From Williamsia soli (lineage in GTDB: Bacteria > Actinomycetota > Actinomycetes > Mycobacteriales > Mycobacteriaceae), in the NCBI RefSeq assembly GCF_017377795.1, contig NZ_JAFRDR010000004.1:434001-498000 (forward strand): DNA of 64,000 nt. Direction: 5' to 3'. The notes beneath the pieces were generated by a model, which made no database searches, was not told where the DNA came from, and saw only the letters and a program-made list of their open reading frames with translations. How positions within the stretch are numbered: the first letter of the stretch is position 1; every line of letters starts with the position of its first letter. A program made the position numbers and the translations under genes. Positions 1-64,000 of the stretch are shown here, in pieces.

Positions 1-407
1 AGGCCGGCGCGGTGGGCTGACCCGAGTGCTCCGAGGACCGGTGCCGTCACGGCGGTCACGGCGTGGGGTGGCATCGGGCCGCGTTCGCGCAACAACTCGC
101 GCAGGGTGCCGCCCTGTACCAATTCCATGACGAGAAACGCGTAGTCGCCGTCCGCGCCCTGGTCGTAGACGGCCACGAGCCCGGGATCCTTGAGCCGGGC
201 GACCGACCTCGCCTCGAACTCGAGGCGGGCCAGGAACTGCGGGTCTGCCGAGAATCTCGGATCCATCACCTTGACGGCGACAGGCCGATCGAGCCGCAGA
301 TCCATTCCGAGGTAGACGCTGGACATGCCGCCGCGGGCGATGAGCGCATCGATCCGGTAGCGGCGCTCCAGCAGCATGCCGATCAGCATGTCGGAGGGAG
401 CGTTCAC
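1..407 (-). CDS. pknL: Ser/Thr protein kinase, N-terminal part (PknL-like), cut by window edge
   Basis: This is the N-terminal 135 residues of a eukaryotic-type Ser/Thr kinase that runs off the left edge. The start is GTG at 407, about 11 nt after an AAAGGA ribosome-binding sequence. The glycine-rich loop (ARGGMSSVY) and the VAVKV lysine motif are visible, then the LVMELVQGG hinge. The catalytic loop and any membrane or PASTA part lie outside. It is divergent from the Rv2175c-like gene. In M. tuberculosis PknL phosphorylates Rv2175c, so the arrangement supports the PknL assignment. The family role is in envelope and division signalling; the specific function here is inferred from context. Confidence 0.85.
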   Translation of the reverse strand, partial: MNAPSDMLIGMLLERRYRIDALIARGGMSSVYLGMDLRLDRPVAVKVMDPRFSADPQFLARLEFEARSVARLKDPGLVAVYDQGADGDYAFLVMELVQGGTLRELLRERGPMPPHAVTAVTAPVLGALGSAHRAG

Positions 408-593
408 AGGCGTCAGATCCTTTCGCGGCCGGACAGGTGGGCAGATTTACGAGTCCACAGTAGCGACGCCCGGTCTAGAAACGATCACGAGCGCGGGTGT
501 GTACGGACGAAGCGGAGTGGAGTTCGGCGTTTTCCCGGTCGGACAGGGGGAGCGACTCGACTGCACACCGGCCCGCTCGGTAGTGTCACCTGC

Positions 594-959
594 GTGGGTT
601 CCGTACCGCTCTCAGAAGACACGCTGCCTGCTGACACAGAGGTTTTGTCCGTGTCCCAGGTTTCCTCCCGAATGGGCTTTTCCAACAGCAAGGTCCTCAA
701 TCTGATCACCGATGAGCGCCTGCTCGCGGTGCGCCGTGACGGACAGGTCGCCATCCCGGCGCTGTTCTTCGACGGCCCGGAGATCACCAAGCACCTCGTC
801 GGCTTGATCAAAGTGCTGTTCGACGGCGGGTTCAGCCGCGACGAGGCCATGAGATGGCTGTTCGAGGTCCATGATGACCTGGGCATCTGCCCGGCGGAGG
901 CGCTGCACGGGCACCAGGCACGCGAGATGGTGCGCCGCGCCCAGGCCGAGGCTTTCTAG
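594..959 (+). CDS. Rv2175c-like DNA-binding protein, probable PknL substrate
   Basis: A 121-residue protein (GTG start at 594; a GTG at 651 is an alternative). It has a helix-turn-helix-like N-terminal part (SVSQVSSRMGFSNSKVLNLI), a beta segment (LLAVRRDGQVAIPALFF) and the C-terminal motif HQAREMVRRAQA that I associate with Rv2175c. In M. tuberculosis that protein binds DNA and is phosphorylated by PknL, which is the divergent neighbour here. Its TAG stop shares the four bases CTAG (956-959) with the stop of convergent crtB. DNA targets cannot be read from the sequence. Confidence 0.8.
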   Translation: MGSVPLSEDTLPADTEVLSVSQVSSRMGFSNSKVLNLITDERLLAVRRDGQVAIPALFFDGPEITKHLVGLIKVLFDGGFSRDEAMRWLFEVHDDLGICPAEALHGHQAREMVRRAQAEAF

Positions 960-1858
960 CAGCGTCCGCCGCGCACCAGAGCCGCGGCGATGTGGCCCAT
1001 CCGGGCCGGTTTCGACAGGCGGGCTCGCTGCGTCAGGACGCGGTAACCGTCTTGTTCGACTTGATCGAGGATGGCTCGGTACATCGTCAGTGCGGCCCTG
1101 ATCCCGGGTCTGCTGGCGGGGGCCAACAGGGCGATTCCGGGCTCCGCGAGCCGATACTCGGCGCGGGTGATGGCGATCAGATGCGCCAACGCCCGACGCA
1201 GCTGCGGAGGTACCTGCCCGTTGCGACGGCACCGTCGGAGCATTGCTCCATCCACCCCGAACGTGGCGAGTTCATCGGTCGGCAGATAGATACGGCCGCG
1301 GTCGAGGTCTTCCCCGGCGTCGCGGATGAAGTTGGTGAGCTGAAAGGCGTCGCCCAGCGCCCGCGCTGCCGGCATCGCACTCGCGACCTCCCCGACTGTT
1401 CCCAGGATGGGCAGCATCTGTAACCCGATCACGCTCGCCGACCCGTACATGTATTCGCGTAACTGTTCCATCGACCGGTAGGTGGCCACGTGCAGGTCGC
1501 TGTCGGGGAGGTCCATCCGCATGGATCGCAGGAAGGCGTCGAAATACTCGTGGGGGATCCCGAACGCGGCCGAGGTATCGGCGACGGCCAGCACCTCGAG
1601 GTGTTGTGCTCTGTGGTCGGGATTCTCCAGCGCGGCGTGCAGGTCTGCCTCGATGTCGTCGAGCCGACCCAGCCGATCCGGCCCGGTCGTCGTGTCGACG
1701 ATGTCGTCGACCATTCGCGCGAACCCATAGAGTGCGTAGACGCCGCGGCGCCGTGCCGGAGAAAGCAATTGGGTTCCGCGATAATAGGTGCGCCCGTGAA
1801 TCGCGATGAGTTGTTCACAGTGCGCGTAGGCCGTCTCGAGGCGGGTGCCGGCCGTCAT
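956..1858 (-). CDS. crtB: Phytoene synthase
   Basis: A 300-residue squalene/phytoene synthase family protein that condenses two GGPP molecules to phytoene, the first committed carotenoid step. The Asp-rich substrate/Mg motif MVDDIVDTTTG lies near residue 49. The second signature, FQLTNFIRDAGEDLDRGRIYLP-like, is recognisable in the middle of the protein. Length is normal for CrtB. The ATG at 1858 overlaps the TGA of the upstream mannosyltransferase gene (ATGA), so translation is probably coupled. It is the last gene of the leftward run idsA2-crtI-mptA-crtB. Squalene synthase is an alternative family member, but the adjacent crtI favours phytoene synthase. Confidence 0.9.
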   Translation of the reverse strand: MTAGTRLETAYAHCEQLIAIHGRTYYRGTQLLSPARRRGVYALYGFARMVDDIVDTTTGPDRLGRLDDIEADLHAALENPDHRAQHLEVLAVADTSAAFGIPHEYFDAFLRSMRMDLPDSDLHVATYRSMEQLREYMYGSASVIGLQMLPILGTVGEVASAMPAARALGDAFQLTNFIRDAGEDLDRGRIYLPTDELATFGVDGAMLRRCRRNGQVPPQLRRALAHLIAITRAEYRLAEPGIALLAPASRPGIRAALTMYRAILDQVEQDGYRVLTQRARLSKPARMGHIAAALVRGGRC

Positions 1859-3450
1859 GAGGCAGGATCCGCGCCGTCGGCGGACCGACCGCGGGTCAAC
1901 CGCCGGATCCGCAGGGGATCGCGCCGCACCAGGGACCAGCCGGCGAGCGCCGAGAGAGCAATCGCGACGATCACATCGGTGATCTCGTACATGAAGATGT
2001 CATCGCTCGGCCCGAATACCTGGAGCAGGAACACACTGAACGCCACGATGGCGACCAGACCTCGGCGATCGATGGTGAAGACTGCGGCAATCACCAGCGC
2101 CCAGGTGTAGTACCAGGGGAGCGTCGACGGCTCGAGCAGCAGAACCGCGAGCATCGCCCACGCCATGCCCTTGACCGCATCACGTTCACTGCCCCGGAAC
2201 CGCACCCAGAGTCCGATCAGCGTCAAGGCCAACACGACCGAGCCGATGGACCTGGCGACGTCGAGAACGGGAAGCAGTGGAAGGCTCACGAACGGTGACG
2301 AGACGAGAGTGGTCAGGTGTGCCATCGCGGTGGGAACCGTGAGCCAGTTGATGATCTTGGCGGCCCAGGTCAGTCCGAGCAGCCATCCGAATCCGTGGCC
2401 GACGAGCAGGGTCAGCACACCGAAGATGACTCCACTGAGTCCGACGATCCAGGCCAGTACGCCGGCGACGTCGACAGGTCGGACGCCCGTGGGGTCGCCG
2501 TCGGACGGCGCTCGTGCGTGCCGGTCTTCCCGGATGTGCGAGATCCAGATCCACAGCACGAAAGGGATCGCGACACCGGCGGTGATCTTGATCGAGGCGG
2601 CCAGTGCCAGCACGCTCACCCCCGCAATGTGTCGGCGCTGGACCACCAACGTGATCCCCGCGATGAGCACGCCCATCATCAACAGCTCGACGTGCGGGCC
2701 GCCGACGAGGTGGATCAACACCAGTGGATTGAGGACGACCACCCAGATGGCCATCGCGGGGTCGGTACCGAAGTGGCGGGCGAGCCGCGGCAGCGCCCAG
2801 AGGGTCAGCAACAGTCCGGGTAGCAGGACGACCCTCATCACCAGCACACCTGCGATCGGCTGGTCACCGGTGACGGTGGTGACCAGGCGGGTCAGTGACA
2901 TGAACGCCGGGCCGTAGGGCGCGGTGGTGGTTGCCCACACCTGTGCCATCGAGTCCAGGAGCGGTCCGGGCCGGACCACCGGGCCGTCGGAGTACGGATT
3001 GAACCCGTCCCGCAACAAGGCACCCTGCGCGAGATAGGCGTACACGTCGCGGCTGTAGAGCGGCACCGCGATCATCAGCGGGGCGGACTGGGCCAACGAG
3101 GCCCAGCCGAGAGCGCGGGTGGGACGATCAGGGGATGGGTCGGCGCTCAGGGTGCGCCCCACCTGGACCCACGAGATGACCATGAGCGCCACCCCCAGCC
3201 AGAAAGCGAGGCCGCTCAACGTCTTCCCGTGACCGAAGTAGAGCCACGTCAGGTGCATCGTCTGCAACGACGTCTCGTTGCGGGGGACGTCCCCGACCCC
3301 GAAGCTGCCTGCGGCGACGAGCAGAGAACCGGCACACCCCAGCAGCACCTGGCGACCGAGGTCGGTGCGGCAGAAGTCACCCATCGACACCCGGGCGCGG
3401 GTCAGTCGCGCTCGGACACCGCTGGCCGGCATCGACGTGGACGTGGACAT
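1855..3450 (-). CDS. mptA: Alpha-1,6-mannosyltransferase, MptA-like (GT-C membrane enzyme)
   Basis: A 531-residue polytopic membrane protein with about a dozen hydrophobic segments. I see the GT-C features PLYSRDVYAYLAQGALLRDG and the APYGPAFM loop. MptA uses polyprenyl-phosphomannose to elongate the alpha-1,6-mannan core of lipomannan and lipoarabinomannan on the outer face of the plasma membrane. The reading frame stays open to 3528, but that would overlap crtI. The ATG at 3450, with AGGA about 10 nt upstream and 13 nt after the crtI stop, is preferred. It lies between crtI and crtB although it is not a carotenoid gene, matching the position of Rv2174 between idsA2 and Rv2175c. Confidence 0.85.
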   Translation of the reverse strand: MSTSTSMPASGVRARLTRARVSMGDFCRTDLGRQVLLGCAGSLLVAAGSFGVGDVPRNETSLQTMHLTWLYFGHGKTLSGLAFWLGVALMVISWVQVGRTLSADPSPDRPTRALGWASLAQSAPLMIAVPLYSRDVYAYLAQGALLRDGFNPYSDGPVVRPGPLLDSMAQVWATTTAPYGPAFMSLTRLVTTVTGDQPIAGVLVMRVVLLPGLLLTLWALPRLARHFGTDPAMAIWVVVLNPLVLIHLVGGPHVELLMMGVLIAGITLVVQRRHIAGVSVLALAASIKITAGVAIPFVLWIWISHIREDRHARAPSDGDPTGVRPVDVAGVLAWIVGLSGVIFGVLTLLVGHGFGWLLGLTWAAKIINWLTVPTAMAHLTTLVSSPFVSLPLLPVLDVARSIGSVVLALTLIGLWVRFRGSERDAVKGMAWAMLAVLLLEPSTLPWYYTWALVIAAVFTIDRRGLVAIVAFSVFLLQVFGPSDDIFMYEITDVIVAIALSALAGWSLVRRDPLRIRRLTRGRSADGADPAS

Positions 3451-3463
3451 CGCCGTGGAGTTC

Positions 3464-4990
3464 CTATTCGCCTGTGATGCGCTGGGCCGCGAGTCGTCCG
3501 GAAACCAGCACGGGCGGAATCCCCACACCGGGCACCGTGGAACTACCCGCCAGCACGACGTTGTCGGCGCCCGGTACGAGATTGCGTGTGCGCAGTGGGC
3601 CGGTCTGCGGGACGGTGTGGGCTGCGGCGAACGGTGTCCCCGCCGCCATACCCGCCGCCGCCCAGGTGGCCGGATCGTCGATGCGGGCGATCCTGAAGGT
3701 CTCTCTGATGCCTGTGTAACCGCGGGTCTCGAGGACGGCCAGCACTTCCCTCACGTAGGGTCCGGCGAGCTGCTGCCACGGTAGGGGTGCCGAATCGAGG
3801 TTGGGGCATGGTGCGAGAACCGTGACCGATTCGCCGGCGGCGCTGATGCCGTGCCCGGGGTCGGAGAGGCCGGGCCTGTTGATCAGCAGGGAAGGGTCGC
3901 TCATCAGCCGGCCCCGACCGCTGCGTGCGGTCAGCTCCCGAAAGGTCTTGGACCAGGCGGCGCCGAAGTCGAGGGTGTGGTGACCGCCCGGCCACCCGGC
4001 GGTGACGTCGGTGGGAACCACGCCGTGGGCGACGACGGCGCTCGGTGAGTAGACGATCCGGCGCGAGCGCCCGGTGCGACGGTGCCCCAGGAGGCGGTCG
4101 GTGACGGGGGCGTCGGTGGTGAAGACTGCTGCGTCGCAAGTCCAGACGCGCCCGTCGGTGCTCGTCACCGAGGTGACGCGGTCGCCGGTCCACTGGACGC
4201 TCGACGCGGCAGTGCCGAGTTCGACGCGCCCGCCTGCGTCGTGCAGGGCTCCGGCCATGACCTCGGCGACGCGCCCCATCCCGCCTCGCGGGTAGTACAC
4301 GCCCATACTGATGTCCATGTGGGCGATCACCGCGTATACGGCTCGCGCGCGCTCAGGCGGTACACCGGCGTAAAGGGCCTGAAAGGTGAAGGCGCGCAAC
4401 AAGCGTTCGTCGGTGACGAACTCTCCCACGCGCGCAGACAACCGGCCCAGCGCGCCGAGCCGCAGCAACGCGGCAGCCCCGGCGCGCGTGGCCGGATCGC
4501 GGGCGAGAGAGAGCGCCGAGTCGAAGTTCCGGTTGATGAAGGTGTCCATCTCCACGGCGTACAACTGCCTGAGCCACTCGGTCAGTTCGCGGTAGCCGCG
4601 GGCCTGTTGCGCCCCGAACACGTCGGTGATGGCCGCCGCGAACCGATCCTGGTCGCGGTGCACGGCAAGCTCGGTGCCGTCCGCGTAGCGCATGTTGTAC
4701 GTGGGATCCACATCGATGAGATCGAGCCGGCGTGCTGCGTCCTCCCGCTCGACGCCTACCGCGGCGAGGGGGGCGTGCACCAGCTCGGGCATCGTGAGAA
4801 TGGTTGCGCCGGTGTCGAAATGGTTGTCGCCGATGGTTTCCGTGGCGACCCGGCCGCCCGGGTGTGCGGCGGCTTCGAGCACGGTGACCTCTCGCCCCGC
4901 GCCGCGCAGATGGAGAGCCGCGGTCAGACCCGAGAGCCCGGCGCCGACCACGACTATCCGATCGGTGGGGCCCGAGACCGAAACGACCAT
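3464..4990 (-). CDS. crtI: Phytoene desaturase
   Basis: A 508-residue FAD-dependent desaturase that converts phytoene stepwise to neurosporene or lycopene. The N-terminal dinucleotide-binding motif (VVVGAGLSGLTAALHLRGAG) starts near residue 12. The C-terminal signature region ending LVPGADNVVLAGSSTVPGVGIPPVLVSGRLAA is characteristic of CrtI. The start codon is ATG at 4990, sharing one base with the TGA of idsA2 (TGATG); an in-frame GTG lies directly before it at 4993. Tight coupling to the GGPP synthase gene supplies substrate logic. The number of desaturation steps cannot be told from sequence alone. Confidence 0.92.
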   Translation of the reverse strand: MVVSVSGPTDRIVVVGAGLSGLTAALHLRGAGREVTVLEAAAHPGGRVATETIGDNHFDTGATILTMPELVHAPLAAVGVEREDAARRLDLIDVDPTYNMRYADGTELAVHRDQDRFAAAITDVFGAQQARGYRELTEWLRQLYAVEMDTFINRNFDSALSLARDPATRAGAAALLRLGALGRLSARVGEFVTDERLLRAFTFQALYAGVPPERARAVYAVIAHMDISMGVYYPRGGMGRVAEVMAGALHDAGGRVELGTAASSVQWTGDRVTSVTSTDGRVWTCDAAVFTTDAPVTDRLLGHRRTGRSRRIVYSPSAVVAHGVVPTDVTAGWPGGHHTLDFGAAWSKTFRELTARSGRGRLMSDPSLLINRPGLSDPGHGISAAGESVTVLAPCPNLDSAPLPWQQLAGPYVREVLAVLETRGYTGIRETFRIARIDDPATWAAAGMAAGTPFAAAHTVPQTGPLRTRNLVPGADNVVLAGSSTVPGVGIPPVLVSGRLAAQRITGE

Positions 4991-6066
4991 CACGCCCGCC
5001 GTTGCGTCATGGAGGTCGCCAGTTCAGCGAGGTCCGCCTTCGCGGTGGCGGGGGCACTGCTCGTGGACAGGGTGATCAGTGCCGATTCGACGAGCTCGCC
5101 GATCTGCGACTCGACCTCGGCAACCGCGCCGCTGTCAAGGATGATCTGGGTCGTCTCGGCCAATTCCGCCGCGTCGAGGTCTTTGCCGATGCGCCGGCGC
5201 AACACCTGCGCTGCGGCGGGGTTGTCGATGTCACTCGAATTCAATGCGGCAGCGAGCAGCGCCGTCCGTTTGCCTGAGATGATGTCGTCGCCCGCGGGTT
5301 TGCCGGTCACCTCGGGGTCGCCGAACACGCCCAGCAGATCATCGCGGAGTTGAAAGGCGACGCCCACGTCGGTTCCGAACGAGCGAAGGGCTCCGATCAG
5401 GTCTGCGTCGGCGCCGCCGATGGCGGCGCCGAGCTGCAGCGGCCGCTCCACCGTGTAGGCAGCAGTCTTGAAGCGCATCACCCGATGGGCCGCCACGGGC
5501 GACTCGTCGCCGGCGGCCTCAGCCGTGATGTCGAGGTACTGACCGGCGAGGACCTCGGTTCGCATCCCTGCCCAGATGTCCGCGACCGCGGCGACCACAT
5601 CCGGGGTGAAGCCGGCGCCGAAGAAGAGGTCGTCGGCCCATGCCAAAGCCAGGTCACCGAGCAGGATCGCGACACCCTCGCCGTACGACCCTGGGGAGCC
5701 GTGCCACCCGGAGTCGCGATGGAGTCGCTCGAACTCCCGGTGCAACGTCGGATGCCCGCGCCGGGTGTCGGATCGATCGATGATGTCGTCGTGGATCAAC
5801 GCGCAGGCCTGCACGAACTCGAGGGCTGCGCACACGGTCAGCATCTGGTCGGGGAGTGCCCGGGCGGGGCCCGCAGCCTGGTATCCGGCCCAGGCAAAGG
5901 TCGGGCGCACCCGCTTGCCACCCCTCAGCACGAATCCGCCCATCGACTCCACCGCCTCGGCGAACCCGGGGGCGATGTCTGAAGCTGCAGCTCGGCGCTC
6001 TGCAAAGATCTGTCGCAGTAGCGCGGAGGTCGCCGCTGGGACGTCGCGAAGGGACTCGATGGGCAC
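4990..6066 (-). CDS. idsA2: Geranylgeranyl diphosphate synthase (polyprenyl synthase)
   Basis: A 358-residue trans-isoprenyl diphosphate synthase with GTG start at 6066. The first aspartate-rich motif (IHDDIIDRSDTRRG) and the second (LRDDLLGVFGDPEVTGKPAGDD) are both intact; they bind Mg-diphosphate. It probably makes GGPP for CrtB and could equally be named crtE. The gene corresponds in position to Rv2173 (idsA2). It leads the leftward operon idsA2-crtI-mptA-crtB and is divergent from metF across 86 bp. An AAGG lies about 11 nt upstream of the start. Exact chain length is inferred from context. Confidence 0.9.
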   Translation of the reverse strand: MPIESLRDVPAATSALLRQIFAERRAAASDIAPGFAEAVESMGGFVLRGGKRVRPTFAWAGYQAAGPARALPDQMLTVCAALEFVQACALIHDDIIDRSDTRRGHPTLHREFERLHRDSGWHGSPGSYGEGVAILLGDLALAWADDLFFGAGFTPDVVAAVADIWAGMRTEVLAGQYLDITAEAAGDESPVAAHRVMRFKTAAYTVERPLQLGAAIGGADADLIGALRSFGTDVGVAFQLRDDLLGVFGDPEVTGKPAGDDIISGKRTALLAAALNSSDIDNPAAAQVLRRRIGKDLDAAELAETTQIILDSGAVAEVESQIGELVESALITLSTSSAPATAKADLAELATSMTQRRA

Positions 6067-6132
6067 CTGGTCACCTTAACCGCGGGGTGACAACCGGCTC
6101 GGCCGACCGGGCGACGTGGTCCGGCTCGCCTG

Positions 6133-6150
6133 GGCAATCGTATGATTGCC
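6133..6150 (+). promoter_or_regulatory. 18-bp palindrome containing a TATGAT -10 box just before metF
   Basis: GGCAATC-GTAT-GATTGCC is a perfect 7-bp inverted repeat with a 4-nt centre. The hexamer TATGAT (6141-6146) lies inside it and ends six bases before the metF GTG. That is the spacing expected if transcription starts at the start codon, giving a leaderless mRNA. No Shine-Dalgarno is visible. A repressor bound to the palindrome would cover the -10 box. No convincing -35 was found. Confidence 0.5.
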
Positions 6151-6152
6151 AG

Positions 6153-7088
6153 GTGAGTTCGCAGCTACCCCAGACATCGATCGTGCAGCGGCTGGCCGAG
6201 CCACATCCGGGGCCGGTTCCGTTTTCCGTCGAGTTCTACCCGCCCCGCGATGAGCAGGCCGAGGCGCGGCTGTGGCGTGCGGTGCGCATCTTCGAGCGGA
6301 TGGGTCCTGCATTCGTCTCGATGACCTACGGCGCCGGCGGGTCGACCCGCGACCGCACCCTGCGGATCGTCGGGCAGCTGGCCCGCGAGACCACGTTGCT
6401 GCCGGTTGCTCATCTGACCGCGGTCGGGCACAGCGTGGAGGAGTTGCGGGCGATGGTCGGCGGCTTTGCCGATCAGGGGATCACCAACATCCTCGCGTTG
6501 CGCGGCGATCCGCCCGGTGACCCGCTGGGCGAGTGGGTCAAGCACCCCGAGGGGCTCGAGTACGCTGAGCAGCTCGTCCGACTGGTGCAAGAGCTCGGCG
6601 ACTTCAACGTCGGCGTCGCATCGTTCCCCGAAGGCCACCACAGAGCTCCCGACCTCGACCACGACACGAAGTATCTGGTGTCGAAACTCCGTGCCGGAGC
6701 TCAGTATTCGATCACCCAGATGTTCTTTGACGTCGACGACTTCCTTCGTTTGCGTGACCGGGTGGTCGCGGCCGATCCCGAGCAGGGCGCGAAGCCACTC
6801 ATTCCGGGGATCATGCCCATCACGTCCCTGGCGTCGGTCCGTCGCATGGTGGAACTGTCGGGTTCGGTGCTGCCCGCCGACATCGATCGGCGCCTGGCAG
6901 CGGCGGCCGGTGGCGGACCGGAAGAAGACCGGGAAGCTGTCCGGGCCGTTGGTATCGATCTCGCCACGCAGATGGCGCAGCGGCTCATCGCCGAAGGTGT
7001 GCCGTGCCTGCACTTCTGCAGTCTGAATTTCGCCAAGGCGACCAGCGAGGTGCTCGAGCGCCTCGGTATGAACGTGATGGCTGCCTGA
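6153..7088 (+). CDS. metF: Methylenetetrahydrofolate reductase
   Basis: A 311-residue flavoprotein of the MTHFR family, reducing 5,10-methylene-THF to 5-methyl-THF for methionine synthesis. Seen are the N-terminal FSVEFYPPRDEQAEARLW (FEFFPPK-like), the MTYGAGGSTRDRT nucleotide/FAD segment, TNILALRGDPPGD, and GAQYSITQMFFD. The C-terminus has HFCSLNFAKAT. GTG at 6153 is chosen because it begins the family's usual N-terminus and sits six bases after a -10-like box. The gene corresponds in position and orientation to Rv2172c of M. tuberculosis. It stands alone between two leftward operons. Confidence 0.9.
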   Translation: MSSQLPQTSIVQRLAEPHPGPVPFSVEFYPPRDEQAEARLWRAVRIFERMGPAFVSMTYGAGGSTRDRTLRIVGQLARETTLLPVAHLTAVGHSVEELRAMVGGFADQGITNILALRGDPPGDPLGEWVKHPEGLEYAEQLVRLVQELGDFNVGVASFPEGHHRAPDLDHDTKYLVSKLRAGAQYSITQMFFDVDDFLRLRDRVVAADPEQGAKPLIPGIMPITSLASVRRMVELSGSVLPADIDRRLAAAAGGGPEEDREAVRAVGIDLATQMAQRLIAEGVPCLHFCSLNFAKATSEVLERLGMNVMAA

Positions 7089-7098
7089 ACCATCGCGG

Positions 7099-8187
7099 TC
7101 AGGGCGCCAGCGCTCGTCCCTTCCAGATCAACTTTCCGGTGACACGGGCCCGCAGTGAGTCTGCGACAGCCACCGCGCTCACGACCATCGACAAAGGGTG
7201 CGCGATCGCCGAGATCACGTCGAGGCCACTCAGGGTGCCTGTCTCGGCGCGACGGGCGATCAGGCGAGAGGCGATGCCACAGGCGAGTGCTGCCGCAGCC
7301 CGTTCTCGCCGCCGTCCGGACGCGAGGTCGAGAAGTGGGATGAGGTTTGCGCAGCCGAACACAACGGCGACAGCGACGGCCCCGGCCGGACCACCGAATT
7401 CCGTTCCGAGCCAGCGTCGATAGCCCTGCCAGGTCTCGGCGGGACCGTCGTACATCCGGCAGGACGCCACGTCTTTGCCACTGCGGACGGTCGAGCCGAG
7501 CCCGATGTCGCGGTACTGCCGTGCGAGCGCGAGGTCGTCGGTGATCTTGCCGCGCACCGACGCATGGCCACCGGCCCGCCGGTAGTCGATGCTCGAGGTG
7601 ATCAGGAATTGACCGTTCGCCACCGCCATTGATCTCCACTGCAGCCGTTCGGACACGCCCAAAGGCACCGAGCCCAACCATGACCAGCACAGCAACGGCT
7701 GGACGAGGTGCTCGAAGAAGGATCCGGCGCGCTGCGCGGGCCATACAGACAGCAGGCCGCCTGCGTCGATGCAGGTGCGCACGCCCCGGGCGAGGGCAGT
7801 TGGTGACAAGCGCACGTCGGCGTCGACGAATACGACCATCCCCTCGCCGACGCGATCGGCGAGCAGGGTCATGGCGTGGATCTTCCCGGTCCAGCCCGGC
7901 GGTGGTGGAATGTGATTGCGACGCAACTCGAAGCGGGGGTCGTCGGCGATCGCGGCGGTCGCGACCTCGCCGGTCCCGTCGGACGAATCGTCGTCACAGA
8001 TCAGTACCCGCAGATCCGCGATCCCTGTCTGGGCCCGGAGGTCCGAGATCAAGGACGCGATCCGCGAGGCCTCGTCGCGCGCCGGGATGCACACCCAGAC
8101 GGGTTCGTCGATCAGCCGGCCGGGTTCGGCCAACGATCCGACCCGCTGGACATTGGCAAGTGCCACAGCCACGTTGACTGCCGACAA
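7099..8187 (-). CDS. Family 2 glycosyltransferase, probable carotenoid glycosyltransferase (CruG/CrtQ-like)
   Basis: A 362-residue GT-A fold glycosyltransferase. The nucleotide-sugar motifs are WVCIPARDEASRI, ICDDDSSDGTGEV and the metal-binding VFVDADVRL, followed by hydrophobic C-terminal segments. No ATG or GTG precedes the first recognisable residues. TTG at 8187 is used, although the frame continues upstream as a hydrophobic stretch, so the true start is uncertain (CTG at 8193 is also possible). It lies in the same leftward run as cruF-like and crtO genes, separated only by lppM. CruF and CruG work as a pair in other bacteria, so carotenoid glycosylation is the favoured role. The sugar is unknown. 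Confidence 0.65.
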   Translation of the reverse strand: MSAVNVAVALANVQRVGSLAEPGRLIDEPVWVCIPARDEASRIASLISDLRAQTGIADLRVLICDDDSSDGTGEVATAAIADDPRFELRRNHIPPPPGWTGKIHAMTLLADRVGEGMVVFVDADVRLSPTALARGVRTCIDAGGLLSVWPAQRAGSFFEHLVQPLLCWSWLGSVPLGVSERLQWRSMAVANGQFLITSSIDYRRAGGHASVRGKITDDLALARQYRDIGLGSTVRSGKDVASCRMYDGPAETWQGYRRWLGTEFGGPAGAVAVAVVFGCANLIPLLDLASGRRRERAAAALACGIASRLIARRAETGTLSGLDVISAIAHPLSMVVSAVAVADSLRARVTGKLIWKGRALAP

Positions 8188-8207
8188 CCCCAGCGGTAGC
8201 CAGCCGA

Positions 8208-8978
8208 TCAGCGGGTCGACCGGTCGTCGTCTCGAGTGCCGCCTGGCGTCGCAGAGCTCTGCCGGGTGTCCACGGGTCGTCGGGTCGGGGCGCCGGGGCG
8301 AGGTGATTGATCACGGTTGACCCAGGCCAGCGCCACGACGATCACCGTGACGGCCAACGCGATTCCCGCCATCAGTCCGGTCCATCCTGTGAACGCGGCG
8401 GTTCCGGGTTCTTCGTAATTCGCCTCGGCGGTCATGGGTGAGGCCTTGCCGATCTCAGGCTTCCACGACACCGCGTCCTCGCCGTCCTGCTGCCCGTTGG
8501 TGGCACTGACCGGCCCGGCGAACTGGACGGAGAACTCGACATAATCTCTGCCCGGCGCGAGGCCCTGCAGATCCGCGGTACCACGGAATGCGACGACATC
8601 GCCGCGACGCTGTGCGTTGAGGTCCATGGTCACCGACGTGTCCGGATACGCGTCGTCGACCAGTTCTCCGAGTTGGGTGAACTGTCCGAGGGTCGCCTCG
8701 GTGAAGGTCGCGCGGGTCCCGATCAACCCGTCTCGTTTGAACTCGGTCGCGCTGACCACCGACTCCAGCGACTGCGGGACGACGATCTGAGGGCCTTTTT
8801 CCTGGCCGACGTCCTTCTCGGCCAGCACCATGGCTCCCCAGAGGCGGTCGCCGAATTCGGTGGGCGAATTCGAGCAGGCCGCGAGTGCGGGACCGCAGAC
8901 CAGGACCAGCAGGGCAAGAACCAGGCTCACGGGGCCGCGGCGCTGCCGGCCGCGGGGCTGTCGGGTGATCTGAGGCAC
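8208..8978 (-). CDS. lppM: LppM-like lipoprotein
   Basis: A 256-residue exported lipoprotein with GTG start. A hydrophobic signal ends in the lipobox PALAAC with the modifiable Cys at residue 35. A beta-rich ectodomain follows, then a C-terminal membrane helix (WTGLMAGIALAVTVIVVALAWV-like) and a basic Arg/Pro tail of about 30 residues. This lipoprotein-plus-TM layout and the position next to metF match Rv2171 (lppM), which is implicated in mannosylated lipid synthesis or trafficking in M. tuberculosis. The adjacent MptA gene fits that theme. Molecular activity is unknown. Confidence 0.75.
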   Translation of the reverse strand: MPQITRQPRGRQRRGPVSLVLALLVLVCGPALAACSNSPTEFGDRLWGAMVLAEKDVGQEKGPQIVVPQSLESVVSATEFKRDGLIGTRATFTEATLGQFTQLGELVDDAYPDTSVTMDLNAQRRGDVVAFRGTADLQGLAPGRDYVEFSVQFAGPVSATNGQQDGEDAVSWKPEIGKASPMTAEANYEEPGTAAFTGWTGLMAGIALAVTVIVVALAWVNRDQSPRPGAPTRRPVDTRQSSATPGGTRDDDRSTR

Positions 8979-9034
8979 GCGACTATCGTGCCATTAGTGC
9001 TGCGCCGGCGTGGAAAGGGCGCGCTCTCGTGCGT

Positions 9035-9838
9035 TCAACGTGGGGTCAGGCGGCCCCTGCCGACTGCGCCGAACAGGCAGATCGCGGCAGGAACACCGAC
9101 GATGCCCATTCCGATCAGCCCGTAGGGGACTGCGGCGGGCAAGTCCGGATCGTCGAGAAAGACGAGAAAGGCCAACGCTGATCCGAGCCAGGTCCAGGTG
9201 AACCAGCCGATGGGGGTGATCGCCGAGCGCCAGGTGATGACGATCGGCTGCCGGTCGATGAACGACAGGAGCGTGAACATCACCGCGGCGACCCCGGCCC
9301 AACCGAGGAAGTTCGTGATGGGGATCTGATCGATGCCCGGCAGGCCGGCATCCCGGGCCTCCCAGGTCCACAACCCCGCGCTGACCATCTGCGGATCGAG
9401 ATACAGGTCCCAGCCGACCATTCCCGCAGTTGCAAGTGGGACCCGGAACCACGGTGCTGTCGTGATGAATGAGCTGACCCACCAGATGCAGTAGCCACCG
9501 GCCGTCCAGGCCAGGCCGATGACGATCGGCACGTCAGCGATCGACGGGCCGATCCGGCCGGTGGCGTACTCGTAGGCGCCGAACGGGAAAGACGTTGCGG
9601 TACCGATGATCTCAGCGCTCCAGCCGACACCCGCAGTTGCCGCGACCATCGCCACCGTCCGAAGGGTGCCGAGGCGGGCTGCCGAATGGAGCACCATCGC
9701 CGCGGCTGAGGCGAGCACCACGGTGACAGTCACGTGATCCCGGGTGGTGCCGTCGACGAGTGGGTAGGTGATCTGCGCTGCGATGGATACGACGAGCAGT
9801 GCGGCCGATAGTGCAAACCGGGTGTCCGGTGACGTCAT
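9035..9838 (-). CDS. CruF-like carotenoid biosynthesis membrane protein
   Basis: A 267-residue integral membrane protein with about seven to eight hydrophobic segments. Conserved-looking charged motifs in membrane context include SAEIIGTATSFPFGAYEY, GWDLYLDPQMVSAGLWTWE and FLGWAGVAAVMF. These are features of the carotenoid biosynthesis family containing CruF (carotenoid 1',2'-hydratase). The ATG at 9838 overlaps the TGA of crtO (ATGA), so the two are probably co-translated. The reaction is inferred: hydration of the acyclic end of gamma-carotene-type carotenoids, giving the hydroxyl that a CruG-type enzyme glycosylates. Confidence 0.7.
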   Translation of the reverse strand: MTSPDTRFALSAALLVVSIAAQITYPLVDGTTRDHVTVTVVLASAAAMVLHSAARLGTLRTVAMVAATAGVGWSAEIIGTATSFPFGAYEYATGRIGPSIADVPIVIGLAWTAGGYCIWWVSSFITTAPWFRVPLATAGMVGWDLYLDPQMVSAGLWTWEARDAGLPGIDQIPITNFLGWAGVAAVMFTLLSFIDRQPIVITWRSAITPIGWFTWTWLGSALAFLVFLDDPDLPAAVPYGLIGMGIVGVPAAICLFGAVGRGRLTPR

Positions 9839-11430
9839 CCCCATCGACCGCGGGTGATCTTCGACAGGGTCGAACGTCGGCCGGCCAGCACGGCGGTGGC
9901 GGCAATCCGACCACTCGCCCCACATACTCCGCCACCGGGATGGGTGGAGGCACCGGCCAACACGAGGCCGGGGGCACCGGGGATACGGTGCTGGGCCATT
10001 TCCGGGTGGGGCCGCCAGATCATCATCTGATCCAGCGACATCTCGACGTGCATGATGTTGCCCCCGGTGAGCCCGAGTTCGGTCTCGAGATCGGCCGGCG
10101 TCTGGATCCGGGTGTGCTCGATCGAATCGGAGAACCCCGGCGCGTGCCGGTCGAGTTCGGCGACGATGCCGGCTGCGGCCTCGGCAGCGAGGTCGCTCCA
10201 GCTGCGACCCCCGGAGAGGCGGTATGGGTGCCACTGCGCCCACAGGCTTGTCGAGTGGTGCCCGGCAGGTGTCAGCGTCGGGTCGATCGCGGAATAGCTC
10301 ATCGCCACCAGGGCCGGACGGCGTGGCAGATCGCCCGCGGAGGCATCGGCATACGCCCGGGCGAGTTGTCCCCGGTCCGTCACGAGCAACCCGAGTGCTG
10401 AGTGGACTCCGGCGTCATCGCCGATCCCGCGATAGCTGGGCAGTGCGGTACCGCCGAGGCGCACCGCCATCCCGATCCCGTTTCCGACCCGGATCTGTGC
10501 TGCCCAGCGATCGGCGGTCGCGGAATCGAAACCGCCGGCCCGCAGGAGCTTCAGGGTGGTGAGGATGTGACAGGCACTGACGACCGAGCGGGCCCGCTGT
10601 TCGCTGCCGTCCTCACATCGCACCAGCCAGTCGTCGCCGCGCTTCTCCAGGGCCGTCGCGGCGGCGGAGAGCCGTACCTCGCCGCCGTCTGCCTCGAGTT
10701 TGCGGACCAGGGCTTCGGTCAGAGCTCCGCTGCCACCGATCGCGCGGCCAGGTGGGATGGTGTGCATCGCGGCGGCAAAACCGACCATGGGGGCGGTTCC
10801 GGGCTCGTTCATCGGCGGCCCGGACTGAGCGCCGAACCAGGCGAGAGCCGCCTTGAGCTGTTCGGACTCGAACCAATAGTCCAGCAAGGAGTCGCCCGAC
10901 ATCAGGAACTCCTGGGACAGTCCGAGGCCGGACGACGCCCCTTTGCCGGGTATGCGGCCCTGCAGGCCCCAGAATGCTTTTCCGAGCGCGATGGGGGAGG
11001 GCGAGGAGGTGAATGCCGACATCATCGCAGCCGACCGCTCGGACCAGACGGCCACGAATGCGCGGTAGGCCTCGGCGTCGGCTGCGCCGCAGGCATTTTC
11101 GATGGACGCGCACGTGCGATCGAGGTCTTTGTAGAAGATGATCGGCTCGTGGGTGTCGCTCGCCGGGCTGAATGCCCACGGGTCGCAATCGATGTAGCGG
11201 AGACCGTGATCGGCCAGCGCCAGTTCTTCGAGGATCGGCGTGTGCCGGATCATCAGGTGCGCCGATGATCCACGATCCACCCGGTATCCAGGGAACCGCT
11301 CCACGGTCGACACGGCGCCACCGGGGATGCTGTCGCGTTCGACCACCACGACCCGTTGTCCCGCGGCGGCCAGATATGCGGCGGCAACAAGACCGTTGTG
11401 GCCCGCTCCGATGACGACGGTGTCGATCAT
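9835..11430 (-). CDS. crtO: CrtO-type carotene ketolase / phytoene desaturase-like FAD oxidoreductase
   Basis: A 531-residue FAD-dependent protein starting MIDTVVIGAGHNGLVAAAYL with the beta-alpha-beta dinucleotide motif followed by VVVERDSIPGGA. A strong AGGAG lies 6 nt before the ATG at 11430. The length and the motif NIMHVEMSLDQMMIWRP near the C-terminus resemble CrtO ketolases of Rhodococcus, which add 4-keto groups to beta rings. The gene is second in the leftward run after the GNAT gene and overlaps the CruF-like gene. A general phytoene-desaturase-like oxidoreductase is the alternative. The frame is open further upstream, but that region belongs to the GNAT gene. Confidence 0.75.
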   Translation of the reverse strand: MIDTVVIGAGHNGLVAAAYLAAAGQRVVVVERDSIPGGAVSTVERFPGYRVDRGSSAHLMIRHTPILEELALADHGLRYIDCDPWAFSPASDTHEPIIFYKDLDRTCASIENACGAADAEAYRAFVAVWSERSAAMMSAFTSSPSPIALGKAFWGLQGRIPGKGASSGLGLSQEFLMSGDSLLDYWFESEQLKAALAWFGAQSGPPMNEPGTAPMVGFAAAMHTIPPGRAIGGSGALTEALVRKLEADGGEVRLSAAATALEKRGDDWLVRCEDGSEQRARSVVSACHILTTLKLLRAGGFDSATADRWAAQIRVGNGIGMAVRLGGTALPSYRGIGDDAGVHSALGLLVTDRGQLARAYADASAGDLPRRPALVAMSYSAIDPTLTPAGHHSTSLWAQWHPYRLSGGRSWSDLAAEAAAGIVAELDRHAPGFSDSIEHTRIQTPADLETELGLTGGNIMHVEMSLDQMMIWRPHPEMAQHRIPGAPGLVLAGASTHPGGGVCGASGRIAATAVLAGRRSTLSKITRGRWG

Positions 11431-11438
11431 TGATGCTC

Positions 11439-12017
11439 CTACTTCAGTGGCAGAGTTCGACCAAGTACAGCAAATGGTCGTGGGTCCCCCGAGAAAGTGA
11501 AGCGACGCAACACGTCGGCGAACCCCAGCCGACGGTAGAGCCGCCACGCGCGGTTGTTCTCCTCGCTGATCTCAGGGGTCGAGAGCAGGACTTGCGGTTC
11601 GGTTCTGTCGGCGAGCAGGCGCACCAGCAGCGCCTCGCCGATCTGCTGACCCTGGGCGGCGGGGTGCACGTGCAGTTCGGTCAGTTCGAAATAGTCGTCG
11701 GTGATCGACCGGATCCGCTCCGGATCGGCCCCCGCTCGGGTCAGCCCTGAGCGAACCTGCTGGTTCCACCATTGATCGCCCGCACCGCGGTATCCGTACG
11801 CGATCCCGACGATGGTTTCCTGCGAGGAGGCGGCGCCGGGCGACTCCACGGCCGCGACCGCTTGCCAGCCGGGACGGTGGACGTGCTCCTGCCACAGGGG
11901 AGCGCGCTGCACCTCGGTGCCCTCCGGATAGTTCATCGCGGTCACGTACACCGTCAAGGCATCGGGTAACCACGTCCGTGCGTCTTGGGCCGAAAGGTCC
12001 ACGAGCCGGATGGGCAC
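11439..12017 (-). CDS. GNAT family N-acetyltransferase (Rv2170-like)
   Basis: A 192-residue GNAT protein. Its acetyl-CoA region reads FELTELHVHPAAQGQQIGEALL, with the Q/RxxGxG/A-type loop, and the C-terminal part RAWRLYRRLGF is typical. The chosen start is GTG at 12017, giving VPIRLVDLSAQDARTW. The frame remains open to 12191, but that extension runs into the divergent promoter region and has an unlikely composition. The gene corresponds in position to Rv2170. It is followed 8 bp later by crtO and may head that operon. The substrate is unknown. Confidence 0.75.
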   Translation of the reverse strand: MPIRLVDLSAQDARTWLPDALTVYVTAMNYPEGTEVQRAPLWQEHVHRPGWQAVAAVESPGAASSQETIVGIAYGYRGAGDQWWNQQVRSGLTRAGADPERIRSITDDYFELTELHVHPAAQGQQIGEALLVRLLADRTEPQVLLSTPEISEENNRAWRLYRRLGFADVLRRFTFSGDPRPFAVLGRTLPLK

Positions 12018-12062
12018 AGAAGTTTCCGCCTTCTTCGCTTGAGGGTTGTCGCCGTCGTAGGT

Positions 12063-12073
12063 ATATTGAATAT
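12063..12073. promoter_or_regulatory. AT-rich palindrome in divergent promoter region
   Basis: ATATT-G-AATAT is an 11-bp perfect palindrome in an otherwise GC-rich gap between the leftward GNAT gene and the rightward HEPN-like gene. It lies 46 bp upstream of the GNAT start and could be a -10 region for either strand or an operator. The assignment is tentative. Confidence 0.3.
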
Positions 12074-12224
12074 GTCGAACGGGTGTTCGAGGCTTCAACC
12101 TCCGCAAAGGCCAAGCCACATCGTTGCCCGCACGACGTGAGGGCGGTCCGGTGGTCGACGAGGGAAGCGTGGGCCACCGGACCGGACCCACACGGACACG
12201 ATGCCGACGGAAGGATCACAACAG

Positions 12225-12707
12225 ATGTCGCCGACAATCTCGCATCCGTCACGTGGGACGGCGGCTGCGCGCAGCCTGAAATCGAACCCGCTTCCGGATC
12301 CGGCCCAGATCATTTCGGCCCGCGACCTGCTGGTGCGAGCAGAGTCCCGGCTCCGCGAATCCGACGTTGTGACCGATCCCACCGAAGAATTCAGTGCGCT
12401 CTACCAGTCGGCGCTCAGGGCGGCCGGTGCGGTGCTCGCCGTGACCGAACGGCCGACGCGTCGGCGGGGCTCGCGAAGCGCCTGGTCTCGGTTGCCGCAG
12501 GCGGTTCCGGAGATGACGGGTTGGGCCACCTACTTCGCAGGTCTGTCGCGCCTTCGTGCGGACGCCGAGGTCGGGCTCCGCGCGGTCTCGGAGGAGCAGA
12601 TCGCATCATTACGACCCCGCGTGGACGAGTTCCTGCACGCTGTCGAAACCGAAATCGTTCGACGCGAGCAGGGTAAGTCGTCGAAAATGCCCGCCGGAGC
12701 GGCCTGA
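12225..12707 (+). CDS. SAV_6107/HEPN-like small protein
   Basis: A 160-residue mostly alpha-helical protein that I match to the actinobacterial SAV_6107-type HEPN-like family found just before the mraZ cluster. Visible are the helical QIISARDLLVRAESRL and FSALYQSALRAAGAVLAVTERP segments, and a later helix pair ending LHAVETEIVRREQ. The ATG at 12225 is preceded by GAAGGA at a 9-nt spacing. An in-frame ATG at 12201 lacks a site. HEPN proteins are often RNases or nucleotide-binding, but I do not see the RxxxxH nuclease motif clearly, so no activity is assigned. Confidence 0.65.
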   Translation: MSPTISHPSRGTAAARSLKSNPLPDPAQIISARDLLVRAESRLRESDVVTDPTEEFSALYQSALRAAGAVLAVTERPTRRRGSRSAWSRLPQAVPEMTGWATYFAGLSRLRADAEVGLRAVSEEQIASLRPRVDEFLHAVETEIVRREQGKSSKMPAGAA

Positions 12708-12878
12708 ACGCGGGAATTTCGCTCAGATGGACCAATCTTGACGAACTTGTGGCGGGGAATGGTGGTCGGGACTTCCAACACCTCGTATCATTTCAAGTGG
12801 GCCCACCGCAGTGGGCCCGGGCAACCGGAATCGTCCCCCGCGAGCTCTACGGAAACCACGTGCTGAAGGAGGGGGCGG

Positions 12879-13292
12879 GTGCCACTCTCAGAGCACGAGC
12901 AGCGCATGCTCGAACAGATCGAAAACGCTCTGTACGCAGAAGACCCCAAGTTTGCGTCCAACGTCCGATCGCGTCGCTTCGGCGGCTCCACTGCTCGTCG
13001 TCGCCTGCAAGCGGCGGTCTTGTTCATAGTTGGTCTGGTCCTTCTCATCGGAGGGTTGGTCGTAGACGTGATGATCGGCGGTTTCCCCATCATCAGTCTC
13101 GTCGGATTCCTGGTGATGTTCGGCGCCGGCCTGATGGCTTTGTGGGGTTCACGAAGCGGTCCGGGTCCGGCAAGCGGTGCCGCCGCGGCGGGGTCTTCCC
13201 CCCGTAGGTCTTCGGGTCGTGAGCCGCGCCAGGGCCGTAAGTTCTCCGAGCGGATGGAAGAGCGGTTCAACCGCAGGTTCGAAGAGGAGTAA
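12879..13292 (+). CDS. DUF3040 membrane protein (Rv2169c-like)
   Basis: A 137-residue protein. The cytosolic N-terminus MPLSEHEQRMLEQIENALYAEDPKFA is the signature of DUF3040. Two adjacent transmembrane helices occupy roughly residues 45-85. The tail is Arg/Ser rich and ends ERMEERFNRRFEEE. GTG at 12879 sits 3 nt after a very strong AAGGAGGGGG site. A perfect rho-independent terminator follows 22 bp after the stop, so the gene is transcriptionally separated from mraZ. Function is unknown; the family is conserved next to dcw clusters in actinobacteria. Confidence 0.8.
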   Translation: MPLSEHEQRMLEQIENALYAEDPKFASNVRSRRFGGSTARRRLQAAVLFIVGLVLLIGGLVVDVMIGGFPIISLVGFLVMFGAGLMALWGSRSGPGPASGAAAAGSSPRRSSGREPRQGRKFSERMEERFNRRFEEE

Positions 13293-13314
13293 CCCAGGGC
13301 TCGAAAAGTTCTGC

Positions 13315-13351
13315 AAAACCGCGTATCGCCATTGCGATACGCGGTTTTTTT
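13315..13351 (+). terminator. Rho-independent terminator after the DUF3040 gene
   Basis: A 15-bp perfect stem (AAAACCGCGTATCGC paired with GCGATACGCGGTTTT) with a CATT loop is followed directly by a run of seven T. It isolates the dcw cluster from upstream transcription. Confidence 0.95.
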
Positions 13352-13566
13352 ATGTCCAGACCCCGTGAGGTCCCGCTCACCCCCACCTTCCCCACTCTCG
13401 CCCACTTCGTGGCAAATATGCCGCTCCTGTGACTGCAGTGACCCATGGTGTACCCGTGCGACGTTCATATCGGTCCGAAACGCGCTGACCTAGGAATGGT
13501 GCCCCACCACTCCACGCGCCTTCTGCCTGCACAAATGAGCTGGCGTGCCGAAAATCAGCGAGTTAG

Positions 13567-13617
13567 GGGGTGGAAAGTGGAGAGTTGTGGGGTATGGTGG
13601 TGCTTGTTGGTGGGAGA
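13567..13617 (+). promoter_or_regulatory. GTGG repeats upstream of mraZ, putative MraZ operator
   Basis: The 306-bp gap before mraZ has no gene. Its last 90 bases carry a run of G-rich words: GGTGGAAAGTGGAG, TTGTGGGG, TATGGTGG and GTTGGTGGGA. MraZ proteins bind short direct repeats of this general type (TGGGN in E. coli, AAAGTG in mycoplasmas) upstream of their own gene. TATGGT (13593-13598) could be the -10 of the cluster promoter. The exact binding units are not established. Confidence 0.45.
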
Positions 13618-13656
13618 GCCCGGAATCTCCCAATCAACTGGGTTGGAGGTGTCGAC

Positions 13657-14106
13657 ATGGCTGACGCTATGTTTTTCGGCACCTACACGCCCAAGCTCGA
13701 CGACAAGGGGCGGCTGACGTTGCCCGCCAAGTTCCGAGATGCATTAGCGGGAGGCGTGATGATCACAAAAGGTCAAGATCGCAGCCTTGCGGTGTATCTG
13801 CGGGATGACTTCTACGAGTTGGCGCGAAAAGTGCTCAGTTCGCCGAAGAACGACCCGGCGGCCCGTGCGTTCCAGCGTCAGTTGAGTTCGGGCACAGACG
13901 AGCAGAGGCCCGATGGGCAAGGCCGGATAAGTCTGGCATTGGACCATCGTCGCTATGCGGGTCTGGCCAAAGAGTGTGTGGTGATTGGAAACATGAGCCA
14001 CCTGGAGATCTGGGACGCGCAGACGTGGCGCGACTACCAGGACGAGCACGAGGAGAACTTCTCGAGCGTGGGCTTCGACGCGCTGGATGCGGTCGAAGGG
14101 CCGTAA
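13657..14106 (+). CDS. mraZ: Transcriptional regulator MraZ
   Basis: A 149-residue protein with two AbrB-like swapped-hairpin domains. The first begins [26 protein letters not shown] and the second has the matching [18 protein letters not shown] element. GGAGGT lies 6 nt before the ATG at 13657, favouring it over the in-frame ATG at 13669. MraZ forms a DNA-binding ring and autoregulates the division and cell-wall operon. It opens the dcw cluster here, with repeat-rich DNA upstream and rsmH 181 bp downstream. Length is normal. Confidence 0.95.
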
Positions 14107-14140
14107 CGCCAAGCGGACTCACGTGGGTGAATCGAGGCCT

Positions 14141-14192
14141 CTGCCCGATCCGACCCTGACGCACTTCCCCAGCGCCAGGTTCGGTCGGGCAG
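14141..14192 (+). other. Imperfect hairpin between mraZ and rsmH
   Basis: CTGCCCGA (14141-14148) pairs with TCGGGCAG (14185-14192), with an inner CCG/CGG extension and a loop of about 30 nt. There is no T-run, so it is not a classic terminator. It could be an mRNA processing or attenuation structure. Confidence 0.3.
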
Positions 14193-14287
14193 GGACCAGG
14201 ACTCATCCACGGGTAGCCGCACCAGCGATGTGAATGATGTTGCCGACCTCTTTATGTACTCAGACACACGCGAAGGGGCTCAGCATC

Positions 14288-15271
14288 GTGGATCACGCCG
14301 AAAATGTATTCGGACACATCCCGGTAATGGCAGAGCGCATGACAGAGCTGCTGGCTCCCGCGATCACCCGACATGATGAGCACGGTCGCGGTGCGGTGTA
14401 TGTCGATGGAACGCTCGGAGCCGGTGGGCACACAGAATTGGTGGCGCGAACCTTTCCCGGAGTGTCGATCATCGGGATCGATCGTGACGAGTACGCACTT
14501 GCGCTCGCCCGAGAGCGCCTTTCATCTTTCGGCGAGCGGATCACGTTCGTGCACCTGCGATACGACGACATCGTCGAAGCGCTGCGGGTGGCCGGCGTGG
14601 CCGCTTATGACGCAGGGCTCTTCGACCTCGGCGTATCGTCAATGCAACTCGATCAGGCCGACCGCGGCTTCGCATACTCTGTCGACGCCCCGCTCGACAT
14701 GCGGATGAACGCCGACGATCCGCTGACCGCGGCAGACGTGCTCAACACCTACTCGCACGGCGAGCTGGCCCGTGTCCTCTCGGAATACGGCGATGAACGG
14801 TTCGCCGGGAAGATTGCGTCTGCCGTACTGCGCGAGCGTGAGGTCGAACCGTTCACGACAAGCGCCAGGCTTGTCGAGTTGCTGTACCGGTCGATTCCGG
14901 CCGCGACGCGGCGAACGGGGGGACACCCGGCCAAGCGCACGTTTCAAGCGTTGCGAATCGAGGTCAACGGCGAGCTGACGTCACTGCGTGCGGCGTTGCC
15001 CGCCGCGCTCGATTCACTGGCCGTGGGTGGCCGGCTCGCGATCATGTCGTATCAGTCGCTCGAGGACCGCATTGTCAAACGGGAGTTCACAGCGCGTACG
15101 ACGTCGACCACACCGCCCGGTCTACCTGTCGACTTGCCCGGTACCGCACCGGAATTCGCGCTTCTGACCCGTGGCGCCGAGCGCGCATCTGACCCAGAAA
15201 TCGAGCTCAACCCACGATCGGCGTCCGTCCGGGTGCGGGCTGTCGAACGGATCGCCAGGAGGAATCAGTGA
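14288..15271 (+). CDS. rsmH: 16S rRNA (cytosine-1402 N4) methyltransferase RsmH
   Basis: A 327-residue SAM-dependent methyltransferase (MraW family). The N-terminus [13 protein letters not shown] leads into the SAM site [15 protein letters not shown]. The [18 protein letters not shown] motif and the substrate-recognition [20 protein letters not shown] follow. GTG at 14288, with AAGGGG about 12 nt upstream, gives the expected N-terminus. An ATG at 14234 has no ribosome-binding site. Its TGA overlaps the GTG of the ftsL-like gene (GTGA). It modifies 16S rRNA in the decoding site and is a standard dcw member. Confidence 0.95.
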
Positions 15272-16092
15272 CCATCACCGACGATCAGGCGAGTACTCGC
15301 GAGCGCAGGGCCCCGTCGGCACGGAAGGCAGACGGCACCAGGGTGCGCTCGGCGGCGGCCCAGCGGGCGCTCGACAAGCGCCGCAAACGTCTTGGGAGCG
15401 AGACGGTTTCCGAGCGCTCGGCACGCGGCGCGCGGGTCCGTTCGGTTCCGGTCGAGAAGGACAAGGCGAATCCGCGCTCGGTCGTCGGCGTCACCTTTGC
15501 GCCGTTGCGCGCCGCGAGGCGGGTACCGTTCGCGGTCGTCGTGGTGGCCATGCTCCTCGCCGGTCTCGCGCTCACCTTGTGGCTCTCGACCAAGTCCGCT
15601 CAGGACTCCTATCAACTCGGTGTCGTTCGTGAGCAGAACGAGCAGTTGTCCGATCGTCGTGACGCACTGAAAAAGGCCTACGAATCCGGGGATTCGGCTC
15701 CAGAGCTCTCCGACAAGGCGGGGGCACTGGGGATGATCCCGGGAAATGACAAGGCCCGCTTGGTGGTTGGTCCCGATGGGAAGTCGTTCGTGGTCGGTGA
15801 GGTCAAGCCGGCCGATGGACCGAAGGCGCCGTCGATGAATGATGCACCCGCTGCGTCGCCGCGAACTCCGACCACCTCGGGGCGCCCGAGCACCACGCCC
15901 ATGCCGGGTGTTCAGGGCACACCGATCGGAGCCGGCACCACACCGGAGGCCACGACGCCGAATCCGGCGACCCAGGTGCAGCCGGCTCCCGATGGGCAGA
16001 CTCCGGCAAATCCGGCAGCGCCACCGACCTTTTCGAATGTTCTGCCATCAACTGGCGGCGCGCCGGGCTCAAATTCGGGCCAAACACGTTAG
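15268..16092 (+). CDS. FtsL-like division protein with Pro/Thr-rich tail (Rv2164c-like)
   Basis: A 274-residue bitopic membrane protein. A basic cytosolic N-terminus of about 85 residues is followed by one TM helix ([21 protein letters not shown]) and a short coiled coil ([25 protein letters not shown]) resembling FtsL. An extracytoplasmic Pro/Thr/Ala-rich low-complexity tail ends the protein. AGGAGG precedes the GTG, which overlaps the rsmH stop. The position between rsmH and pbpB is that of ftsL. FtsL recruits FtsW and FtsI with FtsQ and FtsB at the septum. Sequence similarity is weak, so the role rests mostly on topology and synteny. Confidence 0.75.
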
Positions 16093-16155
16093 CGCACCGG
16101 AGAATTGACAACCATGAAGTCCGTATGTGCGAGGAGCGCAGGTATCCGGTGCGCT
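16091..16155 (+). repeat. 11-bp inverted repeat flanking the start of the pbpB leader ORF
   Basis: AGCGCACCGGA (16091-16101) is perfectly complementary to TCCGGTGCGCT (16145-16155), with 43 nt between. The right arm lies in the short leader ORF and 20 nt before the pbpB start. The pair could form an mRNA stem that exposes or hides the pbpB AAAGGG site. Confidence 0.5.
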
Positions 16156-16179
16156 GAACGCAAAGGGTGTGGCCGATGA
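16114..16179 (+). CDS. Possible 21-residue leader peptide of pbpB
   Basis: An ATG-started 21-codon frame in the gap between the ftsL-like gene and pbpB. It begins MKSVCARSAG and ends CGR. The peptide is basic with three Cys (residues 5, 13, 19). Its TGA overlaps the pbpB ATG (ATGA), the same coupling used by the other genes of this operon. A GGAG lies about 11 nt before its ATG. It could couple pbpB translation or act as a leader. It may also be fortuitous, since no homology is recognised. Confidence 0.4.
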   Translation: MKSVCARSAGIRCAERKGCGR

Positions 16180-18191
16180 CCCGGCCGACCCGCGGCGAAC
16201 GACGCACCGTCCGTCGCGCCGGCGGACGCGAACGAATGGGACCATCGCGGCGGCCTCGAGGCAGGCAGGGGAATGGCGGCGCCTCAGGTGCCCGCGCCAC
16301 CGAAAACCCGGGAGGTGCATCGCGGTCGAACGGTGTTCGTAGCGGTTTCCCGGTGGGCGGTTCGGCGCATGGTCGGGGAGAAGCGGTCAAGGCGGGGCGG
16401 CAGTTCCTTGTGCGGCATCGCTTTGCCACCGCGCTGATCCTGCTCGTCGTGGCGGTGGTCGCCATCAAGATGGTGATGCTCCAGATCGTGGATGCGCCGG
16501 GGCTGTCGGCAGAGGCCGCGAGCCAACGAGCGGTGACCGAGGTCCTACCGGCCAAACGCGGCGCGATCGAAGACCGCAACGGTAAGGCGATCGCGTATAC
16601 CGACGATGCCCGCGCACTGACCTTTCAGCCGGTGAAGGTGCGCAAGGAGATCGAGGAGGCACACACGAAGAACTCTGCCCTGCCGGACGTGTCCACCAGG
16701 ATCAGTCAGATCGCAGCGGGGATCAGTGCCGAGCTCGGGGGTGAGTTCGAGGAGTCGTCTCTGCGGGAACTGCTACAGAGCGACGAGAGCTTTGTGTACC
16801 TCGCCCGTGCCGTCAGCCCGGAGGCCGCGAACAAGATCATCGACGAGTTCCCGGAGGTCGGGTCCGAACGGCAGGACATCCGCCTTTATCCCGGTGGTCC
16901 GTTGGCCGCCAACATCGTCGGCGACGTCGACTTCGACGGCAATGGTCTGATCGGACTCGAATCATCCATGGATTCCGTGCTTTCGGGTACCGATGGCTCG
17001 CGGACCTACGACCGCGGTTCCGACGGCGCGGTGATTCCAGGCAGTTCACGCAACCTGCATCCATCGGTCGACGGTGGCACCGTGGAACTCACCATCGATT
17101 CCGATGTCCAGTGGTACGTGCAGAACCAGGTGCAGCGGGCCAAGGAATTGTCCAAGGCCGAGAACGCCTCTGCGGTGGTGCTCGACGTGAAGACCGGCGA
17201 GGTTCTCGCCATGGCCAACGACGGCACCTTCAATCCCGCCAAACCCCTTGATGAGCAGGGTGATGCGCAACTCGGTGACCTGCCCGTCACGTCGCCGTTC
17301 GAACCTGGTTCGGTGAACAAGATCATCACCGCGGCAGCCGCGATCGAGTACGGCGTGACCACCGCAGATCAGGTTCATCAGGTGCCGGGCAGCATCGACA
17401 TGTCTGACGTCACCGTGAAAGACGCCTGGGCGCACGGGGTCGAGCCGTACACCACCACCGGCATCTTCGGTAAGTCCTCGAACGTCGGCACCCTGATGCT
17501 GGCAGACAAGGTCGGTGAAGACCGGTTCGCCGACATGGTCAAACGATTCGGACTCGGTCAGCGTGCCAATGTCGGGCTACCGGCGGAGAGCGCCGGAGTG
17601 GTACCGGCCCGCAGTCAGTGGTCCGGCGGTACGTTCGCCAACCTGCCGATCGGGCAGGGCCTGACGATGACGTTGCTGCAGATGACCGCGATGTATCAGG
17701 CCATCGCCAACGACGGCGTCCGCATCGAACCGCGAATCATCAAGTCCATCAACGGCGACGGTCAGGAGGGCGAACTCGCACCGCCCGACGGGGTGCGCGT
17801 GGTCAGTCCGCAGACCGCCAAGACGGTGCGCGACATGTTCCGCGCAGTGATCCAGAATGACCCGATGGGTGTGCAGATGGGCACGGGGTCGAAGGCCGGG
17901 GTACCCGGGTACCAGATCAGCGGCAAGACCGGAACCGCACAGCAGGTCGACCCGAACTGTGGCTGCTACTCGCAATCGAGTTACAACATCACCTTCGCCG
18001 GCATCGCGCCCGCCGACAACCCGCGCTACGTGATCGGCATAATGCTCGACAATCCCTCGCGAAGCAGCGATGGCAGCGGCGGGCAGAGCGCGGCACCGCT
18101 GTTCCAGACCATCGCTTCGTGGATGCTGCAGCGCGAGCAGGTACCACTCTCGGCCGAGCCCACCCCACCACTGGTGTTGCAGGCGAACTGA
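16176..18191 (+). CDS. pbpB: Septal class B penicillin-binding protein (PbpB/FtsI)
   Basis: A 671-residue D,D-transpeptidase that cross-links septal peptidoglycan. A basic N-terminus of about 75 residues precedes a single TM helix (ATALILLVVAVVAIKMVML). The dimerisation domain starts with KRGAIEDRNGKAIAY. The transpeptidase motifs are SVNK (Ser379, Lys382), SSN (434-436) and KTG (584-586). ATG at 16176 has AAAGGG at 8-nt spacing. An upstream GTG at 16167 is also in frame. The gene corresponds to Rv2163c and lies between the ftsL-like gene and murE as usual. It is the target of beta-lactams. Confidence 0.95.
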   Translation: MTRPTRGERRTVRRAGGRERMGPSRRPRGRQGNGGASGARATENPGGASRSNGVRSGFPVGGSAHGRGEAVKAGRQFLVRHRFATALILLVVAVVAIKMVMLQIVDAPGLSAEAASQRAVTEVLPAKRGAIEDRNGKAIAYTDDARALTFQPVKVRKEIEEAHTKNSALPDVSTRISQIAAGISAELGGEFEESSLRELLQSDESFVYLARAVSPEAANKIIDEFPEVGSERQDIRLYPGGPLAANIVGDVDFDGNGLIGLESSMDSVLSGTDGSRTYDRGSDGAVIPGSSRNLHPSVDGGTVELTIDSDVQWYVQNQVQRAKELSKAENASAVVLDVKTGEVLAMANDGTFNPAKPLDEQGDAQLGDLPVTSPFEPGSVNKIITAAAAIEYGVTTADQVHQVPGSIDMSDVTVKDAWAHGVEPYTTTGIFGKSSNVGTLMLADKVGEDRFADMVKRFGLGQRANVGLPAESAGVVPARSQWSGGTFANLPIGQGLTMTLLQMTAMYQAIANDGVRIEPRIIKSINGDGQEGELAPPDGVRVVSPQTAKTVRDMFRAVIQNDPMGVQMGTGSKAGVPGYQISGKTGTAQQVDPNCGCYSQSSYNITFAGIAPADNPRYVIGIMLDNPSRSSDGSGGQSAAPLFQTIASWMLQREQVPLSAEPTPPLVLQAN

Positions 18192-18214
18192 TCCGTCGGC
18201 GGTATGTTGTGGAA

Positions 18215-19840
18215 ATGTCTGCTCCCGAGAACTCGGTGCTGCGCCCAGCCGTGGTGACACCGACCGAAGTCGCGGTGCTGTCGGCGGCGAGTGGTGCGCG
18301 GATCGATCTGATCGGCGCCGTCACCGAGAAGACCGAGGTCACCGGCGTCACCCTGCGCGCGCAGCACGTACGCACCGGCGATCTCTTCGCCGCCCTGCCC
18401 GGTAGCAAGGTGCACGGTGCTCAGTTTGCCGCCGATGCTCTGGCCGCCGGGGCCACCGCCGTGCTCACCGACCGGGTGGGCCGCGACATCGTCGAGGCCA
18501 TCGCGGGGCCGATCGATTGCGCCGTCCTGGTTCATCCCCGGCCGCGTCAGGTGCTCGGGGAGCTGAGCTCGCGGATCTACGGTCAGCCCTCGCGCCGGAT
18601 AACGCTGGTCGGTATCACCGGTACCTCTGGCAAGACCACCAGCAGTTACCTCACCGAGGCGGCTCTGATGGCGGATGGTCACTCCGTCGGCCTGATCGGC
18701 ACGGTTGAGACACGTATCGCGGGTATCCGTCAGCCGAGCGCACTGACCACACCGGAGGCCCCGGAACTACAGGGTCTCCTCGCTGCGATGCTCGAGCAGG
18801 GCGTGGACGCGGTCGTCATGGAGGTCTCGAGTCATGCCCTCGAGCTCGGCCGGGTGGACGGCAGCGTATTCGGGATCGGAGCGTTCACCAATCTCTCGCA
18901 GGACCATCTCGACTTCCATCCCACGATGCGCGACTACTTCAACGCGAAATCGTTGCTCTTTCAACCTGATTCGGCGGTGCACGCGTTGCGCACCGTCATC
19001 TGCGTCGACGACGAATGGGGCCGGGAGATGGCCCGTATCGCCGGCGAGAACGCGATCACCCTTTCGACCGGCGACACCGCGGCCCACTGGCACGCCGGCC
19101 CATCGGACGTTGCCGTCGACGGAAGTCAGACGGTGACGCTGACCGATCCCGATGGGGACACGTTCACGATGACCGTCCCCATGCCGGGACGATTCAACGT
19201 GGCCAACGCCTTGACCGCCGTCGTGATCGCCTCCGTCGCCGGCGTGGCGACGACCGTCGCGATCGAGTCGATCAGCGAGGTCGCGGTACCAGGCCGGGTC
19301 GAACGGGTGAGTCGAGGGCAGGACTTCCTCGCTGTGGTCGACTACGCGCACAAGCCTGCTGCGCTCGAGGCAGTCATCGAGACGCTACGCGGTCAGGCGA
19401 GCGGGCGGATCGCGGTTGTGGTGGGGGCCGGTGGCAACCGGGACACGGGCAAACGGCCGCTCATGGGAGCGGCCGCGGCGCGGGGCGCGGAGCTGGTGGT
19501 GATCACCGATGACAACCCTCGAACGGAAACGCCCGCCGAGATCCGGGCACAGGTGCTGGCCGGCGCGCACGCTGTGGCCCCCTCGGCCCGACCAGACGGC
19601 GCGGAAGCCGTGCGCGAGATCGGGGATCGCGCCGAGGCCATCCGGGCAGCGGTGGCGTGGGCGCAGCCCGGCGACGTGGTGCTCATCGCCGGCAAGGGCC
19701 ACGAAGCCGGACAGGAGATCCATGGCGTCAAACACCGGTTCGACGACCGGGTCGTCCTTGCCGAGTCGATCGACGAGATTCTGATTGCGCGCACTGCTCC
19801 CGCTGCCGATGGGGCGGCTCGATCCCGGAGGCACGATTGA
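18215..19840 (+). CDS. murE: UDP-MurNAc-tripeptide synthetase (meso-DAP adding) MurE
   Basis: A 541-residue Mur ligase with all three domains: the N-terminal UDP-binding part (VTLRAQHVRTGDLFAALPG), the ATP P-loop GTSGKTT (136-142) and the C-terminal domain with DNPR (433-436). DNPR is the motif that selects meso-diaminopimelate. The enzyme adds m-DAP to UDP-MurNAc-Ala-Glu in the cytosol. ATG at 18215 is used; a GTG at 18209 is out of frame. The TATGTT six bases before the ATG suggests a possible leaderless start. Its TGA overlaps the TTG of the next gene. Confidence 0.93.
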   Translation: MSAPENSVLRPAVVTPTEVAVLSAASGARIDLIGAVTEKTEVTGVTLRAQHVRTGDLFAALPGSKVHGAQFAADALAAGATAVLTDRVGRDIVEAIAGPIDCAVLVHPRPRQVLGELSSRIYGQPSRRITLVGITGTSGKTTSSYLTEAALMADGHSVGLIGTVETRIAGIRQPSALTTPEAPELQGLLAAMLEQGVDAVVMEVSSHALELGRVDGSVFGIGAFTNLSQDHLDFHPTMRDYFNAKSLLFQPDSAVHALRTVICVDDEWGREMARIAGENAITLSTGDTAAHWHAGPSDVAVDGSQTVTLTDPDGDTFTMTVPMPGRFNVANALTAVVIASVAGVATTVAIESISEVAVPGRVERVSRGQDFLAVVDYAHKPAALEAVIETLRGQASGRIAVVVGAGGNRDTGKRPLMGAAAARGAELVVITDDNPRTETPAEIRAQVLAGAHAVAPSARPDGAEAVREIGDRAEAIRAAVAWAQPGDVVLIAGKGHEAGQEIHGVKHRFDDRVVLAESIDEILIARTAPAADGAARSRRHD

Positions 19841-20340
19841 CGCCGCCGACGCGATTGACGTTGTCGGACGGACGCACGGCGGGTCATCTGCTGTCCCAGC
19901 CGACCGGGCCCGTGACCCAGCGATCCGTGCGGACGGCGCTGCGTGAACTCGCCGACGTGGTGCATGCCCAGCCGGAACGGCGCAGCTGGGCCATACTCGG
20001 TGAGCTCGATCCGCCTGACGAGTTGGACGTTCACGATGCGCTCGAGATGACGCGGTGGGTGGTTTCACACGACGAACTCGGACGACTTGCGGTACGACTC
20101 GACATCGCGCAGGTGATCTGTGTCGGCACGTCGCGGGCGATGCACGGCCTCCACCAGGGAGCGGTCATGGAAGGGTCATGGGGTTCGGAGGCGGTGCTGG
20201 TGTCGGGCCCGAAGGAGGCGCTGGACATACTGGATGCGCAACTCGGCCAAGACGACGTGGTCCTGGTCATGGGTGGACGTGAGCTGAGACTGGCCGAATC
20301 ATTCGGGGCCGGCGGGGTATCGAAAGGTGAGGACTTCTAG
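19837..20340 (+). CDS. MurF C-terminal-domain-only protein at the murF position
   Basis: A 167-residue protein lying exactly where murF should be (between murE and mraY). From about residue 30 it resembles the C-terminal domain of MurF: SVRTALRELADVV, RRSWAILGEL, then HDELGRLAVRLDIAQVICVG, HQGAVMEGSWGSEA and DDVVLVMGGREL. The N-terminal UDP domain and the central ATP-binding domain with its GxxGKT loop are absent. No other frame in these 500 bp contains them. The Lys of the usual VLVKGSR-type motif reads Met. It has a GGAGG site 5 nt before TTG at 19837 and overlaps the murE stop, so it looks translated. It ends one base before mraY and carries mraY's AGGTGAGGA site. It could be a relic, a coupling device or a new function. 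Confidence 0.7.
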   Translation: MTPPTRLTLSDGRTAGHLLSQPTGPVTQRSVRTALRELADVVHAQPERRSWAILGELDPPDELDVHDALEMTRWVVSHDELGRLAVRLDIAQVICVGTSRAMHGLHQGAVMEGSWGSEAVLVSGPKEALDILDAQLGQDDVVLVMGGRELRLAESFGAGGVSKGEDF

Positions 20341-21429
20341 GTGAGACAGATCCTGATTGCGGGGGTGATCTCGCTGGCTGTCGCGATCCTGCTGACCCCG
20401 GTGCTGATCAAGGTCTTTTCACGACAGGGATTCGGCCAAGAGATCCGGGTCGAAGGGCCCAAGAGCCATCAGACCAAACGCGGCACCCCGTCGATGGGCG
20501 GCGTCGCCATCGTCGCGGCTCTGTGGGCCGGGTACTGGGGCGCGCACCTGGTCGGACTCGCGACCGACGGAGGCGGTCCCACCGCGTCCGGCATCCTGGT
20601 GCTCTCGCTGGCGACGACACTGGCCTTGGTCGGGTTCCTCGACGACTTCATCAAAATACGTAAGCAGCGCAACCTCGGTCTGAACAAGACCGCGAAGTCG
20701 GTGGGCCAACTGATCGCCGCCCTCCTGTTCGGTGTCCTGGCACTGCAGTTCCGGAACGACGCCGGGTACACACCGGCGAGCACGAATCTGTCGTACGTGC
20801 GCGAGATCGACGCCATCACGATGGGGTCGGTCGCGTTCGTCGTGTTCGTCTGGCTGGTGGTCTCGGCCTGGTCCAACGCCGTCAACTTCACCGACGGACT
20901 CGATGGTCTCGCCGCGGGATCGATGGCGATGGTGCTGGGTTCCTACGTCCTGATCACGTTCTGGCAGTACCGGAATGCGTGCGTCGGTGGACCGAAGACC
21001 GCCGAACCCGGCTGTTACACCGTGCGCGACCCACTCGACCTCGCGCTCATCGCTGTGGCCGGCGGCGGCGCGTGTCTGGGATTCCTCTGGTGGAATGCCG
21101 CGCCCGCCAAGATATTCATGGGCGATACCGGCTCACTCGCACTCGGTGGCATGCTGGCCGGCCTGTCCATCACGACCAGCACGGAACTGCTGATGGTGGT
21201 GGTGGGTGCACTGTTCGTCGCGGAGATCATCTCGGTGGTCATCCAGATCGCGGTGTTCCGGACCACGGGCCGGAGAGTCTTCCGAATGGCGCCCTTCCAT
21301 CACCACTTCGAACTGTCCGGGTGGGCAGAGACCACGGTGATCATCAGATTCTGGTTGCTCACGGCCATCGCCTGTGCGCTGGGGCTGTCGCTGTTCTACA
21401 GCGAGTTCCTCACCGCCAGCGGGGGATAG
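20341..21429 (+). CDS. mraY: Phospho-MurNAc-pentapeptide translocase MraY
   Basis: A 362-residue polytopic enzyme that transfers phospho-MurNAc-pentapeptide to undecaprenyl phosphate, forming lipid I at the inner face of the membrane. Motifs seen are [29 protein letters not shown] (Asp pair), [22 protein letters not shown] and the HHH loop FHHHFEL. GTG at 20341 begins immediately after the TAG of the MurF-domain gene, whose last codons contain the AGGTGAGGA ribosome-binding sequence. Length is normal. Confidence 0.96.
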
Positions 21430-21431
21430 GC

Positions 21432-22931
21432 ATGAGCGCAGAACCCAGGAACGCCGAACCCGGCTCGGCAGTTCCGGAACTGTGGTCGGGTCGGGTCCTG
21501 GTCGCCGGGGCCCGGGTCGCCGGTGCATCGGCTGCGCGATTCCTGCTCGACCTCGGCGCCGCGGTGACGGTCTGCGACAACAACACCGAGATCACCGCTC
21601 CGCTCGTGAGCGCCGGGGCGACCGCTGTCGGGGCAGATGAGCTCCTCGAGCGCCCCGATTGGACCGCCGACTACGATTTGCTGGTCGTTTCACCGGGCTT
21701 CCGTCCTGATGGTCCGCTGCCGACGGGCGCACTCGCGGCCGGACTGCCGGTCTGGGGCGAGGTCGAATTGGCTTGGCATATCGACAAAGCCGGACTGCTC
21801 GGCCCATCGCGACAGTGGCTGGTGGTCACGGGCACCAACGGTAAGACCACCACGACCGGGATGATCGAGTCGATCGTCACCGCCGCCGGAGTTCCGGTGG
21901 CGGCGTGCGGCAACATCGGTCTCCCGGTCCTCGACGTCCTCGTCGCCGAGCCCCGGGTCGAGGTCCTCGCGGTCGAATTGTCGTCGTTCCAGCTCTACTG
22001 GGCGCCATCGGTCCGCCCGACCGCGGGAGTCGTCCTGAACATCGCCGAAGACCACCTCGATTGGCACGGGTCGATGGCCGCCTACATCGCGGCGAAAGCG
22101 GTTGCGTTGTCCGGGCCGATCGCGGTGGTCGGACTCGACGATCCGGTGGCGGGGAAACTCACCGCGGGCACACCGGGCGCACGCACCATCGGGTTCCGGC
22201 TGGGGTCCCCGCGTGACGGAGAACTCGGTATCTCCAACGGCCACCTGGTCGATCATGTCGATTGGGACGGCAGTGGTGATCACTCGGTCGTACCCCTGAT
22301 CAGGGCCGAGAAGGTTCGTCCGACGGGCCCCTCCGGCCAGCTCGATGCGCTGGGCGCTGCCGCCCTGTGCCGGGCGATCGGGATCTCTCCGCAAGCCGTC
22401 GAGCGAGGTCTGGAGAACTTCACGGTCGGTGGTCATCGCAGCCAGCCGGTCGCCGTCATCGGCGCGACCACGTTCATCGACGACTCCAAGGCCACCAACC
22501 CCCACGCTGCTCAGGCGTCGATCCTCGGACATCGCCGGGTGGTCTGGGTCGCCGGGGGACAACTCAAGGGTGCGACGGTCGACGATCTCGTCGTGGCGGT
22601 TCGCGATCGGCTCGCCGGGGTGGTGATCATCGGAGTCGATCGTGATGTCATTGCCGACGCATTGGCACGACACGCCCCTTTGGTCCCAACAGTCACAGTA
22701 GTAACAGGGGAAGATGACGGGGTGAAGACAGCTGCCCCCACTGCGATCATGGCCGGCGCGGTGCGGGCCGCCTGGGACCTGTGCGCCGCCGATCCCGACA
22801 CGCCGGACGCGGTTCTCCTCGCGCCTGCGGCCGCCTCGCTGGACATGTTCGCCGGTTACGGCGCTCGCGGCGACAGCTTCGCAGCTGCGGCCCGGGCGCT
22901 GCCGGGAGCTTTGACCGCAGGGGTTTCCTGA
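21432..22931 (+). CDS. murD: UDP-MurNAc-L-alanine:D-glutamate ligase MurD
   Basis: A 499-residue cytosolic Mur ligase adding D-Glu to UDP-MurNAc-Ala. It has the N-terminal Rossmann-like domain (GRVLVAGARVAGASAARFL), the P-loop VVTGTNGKTTTTGMI, VELSSFQL, the NIAEDHLDWHG metal/ATP motif, and the C-terminal domain with FIDDSKATNPHAA. ATG at 21432 lies 2 bp after the mraY stop and behind a GGGGGA. Its TGA overlaps the ftsW ATG (TGATG). Length is slightly above that of typical MurD. Confidence 0.95.
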   Translation: MSAEPRNAEPGSAVPELWSGRVLVAGARVAGASAARFLLDLGAAVTVCDNNTEITAPLVSAGATAVGADELLERPDWTADYDLLVVSPGFRPDGPLPTGALAAGLPVWGEVELAWHIDKAGLLGPSRQWLVVTGTNGKTTTTGMIESIVTAAGVPVAACGNIGLPVLDVLVAEPRVEVLAVELSSFQLYWAPSVRPTAGVVLNIAEDHLDWHGSMAAYIAAKAVALSGPIAVVGLDDPVAGKLTAGTPGARTIGFRLGSPRDGELGISNGHLVDHVDWDGSGDHSVVPLIRAEKVRPTGPSGQLDALGAAALCRAIGISPQAVERGLENFTVGGHRSQPVAVIGATTFIDDSKATNPHAAQASILGHRRVVWVAGGQLKGATVDDLVVAVRDRLAGVVIIGVDRDVIADALARHAPLVPTVTVVTGEDDGVKTAAPTAIMAGAVRAAWDLCAADPDTPDAVLLAPAAASLDMFAGYGARGDSFAAAARALPGALTAGVS

Positions 22932-24730
22932 TGCGGGAGGGTTCGGACGTCGACAGCCCGGATGAGCTGGACCACATCGAGGCGCCGGACGAGAACACCG
23001 ATACTTCCTCCGAACCCGACGCCGCGTCTGGTCAGGACACCGTCGCGGAGTCCGAAGAAGCCGAATCATCCACGCGCCGGACCTCTCCCACCCGTGACCG
23101 TAAGGTCGTCTCGCTGGGCGAGGGAATCGGATCGGTGATCTCGGCGGTCGCCGGAGTGCTCAGTCGTCCGCTGGCCTCGTTCCATCTCATCGTCACGCTC
23201 ACCGTGCTGCTCACCACATTCGGTCTGGTCATGGTGTTGTCGGCGTCGTCGGTGGAGGGCTATTCGAAGACCGGATCGTCTTACGGACTGTTCACCACCC
23301 AGCTGGTGTTCGCCGCACTCGGGGTGGTGCTGTTCTACTTCGCGGTGAGGATGCCCGTCAGGTTGATGCGCAGACTCGCGGCGCCCGCGATCATCATCAC
23401 GACGATCATGTTGATCCTGGTGCTGATCCCCGGAATCGGAACCCTCAGCCAGGGCGCGCGCCGCTGGTTTGTCGTCGGCGGTCTCTCGGTCCAGCCGTCG
23501 GAGCTCGTCAAGGTCGCGCTCTGCGTCTGGGGTGCGCACCTGCTGGCCTCCCGCCGCCGCGACAACGCTTCGCTCCGCGAACTGCTGATCCCGCTGATCC
23601 CCGTCACGTTCCTGATCTGTGTGCTGATCGTCCTCGAGCCGAACCTGAGCACCACGGTCACCATCGCGATCATTGTCGGTGCCCTGCTGTGGTTCGCGGG
23701 TCTGCCGATGAAGGTCTTCGGCTTCTTCGCGGTTTCCGGCGTGCTGCTGGCGGGCGTGCTGGCGATGACAGCCGGATATCGCAGCGAGCGGGTGCGAAGC
23801 TTCTTCGGTCACATCGACGATCCTCAGGGGGCCGGCTACCAGGCCCGGCAGGCCCGGTACGCGCTGGCGAACGGGGGTCCGTTCGGCGAGGGACTCGGAC
23901 AGAGTCGCGCCAAGTGGAACTACCTGCCCAACGCGCACAACGACTTCATCTTCGCGATCATCGGCGAAGAACTCGGTCTCATCGGCGGTCTCATCGTCTT
24001 GCTGCTCTTCGGATTGCTCGCCTTCGTCGGCCTGCGGATCGCGATGCGGTCGGTCGATCCGTTCCTACGATTGTTGACGGCCACGATCACGGTGCTGGTG
24101 ACCGCTCAGGCACTGATCAACATCGGCTACGTGGTCGGCCTGCTCCCGGTGACCGGGATTCAGCTCCCGCTGCTCTCGGCTGGTGGTACCTCGACCTTCA
24201 CGACGCTCGTGATGTTCGGTCTGCTGGCCAACGCCGCCCGCCATGAACCTGAAGCGGTCGCAGCGCTCGCCTCGGGTGGAGACGGCAGGTTCGGCCGGAT
24301 CCTGCGTCTGCCGAACCCAGTTCCGTACTCACAGACCCGCGCTGAGGCGCTCCGTGATCGGCTCGACCGGCGCCGCGGACAGCGTCCCGGCCCGGCTGTG
24401 CGGGCTCGCCGCGCAGTGGCCACCGAACCCACCCGTCGCGCCGCGCGCAGCGCACAGCCGGCGAGGAGTTACCCGCCGCAAGATCGCGGTCGTGTGCGAC
24501 CGGTGCGGACCCCGGACTGGGGATATGGCGACGCAGACCCAGCGCGTCGCCGCTCGACCCGGGGTACTGCCAGCCCACCCAGGACGCGGCAGGTGCCGTT
24601 GCGCAACAATGACCCCTATGCCCGAGACCGTCAGCCACGTGAGAACCGACGAGGCCATGATCCCTATGCCCGAGGAGCTTCGCGAGAAGATCCGCGAGGG
24701 AGATATCGCGATTCGGACAGGCGCCGGTGA
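22931..24730 (+). CDS. ftsW: Peptidoglycan polymerase FtsW with long basic C-terminal tail
   Basis: A 599-residue SEDS-family glycosyltransferase that polymerises lipid II at the septum with PbpB. An acidic cytosolic N-terminus of about 75 residues is followed by about ten TM helices. Seen are GARRWFVVGGLSVQPSELVK, the catalytic-loop region QSRAKWNYLPNAHNDFIFAIIGEELG, and TGIQLPLLSAGGTS. After about residue 440 comes an Arg/Pro-rich tail of roughly 155 residues with repeated DPYAR words. Mycobacterial FtsW also has a C-terminal tail, which binds FtsZ; this one is long. A 39-bp gap separates it from murG. Confidence 0.93.
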   Translation: MREGSDVDSPDELDHIEAPDENTDTSSEPDAASGQDTVAESEEAESSTRRTSPTRDRKVVSLGEGIGSVISAVAGVLSRPLASFHLIVTLTVLLTTFGLVMVLSASSVEGYSKTGSSYGLFTTQLVFAALGVVLFYFAVRMPVRLMRRLAAPAIIITTIMLILVLIPGIGTLSQGARRWFVVGGLSVQPSELVKVALCVWGAHLLASRRRDNASLRELLIPLIPVTFLICVLIVLEPNLSTTVTIAIIVGALLWFAGLPMKVFGFFAVSGVLLAGVLAMTAGYRSERVRSFFGHIDDPQGAGYQARQARYALANGGPFGEGLGQSRAKWNYLPNAHNDFIFAIIGEELGLIGGLIVLLLFGLLAFVGLRIAMRSVDPFLRLLTATITVLVTAQALINIGYVVGLLPVTGIQLPLLSAGGTSTFTTLVMFGLLANAARHEPEAVAALASGGDGRFGRILRLPNPVPYSQTRAEALRDRLDRRRGQRPGPAVRARRAVATEPTRRAARSAQPARSYPPQDRGRVRPVRTPDWGYGDADPARRRSTRGTASPPRTRQVPLRNNDPYARDRQPRENRRGHDPYARGASREDPRGRYRDSDRRR

Positions 24731-24769
24731 CGGATCTGTCCCGTCCGGCCGGAATCGGAGTTCGAGGAC

Positions 24770-25900
24770 ATGAGTGAGCTGACCACACCGCTGTCGATCG
24801 TGGTGGCCGGTGGGGGCACGGCGGGCCACATCGAGCCCGCGATGGCGGTGGCCGACGCCCTGATTGACCTCGACCCGACGATCCGGGTGACCGCTCTGGG
24901 CACCGCTCGCGGACTCGAGACCACCCTGGTGCCCGAGCGTGGGTACCGCCTCGAGCTGATCCCGCCGGTTCCGTTGCCCCGCAAGCCCAATGCGGATCTG
25001 GCAAAGCTGCCACTACGTCTTCGCTCGTCGGTCTCGGCCACCCGGAAGGTGCTCGCAGAGGTCGACGCCGATGTGGTGATCGGATTCGGTGGCTACGTGG
25101 CGCTACCGGCGTACCTGGCCGCCCGTATGCGTGTGCGAGCAGGAAACCGGCTGCCGGTGGTGATCCACGAGGCGAACGCACGCGCGGGAATAGCCAACAA
25201 GGTGGGCGCCCGACTGGCGCAGCGGATTCTCGTCGCGGTTCCCGGGTCCGGGCTGGAGTCGGCCGACGTGGTGGGCATCCCGGTTCGCGCCGCGATCTCA
25301 GATCTCGATCGAGGCGCTCTGCGGGCAGAGGCACGGGCGTACTTCGGTCTCGATCCGGATGCACCGACCGTGCTGGTCTTCGGTGGTTCGCAGGGTGCGC
25401 GAAGTCTGAACGAGGCCGTGCGCGGCGCGGCACAAGTATTGGCGGACAACAAGATCGGCGTCCTGCACGCATATGGCAAGAAGAACACCATCGAGCCTTT
25501 CGACGGGTCGCCGCCGTATGTGGGGGTGCCTTACGTCTCCAGGATGGATCTTGCCTACGCCGCCGCGGACCTCGCGATCTGTCGTGCCGGCGCCATGACG
25601 GTGGCCGAGGTGTCGGCCACCGGGCTCCCTGCGGTCTACGTGCCGTTGCCGCACGGAAACGGTGAGCAGCGACTCAACGCCGCACCACTGGTGGCAGCAG
25701 GCGGCGGACTTCTCGTCGACGACGCCGATCTGACGCCCGAGTATGTGGCGCAGACCATCCCGCCACTGCTGACCGACCCCGCCAAGCTGTCGGCGATGTC
25801 ACTCGCGGCGGCAGGTGCCGGTGCGCGCGGTGCGGCCCACGCCGTTGCCGCAGCAGGCATCGACGTGGCACGCGCTCGCCGCAGTGGGGGACAGCGATGA
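24770..25900 (+). CDS. murG: Lipid II synthase MurG (GlcNAc transferase)
   Basis: A 376-residue GT28 enzyme that adds GlcNAc to lipid I at the cytosolic membrane face. Family motifs include the N-terminal [20 protein letters not shown] glycine loop, [44 protein letters not shown] and [33 protein letters not shown], which binds UDP-GlcNAc. Its TGA overlaps murC's ATG (ATGA). Length is normal. It follows ftsW as in all related clusters. Confidence 0.96.
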
Positions 25901-27432
25901 ACAACTCGGCATCCCCTCAGGCGGATCAATCTCTGCCGCAAGCTCTTTCCCGGGTGCACATGGTAGGAATCGGCGGCGCCGGGATGTCCGGGCTGGCCAG
26001 GATCCTGCTGGCCCGCGGCGGTCAGGTGTCGGGAAGTGACGCCAAGGAGTCACGTGGCGTCATCGATCTGCGGACCAGAGGCGCAAAGATCCACATCGGG
26101 CATGATCCGGCGGCGCTCGAGTTGCTCGACGGCGGCCCGACCGTGGTGGTGACGACACTGGCGGCGATTCCGAAGACGAATCCCGAACTGGTGGCGGCCC
26201 GTGAACGCGGTATCCCCGTGCTGCTGCGGCCTGCGGTCCTCGCGACGTTGATGGAGGGGTACACCAACCTCTTGATCGCGGGCACACACGGTAAGACGTC
26301 GACGACGTCGATGACGGTGGTCGCACTGCAGCATTGCGGCTTCAACCCGTCGTTCGCGGTCGGCGGCGAGCTCAACGAATCCGGCACGAACGCCCATCAC
26401 GGGTCGGGCGGGGTGTTCGTCGCCGAGGCCGACGAGAGCGACGGTTCGCTGCTGCAGTACGCGCCGACCGTCGCCGTGGTGACCAACGTCGAGTCCGACC
26501 ATCTCGATTACTTCGGCACCACCGACGCCTACGTCCAGGTGTTCGACGACTTCGCCGACCGTATTCGACCGGGCGGCAGCTTGATCGTGTGTCTCGACGA
26601 CCCGGGTTCGGCCGCGTTGGCGGCCAGGGTGTCGCCCCGACTGGCCGAACGTGGGGTCGCGGTGCTCGGTTACGGCGAAGGTGTGCACAGCGAACTCGCC
26701 GGTGGACTCGAGCCGATCGCGCGGTTGCTGAGCTGGCAGAGCAAGGACGGCGGCGGTGTCGCCCGCATCCGGTTCGCCGATCCGGCCGGTGACGGCATCG
26801 ACTCCACCGAGCACACCATTGCCTTGACTGTGCCAGGAAAGCACATGGCGCTCAACGCTGTTGCGGCGTTGGTGGCAGGTGTATGCGTCGGGGCGCCCGT
26901 GGTCGAGGTCATCGAAGGCCTCGAAGGTTTCGCCGGCGTGCACCGCAGATTTCAGTTGCGTGGCCGGATCGGCAGGATTCGGGTCTACGACGACTACGCC
27001 CATCACCCGACCGAGGTGCGAGCGGTCCTGACGGCCGCGCGCGACATGGTCGACGCCGACGGCGGACGTGTGGTCGCGGTGTTCCAGCCCCATCTCTATT
27101 CGCGCACCGAGACCTTCGCGACCGAGTTCGCCGCTGCGCTCGATCTGGCCGACCAGGTGATCGTCCTGGACGTCTATGGCGCCCGAGAGCAGCCCGTCCC
27201 CGGGGTCAGCGGGTTCACCATCGCCGAGAAGGTGACAAAACCGGTTGCCTTTCAACCGGATGTCTCTGCGCTACCGGATCAGGTCGCGCACCTGGTGCAA
27301 CCCGATGACGTCGTGCTGACCATCGGTGCGGGTGATGTCACCATGCAGGCACCCGAGATCGTCGATGCGTTGCGCGCGGCGTCCCGTGCACCGCGGGGTG
27401 ACGCCGATCCGTCCTCCAGGGAACGCAGATGA
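25897..27432 (+). CDS. murC: UDP-MurNAc:L-alanine ligase MurC
   Basis: A 511-residue Mur ligase attaching L-Ala to UDP-MurNAc. The N-terminal [19 protein letters not shown] motif, the P-loop [13 protein letters not shown], the [14 protein letters not shown] motif, [12 protein letters not shown] and the C-terminal [15 protein letters not shown] are all intact. The ATG overlaps the murG stop (ATGA). Its own TGA overlaps ftsQ's ATG in the same way, forming a tightly coupled murG-murC-ftsQ trio. Confidence 0.96.
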
Positions 27433-28385
27433 GCGATCGCCGCCGCCCTCGTGGTGGTGACGACGACCGTCGCGGCGATCGGGCCGGACGCGACCCTGCG
27501 CCCCCAGAACTCGAGCCGGCCGACCTCGAGGATGACGACCTCACGGTGCTGGCGGATCTGACGATCCCCGCCCGCGGTGCCCATCCGTACGTCGAGGGCG
27601 CCACCGCCGACGACGTCGATCACGGCAGCGACGAGGTCGGAGATGACGAGGACAGCGACGACACGGGGACGGGTTCCCGGACGCGTCGCCGGGACCGGGC
27701 CCGTGGCGGCCGCAGGCCCGCCGTGAGTGGTATGCGCTTGCTGGTGACGACCATCGTCACGATCCTGGTGGTGATCGCCGCATTCGTCGTCGCGTACTTC
27801 ACACCGCTGATGTCGGTGCGGACCATCGACGTGGCGGGCAACTCGGTGGTGCCGGCGGAAGAAATCCTTGCTGCGGCAGCCCTTTCCGAGGGGCAGCCAC
27901 TCATGCAGGTCGATACCGCCGCCGCTGCTCAGCGGGTGTCGATGATCCCTCGTATCGCCACGGTCAGGGTCAAGCGCGAATACCCCTCGACGATCACGAT
28001 CTCGGTTGTCGAAAGGGTCGCGGTGGTCTTCACCCAGCGCGACGGTCAGAAGTACCTGATGGACAGGTTGGGATTCGAGTTCGCTCAACAGGATCCGCCG
28101 CCCGGGCTCGCCGAACTGAGAACCGCGAATCCTGGTTCGGGCGATCCGTCCACACGGGCCGCGTTGACGGTGATGGGTGAGGTCCCTCCCTACGTGCGCG
28201 ATCAGATCGCCGCCATCGAGGTGGATTCCCCGGTCGATATCGTCTTGCGGCTCAAGGACAAACGCACCGTTGTCTGGGGCGACGACGAGCGAAACGCCGA
28301 GAAAGCGGAAACCCTGCGGCACGTGCTGACGCAGGAAGGCACCGAGTACAACGTGTCCAGTCCGCAGAATCCGACCTTCAAATAG
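27429..28385 (+). CDS. ftsQ: Cell division protein FtsQ
   Basis: A 318-residue bitopic division protein. A cytosolic N-terminus of about 100 residues is rich in Asp and Arg. One TM helix ([21 protein letters not shown]) precedes the POTRA domain ([33 protein letters not shown]) and the beta domain ([26 protein letters not shown]). FtsQ links FtsL and FtsB to FtsW and FtsI at the septum. The start overlaps murC's stop. The gene ends before a 205-bp gap carrying the ftsZ promoter. Confidence 0.93.
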
Positions 28386-28485
28386 CCGTTTCGAGCGCAA
28401 TTCGCAGAGTTTGTGGCGACACGCCGCGGCGCTTGCTGGCTCCACCCACCAAAGATGCTTAGCGTTTCCATCAGTACGCGACTAC

Positions 28486-28514
28486 TTGACATAACTCTAA
28501 GCCTGTGGTTTAGG
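28486..28514 (+). promoter_or_regulatory. Probable ftsZ promoter
   Basis: TTGACA (28486-28491) is a perfect -35 consensus. It is followed after 17 bp by TTTAGG (28509-28514), with TAGGTT as an alternative at 19 bp. It lies about 75 bp before ftsZ in the only sizeable gap of the second half of the dcw cluster, so ftsZ can be transcribed independently of the murein genes. Confidence 0.55.
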
Positions 28515-28590
28515 TTGAGGGTTTTGCTTTCGGAGCCGTGCGCTGCAGAGCCAGCTGGTTCGGAACTAGACCAAAAGGAAGGCGAGCGCT

Positions 28591-29790
28591 ATGACGCCCC
28601 CGCACAACTACCTTGCCGTGATCAAGGTCGTCGGTATTGGCGGCGGCGGAGTCAATGCCGTCAACCGCATGATCGAACAAGGACTCAAAGGTGTCGAGTT
28701 CATCGCCATCAACACCGATGCACAGGCCCTGCTGATGAGTGATGCCGACGTCAAACTCGACGTCGGTCGTGATTCGACTCGCGGGCTCGGCGCCGGAGCC
28801 GATCCCGAGGTCGGTCGCCGCGCCGCCGAAGACGCGAAGGACGAGATCGAGGAGCTCATCAAGGGCGCCGACATGGTCTTCGTCACCGCAGGCGAGGGCG
28901 GCGGAACCGGCACCGGTGGCGCCCCCGTGGTCGCGAGTATCGCCCGGAAACTCGGGGCGCTGACCGTTGGTGTGGTCACCAGGCCGTTCTCGTTCGAGGG
29001 CAAGCGACGAGGCGGACAGGCTGAAGTCGGGATCACGTCGCTGCGCGAGTCCTGCGACACGTTGATCGTGATCCCCAACGATCGTCTCCTGCAGATGGGA
29101 GATGCGGCCGTCAGCCTCATGGATGCCTTCCGCAGCGCGGATGAGGTCCTGCTCAACGGCGTCCAGGGCATCACAGACCTGATCACCACGCCCGGGCTGA
29201 TCAACGTCGACTTCGCCGACGTCAAGGGCGTGATGAGCAACGCCGGTAGTGCGCTGATGGGCATCGGCTCCTCGCGCGGCGAGAACCGTGCGACCAAGGC
29301 GGCGGAGTCGGCCATAAACTCCCCGCTGCTCGAGGCGTCGATGGAAGGTGCCCACGGGGTCCTGATCTCCATCGCCGGTGGCAGCGATCTCGGACTGTTC
29401 GAGATCAACGAGGCCGCGACGCTGGTGCAGGAAGCCGCACATGTCGACGCCAACATCATCTTCGGAACGGTGATCGACGACAACCTCGGCGACGAGGTAC
29501 GGGTGACGGTCATCGCCGCCGGCTTCGACAGTGGGGCCCCGGCCCGAAAGCCGGTGGAGTCCGCAGCCACCGCAGCAGCCCGCACCAGTGCCGCCGCCGG
29601 CTCGGGACGCGTCGCCAACGGCAGTGCGAACGGCAAGAGCGATGCCGATCGCCGCGATCCGCTGTTCGCCCAGGTTCCCGCAGGCGATCCGTTCGCCGAC
29701 GACAGGTCGCCGCGAACGTCGTCGCGTCCCGCGCACGGGATGGACGAGGCCGATGACGAGGTGGACGTTCCGCCGTTCATGAAACGCTGA
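28591..29790 (+). CDS. ftsZ: Tubulin-like division GTPase FtsZ
   Basis: A 399-residue GTPase forming the Z ring. The start [28 protein letters not shown] is typical of actinobacteria. The GTP-binding tubulin signature GGGTGTG is at residues 103-109. The T7-loop NVDFADVK follows, and a variable linker leads to the conserved C-terminal peptide [12 protein letters not shown], which binds partners such as SepF and FtsW. An AAAAGGAAGG site precedes the ATG. A strong upstream promoter is present. Length is normal. Confidence 0.98.
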
Positions 29791-29798
29791 GCGCTTCG

Positions 29799-30536
29799 GT
29801 GGGGTCCAGCGCCTCCGAGGGGTTTCGGGTCAGGCGAGTCGTCACCGCACGGGCGGGTGGCTACTCGACCGGACCGTTCGAGTCGTTCAATCTCGGTGAT
29901 CACGTCGGTGACGACCCGGAGGCGGTGCGCCAGAACCGGGTTCGACTCGCCGAGAAGATCGGTGTCGATCCGGCCCGCGTGGTGTGGATGGAGCAGATCC
30001 ACAGCCGCAACGTCACCAGGGTCGACGGCCCCGTTTCCGAACCTGTTCCTGCCACCGATGCACTGGTGACGACGACCAAGGATCTGGCGCTCGCCGTCTT
30101 GAGCGCAGACTGCGTGCCGCTGCTGCTGAGCGACGAAGAGGCCGGCGTGATCGCCGCTGTACACGCGGGCCGTGTCGGAGCCCGGATCGGCATCGTGCCC
30201 CGCGTACTCGAGGAGATGGAACGGGCAGGCGCCAAGGTCAGCAGGATCGGCGGATTCCTGGGTCCTGCCGCGAGCGGAGCCCAGTACGAGGTGCCTGCCG
30301 ACATGCAAGCCGACGTCGAGCGGCATCTCCCCGGTAGCGCCACCCGCACTGCCAAGGGCACCCCGGGACTCGACCTCCGGGCGGGTATCAGACGTCAACT
30401 CCTGGCCGAGGGCGTCTCGGCGGTGGCGCAGGACCCACGGTGCACGATCACCGACGTCGCACTCTTCAGTCACCGACGCGATGCGCCGACCGGCCGTATC
30501 GCGTCCGTCATCTGGATGGATACAGGCAGTGCCTGA
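29799..30536 (+). CDS. pgeF: Peptidoglycan editing factor PgeF / YfiH-type laccase-domain protein
   Basis: A 245-residue protein of the multicopper-polyphenol-oxidase-like YfiH family (Rv2149c position). Seen are the GGYSTGPFESFNLGDHVGDD N-terminal region, WMEQIHSRNV, SADCVPLLL and AAVHAGRVGARIG, which together supply His/Cys zinc-site residues. The usual HAGWRG reads HAGRVG, as I recall for mycobacterial members. E. coli YfiH/PgeF removes misincorporated Ser from UDP-MurNAc peptides; the activity here is inferred. GTG at 29799 lies 8 bp after the ftsZ stop. Confidence 0.85.
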   Translation: MGSSASEGFRVRRVVTARAGGYSTGPFESFNLGDHVGDDPEAVRQNRVRLAEKIGVDPARVVWMEQIHSRNVTRVDGPVSEPVPATDALVTTTKDLALAVLSADCVPLLLSDEEAGVIAAVHAGRVGARIGIVPRVLEEMERAGAKVSRIGGFLGPAASGAQYEVPADMQADVERHLPGSATRTAKGTPGLDLRAGIRRQLLAEGVSAVAQDPRCTITDVALFSHRRDAPTGRIASVIWMDTGSA

Positions 30537-31287
30537 TCTCGACGGAAGTGATCGTGCCGGTCGCCGCACGGAGCTCGCATCGAGACTCCGCGTTGTACGC
30601 GACCGGGTCGACGCGGCCTGCGCTGCCGCGGGGCGCGAGCCGTCCGACGTGCAACTGCTCCCGGTCACCAAGTTCTTCCCGGCATCGGACGTTGTTGCAC
30701 TCGTGGAGTCCGGGGCGGCGGAGTTCGGCGAATCACGCGAACCGGAGGCCGGCCGCAAGGCCGAGGAGGTCCGGGCCACCACTGGCCGGGGTGATCTGCG
30801 CTTTCACATGATCGGTCAACTCCAGCGGAACAAGGCGAAAACAGTTGCTCGGTGGGCTGACCGGGTGCATTCGGTGGACAGTACGAAGTTGGCGAGTGCC
30901 CTCGACCGTGCCGTTGGCGGCGCCCGTGAGGGTGGGGATCGCGACGGGACGTTGGAGGTATTGATCCAGATCAGCCTGGACGACGACGAGGCCAAGGGTC
31001 GTGGTGGGGTCATAGAGGAAGAACTGCCCGCGTTGGCCGACGACATCGAGCAGAGTGCCAACCTGCGGCTGTGCGGACTGATGGTCATCACCCCGCTGCA
31101 CGGATCGGCGGAGGCCTGGATGGCCAAGGCCGCCGGTATCCATCAGCGGTTTGTCGCCGACCATCCCGGTGCCGTCGAATTGTCGGCGGGGATGTCGGGC
31201 GACTTGGAGATCGCTGTCGAGTACGGATCGACATGCGTGCGTGTCGGTACCGCGATCATGGGCGATCGCCCAGTAATCTCGCCCTAA
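30529..31287 (+). CDS. YggS-family pyridoxal phosphate homeostasis protein
   Basis: A 252-residue TIM-barrel PLP-binding protein (Rv2148c position). The PLP lysine lies in [13 protein letters not shown]. Other family blocks are [30 protein letters not shown], and the phosphate-binding [32 protein letters not shown] at 30529 overlaps the last 8 bases of pgeF. Members control PLP and amino-acid homeostasis and have no known enzymatic reaction. It is conserved beside sepF in Gram-positive division clusters. Confidence 0.9.
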
Positions 31288-31289
31288 CG

Positions 31290-31325
31290 GTTAGTCACAT
31301 GAGTAACACGAGCACCATGACTAAC
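31290..31325. repeat. 8-bp inverted repeat upstream of sepF
   Basis: GTTAGTCA (31290-31297) and TGACTAAC (31318-31325) are perfect complements with 20 nt between, in the gap before sepF. TAACGGTTA (31285-31293) overlaps the left arm and is itself palindromic. An alternative in-frame sepF ATG (31299) lies inside. It could be an operator. Confidence 0.35.
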
Positions 31326-31367
31326 AGGGATTGTCGAGTACCGGCCGCGGCTGAAAGAGGAAATGCG

Positions 31368-32120
31368 ATGAGCACCATCCACAAGTTCAAGGCGTACTTC
31401 GGCATGGTCCCGCCCGGTGACTACGAAGACGACTACCTGGACGATCCCGCCCCCGCGCGGGCGCGTCGCTACGACCGCGATTACCGCGACGAGGCGGACT
31501 ATCGGGACCCCGAGTACCGGGAGTACGCCGACGAGCCTGCTGCCGCGAGGCCCTTCTACCGCGACGAGGTCGAGGATCGGGACTTCCGGGAGGCCGACTT
31601 CCGCGAAGGTGAGTACGAGCGCGTTCCCGAGTACGCCTACGCCGGCGCCCGACGGCCGCAGTTCGAGGCCATCGACCGCTACGCGGCGGCTCCGGCCCGC
31701 GTCTCCGGACGCCTCGAGCCGCTGTCGTCCGCACGCCCCACCGCTTCTCGGCCTGGCCCGTCCGTCGGAGCGAGCACCCGCGGTGCGCTCGCGCTCGATT
31801 CACGCGCCGAGATCGACCGGGTCTTCGAGGAGGGCAGCCCGCTGGGCAAGATCACCACTCTGCGGCCCAGCAGCTACGCCGAGGCACGCACGATCGGCGA
31901 GCGGTTCCGTGACGGCAGCCCGGTGATCATGGACCTCGTGGAGATGACCAACGCGGACGCCAAGCGACTCGTCGACTTCGCTGCCGGTCTGGCGTTCGCG
32001 CTGCACGGCTCGTTCGACAAGGTTGCCACCAAGGTGTTCCTGCTCGCTCCGTCCGACATCGACGTCTCGCCCGAGGATCGCCGCAAGATCGCCGAGACCG
32101 GTTTCTACAACCATCAGTGA
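31368..32120 (+). CDS. sepF: Cell division protein SepF
   Basis: A 250-residue FtsZ membrane anchor. The N-terminal amphipathic membrane-targeting segment is [17 protein letters not shown] long acidic/Arg-Tyr-rich linker with repeated DY/DRDY words follows. The C-terminal SepF domain includes [29 protein letters not shown] and [23 protein letters not shown], which binds the FtsZ tail. ATG at 31368 with AGAGGA is preferred over ATG at 31299. SepF is essential for division in mycobacteria, which lack FtsA. Confidence 0.93.
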
Positions 32121-32220
32121 GATCGCCTCAACTGGTGGCCGTGGCCGTCGCTCACGGCTCTGAGCCCCGGCGCGTCCTGCCGTTTACCCATTCGCGTCCG
32201 ATTTCGGGCACAGTTGTGTC

Positions 32221-32502
32221 GTGACGATCGCGCGAGAAGTTATCTACTACATCCTCTTCATCTATTGGCTCTTGTTGTTGGGACGCCTGGTGATCGAGTT
32301 GGTGAGAACCTTCGCCAGGGAGTGGCGGCCCACGGGAGCATCCGTCGTGGTGATCGAGAGCGTGTTCACGACGACCGATCCGCCCATCAAGGCCTTGCGA
32401 AAAATACTGCCGCCGATTCCTCTGGGCCCGGTCCGGCTCGACCTGTCCCTGATGATCACCATGATCGTGGTTCTGATCGCGATGTCACTCGTCGCGCCCT
32501 GA
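32221..32502 (+). CDS. YggT-family small membrane protein
   Basis: A 93-residue protein with two hydrophobic segments (VIYYILFIYWLLLLGRLVIELV and the C-terminal LMITMIVVLIAMSLVAP). They flank the family motif TDPPIKALRKILPPIPLGPVRLDLS. It corresponds to Rv2146c, between sepF and wag31. GTG at 32221 has no clear ribosome-binding site. YggT proteins have been linked to osmotic stress and division-site organisation, but the mechanism is unknown. Confidence 0.88.
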   Translation: MTIAREVIYYILFIYWLLLLGRLVIELVRTFAREWRPTGASVVVIESVFTTTDPPIKALRKILPPIPLGPVRLDLSLMITMIVVLIAMSLVAP

Positions 32503-32663
32503 CAGCTGAGGCCCGGCCATCCCGGGCGGTCTGTGAGCGGGTGCGACTCGCCGAGACGCCGCCCAGTCGCCGGCTCCGAGATCGGCGCACTAGTATCGAG
32601 TAGGTTGATAACAAACGGGTCACAGATTTCCGGCGCGCCGCAGTAAATGGTTCGTTTCGACAG

Positions 32664-32693
32664 GAGACGGAGCCGCCGGCGGAGCTCGACCTG
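32664..32693. repeat. Intergenic dispersed repeat, copy upstream of wag31
   Basis: About 30 bp (GAGACGGAGCCGCCGGCGGA, then GCTCGACCTG) closely match the tandem repeat before ilvA at 51060-51133. The shared skeleton is GAGACG-n-AGCCG-nn-GGCGGAGCTCGACC. The centre CCGCCGGCGG is palindromic, so the element can fold. It lies in the 415-bp gene-free gap 32503-32917. Confidence 0.6.
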
Positions 32694-32790
32694 CTAACCG
32701 TTTGATTTCGACATAGCAACCACAGGGTGCGACGAACGGTTCTAGTGTGACAGGATGGACGCCAGTTACAGCCTGGATGCTGATCGTGAA

Positions 32791-32822
32791 TAATATGGCT
32801 GACCGACCCACATTGTGGGTCG
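32791..32822 (+). promoter_or_regulatory. TAATAT box and 19-bp palindrome upstream of wag31
   Basis: TAATAT (32791-32796) is a good -10 candidate in GC-rich DNA. Eight bases further, CGACCCACA-T-TGTGGGTCG (32804-32822) is a perfect 9-bp inverted repeat. It would lie at or just after the transcription start, about 95 bp before the wag31 ATG, as an operator or 5'-UTR hairpin. The rest of the 415-bp gap shows no gene. Confidence 0.5.
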
Positions 32823-32917
32823 ATCGGAACGATGATTCGTAGATCGGCGCGCAGGTGAGCCAGCACCTACACAAGTAGAAGACCAATGCTCGACACAAGG
32901 TATAAGGGGACCGACCA

Positions 32918-33736
32918 ATGCGGCTGACACCAGCTGATGTGCACAACGTCGCGTTCAGCAAACCGCCGATCGGCAAACGCGGCTACAACGAGGACGAGGT
33001 TGACCAGTTCCTCGACTTCGTCGAGGCCGAGCTGGCGCGTTTGATCGAAGAGAACTCCGACCTGAAACAGCGGGTCGAAGAGCTCGAGGGTGAGGTCGAT
33101 CAGGCCAAGAAGTCACCCACACCGGCGGCAGAGCCTGCAACGCAGACATTCGCGCAACCCGCAGCACCGGCTCCCGAGCCCGTTGCGCAAGCCGCGCCCC
33201 AGGGTGAGGACCACAGCATTCGGGCTGCCCGCGTGCTCGGCCTGGCTCAGGAGACCGCCGATCGCCTCACGAACAACGCGCGCAGCGAGTCCGAGGCAAT
33301 GGTCGCCGATGCCCGCGCTCGTGCGGATGCACTTGTCGGCGACGCCCGCTCCAAGTCGGAAGCGATGCTGAGCGACGCCCGGCAGCGTTCCGAGGCGATT
33401 TTGGCCGACTCGCAGACCCGCGCCGAGACGCAGACGCGACAGGCTCAGGAAAAGGCCGACGCCCTGCAGGCCGACGCCGAGCGCAAGCACACCGAGATCA
33501 TGGGCACGATCAACCAGCAGCGGTCAGTGCTCGAAGGTCGGATCGAACAGCTCAAGACCTTCGAACGCGAGTACCGGACCCGCCTCAAGACCTATCTGGA
33601 GTCGCAGCTCGAGGAGCTGCAGCAACGGGGCAGCGCGGCACCGGTCGACAACGCACGTGGCGGCGACGCCTTCTCCTCCGATCCGGGTAATGGTGGTTTC
33701 ACCAACTCGGGCGGTTTCAGCAAGCCTGGCAACTGA
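32918..33736 (+). CDS. wag31: Polar growth protein Wag31/DivIVA
   Basis: A 272-residue coiled-coil scaffold that marks cell poles and recruits the elongation machinery. The N-terminal DivIVA membrane-binding domain ([33 protein letters not shown]) is followed by a coiled coil and a Pro/Ala/Gln linker (residues about 68-100). A long second coiled coil is built on repeated [18 protein letters not shown]-type heptads, and the tail is Gly/Ser/Asn rich. AAGGGG precedes the ATG by 9 nt, with a TATAAG just upstream. The mycobacterial protein is phosphorylated by PknA/B in the linker; a matching Thr cannot be assigned with certainty. Confidence 0.96.
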
Positions 33737-33781
33737 CCGTCGGCTGACTTCGCCGACGTTATCGACTACTAGGACACTGCT

Positions 33782-34156
33782 GTGCTGGTGCTGGCTCTGG
33801 GGGCCACCCTGGTGGGATTCGTCCTGCTGGTGGGGGCCCTCATCAGCGGTCTGTTGTGGCTCGCGATCGCCTGCATCGTTGTGTGCGTGATCGGCGTGGG
33901 GTTCTTGATCGCCGATCTGCTCGGGATCGGTCGACCTGCCGGTGAGCCGGCCCGCGAGGACACGAGTGATGACGATCGCGCTGACGAAGACGCTGATGAG
34001 GTTCGGGATCGGTCCACAGAATCGGACCTTGAGGAAGGTCCCGAATCGCCGCAGCCCGAATCCGACAACGAGGTGACCGGACGGATGCCGCGGATCTCGC
34101 GCGACGGCAGCGACGATCCGCCGACCGAAGAAATACGGTTCGACAGACCGAGTTAG
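33782..34156 (+). CDS. Small membrane protein, Rv2144c-like
   Basis: A 124-residue protein. Two hydrophobic helices (LVLALGATLVGFVLLVGALISG and LLWLAIACIVVCVIGVGFLIADLLG) make up the first half. The second half is a strongly acidic hydrophilic tail (EDTSDDDRADEDADEV). It lies 45 bp after wag31, as Rv2144c does. GTG at 33782. No function is known for the family. Confidence 0.7.
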   Translation: MLVLALGATLVGFVLLVGALISGLLWLAIACIVVCVIGVGFLIADLLGIGRPAGEPAREDTSDDDRADEDADEVRDRSTESDLEEGPESPQPESDNEVTGRMPRISRDGSDDPPTEEIRFDRPS

Positions 34157-34170
34157 ACTTGTATTTGCAT

Positions 34171-34387
34171 TGATCCGGCCATCACCGGGGAGCACCTGGA
34201 AGAACAGGGCTGCACGGCCCTCAGTAGAACCAGGCGGGTGAGGCCCGTCAACGCCTCAGACGATTGCCGGTCCGCCGGTCGATCGAGTGAGTGGCGCCCT
34301 TTCCGGCGCAAGCGGGGTGGTACCGCGGCCGACGTGAGACGTCGGTTCGTCCCCGTGCCCAGGCAGCAACGCCAGCGCACGAGGAGA
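34171..34387 (+). ncRNA. T-box riboswitch controlling ileS
   Basis: The 236-bp leader before ileS carries the invariant T-box GGTGGTACCGCGG (34316-34328), whose UGGU bulge pairs with the tRNA acceptor end. A short stem I (CCGG...CCGG around 34174-34188) exposes ATC (34181-34183), an isoleucine codon, as specifier. No T-run terminator is present. The GAGGAG ribosome-binding site (34381-34386) lies at the 3' end. This fits the translational type with ultrashort stem I described for actinobacterial ileS: uncharged tRNA-Ile would free the ribosome-binding site. Confidence 0.9.
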
Positions 34388-34392
34388 CGGCA

Positions 34393-37300
34393 GTGAACCC
34401 ACAGAACTCGACGGTCCCCGATGACAACGGACCGGGGCCGGACACCGCATCGCAGACCGGCCGGGTCTACCCGGTCGTCGATCTGACCAACGGATCGAGG
34501 TCAGGCGCGCCATCGTTCCCCGAAGTGGAGGAACGGGTCCTTGCTTACTGGCAGTCCGACGACACTTTCCGCGCGTCCATCGACAATCGCAGCGACGCCC
34601 CCGAGTTCGTCTTCTACGACGGCCCGCCCTTCGCCAACGGTTTGCCGCACTACGGTCATCTACTGACCGGCTACGTCAAAGATCTCGTCCCGCGCTTTCA
34701 GACCATGCGTGGCAAGAAGGTGGACCGGCGTTTCGGGTGGGACACCCATGGTCTTCCCGCCGAACTCGAGGCCGAGCGGCAGCTGGGCATCACCGACAAG
34801 TCACAGATCGAGACGATGGGCGTCGCGAAGTTCAACGACTACTGCCGCGCCTCGGTGATGCGGTACGCCGACGAGTGGCGTGAGTACGTCACCCGCCAGG
34901 CGCGCTGGGTCGACTTCGACAACGACTACAAGACCCTCGACATCGACTTCATGGAGTCGGTCATGTGGGCGTTCAAAGCCCTCCACGACAAGGGACTCGT
35001 CTACCAGGGATACCGTGTTCTCCCGTACTCCTGGTACGAGCAGACGCCGCTCTCGAATCAGGAGAGCAAGCTCGACGACGCGTACAAGATGCGCCAGGAC
35101 CCGGCCGTCACGGTGCGGATGACGTTGGACACGGGCGACTCCGGTCCCGCCGAGCTGAACGGTGTCGACGCGTTGATCTGGACGACGACGCCGTGGACAC
35201 TTCCGTCAAACCTCGCAATCGCCGTCAATCCCGTCACCGAGTACAGCCACGTGCGCGCCGAGGACGGAAAGCAGTATCTGCTGGCGGCTGCACTGGTCGG
35301 TGCCTACGCGCGCGAACTGGGTGAGGACCCCGAGGTTCTCGGAACTTACACCGGAGCGCAGCTCGAAAACCTGGAGTACCGGCCCCCGTTCGACTTCTTC
35401 CTCGGTCACGACGGTGCTCACCGGGTGTTGCTCGGCGACTACGTCACCACCGAGAGCGGCACCGGAATCGTGCACCTGGCGCCGGCCTTCGGTGAAGAGG
35501 ACATGGAGCTCGCGACGGCCTACGGCATCGAGGTGGTCCAACCGCTCGATCCCGGCGGCAAGTTCACTGCGCTCGTGCCGCCGTATGAGGGCCTGATGGT
35601 CTTCGACGCCAACCCGGTGATCATCAAAGACCTCAAGGCGGCGGGAAAGATCCTGCGCCACGAGACGATCGAGCACTCCTACCCGCACTCGTGGCGGTCC
35701 GGTAAACCGTTGATCTACATGGCTGTTCCGTCATGGTTCGTCGCCGTCACGACGTTCCGTGATCGCATGGTGGAGCTGAACAAGCAGATCGAATGGTCAC
35801 CGGAACACATCCGTGACGGCCAATTCGGCAAATGGCTCGAAGGTGCTCGCGACTGGAACATCAGCCGCAACCGCTACTGGGGTGCACCCATCCCGGTGTG
35901 GGTTTCGGACGATCCCGAGTACCCACGTGTGGACGTGTACGGCAGCCTCGATGAGCTCGAGCGCGACTTCGGGGTGCGCCCGGACAATCTGCACCGGCCG
36001 CACATCGACGAGCTCACGCGCGCCAATCCCGATGACCCCAGCGGTAAGTCGACCATGCGTCGGGTACCCGAGGTCCTCGACTGCTGGTTCGAATCGGGAT
36101 CGATGCCCTTTGCCCAGGTGCACTATCCGTTCGAGAACACCGATTGGTTCGAGGGCACCGATACCGAACCCGGACACAGTCCCGGCGATTTCATCGTCGA
36201 GTACAACGGGCAGACGCGCGGGTGGTTCTACAACCTGCACGTGCTCTCGACCGCGCTGTTCGACAGGCCGGCATTCCGAACCGTCGCCGCCCACGGCATC
36301 GTCCTGGGCGATGACGGCCAGAAGATGTCGAAGTCGAAGCGGAACTACCCCGACGTGAACGAGGTGTTCGACCGCGATGGCAGCGACGCCATGCGGTGGT
36401 TCTTGATGGCTTCGCCGATCCTGCGGGGCGGCAATCTCGTTGTCACAGAACGCGGTATCCGTGAAGGTGTCCGACAGGCGCTGCTGCCCCTGTGGAACGC
36501 CTACAGCTTCTTGCAGTTGTATGCCGAGCGGCCCGCGCAGTGGAGTACAGCCTCGACCAATGTGCTGGACCGGTACATCCTGGCGAAGGCCGCGGCCACG
36601 CGCGAGGTGATGACCGCACAGATGGAGACCTATGATGTCGCTGGTGCGTGCGAGGAGTTCCGGCACTTCTGTGACGCCCTGACGAATTGGTATGTGCGAC
36701 GGTCACGTTCGCGGTTCTGGGCCGGCCAGGACGAGGCCCCGGAAGCATTCGACACGCTCTACACGGTGCTCGAGGTGGCTTGCCGTCTCGCGGCTCCGTT
36801 GCTGCCGCTGGCCACCGAGGCGATCTGGCGTGGGTTGACGGGGGAGCGGTCGGTTCATCTGACCGACTGGCCGACCGAAGACGAACTGCCCGCCGATCAG
36901 GAGCTCGTCGCGGCGATGGATGATGTGCAGGCGGTGTGCTCGGTCGCGTCCAGTCTGCGCAAGGCGAACAAACTGCGTGTGCGACTTCCGTTGCCGTCGT
37001 TGACGATCGCATCGGCCGATGCCGCGCGGCTGGCACCGTACACCGACCTCATCGCCGACGAGATGAATGTGAAGTCGGTGCAGTTGACCGACGACGCCGA
37101 TCAATACGGGCGGGTGGAGCTGGCGGTGAACGCGAGGGTCGCCGGACCACGGCTGGGCAAGGACGTGCAGCGAGTCATCAAGGCGGTCAAGTCGGGGAAC
37201 GTCAGCATCACCGAGCGTGACGGCGTCGAGGTGGTGAGCGCCGACGGCATCGAACTGTTGGACGGCGAGTTCACCCGCAAACTCGTTGCGGTGAAACCGG

Positions 37301-37629
37301 AGTCCACGGCCGAGCTCCCGGCCGCCGCCGGTCTGGTCGTGCTCGACACCGCGGTCACCGAGGAGCTCGAGGCCGAGGGCTGGGCCAAGGACAGGATCCG
37401 CGAACTCCAGGAGGCCCGCCGATCGGCCGGGTTCGACGTGTCCGACCGGATCGCAGTGCAGCTCGCTGTGCCTGCTGATCACCTCGAGTGGGCGCAGCGA
37501 CATCGCGACCTGATCGCCGGAGAGATCCTGGCGGTGCAGCTCGACCTGGTCGACGCGCGGACGGATGAACCGTTGGGGAACTGGGTCGCCCTCGGCGACG
37601 GTGTCCAGGCCACGCTCACCAAGGCCTGA
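34393..37629 (+). CDS. ileS: Isoleucyl-tRNA synthetase
   Basis: A 1078-residue class I synthetase charging tRNA-Ile. The HIGH motif appears as HYGH (86-89) and KMSKS is at 644-648. The CP1 editing domain with [11 protein letters not shown] lies between them. The eukaryote-like sequence ([33 protein letters not shown]) and length match the IleS2 type of mycobacteria, which is typically less sensitive to mupirocin. GTG at 34393 follows GAGGAGA by 6 nt. Expression is controlled by the T-box in the leader. Confidence 0.96.
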
Positions 37630-37635
37630 CCCCCA

Positions 37636-38349
37636 TCATCGGGGGGCGGGGAGGCCGAGTCGGCCGAGTAGCCCGTCGATCTGCACGGTGAACAGCACCG
37701 ACAGGTCGACGGGAGGCTCGGCGCCGAACTGACCGAACACCTCGAGACTCGTGAGCCCGACGGTGATGGCCCACAGCGCGAGTGCCGCGTGCATGGCGTC
37801 GTCGCTCATCTGCACATCGAACTCGGAGGTGACCGAGTCGAAGTCCAACACCGGGGTGGCGTCCTCCGGCGGAGCGAACACGATGTGCTCGTCGGCCGCG
37901 GCGAATGTGCGGACGAGGAGCCCGACCACGCGGGTGCCTGGTTCGGTTGTCTGCTCGGCGGGTGCCTGATATCCGGGAACCGGGCTGCCGTACAGCAGCG
38001 CGTACCGGGCCGGCTCGGCCACCGCCCAGTCGCGGAAGGCGTGGCAGCTCAGTCTCAACTGCTCGCGGGAGTCGTCGGCGGGTGCGGTGGCGTGCGCCGC
38101 GAGGACTCGATCGGCGAGCTCTGTGTAGGCATCGACGACCAGCAGGGTCAGCAGGTCATCCCGAGAGGCCACGTAGCGATACACCGCTGAGGACACCAGG
38201 TCGAGATCGCGCGCTATGGCGCGCAGGGACAGCGCGGCCGCGCCGTAGGTGGCGAGGTGTTCACGACCGAGTTCGAGGATCCGTTGCTGCGTGCGTGCCC
38301 TGGCCTGTGCTCGTGGCGTCAGTTGATCAGGGATCGAGGAATCGGTCAT
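37636..38349 (-). CDS. TetR/AcrR-family repressor
   Basis: A 237-residue regulator. The N-terminal HTH reads RILELGREHLATYGAAALSLRAIARDLDLVSSAVYRYVASRDDLLTLLV, a clear TetR DNA-binding domain. The C-terminal part, with FRDWAVAEPARYALLYGSPVPGYQAP, resembles the WHG-type ligand-binding domain. ATG at 38349 is chosen over 38418 because the latter would run over the operators. The gene is divergent from the F420-type oxidoreductase gene across 116 bp that holds two similar palindromes, suggesting autoregulation and control of that gene. The inducer is unknown. Confidence 0.88.
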   Translation of the reverse strand: MTDSSIPDQLTPRAQARARTQQRILELGREHLATYGAAALSLRAIARDLDLVSSAVYRYVASRDDLLTLLVVDAYTELADRVLAAHATAPADDSREQLRLSCHAFRDWAVAEPARYALLYGSPVPGYQAPAEQTTEPGTRVVGLLVRTFAAADEHIVFAPPEDATPVLDFDSVTSEFDVQMSDDAMHAALALWAITVGLTSLEVFGQFGAEPPVDLSVLFTVQIDGLLGRLGLPAPR

Positions 38350-38367
38350 CTGCCGATCGTGCCATAA

Positions 38368-38384
38368 AGAGAGCGGTGCTCTTG
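38368..38384. promoter_or_regulatory. TetR operator candidate, imperfect copy
   Basis: AGAGAGCGGTGCTCTTG matches the nearby perfect palindrome at 14 of 17 positions. It begins 18 bp upstream of the tetR start. Confidence 0.6.
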
Positions 38385-38419
38385 CTTTTCCGGGTCGAGG
38401 GGTGCACACTCGTGACAAC

Positions 38420-38436
38420 AGAGAGCAGTGCTCTCT
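38420..38436. promoter_or_regulatory. TetR operator candidate, perfect palindrome
   Basis: AGAGAGCA-G-TGCTCTCT is a perfect 8-bp inverted repeat about 30 bp before the oxidoreductase start. It begins 52 bp from the imperfect copy, close to five helical turns. Confidence 0.7.
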
Positions 38437-38465
38437 AATCTGATTTTACGATCGAGGAGCCCACC

Positions 38466-38927
38466 ATGACCGCAATGACCCACTACAACCGCCCCGGCAA
38501 GAGCGTCCACCTCTTCAACGGCATGGTCGCCTGGCTGGCCGATCGCGGCATCACGCTCGCCGGCGCCAGGACGCTCGAGGTCCGGGGACGCAAGTCCGGT
38601 AATCTGCAACGTATTCCGGTCAATCCGCTCCGGCTCGGTGGCCGTACCTACCTGATCGGCGCACGCGGCGACACCCAGTGGTCGCGCAACGTTCGTGCGG
38701 CGGGGAGTTGCGCCTTGCGTGGCGGCAGGAACGCAGTCACCTACCGTGCGCTCGAGGTGGCCCTCGAGGACAAGCCGGTAGTACTGCGGCCCTACCTCAA
38801 GCGGTGGGGCTGGGAGGTCGGGGCGTTGCTGCCGGTCAAGATCACGGCCACGTCAACCGACGCAGAGTTGCTGTCTGCGGCTGGTTCGATACCGGTGTTC
38901 GAACTGATCGCGCAGCCGCGCACCTGA
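38466..38927 (+). CDS. Deazaflavin (F420)-dependent nitroreductase-family protein
   Basis: A 153-residue protein of the Ddn-like split-barrel family. Visible is the family core [39 protein letters not shown] and the beta strand [20 protein letters not shown] at 38466 follows GAGGAG by 7 nt. Such proteins use F420H2 to reduce quinones, nitro compounds or other electrophiles. The divergent TetR gene and shared operators suggest induction by a ligand or toxic compound. The substrate is unknown. Confidence 0.85.
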
Positions 38928-38956
38928 GCGAGCCGAGGAGGCTTACCATCGACCTT

Positions 38957-40360
38957 GTGCGGCAGCAAGACGGGAACACCAGTTCCCGATGGGTGATGCA
39001 CATCGATATGGATGCGTTCTTCGCGTCCGTCGAGCAGCTCACGCGGCCGACACTTCGCGGCCGCCCAGTGCTGGTCGGGGGACTGGGCGGCCGCGGGGTC
39101 GTGGCCGGCTGCAGCTACGAGGCGCGGGTCTTCGGAGCGCATTCTGCGATGCCGATGCACCAGGCGCGACGACTCGTCGGATCTGGCGCCGTGGTGCTGC
39201 CACCGCGCGGATCGGTCTATCGGGCGGTCAGTGTCCGCGTGTTCGGCCTCATCCGTGAATTGGTGCCCGTGATTGAGATGCTCTCGTTTGACGAGGCGTT
39301 CGGTGAACCCGCGGAGTTGGCCGGTGCGGACGCCGACGATGCCCGGCAGTTCGCGGAGCGGGTGCGTAAACGGATCAGCGATGAAGTAGGCCTGGCCGCG
39401 TCGGTGGGCTTCGGGAGCGGCAAGCAGATCGCCAAGATCGCCTCCGGGATGGCCAAGCCGGATGGGGTTGTCGTCGTCACTCCCGCCGAGCAGCGGGAGT
39501 TTCTCGCACGGCTGCCGGTGCGCAAGCTGTGGGGTATCGGCCCGGTTGCGGGAGAGCGGTTGCAGCGGTTGGGAATCGACACCATCGGGGACCTCGCGCG
39601 CATGTCGCCGGTCGAGGTGTCCTCGGTGCTCGGGGCCACGGTGGGCCCGGGGTTGCACCTGCTGGCACAGGGTGTCGATGACCGACCCGTTGCCGAACGT
39701 GCTTCGGCAAAGCAGATCAGCGCGGAATCGACCTTTGCCGAGGACATCACCGACCTCGTCCGGCTGCGGGTGGCGGTGGAGCGCGCCGCGGCATCGGCCC
39801 ACCGCCGACTACTGAGTGACGGGCGTGGATCTCGGACGGTGGTCGTCAAACTGAAGAAGTCGGACATGTCGGTACTGACCCGATCGAGCACGTTGCCGGC
39901 GGCCACGACCGAATTGCCGGTCCTGGCCGCGGCGGCGCAGCGACTGGCGATCGATCCGCAGGAGATCGGACCCATCAGGCTCGTCGGGGTCGGGTACTCG
40001 GGTTTGACCGCGGTGCAACAGTTCTCGATGTTCCCCGAGCTGGATGAGTTCGAGGGGGCAGAGGCCACCGCCGACGAGTCATCGACCGAAGAGGCGTTCC
40101 ATCCCGGTGGCCGCAATCCGGAAGCAGACCGACTGCGCTGGTCGACCGGCAACGACGTGCGACACGCCGAACATGGACTGGGCTGGGTGCAGGGCAGCGG
40201 CCATGGCCGGGTGACCGTCCGGTTCGAGACCCGCGGCAGTGGCCCCGGATTCGCGAAGACCTTTGCTCTCGACGATCCAGCGTTGGAAGAAGCGGACTCG
40301 CTGCACACCTTGGATTGGCCGGACGAGTTCCTGAAAGCGGCGACGGCAGAGGAAGAGTGA
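38957..40360 (+). CDS. dinB: Y-family DNA polymerase IV
   Basis: A 467-residue translesion polymerase. Motifs are [14 protein letters not shown] (catalytic Asp17), [14 protein letters not shown], the second catalytic block [10 protein letters not shown], the helix-hairpin-helix [18 protein letters not shown], and a clamp-binding QQFSMF near residue 355. The extra C-terminal 110 residues, length and position near ileS and ansA match DinX (Rv1537). GTG at 38957 is the best start, but ATG at 38996 is also possible. A GAAC-N4-GTTC element lies at the 5' end. It copies past damaged bases at low fidelity. Confidence 0.93.
38971..38988. promoter_or_regulatory. LexA-like palindrome at the 5' end of dinB
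   Basis: CGGGAAC-ACCA-GTTCCCG is a perfect 7-bp inverted repeat containing GAAC-N4-GTTC, the core of actinobacterial SOS boxes. The flanks (GG/CC) differ from the usual TC/GA. It lies within codons 5-11 of the assigned frame, or 8 bp before the alternative ATG at 38996. Confidence 0.4.
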
Positions 40361-40377
40361 TGCGGGACGTGCCCGGG

Positions 40378-41310
40378 TCATGCGGTAGCGAAGAACTCGG
40401 CAACCTCAGAGCGGTTACCGCCGCCGGCGAGCACGGCCTGCAACGCAATTCGCGCCTGGGATGCGCGTAGCCACGGTGAGATGATTGCGCCCCTGTTCAC
40501 CAGGTCGACGGCCCCACCGCCACCGCCGTAGTGCGCGATGACAGGGCCCTTCGGAACCCGTGAGCACACCACCACGACCACTCCTCGATCGATGACCCGC
40601 GCCACCGCGTCGACGACGTCGGTGTGGGTGTTGCCGGAACCCGTTGCGGCCAGGACGATTCCCGCAGCACCCTGATCGGCGCTCCAGTCGAGCAGTGCCG
40701 GGTCGACGCCCGGATACAGCGACAGCAGGTCGACCCTGGTTCCGGCGATGAGAGTCGGCGGTATCACCGGGCGGGGCAGATCGACTCGGACCACAGAGAA
40801 CGGAGCGGGGGCCCCGCTGTCGAGTTTGGTCGCCCCGCGCGCCGGCGTCAGCGAGTCGCTCATCGCGATCAGCACTCCACGGTCCCGAAGATGGGCGTCC
40901 GCGGCCGCCGCGACGGCCGCCGACAGGTTTGCGGGGCCGTCGGCATCGGGGGAGTCGGCGGGACGCTGGGCCCCGGTCATGATCAGCGGACGTGGATCGT
41001 CGTGCATGAGATCGAGCAACATCGCCGTTTCTTCCATGGTGTCGGTGCCGTGGGTCACGACCACACCGCAGACGTTCGGATCGGCGAATTCAACGTCGAC
41101 CGCGAGCCGGATGGAGTCCTGATCCGCCGGCAGGATGGCCGACGAGTCGACGTGCAAGACTTCGCGGACGCGGAGTGCGATGTCAGGTGGCGCGATGCCT
41201 GCGACGAGATCGTCGCCGCGGACGTCCGGCCGGGCGCCGCCGGCAAATCCACGGCTGGCAATCGTTCCACCGGTGGTGAGAACCGACACCACCGCACCCG
41301 TCTTGACCAT
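40378..41310 (-). CDS. ansA: L-asparaginase
   Basis: A 310-residue asparaginase/glutaminase-fold enzyme hydrolysing Asn to Asp and ammonia. The first catalytic Thr is in SVLTTGGTIAS and the second in GVVVTHGTDTMEETAMLL. AMSDSLTPARGATKLDSGAPAPFS and VLAATGSGNTHTDVVDAV are also typical. No signal peptide is seen, suggesting a cytosolic type I enzyme. The ATG at 41310 gives the normal N-terminus; an ATG at 41352 and a long open upstream region are less likely. It is convergent with dinB (17-bp gap) and matches the position of Rv1538c. Confidence 0.92.
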   Translation of the reverse strand: MVKTGAVVSVLTTGGTIASRGFAGGARPDVRGDDLVAGIAPPDIALRVREVLHVDSSAILPADQDSIRLAVDVEFADPNVCGVVVTHGTDTMEETAMLLDLMHDDPRPLIMTGAQRPADSPDADGPANLSAAVAAAADAHLRDRGVLIAMSDSLTPARGATKLDSGAPAPFSVVRVDLPRPVIPPTLIAGTRVDLLSLYPGVDPALLDWSADQGAAGIVLAATGSGNTHTDVVDAVARVIDRGVVVVVCSRVPKGPVIAHYGGGGGAVDLVNRGAIISPWLRASQARIALQAVLAGGGNRSEVAEFFATA

Positions 41311-41456
41311 GCCCGATAGCTTCTGCCGACGGTGGGCACGCGTCAAATCCATATGTTTTTGGCATAGTGGTGCAGGACCAATGGCCCCAGCGGCCTCACG
41401 ACCAGATCTCACCTGCACACTTTTCGGGTGTCGGGTGTCAATGAGAAGGACGGATT

Positions 41457-41981
41457 TTGAAGTTTCGCAAGTTCGTGACCGCCGGCGTTGCCGTGTGCGC
41501 CTTTCTGTCCATCGCTGCCTGTTCCGATGACGGCGGCAGCGACGACCCGACCACAACGACCAGCACGACCGCGGCCTCGGAGACGAGCACCGGCGGCGGT
41601 GGCCTGACCGACGCCAAGAAGCCCCCGACGGCTGCTGCTCTCAACCAGATGCTGGAGAAGGCCCTCGATCCGAACATCCCGGCGACGGAGAAGACCGAAC
41701 TCGTCGAGGGTTCGGAGAAGGATCCGGCGCTCTTCGACAAGCTCGTCGCAGGTCGCGAAGCGAACCCTGACCTGACCTACGAAATCGTCGCACCGGTTCG
41801 TCCGGCCGGGACGAACCAGGCCAAGGCCAACGTCAAGGTCCAGCTGCCGGACGCTCCTCAGCAGCAGGTCGAAGCGCTCATCGTCTTCGACAACGGCACG
41901 TGGAAGCTGTCGTCCACGACCGTGTGCCTGCTCCTGAGTGGCGCCAACGTCAAGAGCCCGATGTGCCCGGCGAGTAGCTAG
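41457..41981 (+). CDS. MTB12-like secreted lipoprotein
   Basis: A 174-residue lipoprotein. A short signal ending SIAAC puts the lipidated Cys at residue 22. A Ser/Thr/Asp-rich linker follows, then an NTF2-like domain (PTAAALNQMLEKALDPNIPATEKTELVEG through VEALIVFDNGTWKLSSTTVCLLL) resembling the low-molecular-weight antigen MTB12 family. TTG at 41457 is preceded by GAAGGA at about 6 nt and gives a proper MKFRK n-region. A strong terminator follows. Function is unknown; the family is abundant in mycobacterial culture filtrate. Confidence 0.85.
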   Translation: MKFRKFVTAGVAVCAFLSIAACSDDGGSDDPTTTTSTTAASETSTGGGGLTDAKKPPTAAALNQMLEKALDPNIPATEKTELVEGSEKDPALFDKLVAGREANPDLTYEIVAPVRPAGTNQAKANVKVQLPDAPQQQVEALIVFDNGTWKLSSTTVCLLLSGANVKSPMCPASS

Positions 41982-42005
41982 TCTGCCGAGAGCAGTAAGA
42001 CCCTG

Positions 42006-42047
42006 AAAACGGCGTCCCCGCGATTCGATCGTGGGGACGCCGTTTTT
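42006..42047. terminator. Bidirectional terminator between convergent lipoprotein genes
   Basis: AAAACGGCGTCCCC (42006-42019) pairs perfectly with GGGGACGCCGTTTT (42033-42046) around a 13-nt loop. There is a T-run on the + strand and four T on the - strand. Its last T is the first base of the convergent gene's stop codon. Confidence 0.93.
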
Positions 42048-43033
42048 CACTGTCCGGGAGACCAGGTCGATTCGAAGCCGAGCAGCTGACTGAAGGGCTG
42101 GCTCGCGTCCGCACCGATCAGCGTGCGCCCGCCCGAGATCTTCGACTGCCCGGACACCGGGACGCCGCGGGCCAGGTCGACGACCACGGTTCCGGTGCCT
42201 GTCATCGAGTAGCTCTCGATCGTGAGCACACCCCCGTCGGGGAGACGGAACGTGGAATCGACGGGCGATTCATCCACGCTGTAATCGACGGTCAGCACGT
42301 CACCCTCCCGTTTTGTGAGGGTTGCGGTGATCGTCTGACGGACGGTGGCGCCGGCGTTGACCGTGCGGACCGCCTCCCAACGCGCGCCCACGCCCACGGG
42401 TTCTGTGGGAAGTGTCACCGACCGCTGGAATGTGGCGAACAGGGATTCCTCGACCGCCTGCCGCGCGGTGTCGTCGGCGTCTTCACCCGGAAGGATGCGC
42501 AGGGAGATCGGGACGACGCCGGGGCCGATGCTCATACCCGCCCGCGACCCGTCCTGGGCTTTGAGGGCTTGGTTGAGGGCGGTGTCCGGTGACCCCGCAG
42601 CCCCGATCCGCAGATCGATGTCGGTGGCGTCGGAGCAGTTCACCCGTGCGGTCAAGGGCAGATCCACCGTGGTGGCCGTCGTCGCCGGACCTTGGTCGGT
42701 GGTGGGTGACGATGACGTGGATGTGGTGACCAGCTGCGCGGACTGCGCGTTTGCGCGGTCGAAGCCGCTCAACGGGACAGACCTTGGCTCGGCGCCGGGA
42801 TCGACGATGGTGACTTTCGCCGGAGGAACCGGTAGCAGCGCCGCTGCGCTCTGCCCGGCCGTGGAGTCCGTGGCGCAACCGGTCGGTGCCGGTGGCGGCG
42901 GCTGGTCGTCGTCCGAGCCACAACCCGCCAGTCCGAGGGTCAGCAGGGTCACCGCAGCGACCACGACTGGTGGGGTGAGCAGGCGGGAGATCCGGAGGCG
43001 ATGGGGGATGCGCGCAGGAGCTGGAGAGGACAC
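42047..43033 (-). CDS. Hypothetical lipoprotein
   Basis: A 328-residue exported protein with GTG start at 43033. The signal sequence [16 protein letters not shown] places the lipidated Cys at residue 38. A low-complexity Pro/Asp segment and a Ser/Thr-rich linker follow. The remainder is a beta-rich domain with paired [26 protein letters not shown] and [20 protein letters not shown] elements, resembling uncharacterised actinobacterial lipoproteins (possibly DUF6263-like). It is divergent from lspA, whose product processes such lipoproteins. No function is assigned. Confidence 0.7.
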
Positions 43034-43072
43034 GGCAGCCAGCGTATCGAGCCGATCGTGGATGATGGACAG

Positions 43073-43738
43073 GTGACGACCGACCCCACCCCACCCGCCG
43101 CGGACGATTCCGTCGACCAGACCGATGTCCGACCGCGGCCCAGAATGTGGCTGGTGTTGCTGATTGTCGCCGCGATCGTGTTGACCGCCGACCTCATCAC
43201 CAAGATCCTCGCCGTCGCCCTCATCGAGCCCGGCGATCCCGTCGAGATCATCGGCGACACCGTCACCTTCAAACTCGTTCGCAACAGCGGCGCCGCGTTC
43301 TCGATGGCCACCGGCTACACCTGGATTCTGACGATCGTCGCCCTTGCGGTGGTCGTGGGCATCATCCGCTACAGCAAGCGACTCGGGTCGATCTGGTGGG
43401 CCCTGGGCCTCGGCCTGGTGCTCGGCGGTGCGCTGGGCAATCTGATCGACCGGATCTTCCGTGCGCCGGGCCCCCTGCGCGGGCACGTTGTGGACTTCAT
43501 GTCCGTCGGCTGGTGGCCGGTGTTCAACATCGCCGATTCGGCGGTCGTGTGCGGTGCGGTGCTGCTGGTCGGTCTGACCTTGTTCGGGTTCGAGTTCGAC
43601 GGCACCCGCACCGGAAAGAATGCACCGCCGGAGTCTGAGGCGGACCTGTCCGCACCGCAGGAGTCGGAGAGTGCGTCGAATCCGTCGGCGAACGAGCGGT
43701 CCGAGGCCTCGGACAACGGCAAGCGACAGGAACGTTGA
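43073..43738 (+). CDS. lspA: Lipoprotein signal peptidase (signal peptidase II)
   Basis: A 221-residue membrane aspartyl protease that removes lipoprotein signal peptides after diacylglyceryl transfer. Four TM helices are visible. The catalytic aspartates lie in VLTADLITK and [12 protein letters not shown], and [10 protein letters not shown] is the conserved loop. A hydrophilic Glu/Ser/Asn-rich C-terminal extension of about 45 residues follows the last helix. GTG at 43073 is chosen; the frame is open upstream but overlaps the divergent lipoprotein gene. Its TGA overlaps the rluD ATG. The position matches Rv1539. Confidence 0.93.
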
Positions 43739-44664
43739 TGCGCGAAGCACGATCCATGCCGATTCCCGAAGGGCTCGAGGGCATGCGGCTCGACGCCGGG
43801 GTGGCACGCCTGCTCGGTCTCTCCCGCACCGTGGCGGCCACCCTGGCCGATGACGGGGACATCAGTGTCGACGGTGTCGCGGTGGGTAAGTCGCACAAAC
43901 TGGTCGGCGGGCAGTGGCTTGATGTCCTGTTGCCCGCACCCGCCCGGGTACTCGCCATCGAGGCCCAACCGGTCGAGGGTATGGAGATCATCTACTCCGA
44001 TGACGACATCGTGGTCGTGGACAAACCGGTCGGGGTGGCCGCCCATGCATCGGTGGGCTGGACCGGATCGACCGTGATCGGCGGCCTCGTCGCCGCGGGT
44101 TTCCGAATCTCCACGTCGGGTTCCCAAGAGCGACAGGGCATCGTGCACCGTCTCGACGTCGGGACGTCCGGGGTGATGGTCGTGGCGGTCTCCGAGCGGG
44201 CCTACACCTTGCTCAAGCGGGCCTTCAAGCAGCGGACCGTCGACAAGCGATACCACGCCATCGTGCAGGGACATCCCGACCCTCCGAGTGGCACCATCGA
44301 CGCACCCATCGGCCGCAGCCGGGGCAATGACTGGAAGTTCACCGTCTCCGCCACGGGAAAGCCGAGTATCACCCACTACGACACGGTCGAGATGTTCCGT
44401 TCGGCAAGCCTGCTCGACGTCCATCTCGAGACCGGCCGGACCCATCAGATTCGGGTGCATTTCTCCGCCTTGCACCACCCGTGCTGCGGCGACCTGACCT
44501 ACGGCGCCGACCCGGTGCTCTCCAAGCGTTTGGGGCTCGAGCGGCAATGGCTGCACGCCCGAGCGCTGTCTTTCGCTCATCCTTCCGACGGTCGACTGGT
44601 GGAGTTCACGAGTCCGTATCCCGCCGATCTCCAGCACGCGCTGGACGAATTGCGGGCCGGTTAG
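43738..44664 (+). CDS. rluD: 23S rRNA pseudouridine synthase, RluD family
   Basis: A 308-residue pseudouridine synthase. An N-terminal S4 RNA-binding domain ([25 protein letters not shown]) precedes the catalytic domain, with the active Asp in [17 protein letters not shown] and conserved [18 protein letters not shown] and [27 protein letters not shown] motifs. ATG at 43738, behind AGGA, overlaps the lspA stop; a TTG at 43735 also exists. RluD modifies helix 69 of 23S rRNA; site specificity here is inferred. It matches Rv1540. Confidence 0.92.
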
Positions 44665-44668
44665 CTCG

Positions 44669-45346
44669 GTGAACTCCGCCGCCCGTACCGCATGTGCCGT
44701 GGTGCTCGTCGTGGGGGTGCTCGTCGCAGGGCTCTATGTCGTCGGCCGGCTCAACCCGGTACCCGCTCCGGTGATCGCCGGCGATGTGCTCGGCCCGGAC
44801 AACGGCGAGGAGGTATCGGCGTATCTCGTCCGTGCCGAGGCCTCGCTGAGCGGTGCGGATGACGAGCGGTGGGCGCTGATCTCGTTGGCGAGTCCCATGG
44901 AGACCATGGCCGTCTGGTCGCTGACCCAGAACGTGTCGACGCCGGCCCTCTCGATATTGTCGCAGAGCATTTTCAACGTGCCGATCGATCGCGTGCAGAC
45001 GCCGACCGTGGCGGTACCCAGCGGCAACACCGAATCGTCCTTCATCGCCTCGTCTCAGGTCGCCGCGGAATCGGTACGTCAGCGGTCCACCGGTACCGAA
45101 CGCGCCCGCGCCGTCGGCGAGGTCGCCGCAGCGCGCCTGCGCGCGGGCTGTGTGTGCGTGATCGGCGTCGTGGTGCGGGCGTCACTCGATCGGCTGCGGA
45201 CGTTGGCCGAGACGTCGCAGGTACGGGCTGTGCAGGCGCTACCCGCAGACGCCTCTGCCGGGCTCTTTTCTGTGGTCCCGTTGTTGCCGACGATGACGAC
45301 CGTTGTCGCACCGACCCCTGACGATGGACCGATTCCTGCAGCGTAG
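44669..45346 (+). CDS. Hypothetical membrane-anchored protein
   Basis: A 225-residue protein that I do not recognise. An N-terminal hydrophobic helix (TACAVVLVVGVLVAGLYVVGRL) anchors or exports it. The rest is a soluble Ala/Val/Ser-rich domain with a hydrophobic CVCVIGVVVRASLDRL segment near residue 155. GTG at 44669 lies 4 bp after the rluD stop, so it is probably co-transcribed with lspA-rluD. A 99-bp gap follows before the kinase gene. No catalytic motif is visible. Confidence 0.55.
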   Translation: MNSAARTACAVVLVVGVLVAGLYVVGRLNPVPAPVIAGDVLGPDNGEEVSAYLVRAEASLSGADDERWALISLASPMETMAVWSLTQNVSTPALSILSQSIFNVPIDRVQTPTVAVPSGNTESSFIASSQVAAESVRQRSTGTERARAVGEVAAARLRAGCVCVIGVVVRASLDRLRTLAETSQVRAVQALPADASAGLFSVVPLLPTMTTVVAPTPDDGPIPAA

Positions 45347-45445
45347 GTCGTTATAGGGTGTCCCCTAGAAATCGACGAGATGGATGGACACAGACCAGGC
45401 GGGGCGCAACTCGAGCGCGGTGCCCGCGGGCCGATAGGGGAGATC

Positions 45446-46723
45446 ATGTTGCAGCCGGGGTCCTGGATCGCCGGTTACCGGGTGGAGCGGGCGCTCGGCA
45501 GCGGTGGGATGGGTGCCGTCTACCTCGCGAAACATCCGGAACTGCCGCGCAGCGACGCGATCAAGGTTCTTGGCGAGCAGGTCGGTGAGGACGAGCAATT
45601 CCGCAAGCGCTTCCTGCGTGAGGCAGAGGTCGCCGCCGGGCTTGATCACCCGAACATCGTGACCATCTACAACCGCGGACGCAGCGACGGCATGCTGTGG
45701 ATTTCGATGCAGTACGTCGCGGGTACCGACTGCGCGCAAGAACTGCACCGGACACAGGAGAAGGCCGGTGCGCAGGTCGGGCTGCCACCCGAGCGGGTGG
45801 TCCGGATCGCGTCGGAGATCGCGCGAGGGCTGGACTACGCCCATCGCAAGCAGCTACTGCACCGTGACATCAAACCTGCCAACATCTTGCTGTCCGAGGT
45901 CGATGGAAGCCTCGATCCCAGCCTGGCCGACGAACAGCGGGTATTGCTCACCGACTTCGGCGTGGCGAAGGCTGCGAACGAGACCGAGTCGCTCACGGTC
46001 GTCGGCACCGTGCTGGCGACGTTGTCGTACGCGTCGCCCGAACAACTCAAGGGACAGCAGGTCGACCCTCGGACCGATCAATATTCGCTGGCGGCGACGA
46101 CCTTTCATCTCATCGCCGGTCGGGTGCCGTTCAAGGGTGACAGCACCGCCGATGTCATCACCGGGCATCTGAGCAAACCTGTTCCCAAGTTGTCGGAGCT
46201 GGTGCCCGCGGTCCCTCCGGCCGTGGACTCGGTGATCGCCAAGGCGATGGCGAAGGAAGCCGATGACCGTTTCGCCAATTGCCGACAGTTCACCGATGCC
46301 TTGCAATCTGCCTTCCGACAGAGCGCCGGTCAGGCCTCGTATCACAGCGCGCCCACCCGGTCGTCGTCGAATCCGTCGAGACCGGGTCAGCAGGGCGCGA
46401 CGCGGTATTCGACACCGCTGCCGAGGCAGGCCGGTTCCGGATCACACACGCCCGCTCAAAGTTCCCACTACGGCAAGGGTGCCCAGTATGGCCAGAGCTC
46501 CCTCTACGGCCAGAGCTCCCAATACGGCCAGGTCTCGCGTCCCGGACAGGGGGCCTCTCAGCATTCCGGGCCCCAGCAGAACTCGCCGCACCACCAGGGT
46601 GCGCCGCACCGCGCCGGTGGCAGGGATGCCCAGTCGGGCTCGAACGCCGTGATGATCGCGCTGTTCATCGGGTTGGTGGTCATCGCCATCGCCATCTTGG
46701 TGGCGATCCTCCTCGTCGCCTGA
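45446..46723 (+). CDS. Membrane Ser/Thr protein kinase with Tyr/Gly/Gln-rich linker
   Basis: A 425-residue kinase. It has the glycine loop GSGGMG (18-23), Lys40, the catalytic loop HRDIKPAN (139-146) and DFG (170-172). SPEQ stands in place of APE. After about residue 300 comes a Ser/Pro/Gln-rich juxtamembrane linker with a short tandem YGQSS repeat (YGKGAQYGQSSLYGQSSQYGQ). A single C-terminal TM helix (VMIALFIGLVVIAIAILVAILLVA) follows, with no extracellular sensor. The ATG at 45446 has AGGGGAG 5 nt upstream. The substrate is unknown. An 18-bp tandem repeat spans its stop. Confidence 0.93.
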   Translation: MLQPGSWIAGYRVERALGSGGMGAVYLAKHPELPRSDAIKVLGEQVGEDEQFRKRFLREAEVAAGLDHPNIVTIYNRGRSDGMLWISMQYVAGTDCAQELHRTQEKAGAQVGLPPERVVRIASEIARGLDYAHRKQLLHRDIKPANILLSEVDGSLDPSLADEQRVLLTDFGVAKAANETESLTVVGTVLATLSYASPEQLKGQQVDPRTDQYSLAATTFHLIAGRVPFKGDSTADVITGHLSKPVPKLSELVPAVPPAVDSVIAKAMAKEADDRFANCRQFTDALQSAFRQSAGQASYHSAPTRSSSNPSRPGQQGATRYSTPLPRQAGSGSHTPAQSSHYGKGAQYGQSSLYGQSSQYGQVSRPGQGASQHSGPQQNSPHHQGAPHRAGGRDAQSGSNAVMIALFIGLVVIAIAILVAILLVA

Positions 46724-46767
46724 GCCGTACTCGTCGCCCGAGCCGTACTCGTCGCCCGAGCCGTTCT
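46722..46767 (+). repeat. 18-bp tandem repeat spanning the kinase stop codon
   Basis: Two perfect 18-bp units GAGCCGTACTCGTCGCCC (46722-46739, 46740-46757) are followed by a partial third. A half unit lies inside the gene just before the stop. The TGA stop occupies the place where the later units have CGA, so one base separates stop from an in-frame extension. Confidence 0.8.
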
Positions 46768-46947
46768 GGGGCGACGGTGGGGAGGTCTCGATCCGAGTCA
46801 CATCCGACCCACCGTCACCACTTCGGTGTCGCTGCGCCGCGCCTGTCGAACAGCGTCGGTGGCCCCGCCTAGACTGAGAGTTCTTGCGGCGTCGGAGTGA
46901 TCTCGGCAGACCGCAGGCGTTCGTGGGTTCGAAATGAGAGGCGACGC

Positions 46948-49900
46948 GTGTCGGATTCGTTTGTCCATCTGCACAACCACACCGAGTACTCGATGCTCGA
47001 CGGGGCGGCCAAGGTCAGCCCCATGATCGCCGAGGCCAAGCGCCTCGAGATGACGTCGATCGGCATGACCGACCACGGAAACATGTTCGGCGGCAGCGAG
47101 TTCTACAACGTCGCGACCAAGATGGACATCAAGCCGATCATCGGTATCGAGGCGTACATCGCGCCGGAGTCGCGGTTCAACACCAAGCGGGTGCTATGGG
47201 GCAACCGGGATCAGAAGGGTGACGACGTCTCCGGTAGTGGCGCCTACACCCACATGACGATGGTGGCCGAGAACGCGACGGGCCTGAAGAACTTGTTCAA
47301 GCTGTCCTCGCTCGCCTCGATCGAGGGTCAGCTCGGTAAGTGGTCACGTATGGACGCGGAGATCATCGCCTCCCACGCCGAAGGCATCATCGCGACCACC
47401 GGGTGTCCCTCAGGTGAGGTGCAGACCCGCTTGCGCCTCGGCCACGACCAGGAGGCCCTCGAGGCCGCGGCCAAGTGGCAGGACATCTTCGGCAAGGAGA
47501 ACTTCTTCCTCGAGCTGATGGAGCACGGCCTCGAGATCGAGAGCCGCGTCCGCGAAGGGCTGCTCGAGATCGGCCGCAAACTCGGGATCCCGCCGCTGGT
47601 GACCAACGACTGTCACTACGTCACCAAGGGGCATGCCGCCAGCCACGAGGCGTTGCTGTGTGTCCAGACCGGCAAGACGCTCTCGGACCCGACCCGCTTC
47701 AAGTTCGACGGCGACGGCTACTACCTCAAATCCGCCGCCGAGATGCGCGAGCTCTGGGACTCCGAGGTCCCGGGTGGTTGTGACAACACCCTGCTCATCG
47801 GCGAGCGGGTGCAGAGCTACGCCGAGGTCTTCGAGCACCGCGACCGGATGCCGGTCTTCCCGGTGCCGGAAGGACAGACCCAGCAGACCTGGCTGCGCAA
47901 AGAGGTCGCCGAAGGTCTCAAGAACCGGCGGTTCCCCGGTCGCGAGGTGCCGCAGGAGTACCTCGAACGCGCCAACTACGAACTCGACGTCATCATCCAG
48001 ATGGGTTTTCCCGCGTACTTTCTCGTCGTCGGTGACCTCATCCGCCACGCGAACGAGGTCGGGATCCGGGTGGGTCCGGGTCGCGGTTCCGCCGCCGGAT
48101 CACTGGTGGCCTGGGCTCTGGGCATCACGAACATCGACCCCATCCCGTACGGACTGCTCTTCGAGCGATTCCTCAACCCCGAGCGTGTGTCGATGCCCGA
48201 CATCGACATCGACTTCGACGACCGCCGCCGGGCAGACATGGTGCGGTACGCGACCGAGCGCTGGGGCAGCGACAAGGTGGCCCAGGTCATCACCTTCGGC
48301 ACCATCAAGACCAAGGCCGCCATCAAGGACTCGGCCCGCGTCCAGTTCGGTCAGCCCGGGTACGCGATCGCCGACCGGATCGCGAAGGCGCTGCCACCGC
48401 CGATCATGGCCAAGGACATCACCATCGCCGGCATCACCGACAGCTCGCACGAGCGGTACAAAGAGGCCAGCGAGGTCCGCCAGCTGATCGAGACCGACCC
48501 GGACGTCAAGAAGATCTATGACACCGCGCTGGGGCTGGAAGGCCTGATCCGCAACGCGGGCGTACACGCCTGCGCGGTGATCATGTCGTCCGAGCCGCTG
48601 ACCGAGGCGATCCCCGTCTGGAAGCGTGCCCAGGACGGCGCCATCATCACCGGCTGGGATTACCCGTCCTGTGAGGCCATCGGGCTGCTGAAGATGGACT
48701 TCCTGGGGCTTCGCAACCTCACGGTCATCGGCGATGCGATCGACAACCTCAAACTCAACCGCGACATGGATCTGGACCTGGATTCGTTGCCGTTGGACGA
48801 TCCCAAGACCTATGAACTGCTGGCCAGGGGCGACACGCTGGGCGTCTTCCAGCTCGACGGTGGCCCGATGCGCGAGCTCCTCAAGCGCATGCAGCCCACC
48901 GGTTTCGGGGACATCGTCGCCGTCCTCGCGCTGTACCGCCCCGGCCCGATGGGTATGAACGCCCACAACGACTATGCCGATCGCAAGAACAACCGGCAGC
49001 CCGTCTCGCCCATCCACCCCGAACTCGAGGAACCCCTCAAAGAGATCCTTGCCGACACCTACGGCCTGATCGTCTACCAAGAGCAGATCATGCAGATCGC
49101 CCAGAAGGTCGCCGGATACTCGCTCGGTCAGGCCGACCTCCTGCGTCGCGCCATGGGTAAGAAGAAGCTGTCCGAGCTCGAAAAAGCGTATGCCGGTTTC
49201 CGCCAGGGCATGCTGGACAACGGCTTCTCCGAGGCGGCCATCAAGGCGCTGTGGGACACCATCCTCCCGTTCGCCGGCTACGCCTTCAACAAATCGCACG
49301 CCGCCGGCTACGGCCTGGTCTCGTTCTGGACTGCCTACCTCAAGGCGAACTATCCGGCCGAGTACATGGCCGGTCTGCTCACCTCCGTGGCCGACGACAA
49401 GGACAAGGCCGCAATCTATCTGGCCGACTGCCGTCGGCTGGGTATCACCGTGCTGCCGCCCGACGTCAACGAGTCACAGCAGAACTTCGCCGCGGTCGGC
49501 GGCGACATCCGCTTCGGCCTGGCCGCGGTGCGCAACGTCGGTACGGGCGTGGTGGCCTCGATCCTGGCTGCGCGGGAAGAGAAGTCGAACTTCACGAGTT
49601 TCTCGGATTATCTGGGCAAGATCAGCGTCACGGCCTGCAACAAGAAGGTCACCGAGTCCCTCATCAAGGCGGGGGCGTTCGACTCCCTCGGCCATGCCCG
49701 AAAGGGCCTCTTTCTCGTGCACGCCGATGCCGTCGATGCGGTTCTGGGCACCAAGAAGGCCGAGGCGGTCGGTCAATTCGACCTGTTCGGTGATGCCGGT
49801 GGCGGCGAAGGTGTGACCGACGACGCCTTCGCGGTCAAGGTGCCGGAAGAAGAGTGGGACACCAAACACAAACTCGCACTGGAGCGCGAGATGCTGGGAC

Positions 49901-50493
49901 TCTACGTGTCCGGGCATCCGCTGAACGGCGTCGAGCACGTCATCTCCGCGCAGACCGACACCTCGATCAGCTCGTTGCTGGAGGGCAACGTCAAGGACGG
50001 CGCCCAGATCGTCATCGGCGGAATCATCTCGGCGGTCACCCGACGGGTGAACAAGAAGGGCGAGTCCTATGCCGTCGTGCAGATCGAGGACATGGTCGGT
50101 GGGGTCGAGGTGTACTTCTTCCCGCGCGCCTATCAGGCCTACGGCATGGACATCGCCTCCGATGCGGTCGTCCTGGTCAAGGCTCGGGTGAACCTGCGCG
50201 ACGACAGTATGATGATCTCCGCCAATGATCTTGCGGTGCCGGATCTTTCGCACGTGGGTGTGGACAAGCCCCTCTCGCTGATCATGCCGACCAGGCTGTG
50301 CACCGCGGACCGGGTCAGCGCTCTCAAGCAGGTGCTGGTGCGTCATCCGGGGACAGCCGACGTGCATGTGCGGCTGGTCAGCGGCAACAAGCAGACCACT
50401 CTGAAGCTCGACGATCAACTACGCGTGAACCCGACGTCGGCGCTGATGGGCGACCTGAAAGCATTGCTCGGACCGGCCTGTATGGCCAGCTGA
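46948..50493 (+). CDS. dnaE1: Replicative DNA polymerase III alpha subunit
   Basis: A 1181-residue polymerase. The PHP domain at the N-terminus ([25 protein letters not shown]) keeps metal-binding His residues; in M. tuberculosis this domain supplies 3'-5' proofreading. The polymerase palm carries [14 protein letters not shown] and the catalytic PDIDIDF at 417-423. Tandem HhH and OB-fold parts follow. GTG at 46948 has GAGAGG 7 nt upstream. Length and position match Rv1547. It performs chromosomal replication with the beta clamp. Confidence 0.97.
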
Positions 50494-50603
50494 CCCTGCC
50501 CCCGGCCTGGAATACTGGACTCGCGAGTGTGGTTGACGGAAAGCGACGCTTCACGCGCTCCCGAGACCTCGGGTGCAGGTGAGAACAACATGGAGGTTGA
50601 TCG

Positions 50604-51041
50604 ATGCCACTTCAGGGCGAGTACGAGCCGAGTACCAGCGATTGGGCACGGGAACAGGCCGAGAAGTACGAGAAGTCTGGCGGCACCGAAGGCACGGAGC
50701 TCAACGGTATGCCGGTCGTGGTCCTGACCACTGTCGGTAACAAGTCGGGCAAGCTTCGCAAGTCCCCACTGATGCGTGTCGAGCACGACGGGAAGTACGC
50801 GGTGGTCGCCTCACTCGGTGGTGCTCCGAAGAACCCGGTCTGGTACTACAACGTGGTCGCGCACCCGCAGGTCGAACTGCAGGACGGTCCGAATGTGCAG
50901 GACATGGTCGCTCGTGAGATCACCGGCGACGAGAAGGCGCTGTGGTGGGAGCGGGCCGTGGCAGCTTTCCCCCCGTACGCCGACTACCAGGAGAAGACGG
51001 ACCGGGAGATCCCGGTGTTCGTCCTCGAACCCGTGAAGTAA
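50604..51041 (+). CDS. F420-dependent nitroreductase-family protein (Rv1558-like)
   Basis: A 145-residue split-barrel oxidoreductase of the Ddn family. Seen are [56 protein letters not shown]-type blocks and the C-terminal [22 protein letters not shown], typical of F420H2-dependent quinone or nitro reductases. GGAGGTTGATCG precedes the ATG. It matches Rv1558 just upstream of ilvA. It is the second Ddn-family gene in the window and differs clearly from the one at 38.5 kb. Confidence 0.9.
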
Positions 51042-51059
51042 TTTCTGTTGGGGTGGCGC

Positions 51060-51141
51060 GAGACGAAGCCGAAGGCGGAGCTCGACCAGATCGTCTGAGA
51101 CGAAGCCGAAGGCGGAGCTCGACCAGATCGTCTGAGACGAT
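51060..51141. repeat. 37-bp perfect tandem duplication and palindrome before ilvA
   Basis: Two identical 37-bp units (51060-51096 and 51097-51133) begin GAGACGAAGCCGAAGGCGGA and end ACCAGATCGTCT. A third partial unit GAGACGA follows. The second unit's edge forms the perfect palindrome ATCGTCT-G-AGACGAT (51127-51141), 7 bp before the ilvA GTG. The unit is related to the element at 32664-32693. Confidence 0.9.
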
Positions 51142-51148
51142 TGGTGGC

Positions 51149-52516
51149 GTGACTATCGGACAGCCGGTCGACTCGACCACCACATCGCACGGACACACGG
51201 CTCTGGACGCCGCCGCCATCGACGCGGCGGCCGAGCGGATCGGCGGTGTGGTGGTCGCGACTCCCCTCCAGATCTCGGAGCGTCTGTCTGCGGCCACAGG
51301 TGCGCAGGTGTACGTCAAGCGCGAGGATTTGCAGTCGGTGCGGTCGTACAAGATCCGCGGCGCCTACAACGTGATGTCGATGCTCACCGAGGCCGAACGA
51401 GCCGCCGGGGTGGTGGCGGCGAGCGCGGGGAATCACGCACAGGGTGTCGCGTATGCGGCCCGCACCATGAAGATCCGTAGCAGGATCTACGTGCCGACCA
51501 GTACGCCGAAGCAGAAGCGCGATCGGATCCGTTGGCACGGAGGGGATTTCGTCGAGCTGATTTCGGTGGGCGACACCTATGATGCCGCGGCCGCGGCGGC
51601 GCAGGCCGATGTCCTCGAAACCGGAGCCACCTGGATCCACGCTTTCGACGACACCCGCACCGCCGCTGGTCAGGGGACGATCTCGAAAGAGATCGTCGAG
51701 CAGCTGGGACGGATGCCGGATCTGGTCATCGTTCCGGTCGGCGGCGGCGGCGCCATCGCCGGCATGACCACCTATCTTCGTTCGCTCAGTGACGAGGTCC
51801 GCATCGTCGGTGTGGAGCCGACCGGTGCTGTGTCATTGTCTGCAGCTCTGGTCGACGGTGGACCGGTCACCCTCAGCGACATAGACCCCTTCGTCGACGG
51901 TGCCGCGGTCAAACGGATCGGCGGACTCGGGCATCGGGTGATGTCGCAGGCCGGTGCCACGGTCGCTCAGCATCCCGATCTGCCGCCGTCAGCCACCGTT
52001 CATCGTGGCCACGAGAAGCTGCCGGCCGGTGCCGTGCACGTCACCCACGTCGATGAGGGTGCGATCTGTTCGGCGATGCTCGAGCTCTATCAGAACGAAG
52101 GCATCATCGCCGAGCCGGCAGGAGCACTTGCTGTGACAGCGCTCGAAGATCTGCCCATAGAACCGGGGTGGACGGTTGTGTGCCTGTTGTCAGGTGGAAA
52201 CAACGATGTGTCCCGCTACAACGAGGTCATCGAGCGGTCGCTGGTCCACCGGGGGCTCAAGCACTATTTCCTGGTGGACTTCCCGCAGGAGCCCGGCGCG
52301 TTGCGAGGTTTCCTCAACGAGGTGCTGGGTCCCGACGACGACGTCACCTTGTTCGAGTACGTCAAACGCAACAACCGCGAGACCGGCGCTGCCCTGGTGG
52401 GTGTCGAACTCGGTGCACCCGGCGGACTCAGTCCGCTCTTGGATCGTATGAACAGTTCGCGCTTGACCTGCGAGCGGCTCGAACCGGGATCACCGGCCTA
52501 CCGCTACCTGACCTGA
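51149..52516 (+). CDS. ilvA: Threonine dehydratase
   Basis: A 455-residue PLP enzyme deaminating Thr to 2-oxobutyrate at the head of isoleucine synthesis. The PLP Lys is in SVRSYKIRGAYN. ASAGNHAQGVAYAA and the phosphate-binding VGGGGAIAGM follow. A single C-terminal ACT-like regulatory domain (HYFLVDFPQEPGALRGFLNEVL) suggests Ile control. GTG at 51149 gives the expected N-terminus but has no Shine-Dalgarno, because the duplicated palindromic element sits directly before it. It matches Rv1559. A strong terminator follows. Confidence 0.93.
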   Translation: MTIGQPVDSTTTSHGHTALDAAAIDAAAERIGGVVVATPLQISERLSAATGAQVYVKREDLQSVRSYKIRGAYNVMSMLTEAERAAGVVAASAGNHAQGVAYAARTMKIRSRIYVPTSTPKQKRDRIRWHGGDFVELISVGDTYDAAAAAAQADVLETGATWIHAFDDTRTAAGQGTISKEIVEQLGRMPDLVIVPVGGGGAIAGMTTYLRSLSDEVRIVGVEPTGAVSLSAALVDGGPVTLSDIDPFVDGAAVKRIGGLGHRVMSQAGATVAQHPDLPPSATVHRGHEKLPAGAVHVTHVDEGAICSAMLELYQNEGIIAEPAGALAVTALEDLPIEPGWTVVCLLSGGNNDVSRYNEVIERSLVHRGLKHYFLVDFPQEPGALRGFLNEVLGPDDDVTLFEYVKRNNRETGAALVGVELGAPGGLSPLLDRMNSSRLTCERLEPGSPAYRYLT

Positions 52517-52533
52517 CCCCACACGCGCCACGT

Positions 52534-52579
52534 ATCGGAAGACGCGCCACCTACACGTGCAGGTGGCGCGTCTTCCGAT
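52534..52579. terminator. Bidirectional terminator between ilvA and treZ
   Basis: A perfect 19-bp stem (52534-52552 with 52561-52579) closes an 8-nt loop between convergent genes. The T-run is short (ATTT) on the + strand, so efficiency is uncertain, but the stem is very stable. Confidence 0.85.
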
Positions 52580-52596
52580 TTCCGGCTCGTTGGTGG

Positions 52597-54312
52597 TCAG
52601 GCGCGGCGGACGACCACGGCATTGTGCCCACTCAGGGTGCCGTCGTCCGAGGGTGGTTCCCACGCGAGGAGCACGTCGCCACGGAAGGGATTCGGGACCG
52701 GTGTCTCGGTCAGTGTCACGACGGTGGTGAGCGCACCTCGGTGCATGGCGAACCACATGCCTTCGGAGTCGAAATCGATGGCGACCGAGGCGAAGTCGTC
52801 GTCCGAGAATTCTGGTTCGCCCTTACGCAGGGCGATGAGGGCGCGGTAGAACTCGAGTACCCGCGCGTGTCCGGGCGCGTCGATCTCGTCCCAGCGGAGC
52901 TTGGATCGCTCGAATGTCTCAGGGTCCTGTGGGTCGGGAACCTCGTCCGCATCCCACCCGTGCTCGGCGAACTCGGCTTTGCGCCCGTTGGCGGTGGCCT
53001 CGCCCAATTCGGGTTCGGGATGGGAGGTGAAGAACTGGAACGGCGAGCTCGCTGCCCATTCCTCGCCCATGAACAGCATCGGTGTGAACGGAGAGGTCAG
53101 GACCAGTGCCGCCTTCGCGGCCAACTGTCCCGGAGTCAGATATGCGCTGGGGCGATCACCGATCGCGCGGTTACCGATCTGATCGTGATTGCACGTGTAG
53201 ACGACGAGAGATGTGGTCGCGACATGCTGCGGATCGATCGGGCGACCGTGCCGTCTGCGTCGGAACGATGAGTATGTCAGTGCGTGAAAGAAACCTTCGC
53301 GCAGCACTTTTGACAAACACTCCAGACTGCCGAAATCTGCGTAGTACCCCTGCCGCTCGCCGGAGATGGTGGTGTGGATGGCATGGTGGCCGTCATCGCT
53401 CCATTGGGCGGCGAGGCCGAATCCGCCCTCCGACCGCGCGGTGATCAACTTCGGATCGTTGAGATCGCTCTCCGCGATCAGCGCCAGCGGCCTGCCGACG
53501 CGTCGGGAGAGTTCGTCGGTCCGAATCTGCAGTTCCTCCAGCAGGTGGAGTGCGGTCCGGTCGACGAGCGCGTGTACTGCGTCGAGTCGCAGGCCGTCCA
53601 CGTGGAACACCTCGAGCCATCGGAGTGCGGAGCCCAGGATGTATTCGCGGACCTCGTCGGAGTCGGCCTCGTCCAGGTTCACCGACTGTCCCCATGAGGT
53701 GGCGCCCGTGGTCAGATACGGCCCGAACTCGGGAAGATAGTTGCCGGATGGCCCGAGATGGTTGTACACGGCGTCGACGATGACGCCGAGACCTCGTAGG
53801 TGGCACGCGTTCACGAACCGCGCCAGTGCGTCGGGTCCGCCGTAGGTTTCCTGGACCGCGTACCAGCCGACTCCGTCGTACCCCCAGTTGTGGGTGCCGT
53901 TGAAGGCGTTCACCGGCATCAGCTCGACGAAGTCGACTCCCAACTCGACCAGGTGATCGAGTCGATCGATAGCACTGTCGAGGGTGCCGGCGGTGGTGAA
54001 GGTGCCGATGTGCAGTTCGTAGATCACCGCGCCTGCGATAGGACGCCCCGTCCACGTGGAGTCGGACCAGATCTCCGGATCGACTTCGTGAACCTGGGAC
54101 AGCCCGTGCACCCCGTCCGGCTGCCGGGTGGACCGGGGGTCGGGCCGTGGATCCGCGGCGTCATCGATCAGGTAGCCGTACCTGGCACCGGCTTCGGCGG
54201 AGACCGGGGATTCCCACCAGCCTCCGTCTGTCGGGCGCATCTCGTGGGTGCGGTCGTCGATCACTACGCGAAGCTGCCGGGCGTCGGGGGCCCATACCGG
54301 AAGATTGGTCAC
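52597..54312 (-). CDS. treZ: Maltooligosyltrehalose trehalohydrolase
   Basis: A 571-residue GH13 enzyme releasing trehalose from maltooligosyltrehalose. An N-terminal beta domain (LPVWAPDARQLRVVI) precedes the TIM barrel, with VDFVELMPVNAFNGTHNWGYDGVGWYAV, the nucleophile in DGLRLDAVHAL, the acid in ALIAESDLNDP, and VVYTCNHDQIGNR. It normally works with TreY, encoded beside it in many actinobacteria. Here neither treY nor treX follows; an mce operon starts instead. ATG at 54312 has no obvious ribosome-binding site. Confidence 0.93.
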   Translation of the reverse strand: MTNLPVWAPDARQLRVVIDDRTHEMRPTDGGWWESPVSAEAGARYGYLIDDAADPRPDPRSTRQPDGVHGLSQVHEVDPEIWSDSTWTGRPIAGAVIYELHIGTFTTAGTLDSAIDRLDHLVELGVDFVELMPVNAFNGTHNWGYDGVGWYAVQETYGGPDALARFVNACHLRGLGVIVDAVYNHLGPSGNYLPEFGPYLTTGATSWGQSVNLDEADSDEVREYILGSALRWLEVFHVDGLRLDAVHALVDRTALHLLEELQIRTDELSRRVGRPLALIAESDLNDPKLITARSEGGFGLAAQWSDDGHHAIHTTISGERQGYYADFGSLECLSKVLREGFFHALTYSSFRRRRHGRPIDPQHVATTSLVVYTCNHDQIGNRAIGDRPSAYLTPGQLAAKAALVLTSPFTPMLFMGEEWAASSPFQFFTSHPEPELGEATANGRKAEFAEHGWDADEVPDPQDPETFERSKLRWDEIDAPGHARVLEFYRALIALRKGEPEFSDDDFASVAIDFDSEGMWFAMHRGALTTVVTLTETPVPNPFRGDVLLAWEPPSDDGTLSGHNAVVVRRA

Positions 54313-54619
54313 CTCTGAACGGTAGTTGGTGGGCCACGTCGATGCCGAGCGGAGGGGCGGCCGGGGTCGCCGTCCGAATCCGGTAAGTTAACCGGGAATC
54401 GCGGCGTTGATACGCTTTGCGGCGTTGATGAGTTAATGTGACAACGCCTGATTCAGATCCAGGTGAACAGAGTCTCCGCTGCACAACGCATAACTTTCGT
54501 TATGGTGACGAGTTCTTCGGATAAATAACGCGTTAGTCGGATGCTCCGATTAGCTATGTGGCACTATGAGCGAACTCATACGCACCGGGTGCGTGTGACG
54601 GGGACAACGAAGGCAGGGT
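54313..54619 (+). promoter_or_regulatory. Gene-free region upstream of the mce operon with several short repeats
   Basis: This 307-bp gap is less GC-rich than its surroundings and has no gene. It contains two direct copies of GCGGCGTTGAT (54401-54411, 54419-54429), ATAAC-TTTC-GTTAT (54490-54503) and the perfect palindrome TAACGCGTTA (54526-54535). The last shares the AAC-N2-GTT core of KstR-type sites but not its outer T/A bases. It probably holds the mce and treZ promoters and an operator. Confidence 0.45.
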
Positions 54620-55483
54620 GTGAGTACAGCAACCGTGGCGGCAGGTGCAGGGGGCACTTCGCGAACGCGTGGTCGTTTCGGGCCGCTACGTCGGTGGTTC
54701 CGCGAGCACGTGATCGCCTCGTTCGAGACATTCGGGCGTCAGATGACGCTCTTCCTCGAGGTCTTCAAAGTGCTGTTCGTCGATATAGCCAAACGGCGAT
54801 TTCCGTTCGGCGAGTTCATCCGGCAGTGCGCGTTCATGGCCAACACGTCCGTGATGCCGACGCTGTTGGTGGCCATCCCGGTAGGGGTCATCGTGTCGAT
54901 CCAGGTCGGCAACATCGCCAACCAGATCGGCGCAACGTCGTTCTCGGGAGCCGCCACCGGGCTCGGCGTGATCCGCCAAGGCGCGCCGCTGGTGACCTCG
55001 CTGCTACTGGCAGGGGCAGTAGGCTCGGCCATCGCCGCCGATCTCGGATCCCGCACCATCCGCGACGAGATCGATGCGATGAAAGTGATGGGCGTCAATC
55101 CGGTCCAGCGGCTGATCTCCCCACGACTCCTCGCCACGATGGTGGTCAGTTTTCTGCTGTGCGGCTTCGTCTGCTTCATCGGCTTCGTCACCGGTTATGT
55201 GTTCAACGTCTACTTCCAAGGCGGAACGCCGGGTAGTTACACCGGCACCTTTGCGTCCTTTGCATCCCCGGCCGACCTCGCGTTCGCCATCACCAAGGCG
55301 GTCATCTTCGGCGCCATCGTTGCGGTGGTCGCCTGCGACCGTGGACTCACGACGAAGGGCGGGCCCTCTGGAGTCGCCAACTCGGTCAACGCCGCAGTGG
55401 TGAACTCTGTGATCCTGCTGTTCACCGTGAACGTGATCCTCACCCAGATCTTCGCCGTGGTAGTCCCGACGAGGGTGGTCTAG
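54620..55483 (+). CDS. YrbE-family permease A of Mce transporter
   Basis: A 287-residue MlaE/YrbE-like membrane protein. The domain includes GVIVSIQVGNIANQIGATSFSGAATGLGVIRQGAPLVTSLLLAGAVGSAIAADLGSRTIRDEIDAMKVMGV, with the EIDAMxVMG signature helix, and several TM helices. It pairs with YrbEB as the transmembrane core of an Mce lipid importer. GTG at 54620 follows GAAGGCAGG. The stop abuts the next gene's ATG with no gap. The Mce subtype is not assigned. Confidence 0.93.
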   Translation: MSTATVAAGAGGTSRTRGRFGPLRRWFREHVIASFETFGRQMTLFLEVFKVLFVDIAKRRFPFGEFIRQCAFMANTSVMPTLLVAIPVGVIVSIQVGNIANQIGATSFSGAATGLGVIRQGAPLVTSLLLAGAVGSAIAADLGSRTIRDEIDAMKVMGVNPVQRLISPRLLATMVVSFLLCGFVCFIGFVTGYVFNVYFQGGTPGSYTGTFASFASPADLAFAITKAVIFGAIVAVVACDRGLTTKGGPSGVANSVNAAVVNSVILLFTVNVILTQIFAVVVPTRVV

Positions 55484-56350
55484 ATGGTCGCGTCCAAGTA
55501 CACGCCCCCGGTCCTCAAGCCGCTGGAGTGGAGTAAGAAACTCTACGAAACTCCGCGTGACCTGTTGGTCCTCATGGGGCACCAGCTCACCTTCCTGGTG
55601 CGCTCGGTCGGTGCGGTGCCGATCGCCTTCAAGCACTACAGCAAAGAGATCTGGCGGCTGCTGTCCGACGTGACGTGGGGCAATGGGGCGATCGTGGTCG
55701 GTGGCGGCACCATCGGCGTCATCATCCTGCTGGGGGTGATGGGCGGGGCCACGGTCGGTATCGAGGGTTACACCGCACTGAACCTGCTCGGTATGTCACC
55801 GGTGACCGGCGCGATTTCCGCCTTTGCGACAACCCGCGAACTCGGCCCCCTGTTGGCCGCGGTCGCGTTCACGGCCCAGTCGGGGTGTCGTTTCACGGCA
55901 CAACTCGGTTCGATGCGCATCAGCGAGGAGATCGATGCCCTCGAATCCATCGCGATTCGTCCGATGCCGTACCTCGTCACGACCCGCATGATCGCCGCCG
56001 TCATCTCGATCATCCCGCTGTACACGGTCTCACTGGCCGCGAATTATCTGGCGTGCCAGTTCATGTTCCAGATCCAGAGCGGTCAGGGGCGGGGTGCGTA
56101 TCTGTCGTACTTCTACCAGTTCATCTTGTCGAAGGACATGGTGTATTCGGTCATCAAAGTGGTGGTGTTCGTGCTCCTCACCACCTTCATCCAGTGCTAC
56201 TACGGCTTCTTCGCCTCGGGTGGACCAGAAGGCGTCGGGGTGGCGGCCGGCCACGCCATTCGGCTCGCGATCATCGTGCTGGTGTTCGCGAATCTGCTGT
56301 TGACCCTGGTGTTCTGGGGTCTGTCGCCGGGTATCAGGATTTCGGGGTGA
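55484..56350 (+). CDS. YrbE-family permease B of Mce transporter
   Basis: A 288-residue MlaE-type permease with GFGGG-like loop VGGGTIGVIILLGVMGGATVGIEGYTALNLLGM and the ISEEIDALESIAIRPM signature, parallel to EIDAMKVMG in YrbEA. Multiple TM helices end GLSPGIRISG. The ATG follows the yrbEA TAG directly, so the two subunits are translated together. The ATPase partner (Mkl) is not in the operon, as is usual for mycobacterial mce loci. Confidence 0.93.
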   Translation: MVASKYTPPVLKPLEWSKKLYETPRDLLVLMGHQLTFLVRSVGAVPIAFKHYSKEIWRLLSDVTWGNGAIVVGGGTIGVIILLGVMGGATVGIEGYTALNLLGMSPVTGAISAFATTRELGPLLAAVAFTAQSGCRFTAQLGSMRISEEIDALESIAIRPMPYLVTTRMIAAVISIIPLYTVSLAANYLACQFMFQIQSGQGRGAYLSYFYQFILSKDMVYSVIKVVVFVLLTTFIQCYYGFFASGGPEGVGVAAGHAIRLAIIVLVFANLLLTLVFWGLSPGIRISG

Positions 56351-56354
56351 ACGC

Positions 56355-57650
56355 ATGTTTGTAGACACAACCGGGCGCAACCCCTCCACGGCGCAGTACG
56401 CCCTGCGTGGAGTCGTGTTCCTCATCGTCGTCGCACTGGTCCTGGTGGGATTGATGCTGCGGTACCAGGGCACGTTCGAAACCAAGGTCGAGGTGACAGC
56501 CACCCTCGACGACATCGGCGACGGCTTGGTCAGCCAGGCCGACGTGCGTTACAACGGTCTGATCGTGGGTTCGGTGACCTCCATCGACGCGACAGAGACC
56601 AACCTGTCCGACGTCAACATCGAGATCGTTCCCGAGCAGGCCGAGGGTATTCCGGCGAACGTGACGGCCCGCACGGTGCCGAGCAATTTGTTCGGCGTCA
56701 ACTCCATCGAACTCATCCCACCGGCCGATCCGAAGGGGCATCTGTCGAACGGCAGCAAGGTGGTGGCCGACGAATCCAAAGAGACGATCGCGCTGCAATC
56801 GGTCCAGAACGACCTGCGCGAACTGTTCACCGCCGTGCCACCCGAGCAGATCGGGCGGGTCCTGGGGACGATTGCCGACACCTTGCGTGGCGGCGGAAAT
56901 GTGTTCAGCGCGTTCGTCGGAACACTCAATCAGTACTGGGAGCAGATCAACGCGCAATTCCCTGACGGTGCACCTCCAGGATTCGACAACTTCAACGACT
57001 CCTTGCGCGGGATCGAGCAGTCGACCCCGCAACTCCTCGACGCGATGGGGCGCGCGGTGATCCCGTCGATCACGATCATCGAGCGCCAGCGTGAACTGGC
57101 AGGGACGTTGACCGCAGCCCAGGGCATGATCGACAGGATCCAAACCCTGTTCGCCCGCAACGGGGACTCGGGTATCCAGATCGTGGAAAACCTCAACACC
57201 ATGACAGGCGCGATCGCGGTCGATTCTGAAGCGTTGCCCGGCGCGCTTCGCGCTCTCAACAATCTCGCAGGCAAGGTGCTCACGGTGTTCACGGGCGTCA
57301 ACGGCAAGCCGCAACTCAACATCGGGGTCAGCTTCAGTCCGTTTGTGATGTACAACAGGCAGAACTGTCCGGTGTACGACGGCGGAAAGTACGGGATGAC
57401 CAGGGGGCCGGGGTGTTCGGGTCCGGGTACGGGTACCGGCCCGACGAGTTCAGGGCCGCTCGTCATCACCCCGAGCAGCGCACAGGGTGACCTGGACGTG
57501 GTCCCGGCGGACACGCCCGTCGCGGTCACCACGGCGAGTGACAACAAGACACTCAAGGCCGCACTCGAGCGGGAACCCTCGGCCGCGGACACCCTGATGC
57601 TCGGCCCACTCGTGCAGTCGGTCCAGGTCGCCGAAGGTGGTGAGGGCTGA
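56355..57650 (+). CDS. MceA-type substrate-binding/tunnel protein
   Basis: A 431-residue Mce protein. One N-terminal TM helix (GVVFLIVVALVLVGLMLRY) anchors it. The MlaD/Mce domain follows (TKVEVTATLDDIGDGLVSQADVRYNGLIVGSVTSI), then a long helical region and a Pro/Thr-rich C-terminus. First-position Mce proteins form part of the hexameric hydrophobic tunnel that carries lipids across the periplasm. ATG at 56355, 4 bp after yrbEB. Its TGA overlaps the next ATG. Confidence 0.92.
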   Translation: MFVDTTGRNPSTAQYALRGVVFLIVVALVLVGLMLRYQGTFETKVEVTATLDDIGDGLVSQADVRYNGLIVGSVTSIDATETNLSDVNIEIVPEQAEGIPANVTARTVPSNLFGVNSIELIPPADPKGHLSNGSKVVADESKETIALQSVQNDLRELFTAVPPEQIGRVLGTIADTLRGGGNVFSAFVGTLNQYWEQINAQFPDGAPPGFDNFNDSLRGIEQSTPQLLDAMGRAVIPSITIIERQRELAGTLTAAQGMIDRIQTLFARNGDSGIQIVENLNTMTGAIAVDSEALPGALRALNNLAGKVLTVFTGVNGKPQLNIGVSFSPFVMYNRQNCPVYDGGKYGMTRGPGCSGPGTGTGPTSSGPLVITPSSAQGDLDVVPADTPVAVTTASDNKTLKAALEREPSAADTLMLGPLVQSVQVAEGGEG

Positions 57651-58669
57651 TGGGTTACAGCAAGCCGCTCATCGGATTCAGCCTGTTCGCGGTGCTCGCA
57701 CTCGTGCTGACCTGGACGATCTGGTCGACCCTGGAGCGATCGGTTCCCGGCGAGACCAACGAGTTCACAACGTATTTCAACGATGCCTCCGGCCTGCACG
57801 AAGGCGATGACGTCCGGATGGCCGGTGTTCGCGTCGGCCGGGTGGCGTCGATCGAACTCGACACCGATCGCGCCGAGGTGACCTTCGAGGTTCAGAAAGA
57901 TCAGTCGATCTACTCCAACACCAGGGCGTCGATCAAGTACCAGAACCTGATCGGGCAGCGGTACGTCGGGCTCGACCTGGTCGAGGACGCCGAGCAGAGG
58001 CGACTGTCACCGGGATCGACCTTGAAGGAACCCTCGCAGGACTCGTTCGACGTCTCTGCGTTACTCGCCGGGTTTCAGCCCGTCTTCGACACCCTTGATC
58101 CGGATCAGGTGAATGCGTTGTCGGAGAGCTTGGTTCAAACGTTCCAGGGCAACGAGGTCTCGCTGAGCTACACCATTGAACAGGTCGGTAAAGTGGCCAC
58201 CAATTTCGCCGACAACGACCAGGTGATCGGGGCCGTGATCACCAATCTCAGTGCGGTCATGGGGGATCTGAGCAAGCAGGGCGAACAGATGCAAGAGCTC
58301 GTCGCCAATCTCGCCGGACTGATCGAAGGCCTCAACGCCAACTCGCCTGCGCTCGGGTCGGCAGTGCAGAGCATCGGCAGTGCGACCGACCGGCTCGGCA
58401 ACCTGCTCGGCACGATCCGTCCCGATGTCCAGGAGTTGGGTCAGGACCTCAAGAACACCACCGACCGCATGATCGACATCGGTCCCAAGCTCGATCAGCT
58501 CGCGATCGATCTCCCTCTGTTCCTGGTGCACTTCCCGATGGTCATGGGCGAAGGTGCCTACCTCAACATCTATGCGTGCGAGCTGGATGTGTCGATCGGA
58601 GGAGTTCTGTTCCCGCCGGGTTTGATCAGCCAGATCGGTGGCACCAACCACTCGGTGGTGTGTCGATGA
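57650..58669 (+). CDS. MceB-type protein
   Basis: A 339-residue Mce family member. The TM anchor (IGFSLFAVLALVLTWTIWSTL) is followed by the MlaD domain (EFTTYFNDASGLHEGDDVRMAGVRVGRVASIELD), IKYQNLIGQRYVGLDLVEDAEQ, and a long amphipathic helical region. It ends with a Cys-containing C-terminus (YACELDVSIGG...VVCR). ATG at 57650 shares one base with mceA's stop (TGATG), and its own stop overlaps mceC (ATGA). Confidence 0.92.
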   Translation: MGYSKPLIGFSLFAVLALVLTWTIWSTLERSVPGETNEFTTYFNDASGLHEGDDVRMAGVRVGRVASIELDTDRAEVTFEVQKDQSIYSNTRASIKYQNLIGQRYVGLDLVEDAEQRRLSPGSTLKEPSQDSFDVSALLAGFQPVFDTLDPDQVNALSESLVQTFQGNEVSLSYTIEQVGKVATNFADNDQVIGAVITNLSAVMGDLSKQGEQMQELVANLAGLIEGLNANSPALGSAVQSIGSATDRLGNLLGTIRPDVQELGQDLKNTTDRMIDIGPKLDQLAIDLPLFLVHFPMVMGEGAYLNIYACELDVSIGGVLFPPGLISQIGGTNHSVVCR

Positions 58670-59664
58670 GCCGGGCGGGGGCAGTGGGCCGCAGCTGGCG
58701 CAGCCATCGATTCTTCTGGCTCGGTGCGATCGGTACGGTGGTGCTGATCGTGATCGTGTTCGCGACGTTCGCCATCTCGGACTCGGGAATCGGCAAGCGG
58801 GAGTACACCGCTGACTTCTCACAGGCCGGTGGCATCCGGCCCGGCGACAAGGTGCGGGTCGCGGGCATCGACGTCGGTGAGGTGTCGAAGACCGAGTTGG
58901 CACGTGACCACGTCACGCTGACGATGGAGGTCGACAAGAAGGTCGAGGTGCGCGACGACGGGTCCGCCGAGATCAAGCTGTCGACGCTGCTCGGTCAGCG
59001 CTATGTCGACATCAGGATCGGTGACTCCACCGCACCCCTCGAAGGATCACGGATCCCGCTGACCCAGGTTCCCTACGACCTGCAGGAAACCATCGAGCGC
59101 GGGACGCCCATACTCGCCGGCGTCAACGCCGAAGAACTCAGTGACAGCGTCAGCGCCCTGAACAGTCAGCTCAAAGATGCGCCCGGGGTCACCCGGACGA
59201 CGTTGGACGCACTCACCGAGATGTCGAAGGTGATCAGCAACCGCAGCGACCAGATCAATCTGCTCATCAAGGACACCGAGACGGTGACCGATGTGATCAA
59301 CAGCAGCCAATACCAGCTGTCCGTCATCGTCGGCCAGGGGCAGCTGCTGGCGCAGAAGATCGCCACCCGCCAGCAGTTGGTGGTCCAGCTACTCGACGGC
59401 GTCGCGAATCTTGCCCAGCAGATGGAAGCGATGGGCGCGGAGAACAACAACCAGTTCGCGCCGTTGATCGGCAACCTCAACACCGTCTCCGAAGGACTCG
59501 AGAAGAACCGGGACAATCTGCGGCACATGCTCGAGGTGCTGCCGCTGACGGTGCGGTCGATCGCCAACACCACCGGATCCGGACCGTACGCGATGGGATA
59601 TCTGCCGTGGGGCATCTTCCCCGACAATTGGCTCTGCGCAGCCCGGGTGGTGAACGGATGCTGA
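58666..59664 (+). CDS. MceC-type protein
   Basis: A 332-residue Mce protein. TM anchor FFWLGAIGTVVLIVIVFATFA, then MlaD domain KREYTADFSQAGGIRPGDKVRVAGIDVGEVSKTELARDHVTLTMEV and KLSTLLGQRYVDIRIG. A helical domain and the C-terminal LPWGIFPDNWLCAARVVNGC follow. The ATG at 58666 overlaps the mceB stop. Its TGA lies within the first codons of mceD (7-bp overlap). Confidence 0.92.
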   Translation: MSRAGAVGRSWRSHRFFWLGAIGTVVLIVIVFATFAISDSGIGKREYTADFSQAGGIRPGDKVRVAGIDVGEVSKTELARDHVTLTMEVDKKVEVRDDGSAEIKLSTLLGQRYVDIRIGDSTAPLEGSRIPLTQVPYDLQETIERGTPILAGVNAEELSDSVSALNSQLKDAPGVTRTTLDALTEMSKVISNRSDQINLLIKDTETVTDVINSSQYQLSVIVGQGQLLAQKIATRQQLVVQLLDGVANLAQQMEAMGAENNNQFAPLIGNLNTVSEGLEKNRDNLRHMLEVLPLTVRSIANTTGSGPYAMGYLPWGIFPDNWLCAARVVNGC

Positions 59665-60767
59665 ATCGATCTGTCGGACAACTACGCCGGACCATCACTG
59701 TCGTCACAGTGCTGATGAGCACCGCACTGATCGCGGCCGGGTGCACCTTGATTCCGGCAGACCTGAAACATGCGGTGGGGCAATCGATCAAGGTGACCGC
59801 CTACTTCGAGAGCGTGGCCGGTCTCTACGCCGACAACGACATCGACGTGCTGGGCATGCCGGTCGGGCGGGTGCTGTCGATCACCCCGCAGGGTGGCCGC
59901 GTCAAGGTCGAGTTCACAGTCGACAAAGACATTCCGATCCCCGCCGACGCCACGGCCGCGATCATCAACACCTCCCTGGTGACCACCCGCCACATCGAGC
60001 TCTCGCCGCCGTATTCCGAGGGACCAAAACTGCAAGACGGTGACGTCATCACCGACGCGAAGAGCCCGGTCGAGATCGGCACCCTGTTCGACACCGTCGA
60101 CAACCTGGTCGAGCAGTTCGAGGCCGATCCGGACGGAAACGGTCCACTGAGCGACATGCTGTCGATCAGCTCGGGAATCTTCGGTGGCAACGGAGCTCGC
60201 ATGAAGGCCGCGATCGACGAACTGAGCAAAGCGGCCCAGGTCGGTGTCGACAACGGCGACGCACTGGTCGAGGTCATCAAGAACATGGATCAGCTGACGT
60301 CGGTACTGGTCGAGAACTACCCGAAGATGACTGCGTTCTCCTCCTCGATCACCCAGGTGTCGCAGATGCTCGGTGATCAGGCGCCCGGACTGCAGGCGAC
60401 CATGGAAGGTCTCAACCAGACCCTGAACAACACCGCGACCTTTCTCGAAGGCAACACCACCACACTTGGTGGCTCGATGGGACGGTTGGCTGCCGTGATC
60501 AGCAACCTCAGTGACTACTCCCGGCAACTCGTCGACACGATCGACGTGGCGCCCTTGGCATTCGACAACCTCGCGAACTCGGTCTCCGTCGAACAGCGGG
60601 CCTGGCGAGCGCAGGTGTTGATCGACAAGTCGTTGTTCGACAACGAGCTGCTCTCGACGTTCTGTGAGGCCATCAACTTGCAGCAAGACGGTTGCCGGAC
60701 AGGAAAGTTGACCGGCTTCGGCCCCGATCTGGGCGTGTTCTCGGCTCTTGTGGAGATGACCAAATGA
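59658..60767 (+). CDS. MceD-type protein with possible lipobox
   Basis: A 369-residue Mce protein. The N-terminal helix TITVVTVLMSTALIAAGC ends in a Cys at residue 29 in an AAGC context, a weak lipobox (Ala at -3). In mycobacteria the lipoprotein is normally the fifth Mce protein. The MlaD domain follows (IKVTAYFESVAGLYADNDIDVLGMPVGRVLSITP) with TSLVTTRHIELSPPY and a helical C-terminal domain. ATG at 59658 overlaps mceC, and the stop overlaps mceE (ATGA). Confidence 0.9.
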   Translation: MLNRSVGQLRRTITVVTVLMSTALIAAGCTLIPADLKHAVGQSIKVTAYFESVAGLYADNDIDVLGMPVGRVLSITPQGGRVKVEFTVDKDIPIPADATAAIINTSLVTTRHIELSPPYSEGPKLQDGDVITDAKSPVEIGTLFDTVDNLVEQFEADPDGNGPLSDMLSISSGIFGGNGARMKAAIDELSKAAQVGVDNGDALVEVIKNMDQLTSVLVENYPKMTAFSSSITQVSQMLGDQAPGLQATMEGLNQTLNNTATFLEGNTTTLGGSMGRLAAVISNLSDYSRQLVDTIDVAPLAFDNLANSVSVEQRAWRAQVLIDKSLFDNELLSTFCEAINLQQDGCRTGKLTGFGPDLGVFSALVEMTK

Positions 60768-61882
60768 GCGCGCTCTCCGGTGGCGCCCACAGGGCGAAGG
60801 CCGCCGTCGTCACCGGTCTGGCCGGAATGATGTTGCTGTCCGGGTGTGGGGTGATACCCGGCCTGACAATCGATCAGATCCCGTTGCCTGCGCCCGGTGG
60901 CGTCGGCGGCGGTTACGAGATCAAGGGTTCCTTCGGCAACGCCCTGAATCTGCCGTCGCGGGCGAAGGTCAAGCTCAACGGCAACGACGTCGGCCTCGTG
61001 GAGTCGATCTCGGCGAACAACTACGCCGCCGACATCACGATGCTGGTTCGCAAGGACATCGAGTTGCCGGTGGGGACCGGCGCCGAATTGCGTCAGGGCA
61101 CGCCGCTCGGTGACGTGTTCGTGGCCCTGTTACCTCCCGAAGGTGGCGATGCCGCCGGCGTCATGAAGCCCGGAGATTCGCTGAGTGGCGAGACCTCGGA
61201 GGCCGCAACCGTCGAAGACCTCCTCGTCACCGCCACGGCATTCGTCGACGGCGGGGCGATCAAGAACCTCACCGAGATCATCAACGAACTGTCGAACGCG
61301 GTGGGCGGCAAAGCTCCTGAACTGACCGGCCTGATCACCGGGATGACAACGGCGATCAGCAGGCTCGCACAGAACACGACCGAGATCGACACCGCGCTGG
61401 CGTCGCTGGACGGGCTGTCCACCGACCTCGCGAACGGCCGCGAGCAACTCGTCGCCTCCATCAACACCGTCGGGCCTGCGCTGAGCGTCGTCGACGCGCA
61501 GATCCCGTCGATCGTGACAACTCTCGACAAGACAAAGGTCGTCACCGATGCACTCAACGACTTCCTCGATTCCCAGACCGGGAACACGGTGGAGCTGACC
61601 AACAACCTGCTCGTCGACGTCGAGGCCCTCGGGCGTGCCATCGGAGAGCTCGGCCCGGTTGCCGACAAGTTGAAGGTCTTGACGCCGAAATGGGTCAACG
61701 CGACCCCGGGCAGCGCCGCGACCGTCGCAGCCAGGGTGTGGTTCCTCTCACCGGGATTCGGATTCGACGCGGCCAGCCGCCTCCCGGAAGTCGGAGACAT
61801 CGATCAGGGTGTCAACTCACTGCACCAGACCCTGGTGCGAGTGTTGGCCCGGCTCACCGGTACCCAGGGATGCTGCGGGTGA
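60764..61882 (+). CDS. MceE-type lipoprotein (LprK-like)
   Basis: A 372-residue Mce protein with a clear lipoprotein signal ending MLLSGC (Cys28). The MlaD domain reads YEIKGSFGNALNLPSRAKVKLNGNDVGLVESISANNYAADITMLV with GTPLGDVFVALLPPE. A helical domain and conserved WVNATPGSAATVAARVWFLSPGF follow. The fifth Mce protein is the lipoprotein LprK/LprN in mycobacterial operons, so this fits. The ATG overlaps mceD's stop. Confidence 0.93.
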   Translation: MSALSGGAHRAKAAVVTGLAGMMLLSGCGVIPGLTIDQIPLPAPGGVGGGYEIKGSFGNALNLPSRAKVKLNGNDVGLVESISANNYAADITMLVRKDIELPVGTGAELRQGTPLGDVFVALLPPEGGDAAGVMKPGDSLSGETSEAATVEDLLVTATAFVDGGAIKNLTEIINELSNAVGGKAPELTGLITGMTTAISRLAQNTTEIDTALASLDGLSTDLANGREQLVASINTVGPALSVVDAQIPSIVTTLDKTKVVTDALNDFLDSQTGNTVELTNNLLVDVEALGRAIGELGPVADKLKVLTPKWVNATPGSAATVAARVWFLSPGFGFDAASRLPEVGDIDQGVNSLHQTLVRVLARLTGTQGCCG

Positions 61883-61889
61883 TGCGACG

Positions 61890-63047
61890 ATGACTGCCTG
61901 GTTGCTCAGAAACAAGATCCTGCTCTCCAACCTCGCGTTGGTGCTGGTGATGCTGGTCGGTGTCGCGTACCTGAGTCTCGGCGTGCTGCGATGGCGACCG
62001 CTCGCGGACTCGTATTCGTTGACGGTCGAGTTCGCCAATTCCGGTGGCGTGCAGACGACGTCCGACGTCACGCTCCGTGGCGCCCGGGTCGGTGAGGTCG
62101 ACACCATCCTCACGACACCGAACGCGGTCGAGGTCAAGGTGACCATCGACAGCAAGTACAAGATCAACAAGGACGCAGCGGTCGAGGCTCTGGGTCTGTC
62201 CGCTGTAGGTGAGCAGTACGTCGACTTCCAGCCATCGACCGACGCAGGCCCGTACTTCTCCGATGGAGACAAGATCAGCACACGGCAGACGTCGTCGACC
62301 GTGGCGTTCCCGAAGCTCCTCGAGTCCACCGTCAACGTCGTCAACCAGATAGATCCCGATGAGCTCAAGGTGACGATCGACGAACTCGACGTCGCGCTGG
62401 ACAGCGGTGGCAAGAATCAGCTGCGCGCCCTGTTCAACAGTGGCGGAGTGATCTTCGCCGATCTGTATCGGGTGTTGCCCGAGACCGTGTCGCTGATCCA
62501 GAACACCGGCACGATCCTCGAGACCACCTCAGATGTTCAACCTGATCTGGGGACGTTGACCGGTGGCATCAGCAGCCTGATCGACGCGCTCGTGGCGTCC
62601 GATCAAGAATTGCGTACTTTTCTGGGCAGTGCGCCCGCCCAGCTGACGACGCTCGGTGGGTCACTGAACACCCTCACCGATCCGCTGACCGACGTGCTCA
62701 AGCAATTTCTCGACATCGCCCAGCAGGGCGCGCTGAGGGCTCCCGCTCTGGTCAACCTGCTGCCTTCGATCCGAGATGGCGCGATCACGTCACTCGCGAT
62801 GTTCCACGACGGTGCCTGGTGGGCCTATGGGTCGATCTATCCGCGACCGTATTGCGACTATCCGGTGTTGCCGCAGCCGCCGACCGAGATCTTGCAGAGC
62901 TCTGTTCCGGTCAACATGTACTGCGTCACCGAAGACCCGACGCAACAGATCAGAGGCGCGGCCAATGCTCCGCGGCCACCTGGCGACGACACTGCCGGAC
63001 CGCCACCGAACTTCGATCCGAACGCGCGTACCGCCCCGTTGGGCTGA
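61890..63047 (+). CDS. MceF-type protein
   Basis: A 385-residue Mce protein, the last of the six. TM anchor KILLSNLALVLVMLVGVAYLSLGVL, then MlaD domain SYSLTVEFANSGGVQTTSDVTLRGARVGEVDTI and EALGLSAVGEQYVDFQP. The C-terminus is Pro/Asn-rich after YPRPYCDYPVLPQPP. The ATG at 61890 is 7 bp after the mceE stop. It completes the hexamer set. Confidence 0.92.
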   Translation: MTAWLLRNKILLSNLALVLVMLVGVAYLSLGVLRWRPLADSYSLTVEFANSGGVQTTSDVTLRGARVGEVDTILTTPNAVEVKVTIDSKYKINKDAAVEALGLSAVGEQYVDFQPSTDAGPYFSDGDKISTRQTSSTVAFPKLLESTVNVVNQIDPDELKVTIDELDVALDSGGKNQLRALFNSGGVIFADLYRVLPETVSLIQNTGTILETTSDVQPDLGTLTGGISSLIDALVASDQELRTFLGSAPAQLTTLGGSLNTLTDPLTDVLKQFLDIAQQGALRAPALVNLLPSIRDGAITSLAMFHDGAWWAYGSIYPRPYCDYPVLPQPPTEILQSSVPVNMYCVTEDPTQQIRGAANAPRPPGDDTAGPPPNFDPNARTAPLG

Positions 63048-63099
63048 GCTCTGTAGCGCTGTCCGACAAACCCGAGAGTGTATGAGGTAGAAACGCCGT

Positions 63100-63879
63100 A
63101 TGGCCGACAACAATGTGCCCGAAAACCCTGACACCGGAGCCGAGCCCACGGAGGGTGTCTCGGTGAGCAAACGGCCGACGGGAAAGTCGCGGAAGAAGCC
63201 GGCGGAATCCACTTCGTATGCTCCGACCGTCGAGGCGGCCGTCCCCGCGTCGACCGGTTCGGGGGCAGCGAGGCCCGGCAAGCAGATCACGATCAACGTG
63301 TCCTCTGTCGGCAAGATCGTTGCGGGCGCGCTGGTGGTGGCGTTGATCGCGGTCGCCATCTTCTTCGGCGTCAAATGGAAGTCGGATGCCGATGAGCTGG
63401 CCGCGGCGTCAGACGCCAAGCACGCGTCCGACTACTTCGTGACGCAGTTGTTGAACTCCATGAACACCGCTACGGCGAGCGAGTACGTCGACACGATGTC
63501 GCCGCTCACGACGGGTCAGTTCCGGGACAACCTGACCAAGGAACGCGACAAGACGCAGGCCGACATCACGCAGATGCAGCTGAAGATCACGCCGGACATC
63601 TGGTCGTCGGGTGTCGTCTCGGTCAACGGCGACTCGGCCACCACCTTGGTTGTCGCCGAGATCAGCGGCACGAGCAGCGTGGCTACCCAGCCGGTTACCA
63701 ACGTCGGTATGTTCCGGTTGACGCTGGAAAAGCACGACGGTAAATGGCTTGTCTCACAGATGGATCCAGGTCCGTCGAGTACCGGGGTGGGATCGGACCC
63801 CGCCGCGCCCGGTGGCGAGACGCCCGCTCCCGCTCCCGCTCCGACCGAACCGGTGCCTGCGCCTGCACCTGCCGGCTGA
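63100..63879 (+). CDS. Mce-associated membrane protein
   Basis: A 259-residue bitopic protein. A Lys/Pro-rich cytosolic N-terminus of about 70 residues precedes the TM helix (IVAGALVVALIAVAIFFGV). An extracytoplasmic domain (KHASDYFVTQLLNSMNTATASEYVDTMSPLTTGQFRDNL) of the Mce-associated/VirB8-like type follows. The tail is Ala/Pro-rich (PAPAPAPTEPVPAPAPAG). It follows mceF by 52 bp and probably belongs to the operon. Such proteins stabilise Mce complexes in mycobacteria. Confidence 0.85.
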   Translation: MADNNVPENPDTGAEPTEGVSVSKRPTGKSRKKPAESTSYAPTVEAAVPASTGSGAARPGKQITINVSSVGKIVAGALVVALIAVAIFFGVKWKSDADELAAASDAKHASDYFVTQLLNSMNTATASEYVDTMSPLTTGQFRDNLTKERDKTQADITQMQLKITPDIWSSGVVSVNGDSATTLVVAEISGTSSVATQPVTNVGMFRLTLEKHDGKWLVSQMDPGPSSTGVGSDPAAPGGETPAPAPAPTEPVPAPAPAG

Positions 63880-63900
63880 GCCCGCTGGGTTCGTCTCCGA

Positions 63901-64000
63901 TCAGAGGCTGATGCGCTCTCCGGTTTCCGGGTGGAACAGGTGCACCTTGCCGCTGTTCTGCCGGAGCCGGACGGCTTCACCGAGTTTGGCCGGGGAGCGT
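63901..64000 (-). CDS. Sugar ABC transporter ATPase (MalK/UgpC/SugC-like), C-terminal end, cut by window edge
   Basis: Only the last 32 codons are in the window, ending at TGA 63901-63903. The frame reads KLGEAVRLRQNSGKVHLFHP then ETGERISL. This is the TOBE-domain end of MalK/UgpC-type ATPases, where LHLFDPETG is typical. It is convergent with the Mce-associated gene (21-bp gap). The specific sugar cannot be judged from this fragment. Confidence 0.75.
   Translation of the reverse strand, partial: RSPAKLGEAVRLRQNSGKVHLFHPETGERISL

What the first reader, a model, noticed from the sequence alone, without database searches (positions are those of the whole stretch)
19837..20340. MurF reduced to its C-terminal domain inside an otherwise complete dcw cluster
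Seen: between murE and mraY there is only a 504-bp gene. It has its own GGAGG site, overlaps murE's stop and abuts mraY's start. From residue about 30 it resembles the C-terminal domain of MurF (RRSWAILGEL, HDELGRLAVRLD, HQGAVMEGSWGSEA, DDVVLVMGGREL). The UDP-binding and ATP P-loop domains are absent in all frames, and a Lys of the usual VLVKGSR-like motif is Met. Known: MurF is essential and about 500 residues, normally encoded here. Inference: the full-length ligase has moved elsewhere, and this remnant was kept for mraY translation coupling (it carries mraY's ribosome-binding site) or gained a new role, for example binding MurE or MraY.
Basis: partly seen in the sequence, partly recalled or inferred. 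Interest (0 to 1): 0.85.

Follow-up and report, generated by a model that had tools for sequence, protein, structure and literature searches.

The report
Leftover MurF domain, kept without catalysis
In Gordonia/Williamsia-type bacteria the essential wall-building enzyme MurF seems to have been replaced by a foreign copy, yet one catalytically dead domain of the old enzyme was kept, apparently for a second job, and something similar is seen in another bacterial family.

Summary
Window 19837-20340 encodes only MurF domain 3, between murE and mraY. It is not an assembly deletion: 34 of 34 genomes of six related genera match (29 read individually), as do 14 of 14 named Gordonia/Williamsia genomes (two are repeats). 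MurF did not simply move. The genome's one full-length MurF lies beside ddl, groups with Acidimicrobiia-type MurF, and its Ddl looks foreign too.

The stub has lost the SYNANP loop and VK lysine but keeps one run of residues (HD..GR..VR, VG..R, HQGAVMEGSWG.E) under protein-level selection. The replacement MurF and two other MurFs lack this patch, so patch and catalysis separate in both directions. Seven genomes fuse the stub to MurE. A second, apparently independent stub occurs in five genomes of a genus in another family.

mraY coupling is not conserved. Best reading: MurF domain 3 carries a docking surface independent of catalysis, kept as an adaptor beside MurE. Its partner is unknown. Nine paper searches of an open-access library showed no report of it.

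The parts
19837..20340 (+). Stub gene: MurF domain 3 only, 167 aa, TTG start, presumed catalytically dead
   Evidence: match in 34 of 34 clade genomes
19827..19831 (+). GGAGG ribosome-binding site of the stub
   Evidence: Read directly, 5 nt before TTG
19837..19840 (+). 4-nt overlap (TTGA) of the stub start with the murE stop
   Evidence: The same kind of overlap occurs in 20 of 21 separate stubs, 11 of 11 (two of them repeats), 5 of 5 g60 stubs and 15 of 18 native murF genes
20068..20190 (+). Retained patch, residues 78-118: HDELGRLAVRLD...VGTSRAMHGLHQGAVMEGSWGSE
   Evidence: codons vary at synonymous sites; EGSWG in 39 of 39 stubs
19897..19926 (+). Place of the lost NDSYNANPDS loop (residues 21-30)
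   Evidence: D, Y, N, A, N, P invariant in 18 native MurFs, not kept in stubs
20269..20271 (+). Met145 in place of the invariant Lys of VLVKAS
   Evidence: Lys kept in 0 of 34 stubs
20323..20333 (+). Likely ribosome-binding site of mraY inside the stub's 3' end (in this window)
   Evidence: Read directly; the adjacency is not conserved in relatives
18215..19840 (+). murE, to whose product the stub is fused in seven relatives
   Evidence: NF001124 604 bits; fusions
20341..21429 (+). mraY
   Evidence: TIGR00445 277 bits

Best explanation
The gene is what is left of the native Mycobacteriales murF after its catalytic work was taken over by a foreign-type ddl-murF gene pair in an ancestor of the Gordonia/Williamsia group. 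The N-terminal and P-loop domains were lost, and domain 3 was kept as a folded, catalytically dead protein. It presents a conserved surface (HD..GR..VR, VG..R, HQGAVMEGSWG.E) that native MurF also has but that MurF catalysis does not need. This surface most likely docks a partner of the cytoplasmic peptidoglycan machinery. The stub would work as a small adaptor next to MurE, made in step with it and in some species part of the same chain. Shown by computation: kinship with native domain 3, loss of the SYNANP loop and VK lysine (their catalytic role is recalled knowledge), protein-level selection, the foreign-type MurF and Ddl, natural fusion to MurE, and a second stub group elsewhere. Inferred: that the patch lies on the surface and docks a protein, and that MurE is its neighbour in the cell.
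For: Of 52 columns conserved in at least 17 of 18 native MurFs, 22 are kept in at least 85% of 34 stubs, 19 of them next to each other in that list; 0 of 20,000 shuffles do so. dN/dS is 0.04-0.42 in 13 pairs, with free synonymous codons at invariant residues. MurFs without the patch exist: the replacement MurF and those of G010 and G012. In-frame MurE-stub fusions occur in seven distinct assemblies, two of them single-contig genomes. Replacement and native MurF are split at SH-aLRT 100. Clade Ddl is nearer to Ddls beside Acidimicrobiia-type murF (56-65% in 10 of 11 loci with a Ddl) than to two native Ddls (43-45%). In genus g60 of another family the five genomes found have a stub, placed by tree with a MurF of their own family. 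The fold is intact. Literature: M. tuberculosis MurF scored positive with FtsZ, FtsW, FtsQ, Wag31, SepF, PknA and PknB in a fragment-complementation assay (PMC3605390, abstract and passages).
Against: No partner is identified. The same paper found no binding among the Mur ligases of M. tuberculosis, so MurE need not be the direct partner. The 4-nt murE overlap is inherited from native murF (15 of 18). Two family-f3 genomes lack murF in the dcw cluster and have no stub, so the function is not universally needed. Stubs are related sequences, so the shuffle test overstates independence. Some patch residues may be structural; I had no coordinates to check exposure. The MurE-stub fusion model has pTM 0.77 and no interface score. 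An old paralogy with differential loss, rather than transfer, is not excluded for the replacement MurF.
Confidence: 0.6

Rival explanations
1. The stub is a regulatory or stabilising subunit of MurE alone: it binds MurE and tunes its activity, with no further partner.
For: Fusion to MurE in seven genomes; start overlapping murE's stop in most.
Against: The patch is part of native MurF, whose partner need not be MurE. Published two-protein tests in M. tuberculosis saw no contact among the Mur ligases (PMC3605390, passages).
Confidence: 0.2
2. The stub bridges MurE and the replacement MurF, restoring a hand-off of UDP-MurNAc-tripeptide that native MurF once gave.
For: The replacement MurF lies on another contig than murE and lacks the patch. 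In the 14 stub genomes it is the only MurF at E 1e-20, and the g60 genomes also have a MurF-like gene away from murE.
Against: Nothing shows contact between stub and replacement MurF. Two f3 genomes use the same MurF type without a stub.
Confidence: 0.1
3. Relic kept only for translation or transcription through murE-mraY, without a protein function.
For: In this window the stub's end holds mraY's likely ribosome-binding site and abuts its start.
Against: The approximate gap to mraY varies from -4 to +168 nt in relatives. Codons at invariant residues vary freely and dN/dS is below 0.43. Fusion to MurE occurs. Two f3 genomes have no stub and still have mraY after murE.
Confidence: 0.05
4. The patch docks NamH, the N-acetylmuramic acid hydroxylase, reported to bind only MurF among the Mur ligases of M. 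tuberculosis.
For: PMC3605390 passage. NamH-type proteins (Pfam SCP2_Rv3818) are present in 14 of 14 stub genomes among the 61 searched and absent in G010 and G012, whose MurF lacks the patch.
Against: G011, G015 and G027 lack NamH yet have a patch-bearing MurF, G015 with changes in it. G044 of another family also has the patch without NamH.
Confidence: 0.05

Closest known systems
MurF, UDP-MurNAc-tripeptide:D-Ala-D-Ala ligase (TIGR01143; domain 3 = Pfam Mur_ligase_C)
   Same: Domain 3 sequence, fold and chromosomal place between murE and mraY; apparent common descent
   Different: Lacks UDP-binding and ATP domains, the SYNANP loop and the VK(A/G)S lysine; cannot be a ligase by itself
Bifunctional MurE-MurF fusion, as in Bordetella pertussis (PMC6420597, abstract and outline)
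   Same: A MurF-derived part fused behind MurE in seven genomes
   Different: Only the dead domain 3 is fused; in the genomes searched a full-length MurF is encoded elsewhere
MurE-MurF-MurG scaffold model of cytoplasmic peptidoglycan synthesis (PMC6420597, abstract)
   Same: Same idea of Mur proteins held together by contacts beyond the active sites
   Different: Here evolution seems to have isolated the contact part as its own gene; no contact has been measured
murF genes co-localised with vancomycin-type clusters in actinobacteria (PMC8698665, passages)
   Same: A murF gene lying beside a D-Ala-ligase-family gene, away from the dcw cluster
   Different: Here the neighbour is the genome's only gene over the TIGR01205 cut-off, and the pair replaces rather than supplements the native murF; no vanHAX cluster was looked for

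Membership tests
MurF ligase | Three domains including N-terminal UDP-binding domain | tested here: not met
   Only about 500 nt between murE and mraY; match limited to positions 311-412 of TIGR01143
MurF ligase | ATP-binding P-loop (GKT) | tested here: not met
   Absent from the 167 aa
MurF ligase | Score over TIGR01143 cut-off | tested here: not met
   31.2 against 288.6 bits
MurF ligase | SYNANP loop and VK(A/G)S lysine of domain 3 | tested here: not met
   D, Y, N, N and K columns kept in 0 of 34 stubs
MurF ligase | Common descent of domain 3 with native Mycobacteriales MurF | tested here: met
   43-51% identity to full-length MurFs of other genera of the family; stub clade adjoins native domain 3, away from the replacement MurF (few columns, many forks unresolved)
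Pfam Mur_ligase_C (PF02875) | Score over gathering cut-off | tested here: not met
   27.3 against 28.4 bits, E 7e-6
Pfam Mur_ligase_C (PF02875) | Mur ligase domain 3 fold | tested here: met
   pLDDT 90, pTM 0.85; best Foldseek hits are Mur ligases, E 2e-4
Bifunctional MurE-MurF | Both ligase activities in one chain | tested here: not met
   Fused chain L077 shows one set of Mur domains only; activity itself not testable
Mur complex adaptor (what it may work like) | Physical binding to a Mur or division protein | not testable with these tools
   No binding data; the fusion model has no interface score

The most novel reading that the evidence does not exclude
Mycobacteriales MurF carries in domain 3 a hidden docking site for the cell-wall machinery that is independent of catalysis. 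Twice, when another MurF took over the chemistry, evolution cut this site out and kept it as a free-standing, catalytically dead adaptor protein tied to MurE.
Probability: 0.5. Interest if true: 0.85.

Novelty: new variant of a known kind. Interest (0 to 1): 0.74.

Why it matters
Whether the Mur ligases work as a physical complex is debated (PMC3605390 and PMC6420597 take different sides for different bacteria) and hard to test, because each ligase is essential. Here evolution seems to have separated a putative contact part from the chemistry. The stub can in principle be deleted or mutated without removing MurF activity, and it points to about a dozen residues in native MurF to test. It also shows that an essential peptidoglycan ligase of Gordonia and Williamsia is of a different lineage from that of their relatives, which matters for inferring drug-target conservation across this group.

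Tried and rejected
Assembly deletion: rejected, the stub lies at the same place in many assemblies, two of the fused cases being single-contig genomes. Conserved DNA or RNA element instead of protein: rejected by codon variation. NamH as partner: tested by presence pattern, weakened. Search of solved structures with a stub profile gave no sequence match at E 0.01; fold search did. Fusion model: pTM 0.77, says nothing firm about the MurE-stub interface. The 4-nt overlap with murE as new evidence for a MurE link: tested and weakened, native murF has it in 15 of 18. Paper searches for a truncated MurF, a Gordonia/Williamsia MurF or a Mur pseudoenzyme showed no such report in the listings seen. 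The library is open-access only and several listings were cut to the best 6-20, so this is not proof of absence.

Limits and dropped rows: alignment A2 used 22 of the 23 loci (L080 left out, 96% like L079); A3 left out named loci L197 and L198 (identical to L084 and L087). One search was given 14 of the 16 Gordonia/Williamsia loci (MAG loci L125 and L129 left out). Tree lost 4 of 14 Acidimicrobiia-type rows that did not match my motif; tree left out replacement and Acidimicrobiia-type rows. In one search the printed murE tails of L012 and L074 run past a stop because of where the local match ended; their true overlap was read from the bases printed there. Gaps to mraY are approximate (start placed by alignment to the window's MraY). 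Of the 14 g9 genomes matched (G131, G143, G154, G195, G215) were not read individually. One search did not list 73 non-matching genomes, so further g60 genomes without a stub may exist. In one search one of five g60 MurF-like proteins (L245) was read in a wrong frame and is not used; L255 was fetched and not analysed; L235 was an arbitrary stretch and not used.

Full report
What is there. Window 19837-20340 (+) is a 167-aa reading frame between murE and mraY with its own GGAGG, a TTG start overlapping murE's stop and a stop directly before mraY's GTG. It matches only the end of the MurF model (TIGR01143 positions 311-412 of 418) and Pfam's Mur ligase C domain slightly under cut-off. AlphaFold gives a confident single domain (pLDDT 90, pTM 0.85) whose best Foldseek matches are Mur ligases. 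Other dcw genes stand around it.

Where the full-length MurF is. The genome holds one MurF over the model's cut-off, at C21:206153-207475 (441 aa, 391 bits), divergent from the only D-Ala-D-Ala ligase over cut-off. In the 14 stub genomes among the 61 this type is the only MurF at E 1e-20. In a tree of 63 full-length MurFs, the replacement MurFs of the Gordonia/Williamsia group and of family f3 (17 rows) group with 14 rows from Acidimicrobiia, unclassified actinobacterial MAGs, Conexibacter, Patulibacter and one MAG labelled Acidobacteria. They are split from the 32 native Mycobacteriales MurFs at SH-aLRT 100 (root at the midpoint). The window genome's Ddl is 56-65% identical to the divergently placed Ddls at 10 of the 11 such loci that held a Ddl (one Conexibacter locus 40%) but 43-45% to two native Mycobacteriaceae Ddls (that tree carries a long-branch warning, so I rely on the identities). 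So a ddl-murF pair of foreign type seems to have displaced the native MurF. Donor and direction are not determined, and old paralogy with differential loss is not excluded.

How widespread. In 201 genomes of the family the stub query matched 183. Most listed matches are the C-terminal end of ordinary full-length MurFs of about 500 aa. All 34 genomes of six genera (g1 9, g7 1, g9 14, g12 1, g16 1, g18 8) matched, and the 29 of these read individually have a stub. Of 16 named Gordonia/Williamsia loci of the replacement MurF I gave 14, and 14 of 14 genomes have the stub (12 Gordonia, Williamsia sterculiae, an uncultured Williamsia). Two of these repeat G023 and G074.

What was kept. In 18 native MurFs 52 columns of domain 3 are conserved in at least 17. 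In 34 stubs the SYNANP loop (7 columns, mean 8% kept) and the VLVK lysine (0%) are gone, whereas the HD..GR..VR, VG..R and HQGAVMEGSWG.E columns are kept at 97-99% on average. Nineteen of these columns in succession are kept, seen in 0 of 20,000 shuffles, though related rows make that figure optimistic. Codons at these residues vary freely and dN/dS is 0.04-0.42 in 13 pairs. So selection acts on the protein. Patch and catalysis thus come apart in both directions, assuming those MurFs are active and the stub is not.

Arrangement. Of the 23 loci, 21 have separate stubs and 2 are fused to MurE in one frame. Of 14, 11 are separate and 3 fused (G. sihwensis, G. effusa, G. hydrophobica). Two more fused cases are (G087, G103), making seven, all distinct. 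Separate stubs start in a 4-nt overlap with murE's stop in 20 of 21 and 11 of 11; G014 starts after a 6-nt gap. This overlap is inherited, because 15 of 18 native murF genes have it. The approximate gap to mraY runs from -4 to +168 nt, so the mraY junction seen in this window is not a conserved trait.

A second case. In 298 genomes of the order searched with a stub profile, five genomes of genus g60 in family f9 showed short frames; any g60 genome without a match might not have been listed. All five have a stub of 118-126 aa between murE and mraY, with a GTGA overlap, the catalytic motifs lost and GR..VRLD / HAGAVLEGSWG.ES kept. In the tree they join the one f9 native MurF included (SH-aLRT 87, on a long branch), while the Gordonia-type stubs form their own clade (99), so two origins are the likelier reading. 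Their best MurF-like protein scores 174-183 bits, under the MurF cut-off. In the four read it has a hydrophobic N-terminus and a GKT P-loop, and in the three neighbourhoods searched it has Ddl-like genes next to it (family-checked in one). The drafts are 84-92% complete, so a missed full MurF cannot be excluded in any one of them. Against universality: two f3 genomes have the displaced MurF with murE followed by mraY and no stub.

Mechanism. Most likely the patch docks a partner in the wall-precursor machinery, and the stub is an adaptor acting beside MurE. That M. tuberculosis MurF scored with FtsZ, FtsW, FtsQ, Wag31, SepF, PknA and PknB, and that the Mur ligases did not score with each other, is from PMC3605390 (abstract and passages). 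PMC6420597 (abstract and outline) describes the MurE-MurF fusion and MurG scaffold of Bordetella. The NamH hypothesis was tested by presence pattern and weakened. The partner remains unknown.

Verdict. Observation confirmed; interpretation partly supported. It is a real, conserved gene with a non-catalytic function yet to be measured, a new variant of the known theme of domains that outlive the enzyme they came from.

Noticed in passing
G000:C3:96474-97976 (locus L115:4475-5977): A second MurE-type ligase of 500 aa in the same genome (TIGR01085 396 bits, over cut-off; NF001124 466 bits, just under 476), outside the dcw cluster. Role unknown.
   Followed up: partly
L111, L112 (family f3, G038 and G053): murF is absent from the dcw cluster, mraY follows murE after about 88 and 103 nt without any stub, and the single MurF lies beside ddl.
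   Followed up: yes
L230, L231 (G010, G012): MurFs that lack the HQGAVMEGSWG patch although they kept the YNANP and VKAS motifs.
   Followed up: partly
L252:5104-7732: Genus g60: MurF-like ligase with a hydrophobic N-terminus beside a D-Ala-D-Ala-ligase-type gene; a second Ddl-type match lies at 8447-9394.
   Followed up: partly
G025:C1:51536-52480: A second, weak D-Ala-D-Ala-ligase-like match (81.7 bits, under cut-off) in one genome of the group (genus g18).
   Followed up: no
G000:C21:102111-102470 (locus L228): NamH-type protein (metallo-hydrolase, Rv3818-like SCP2 and Rieske domains); the SCP2 family had no match in 23 of the 61 genomes searched.
   Followed up: partly
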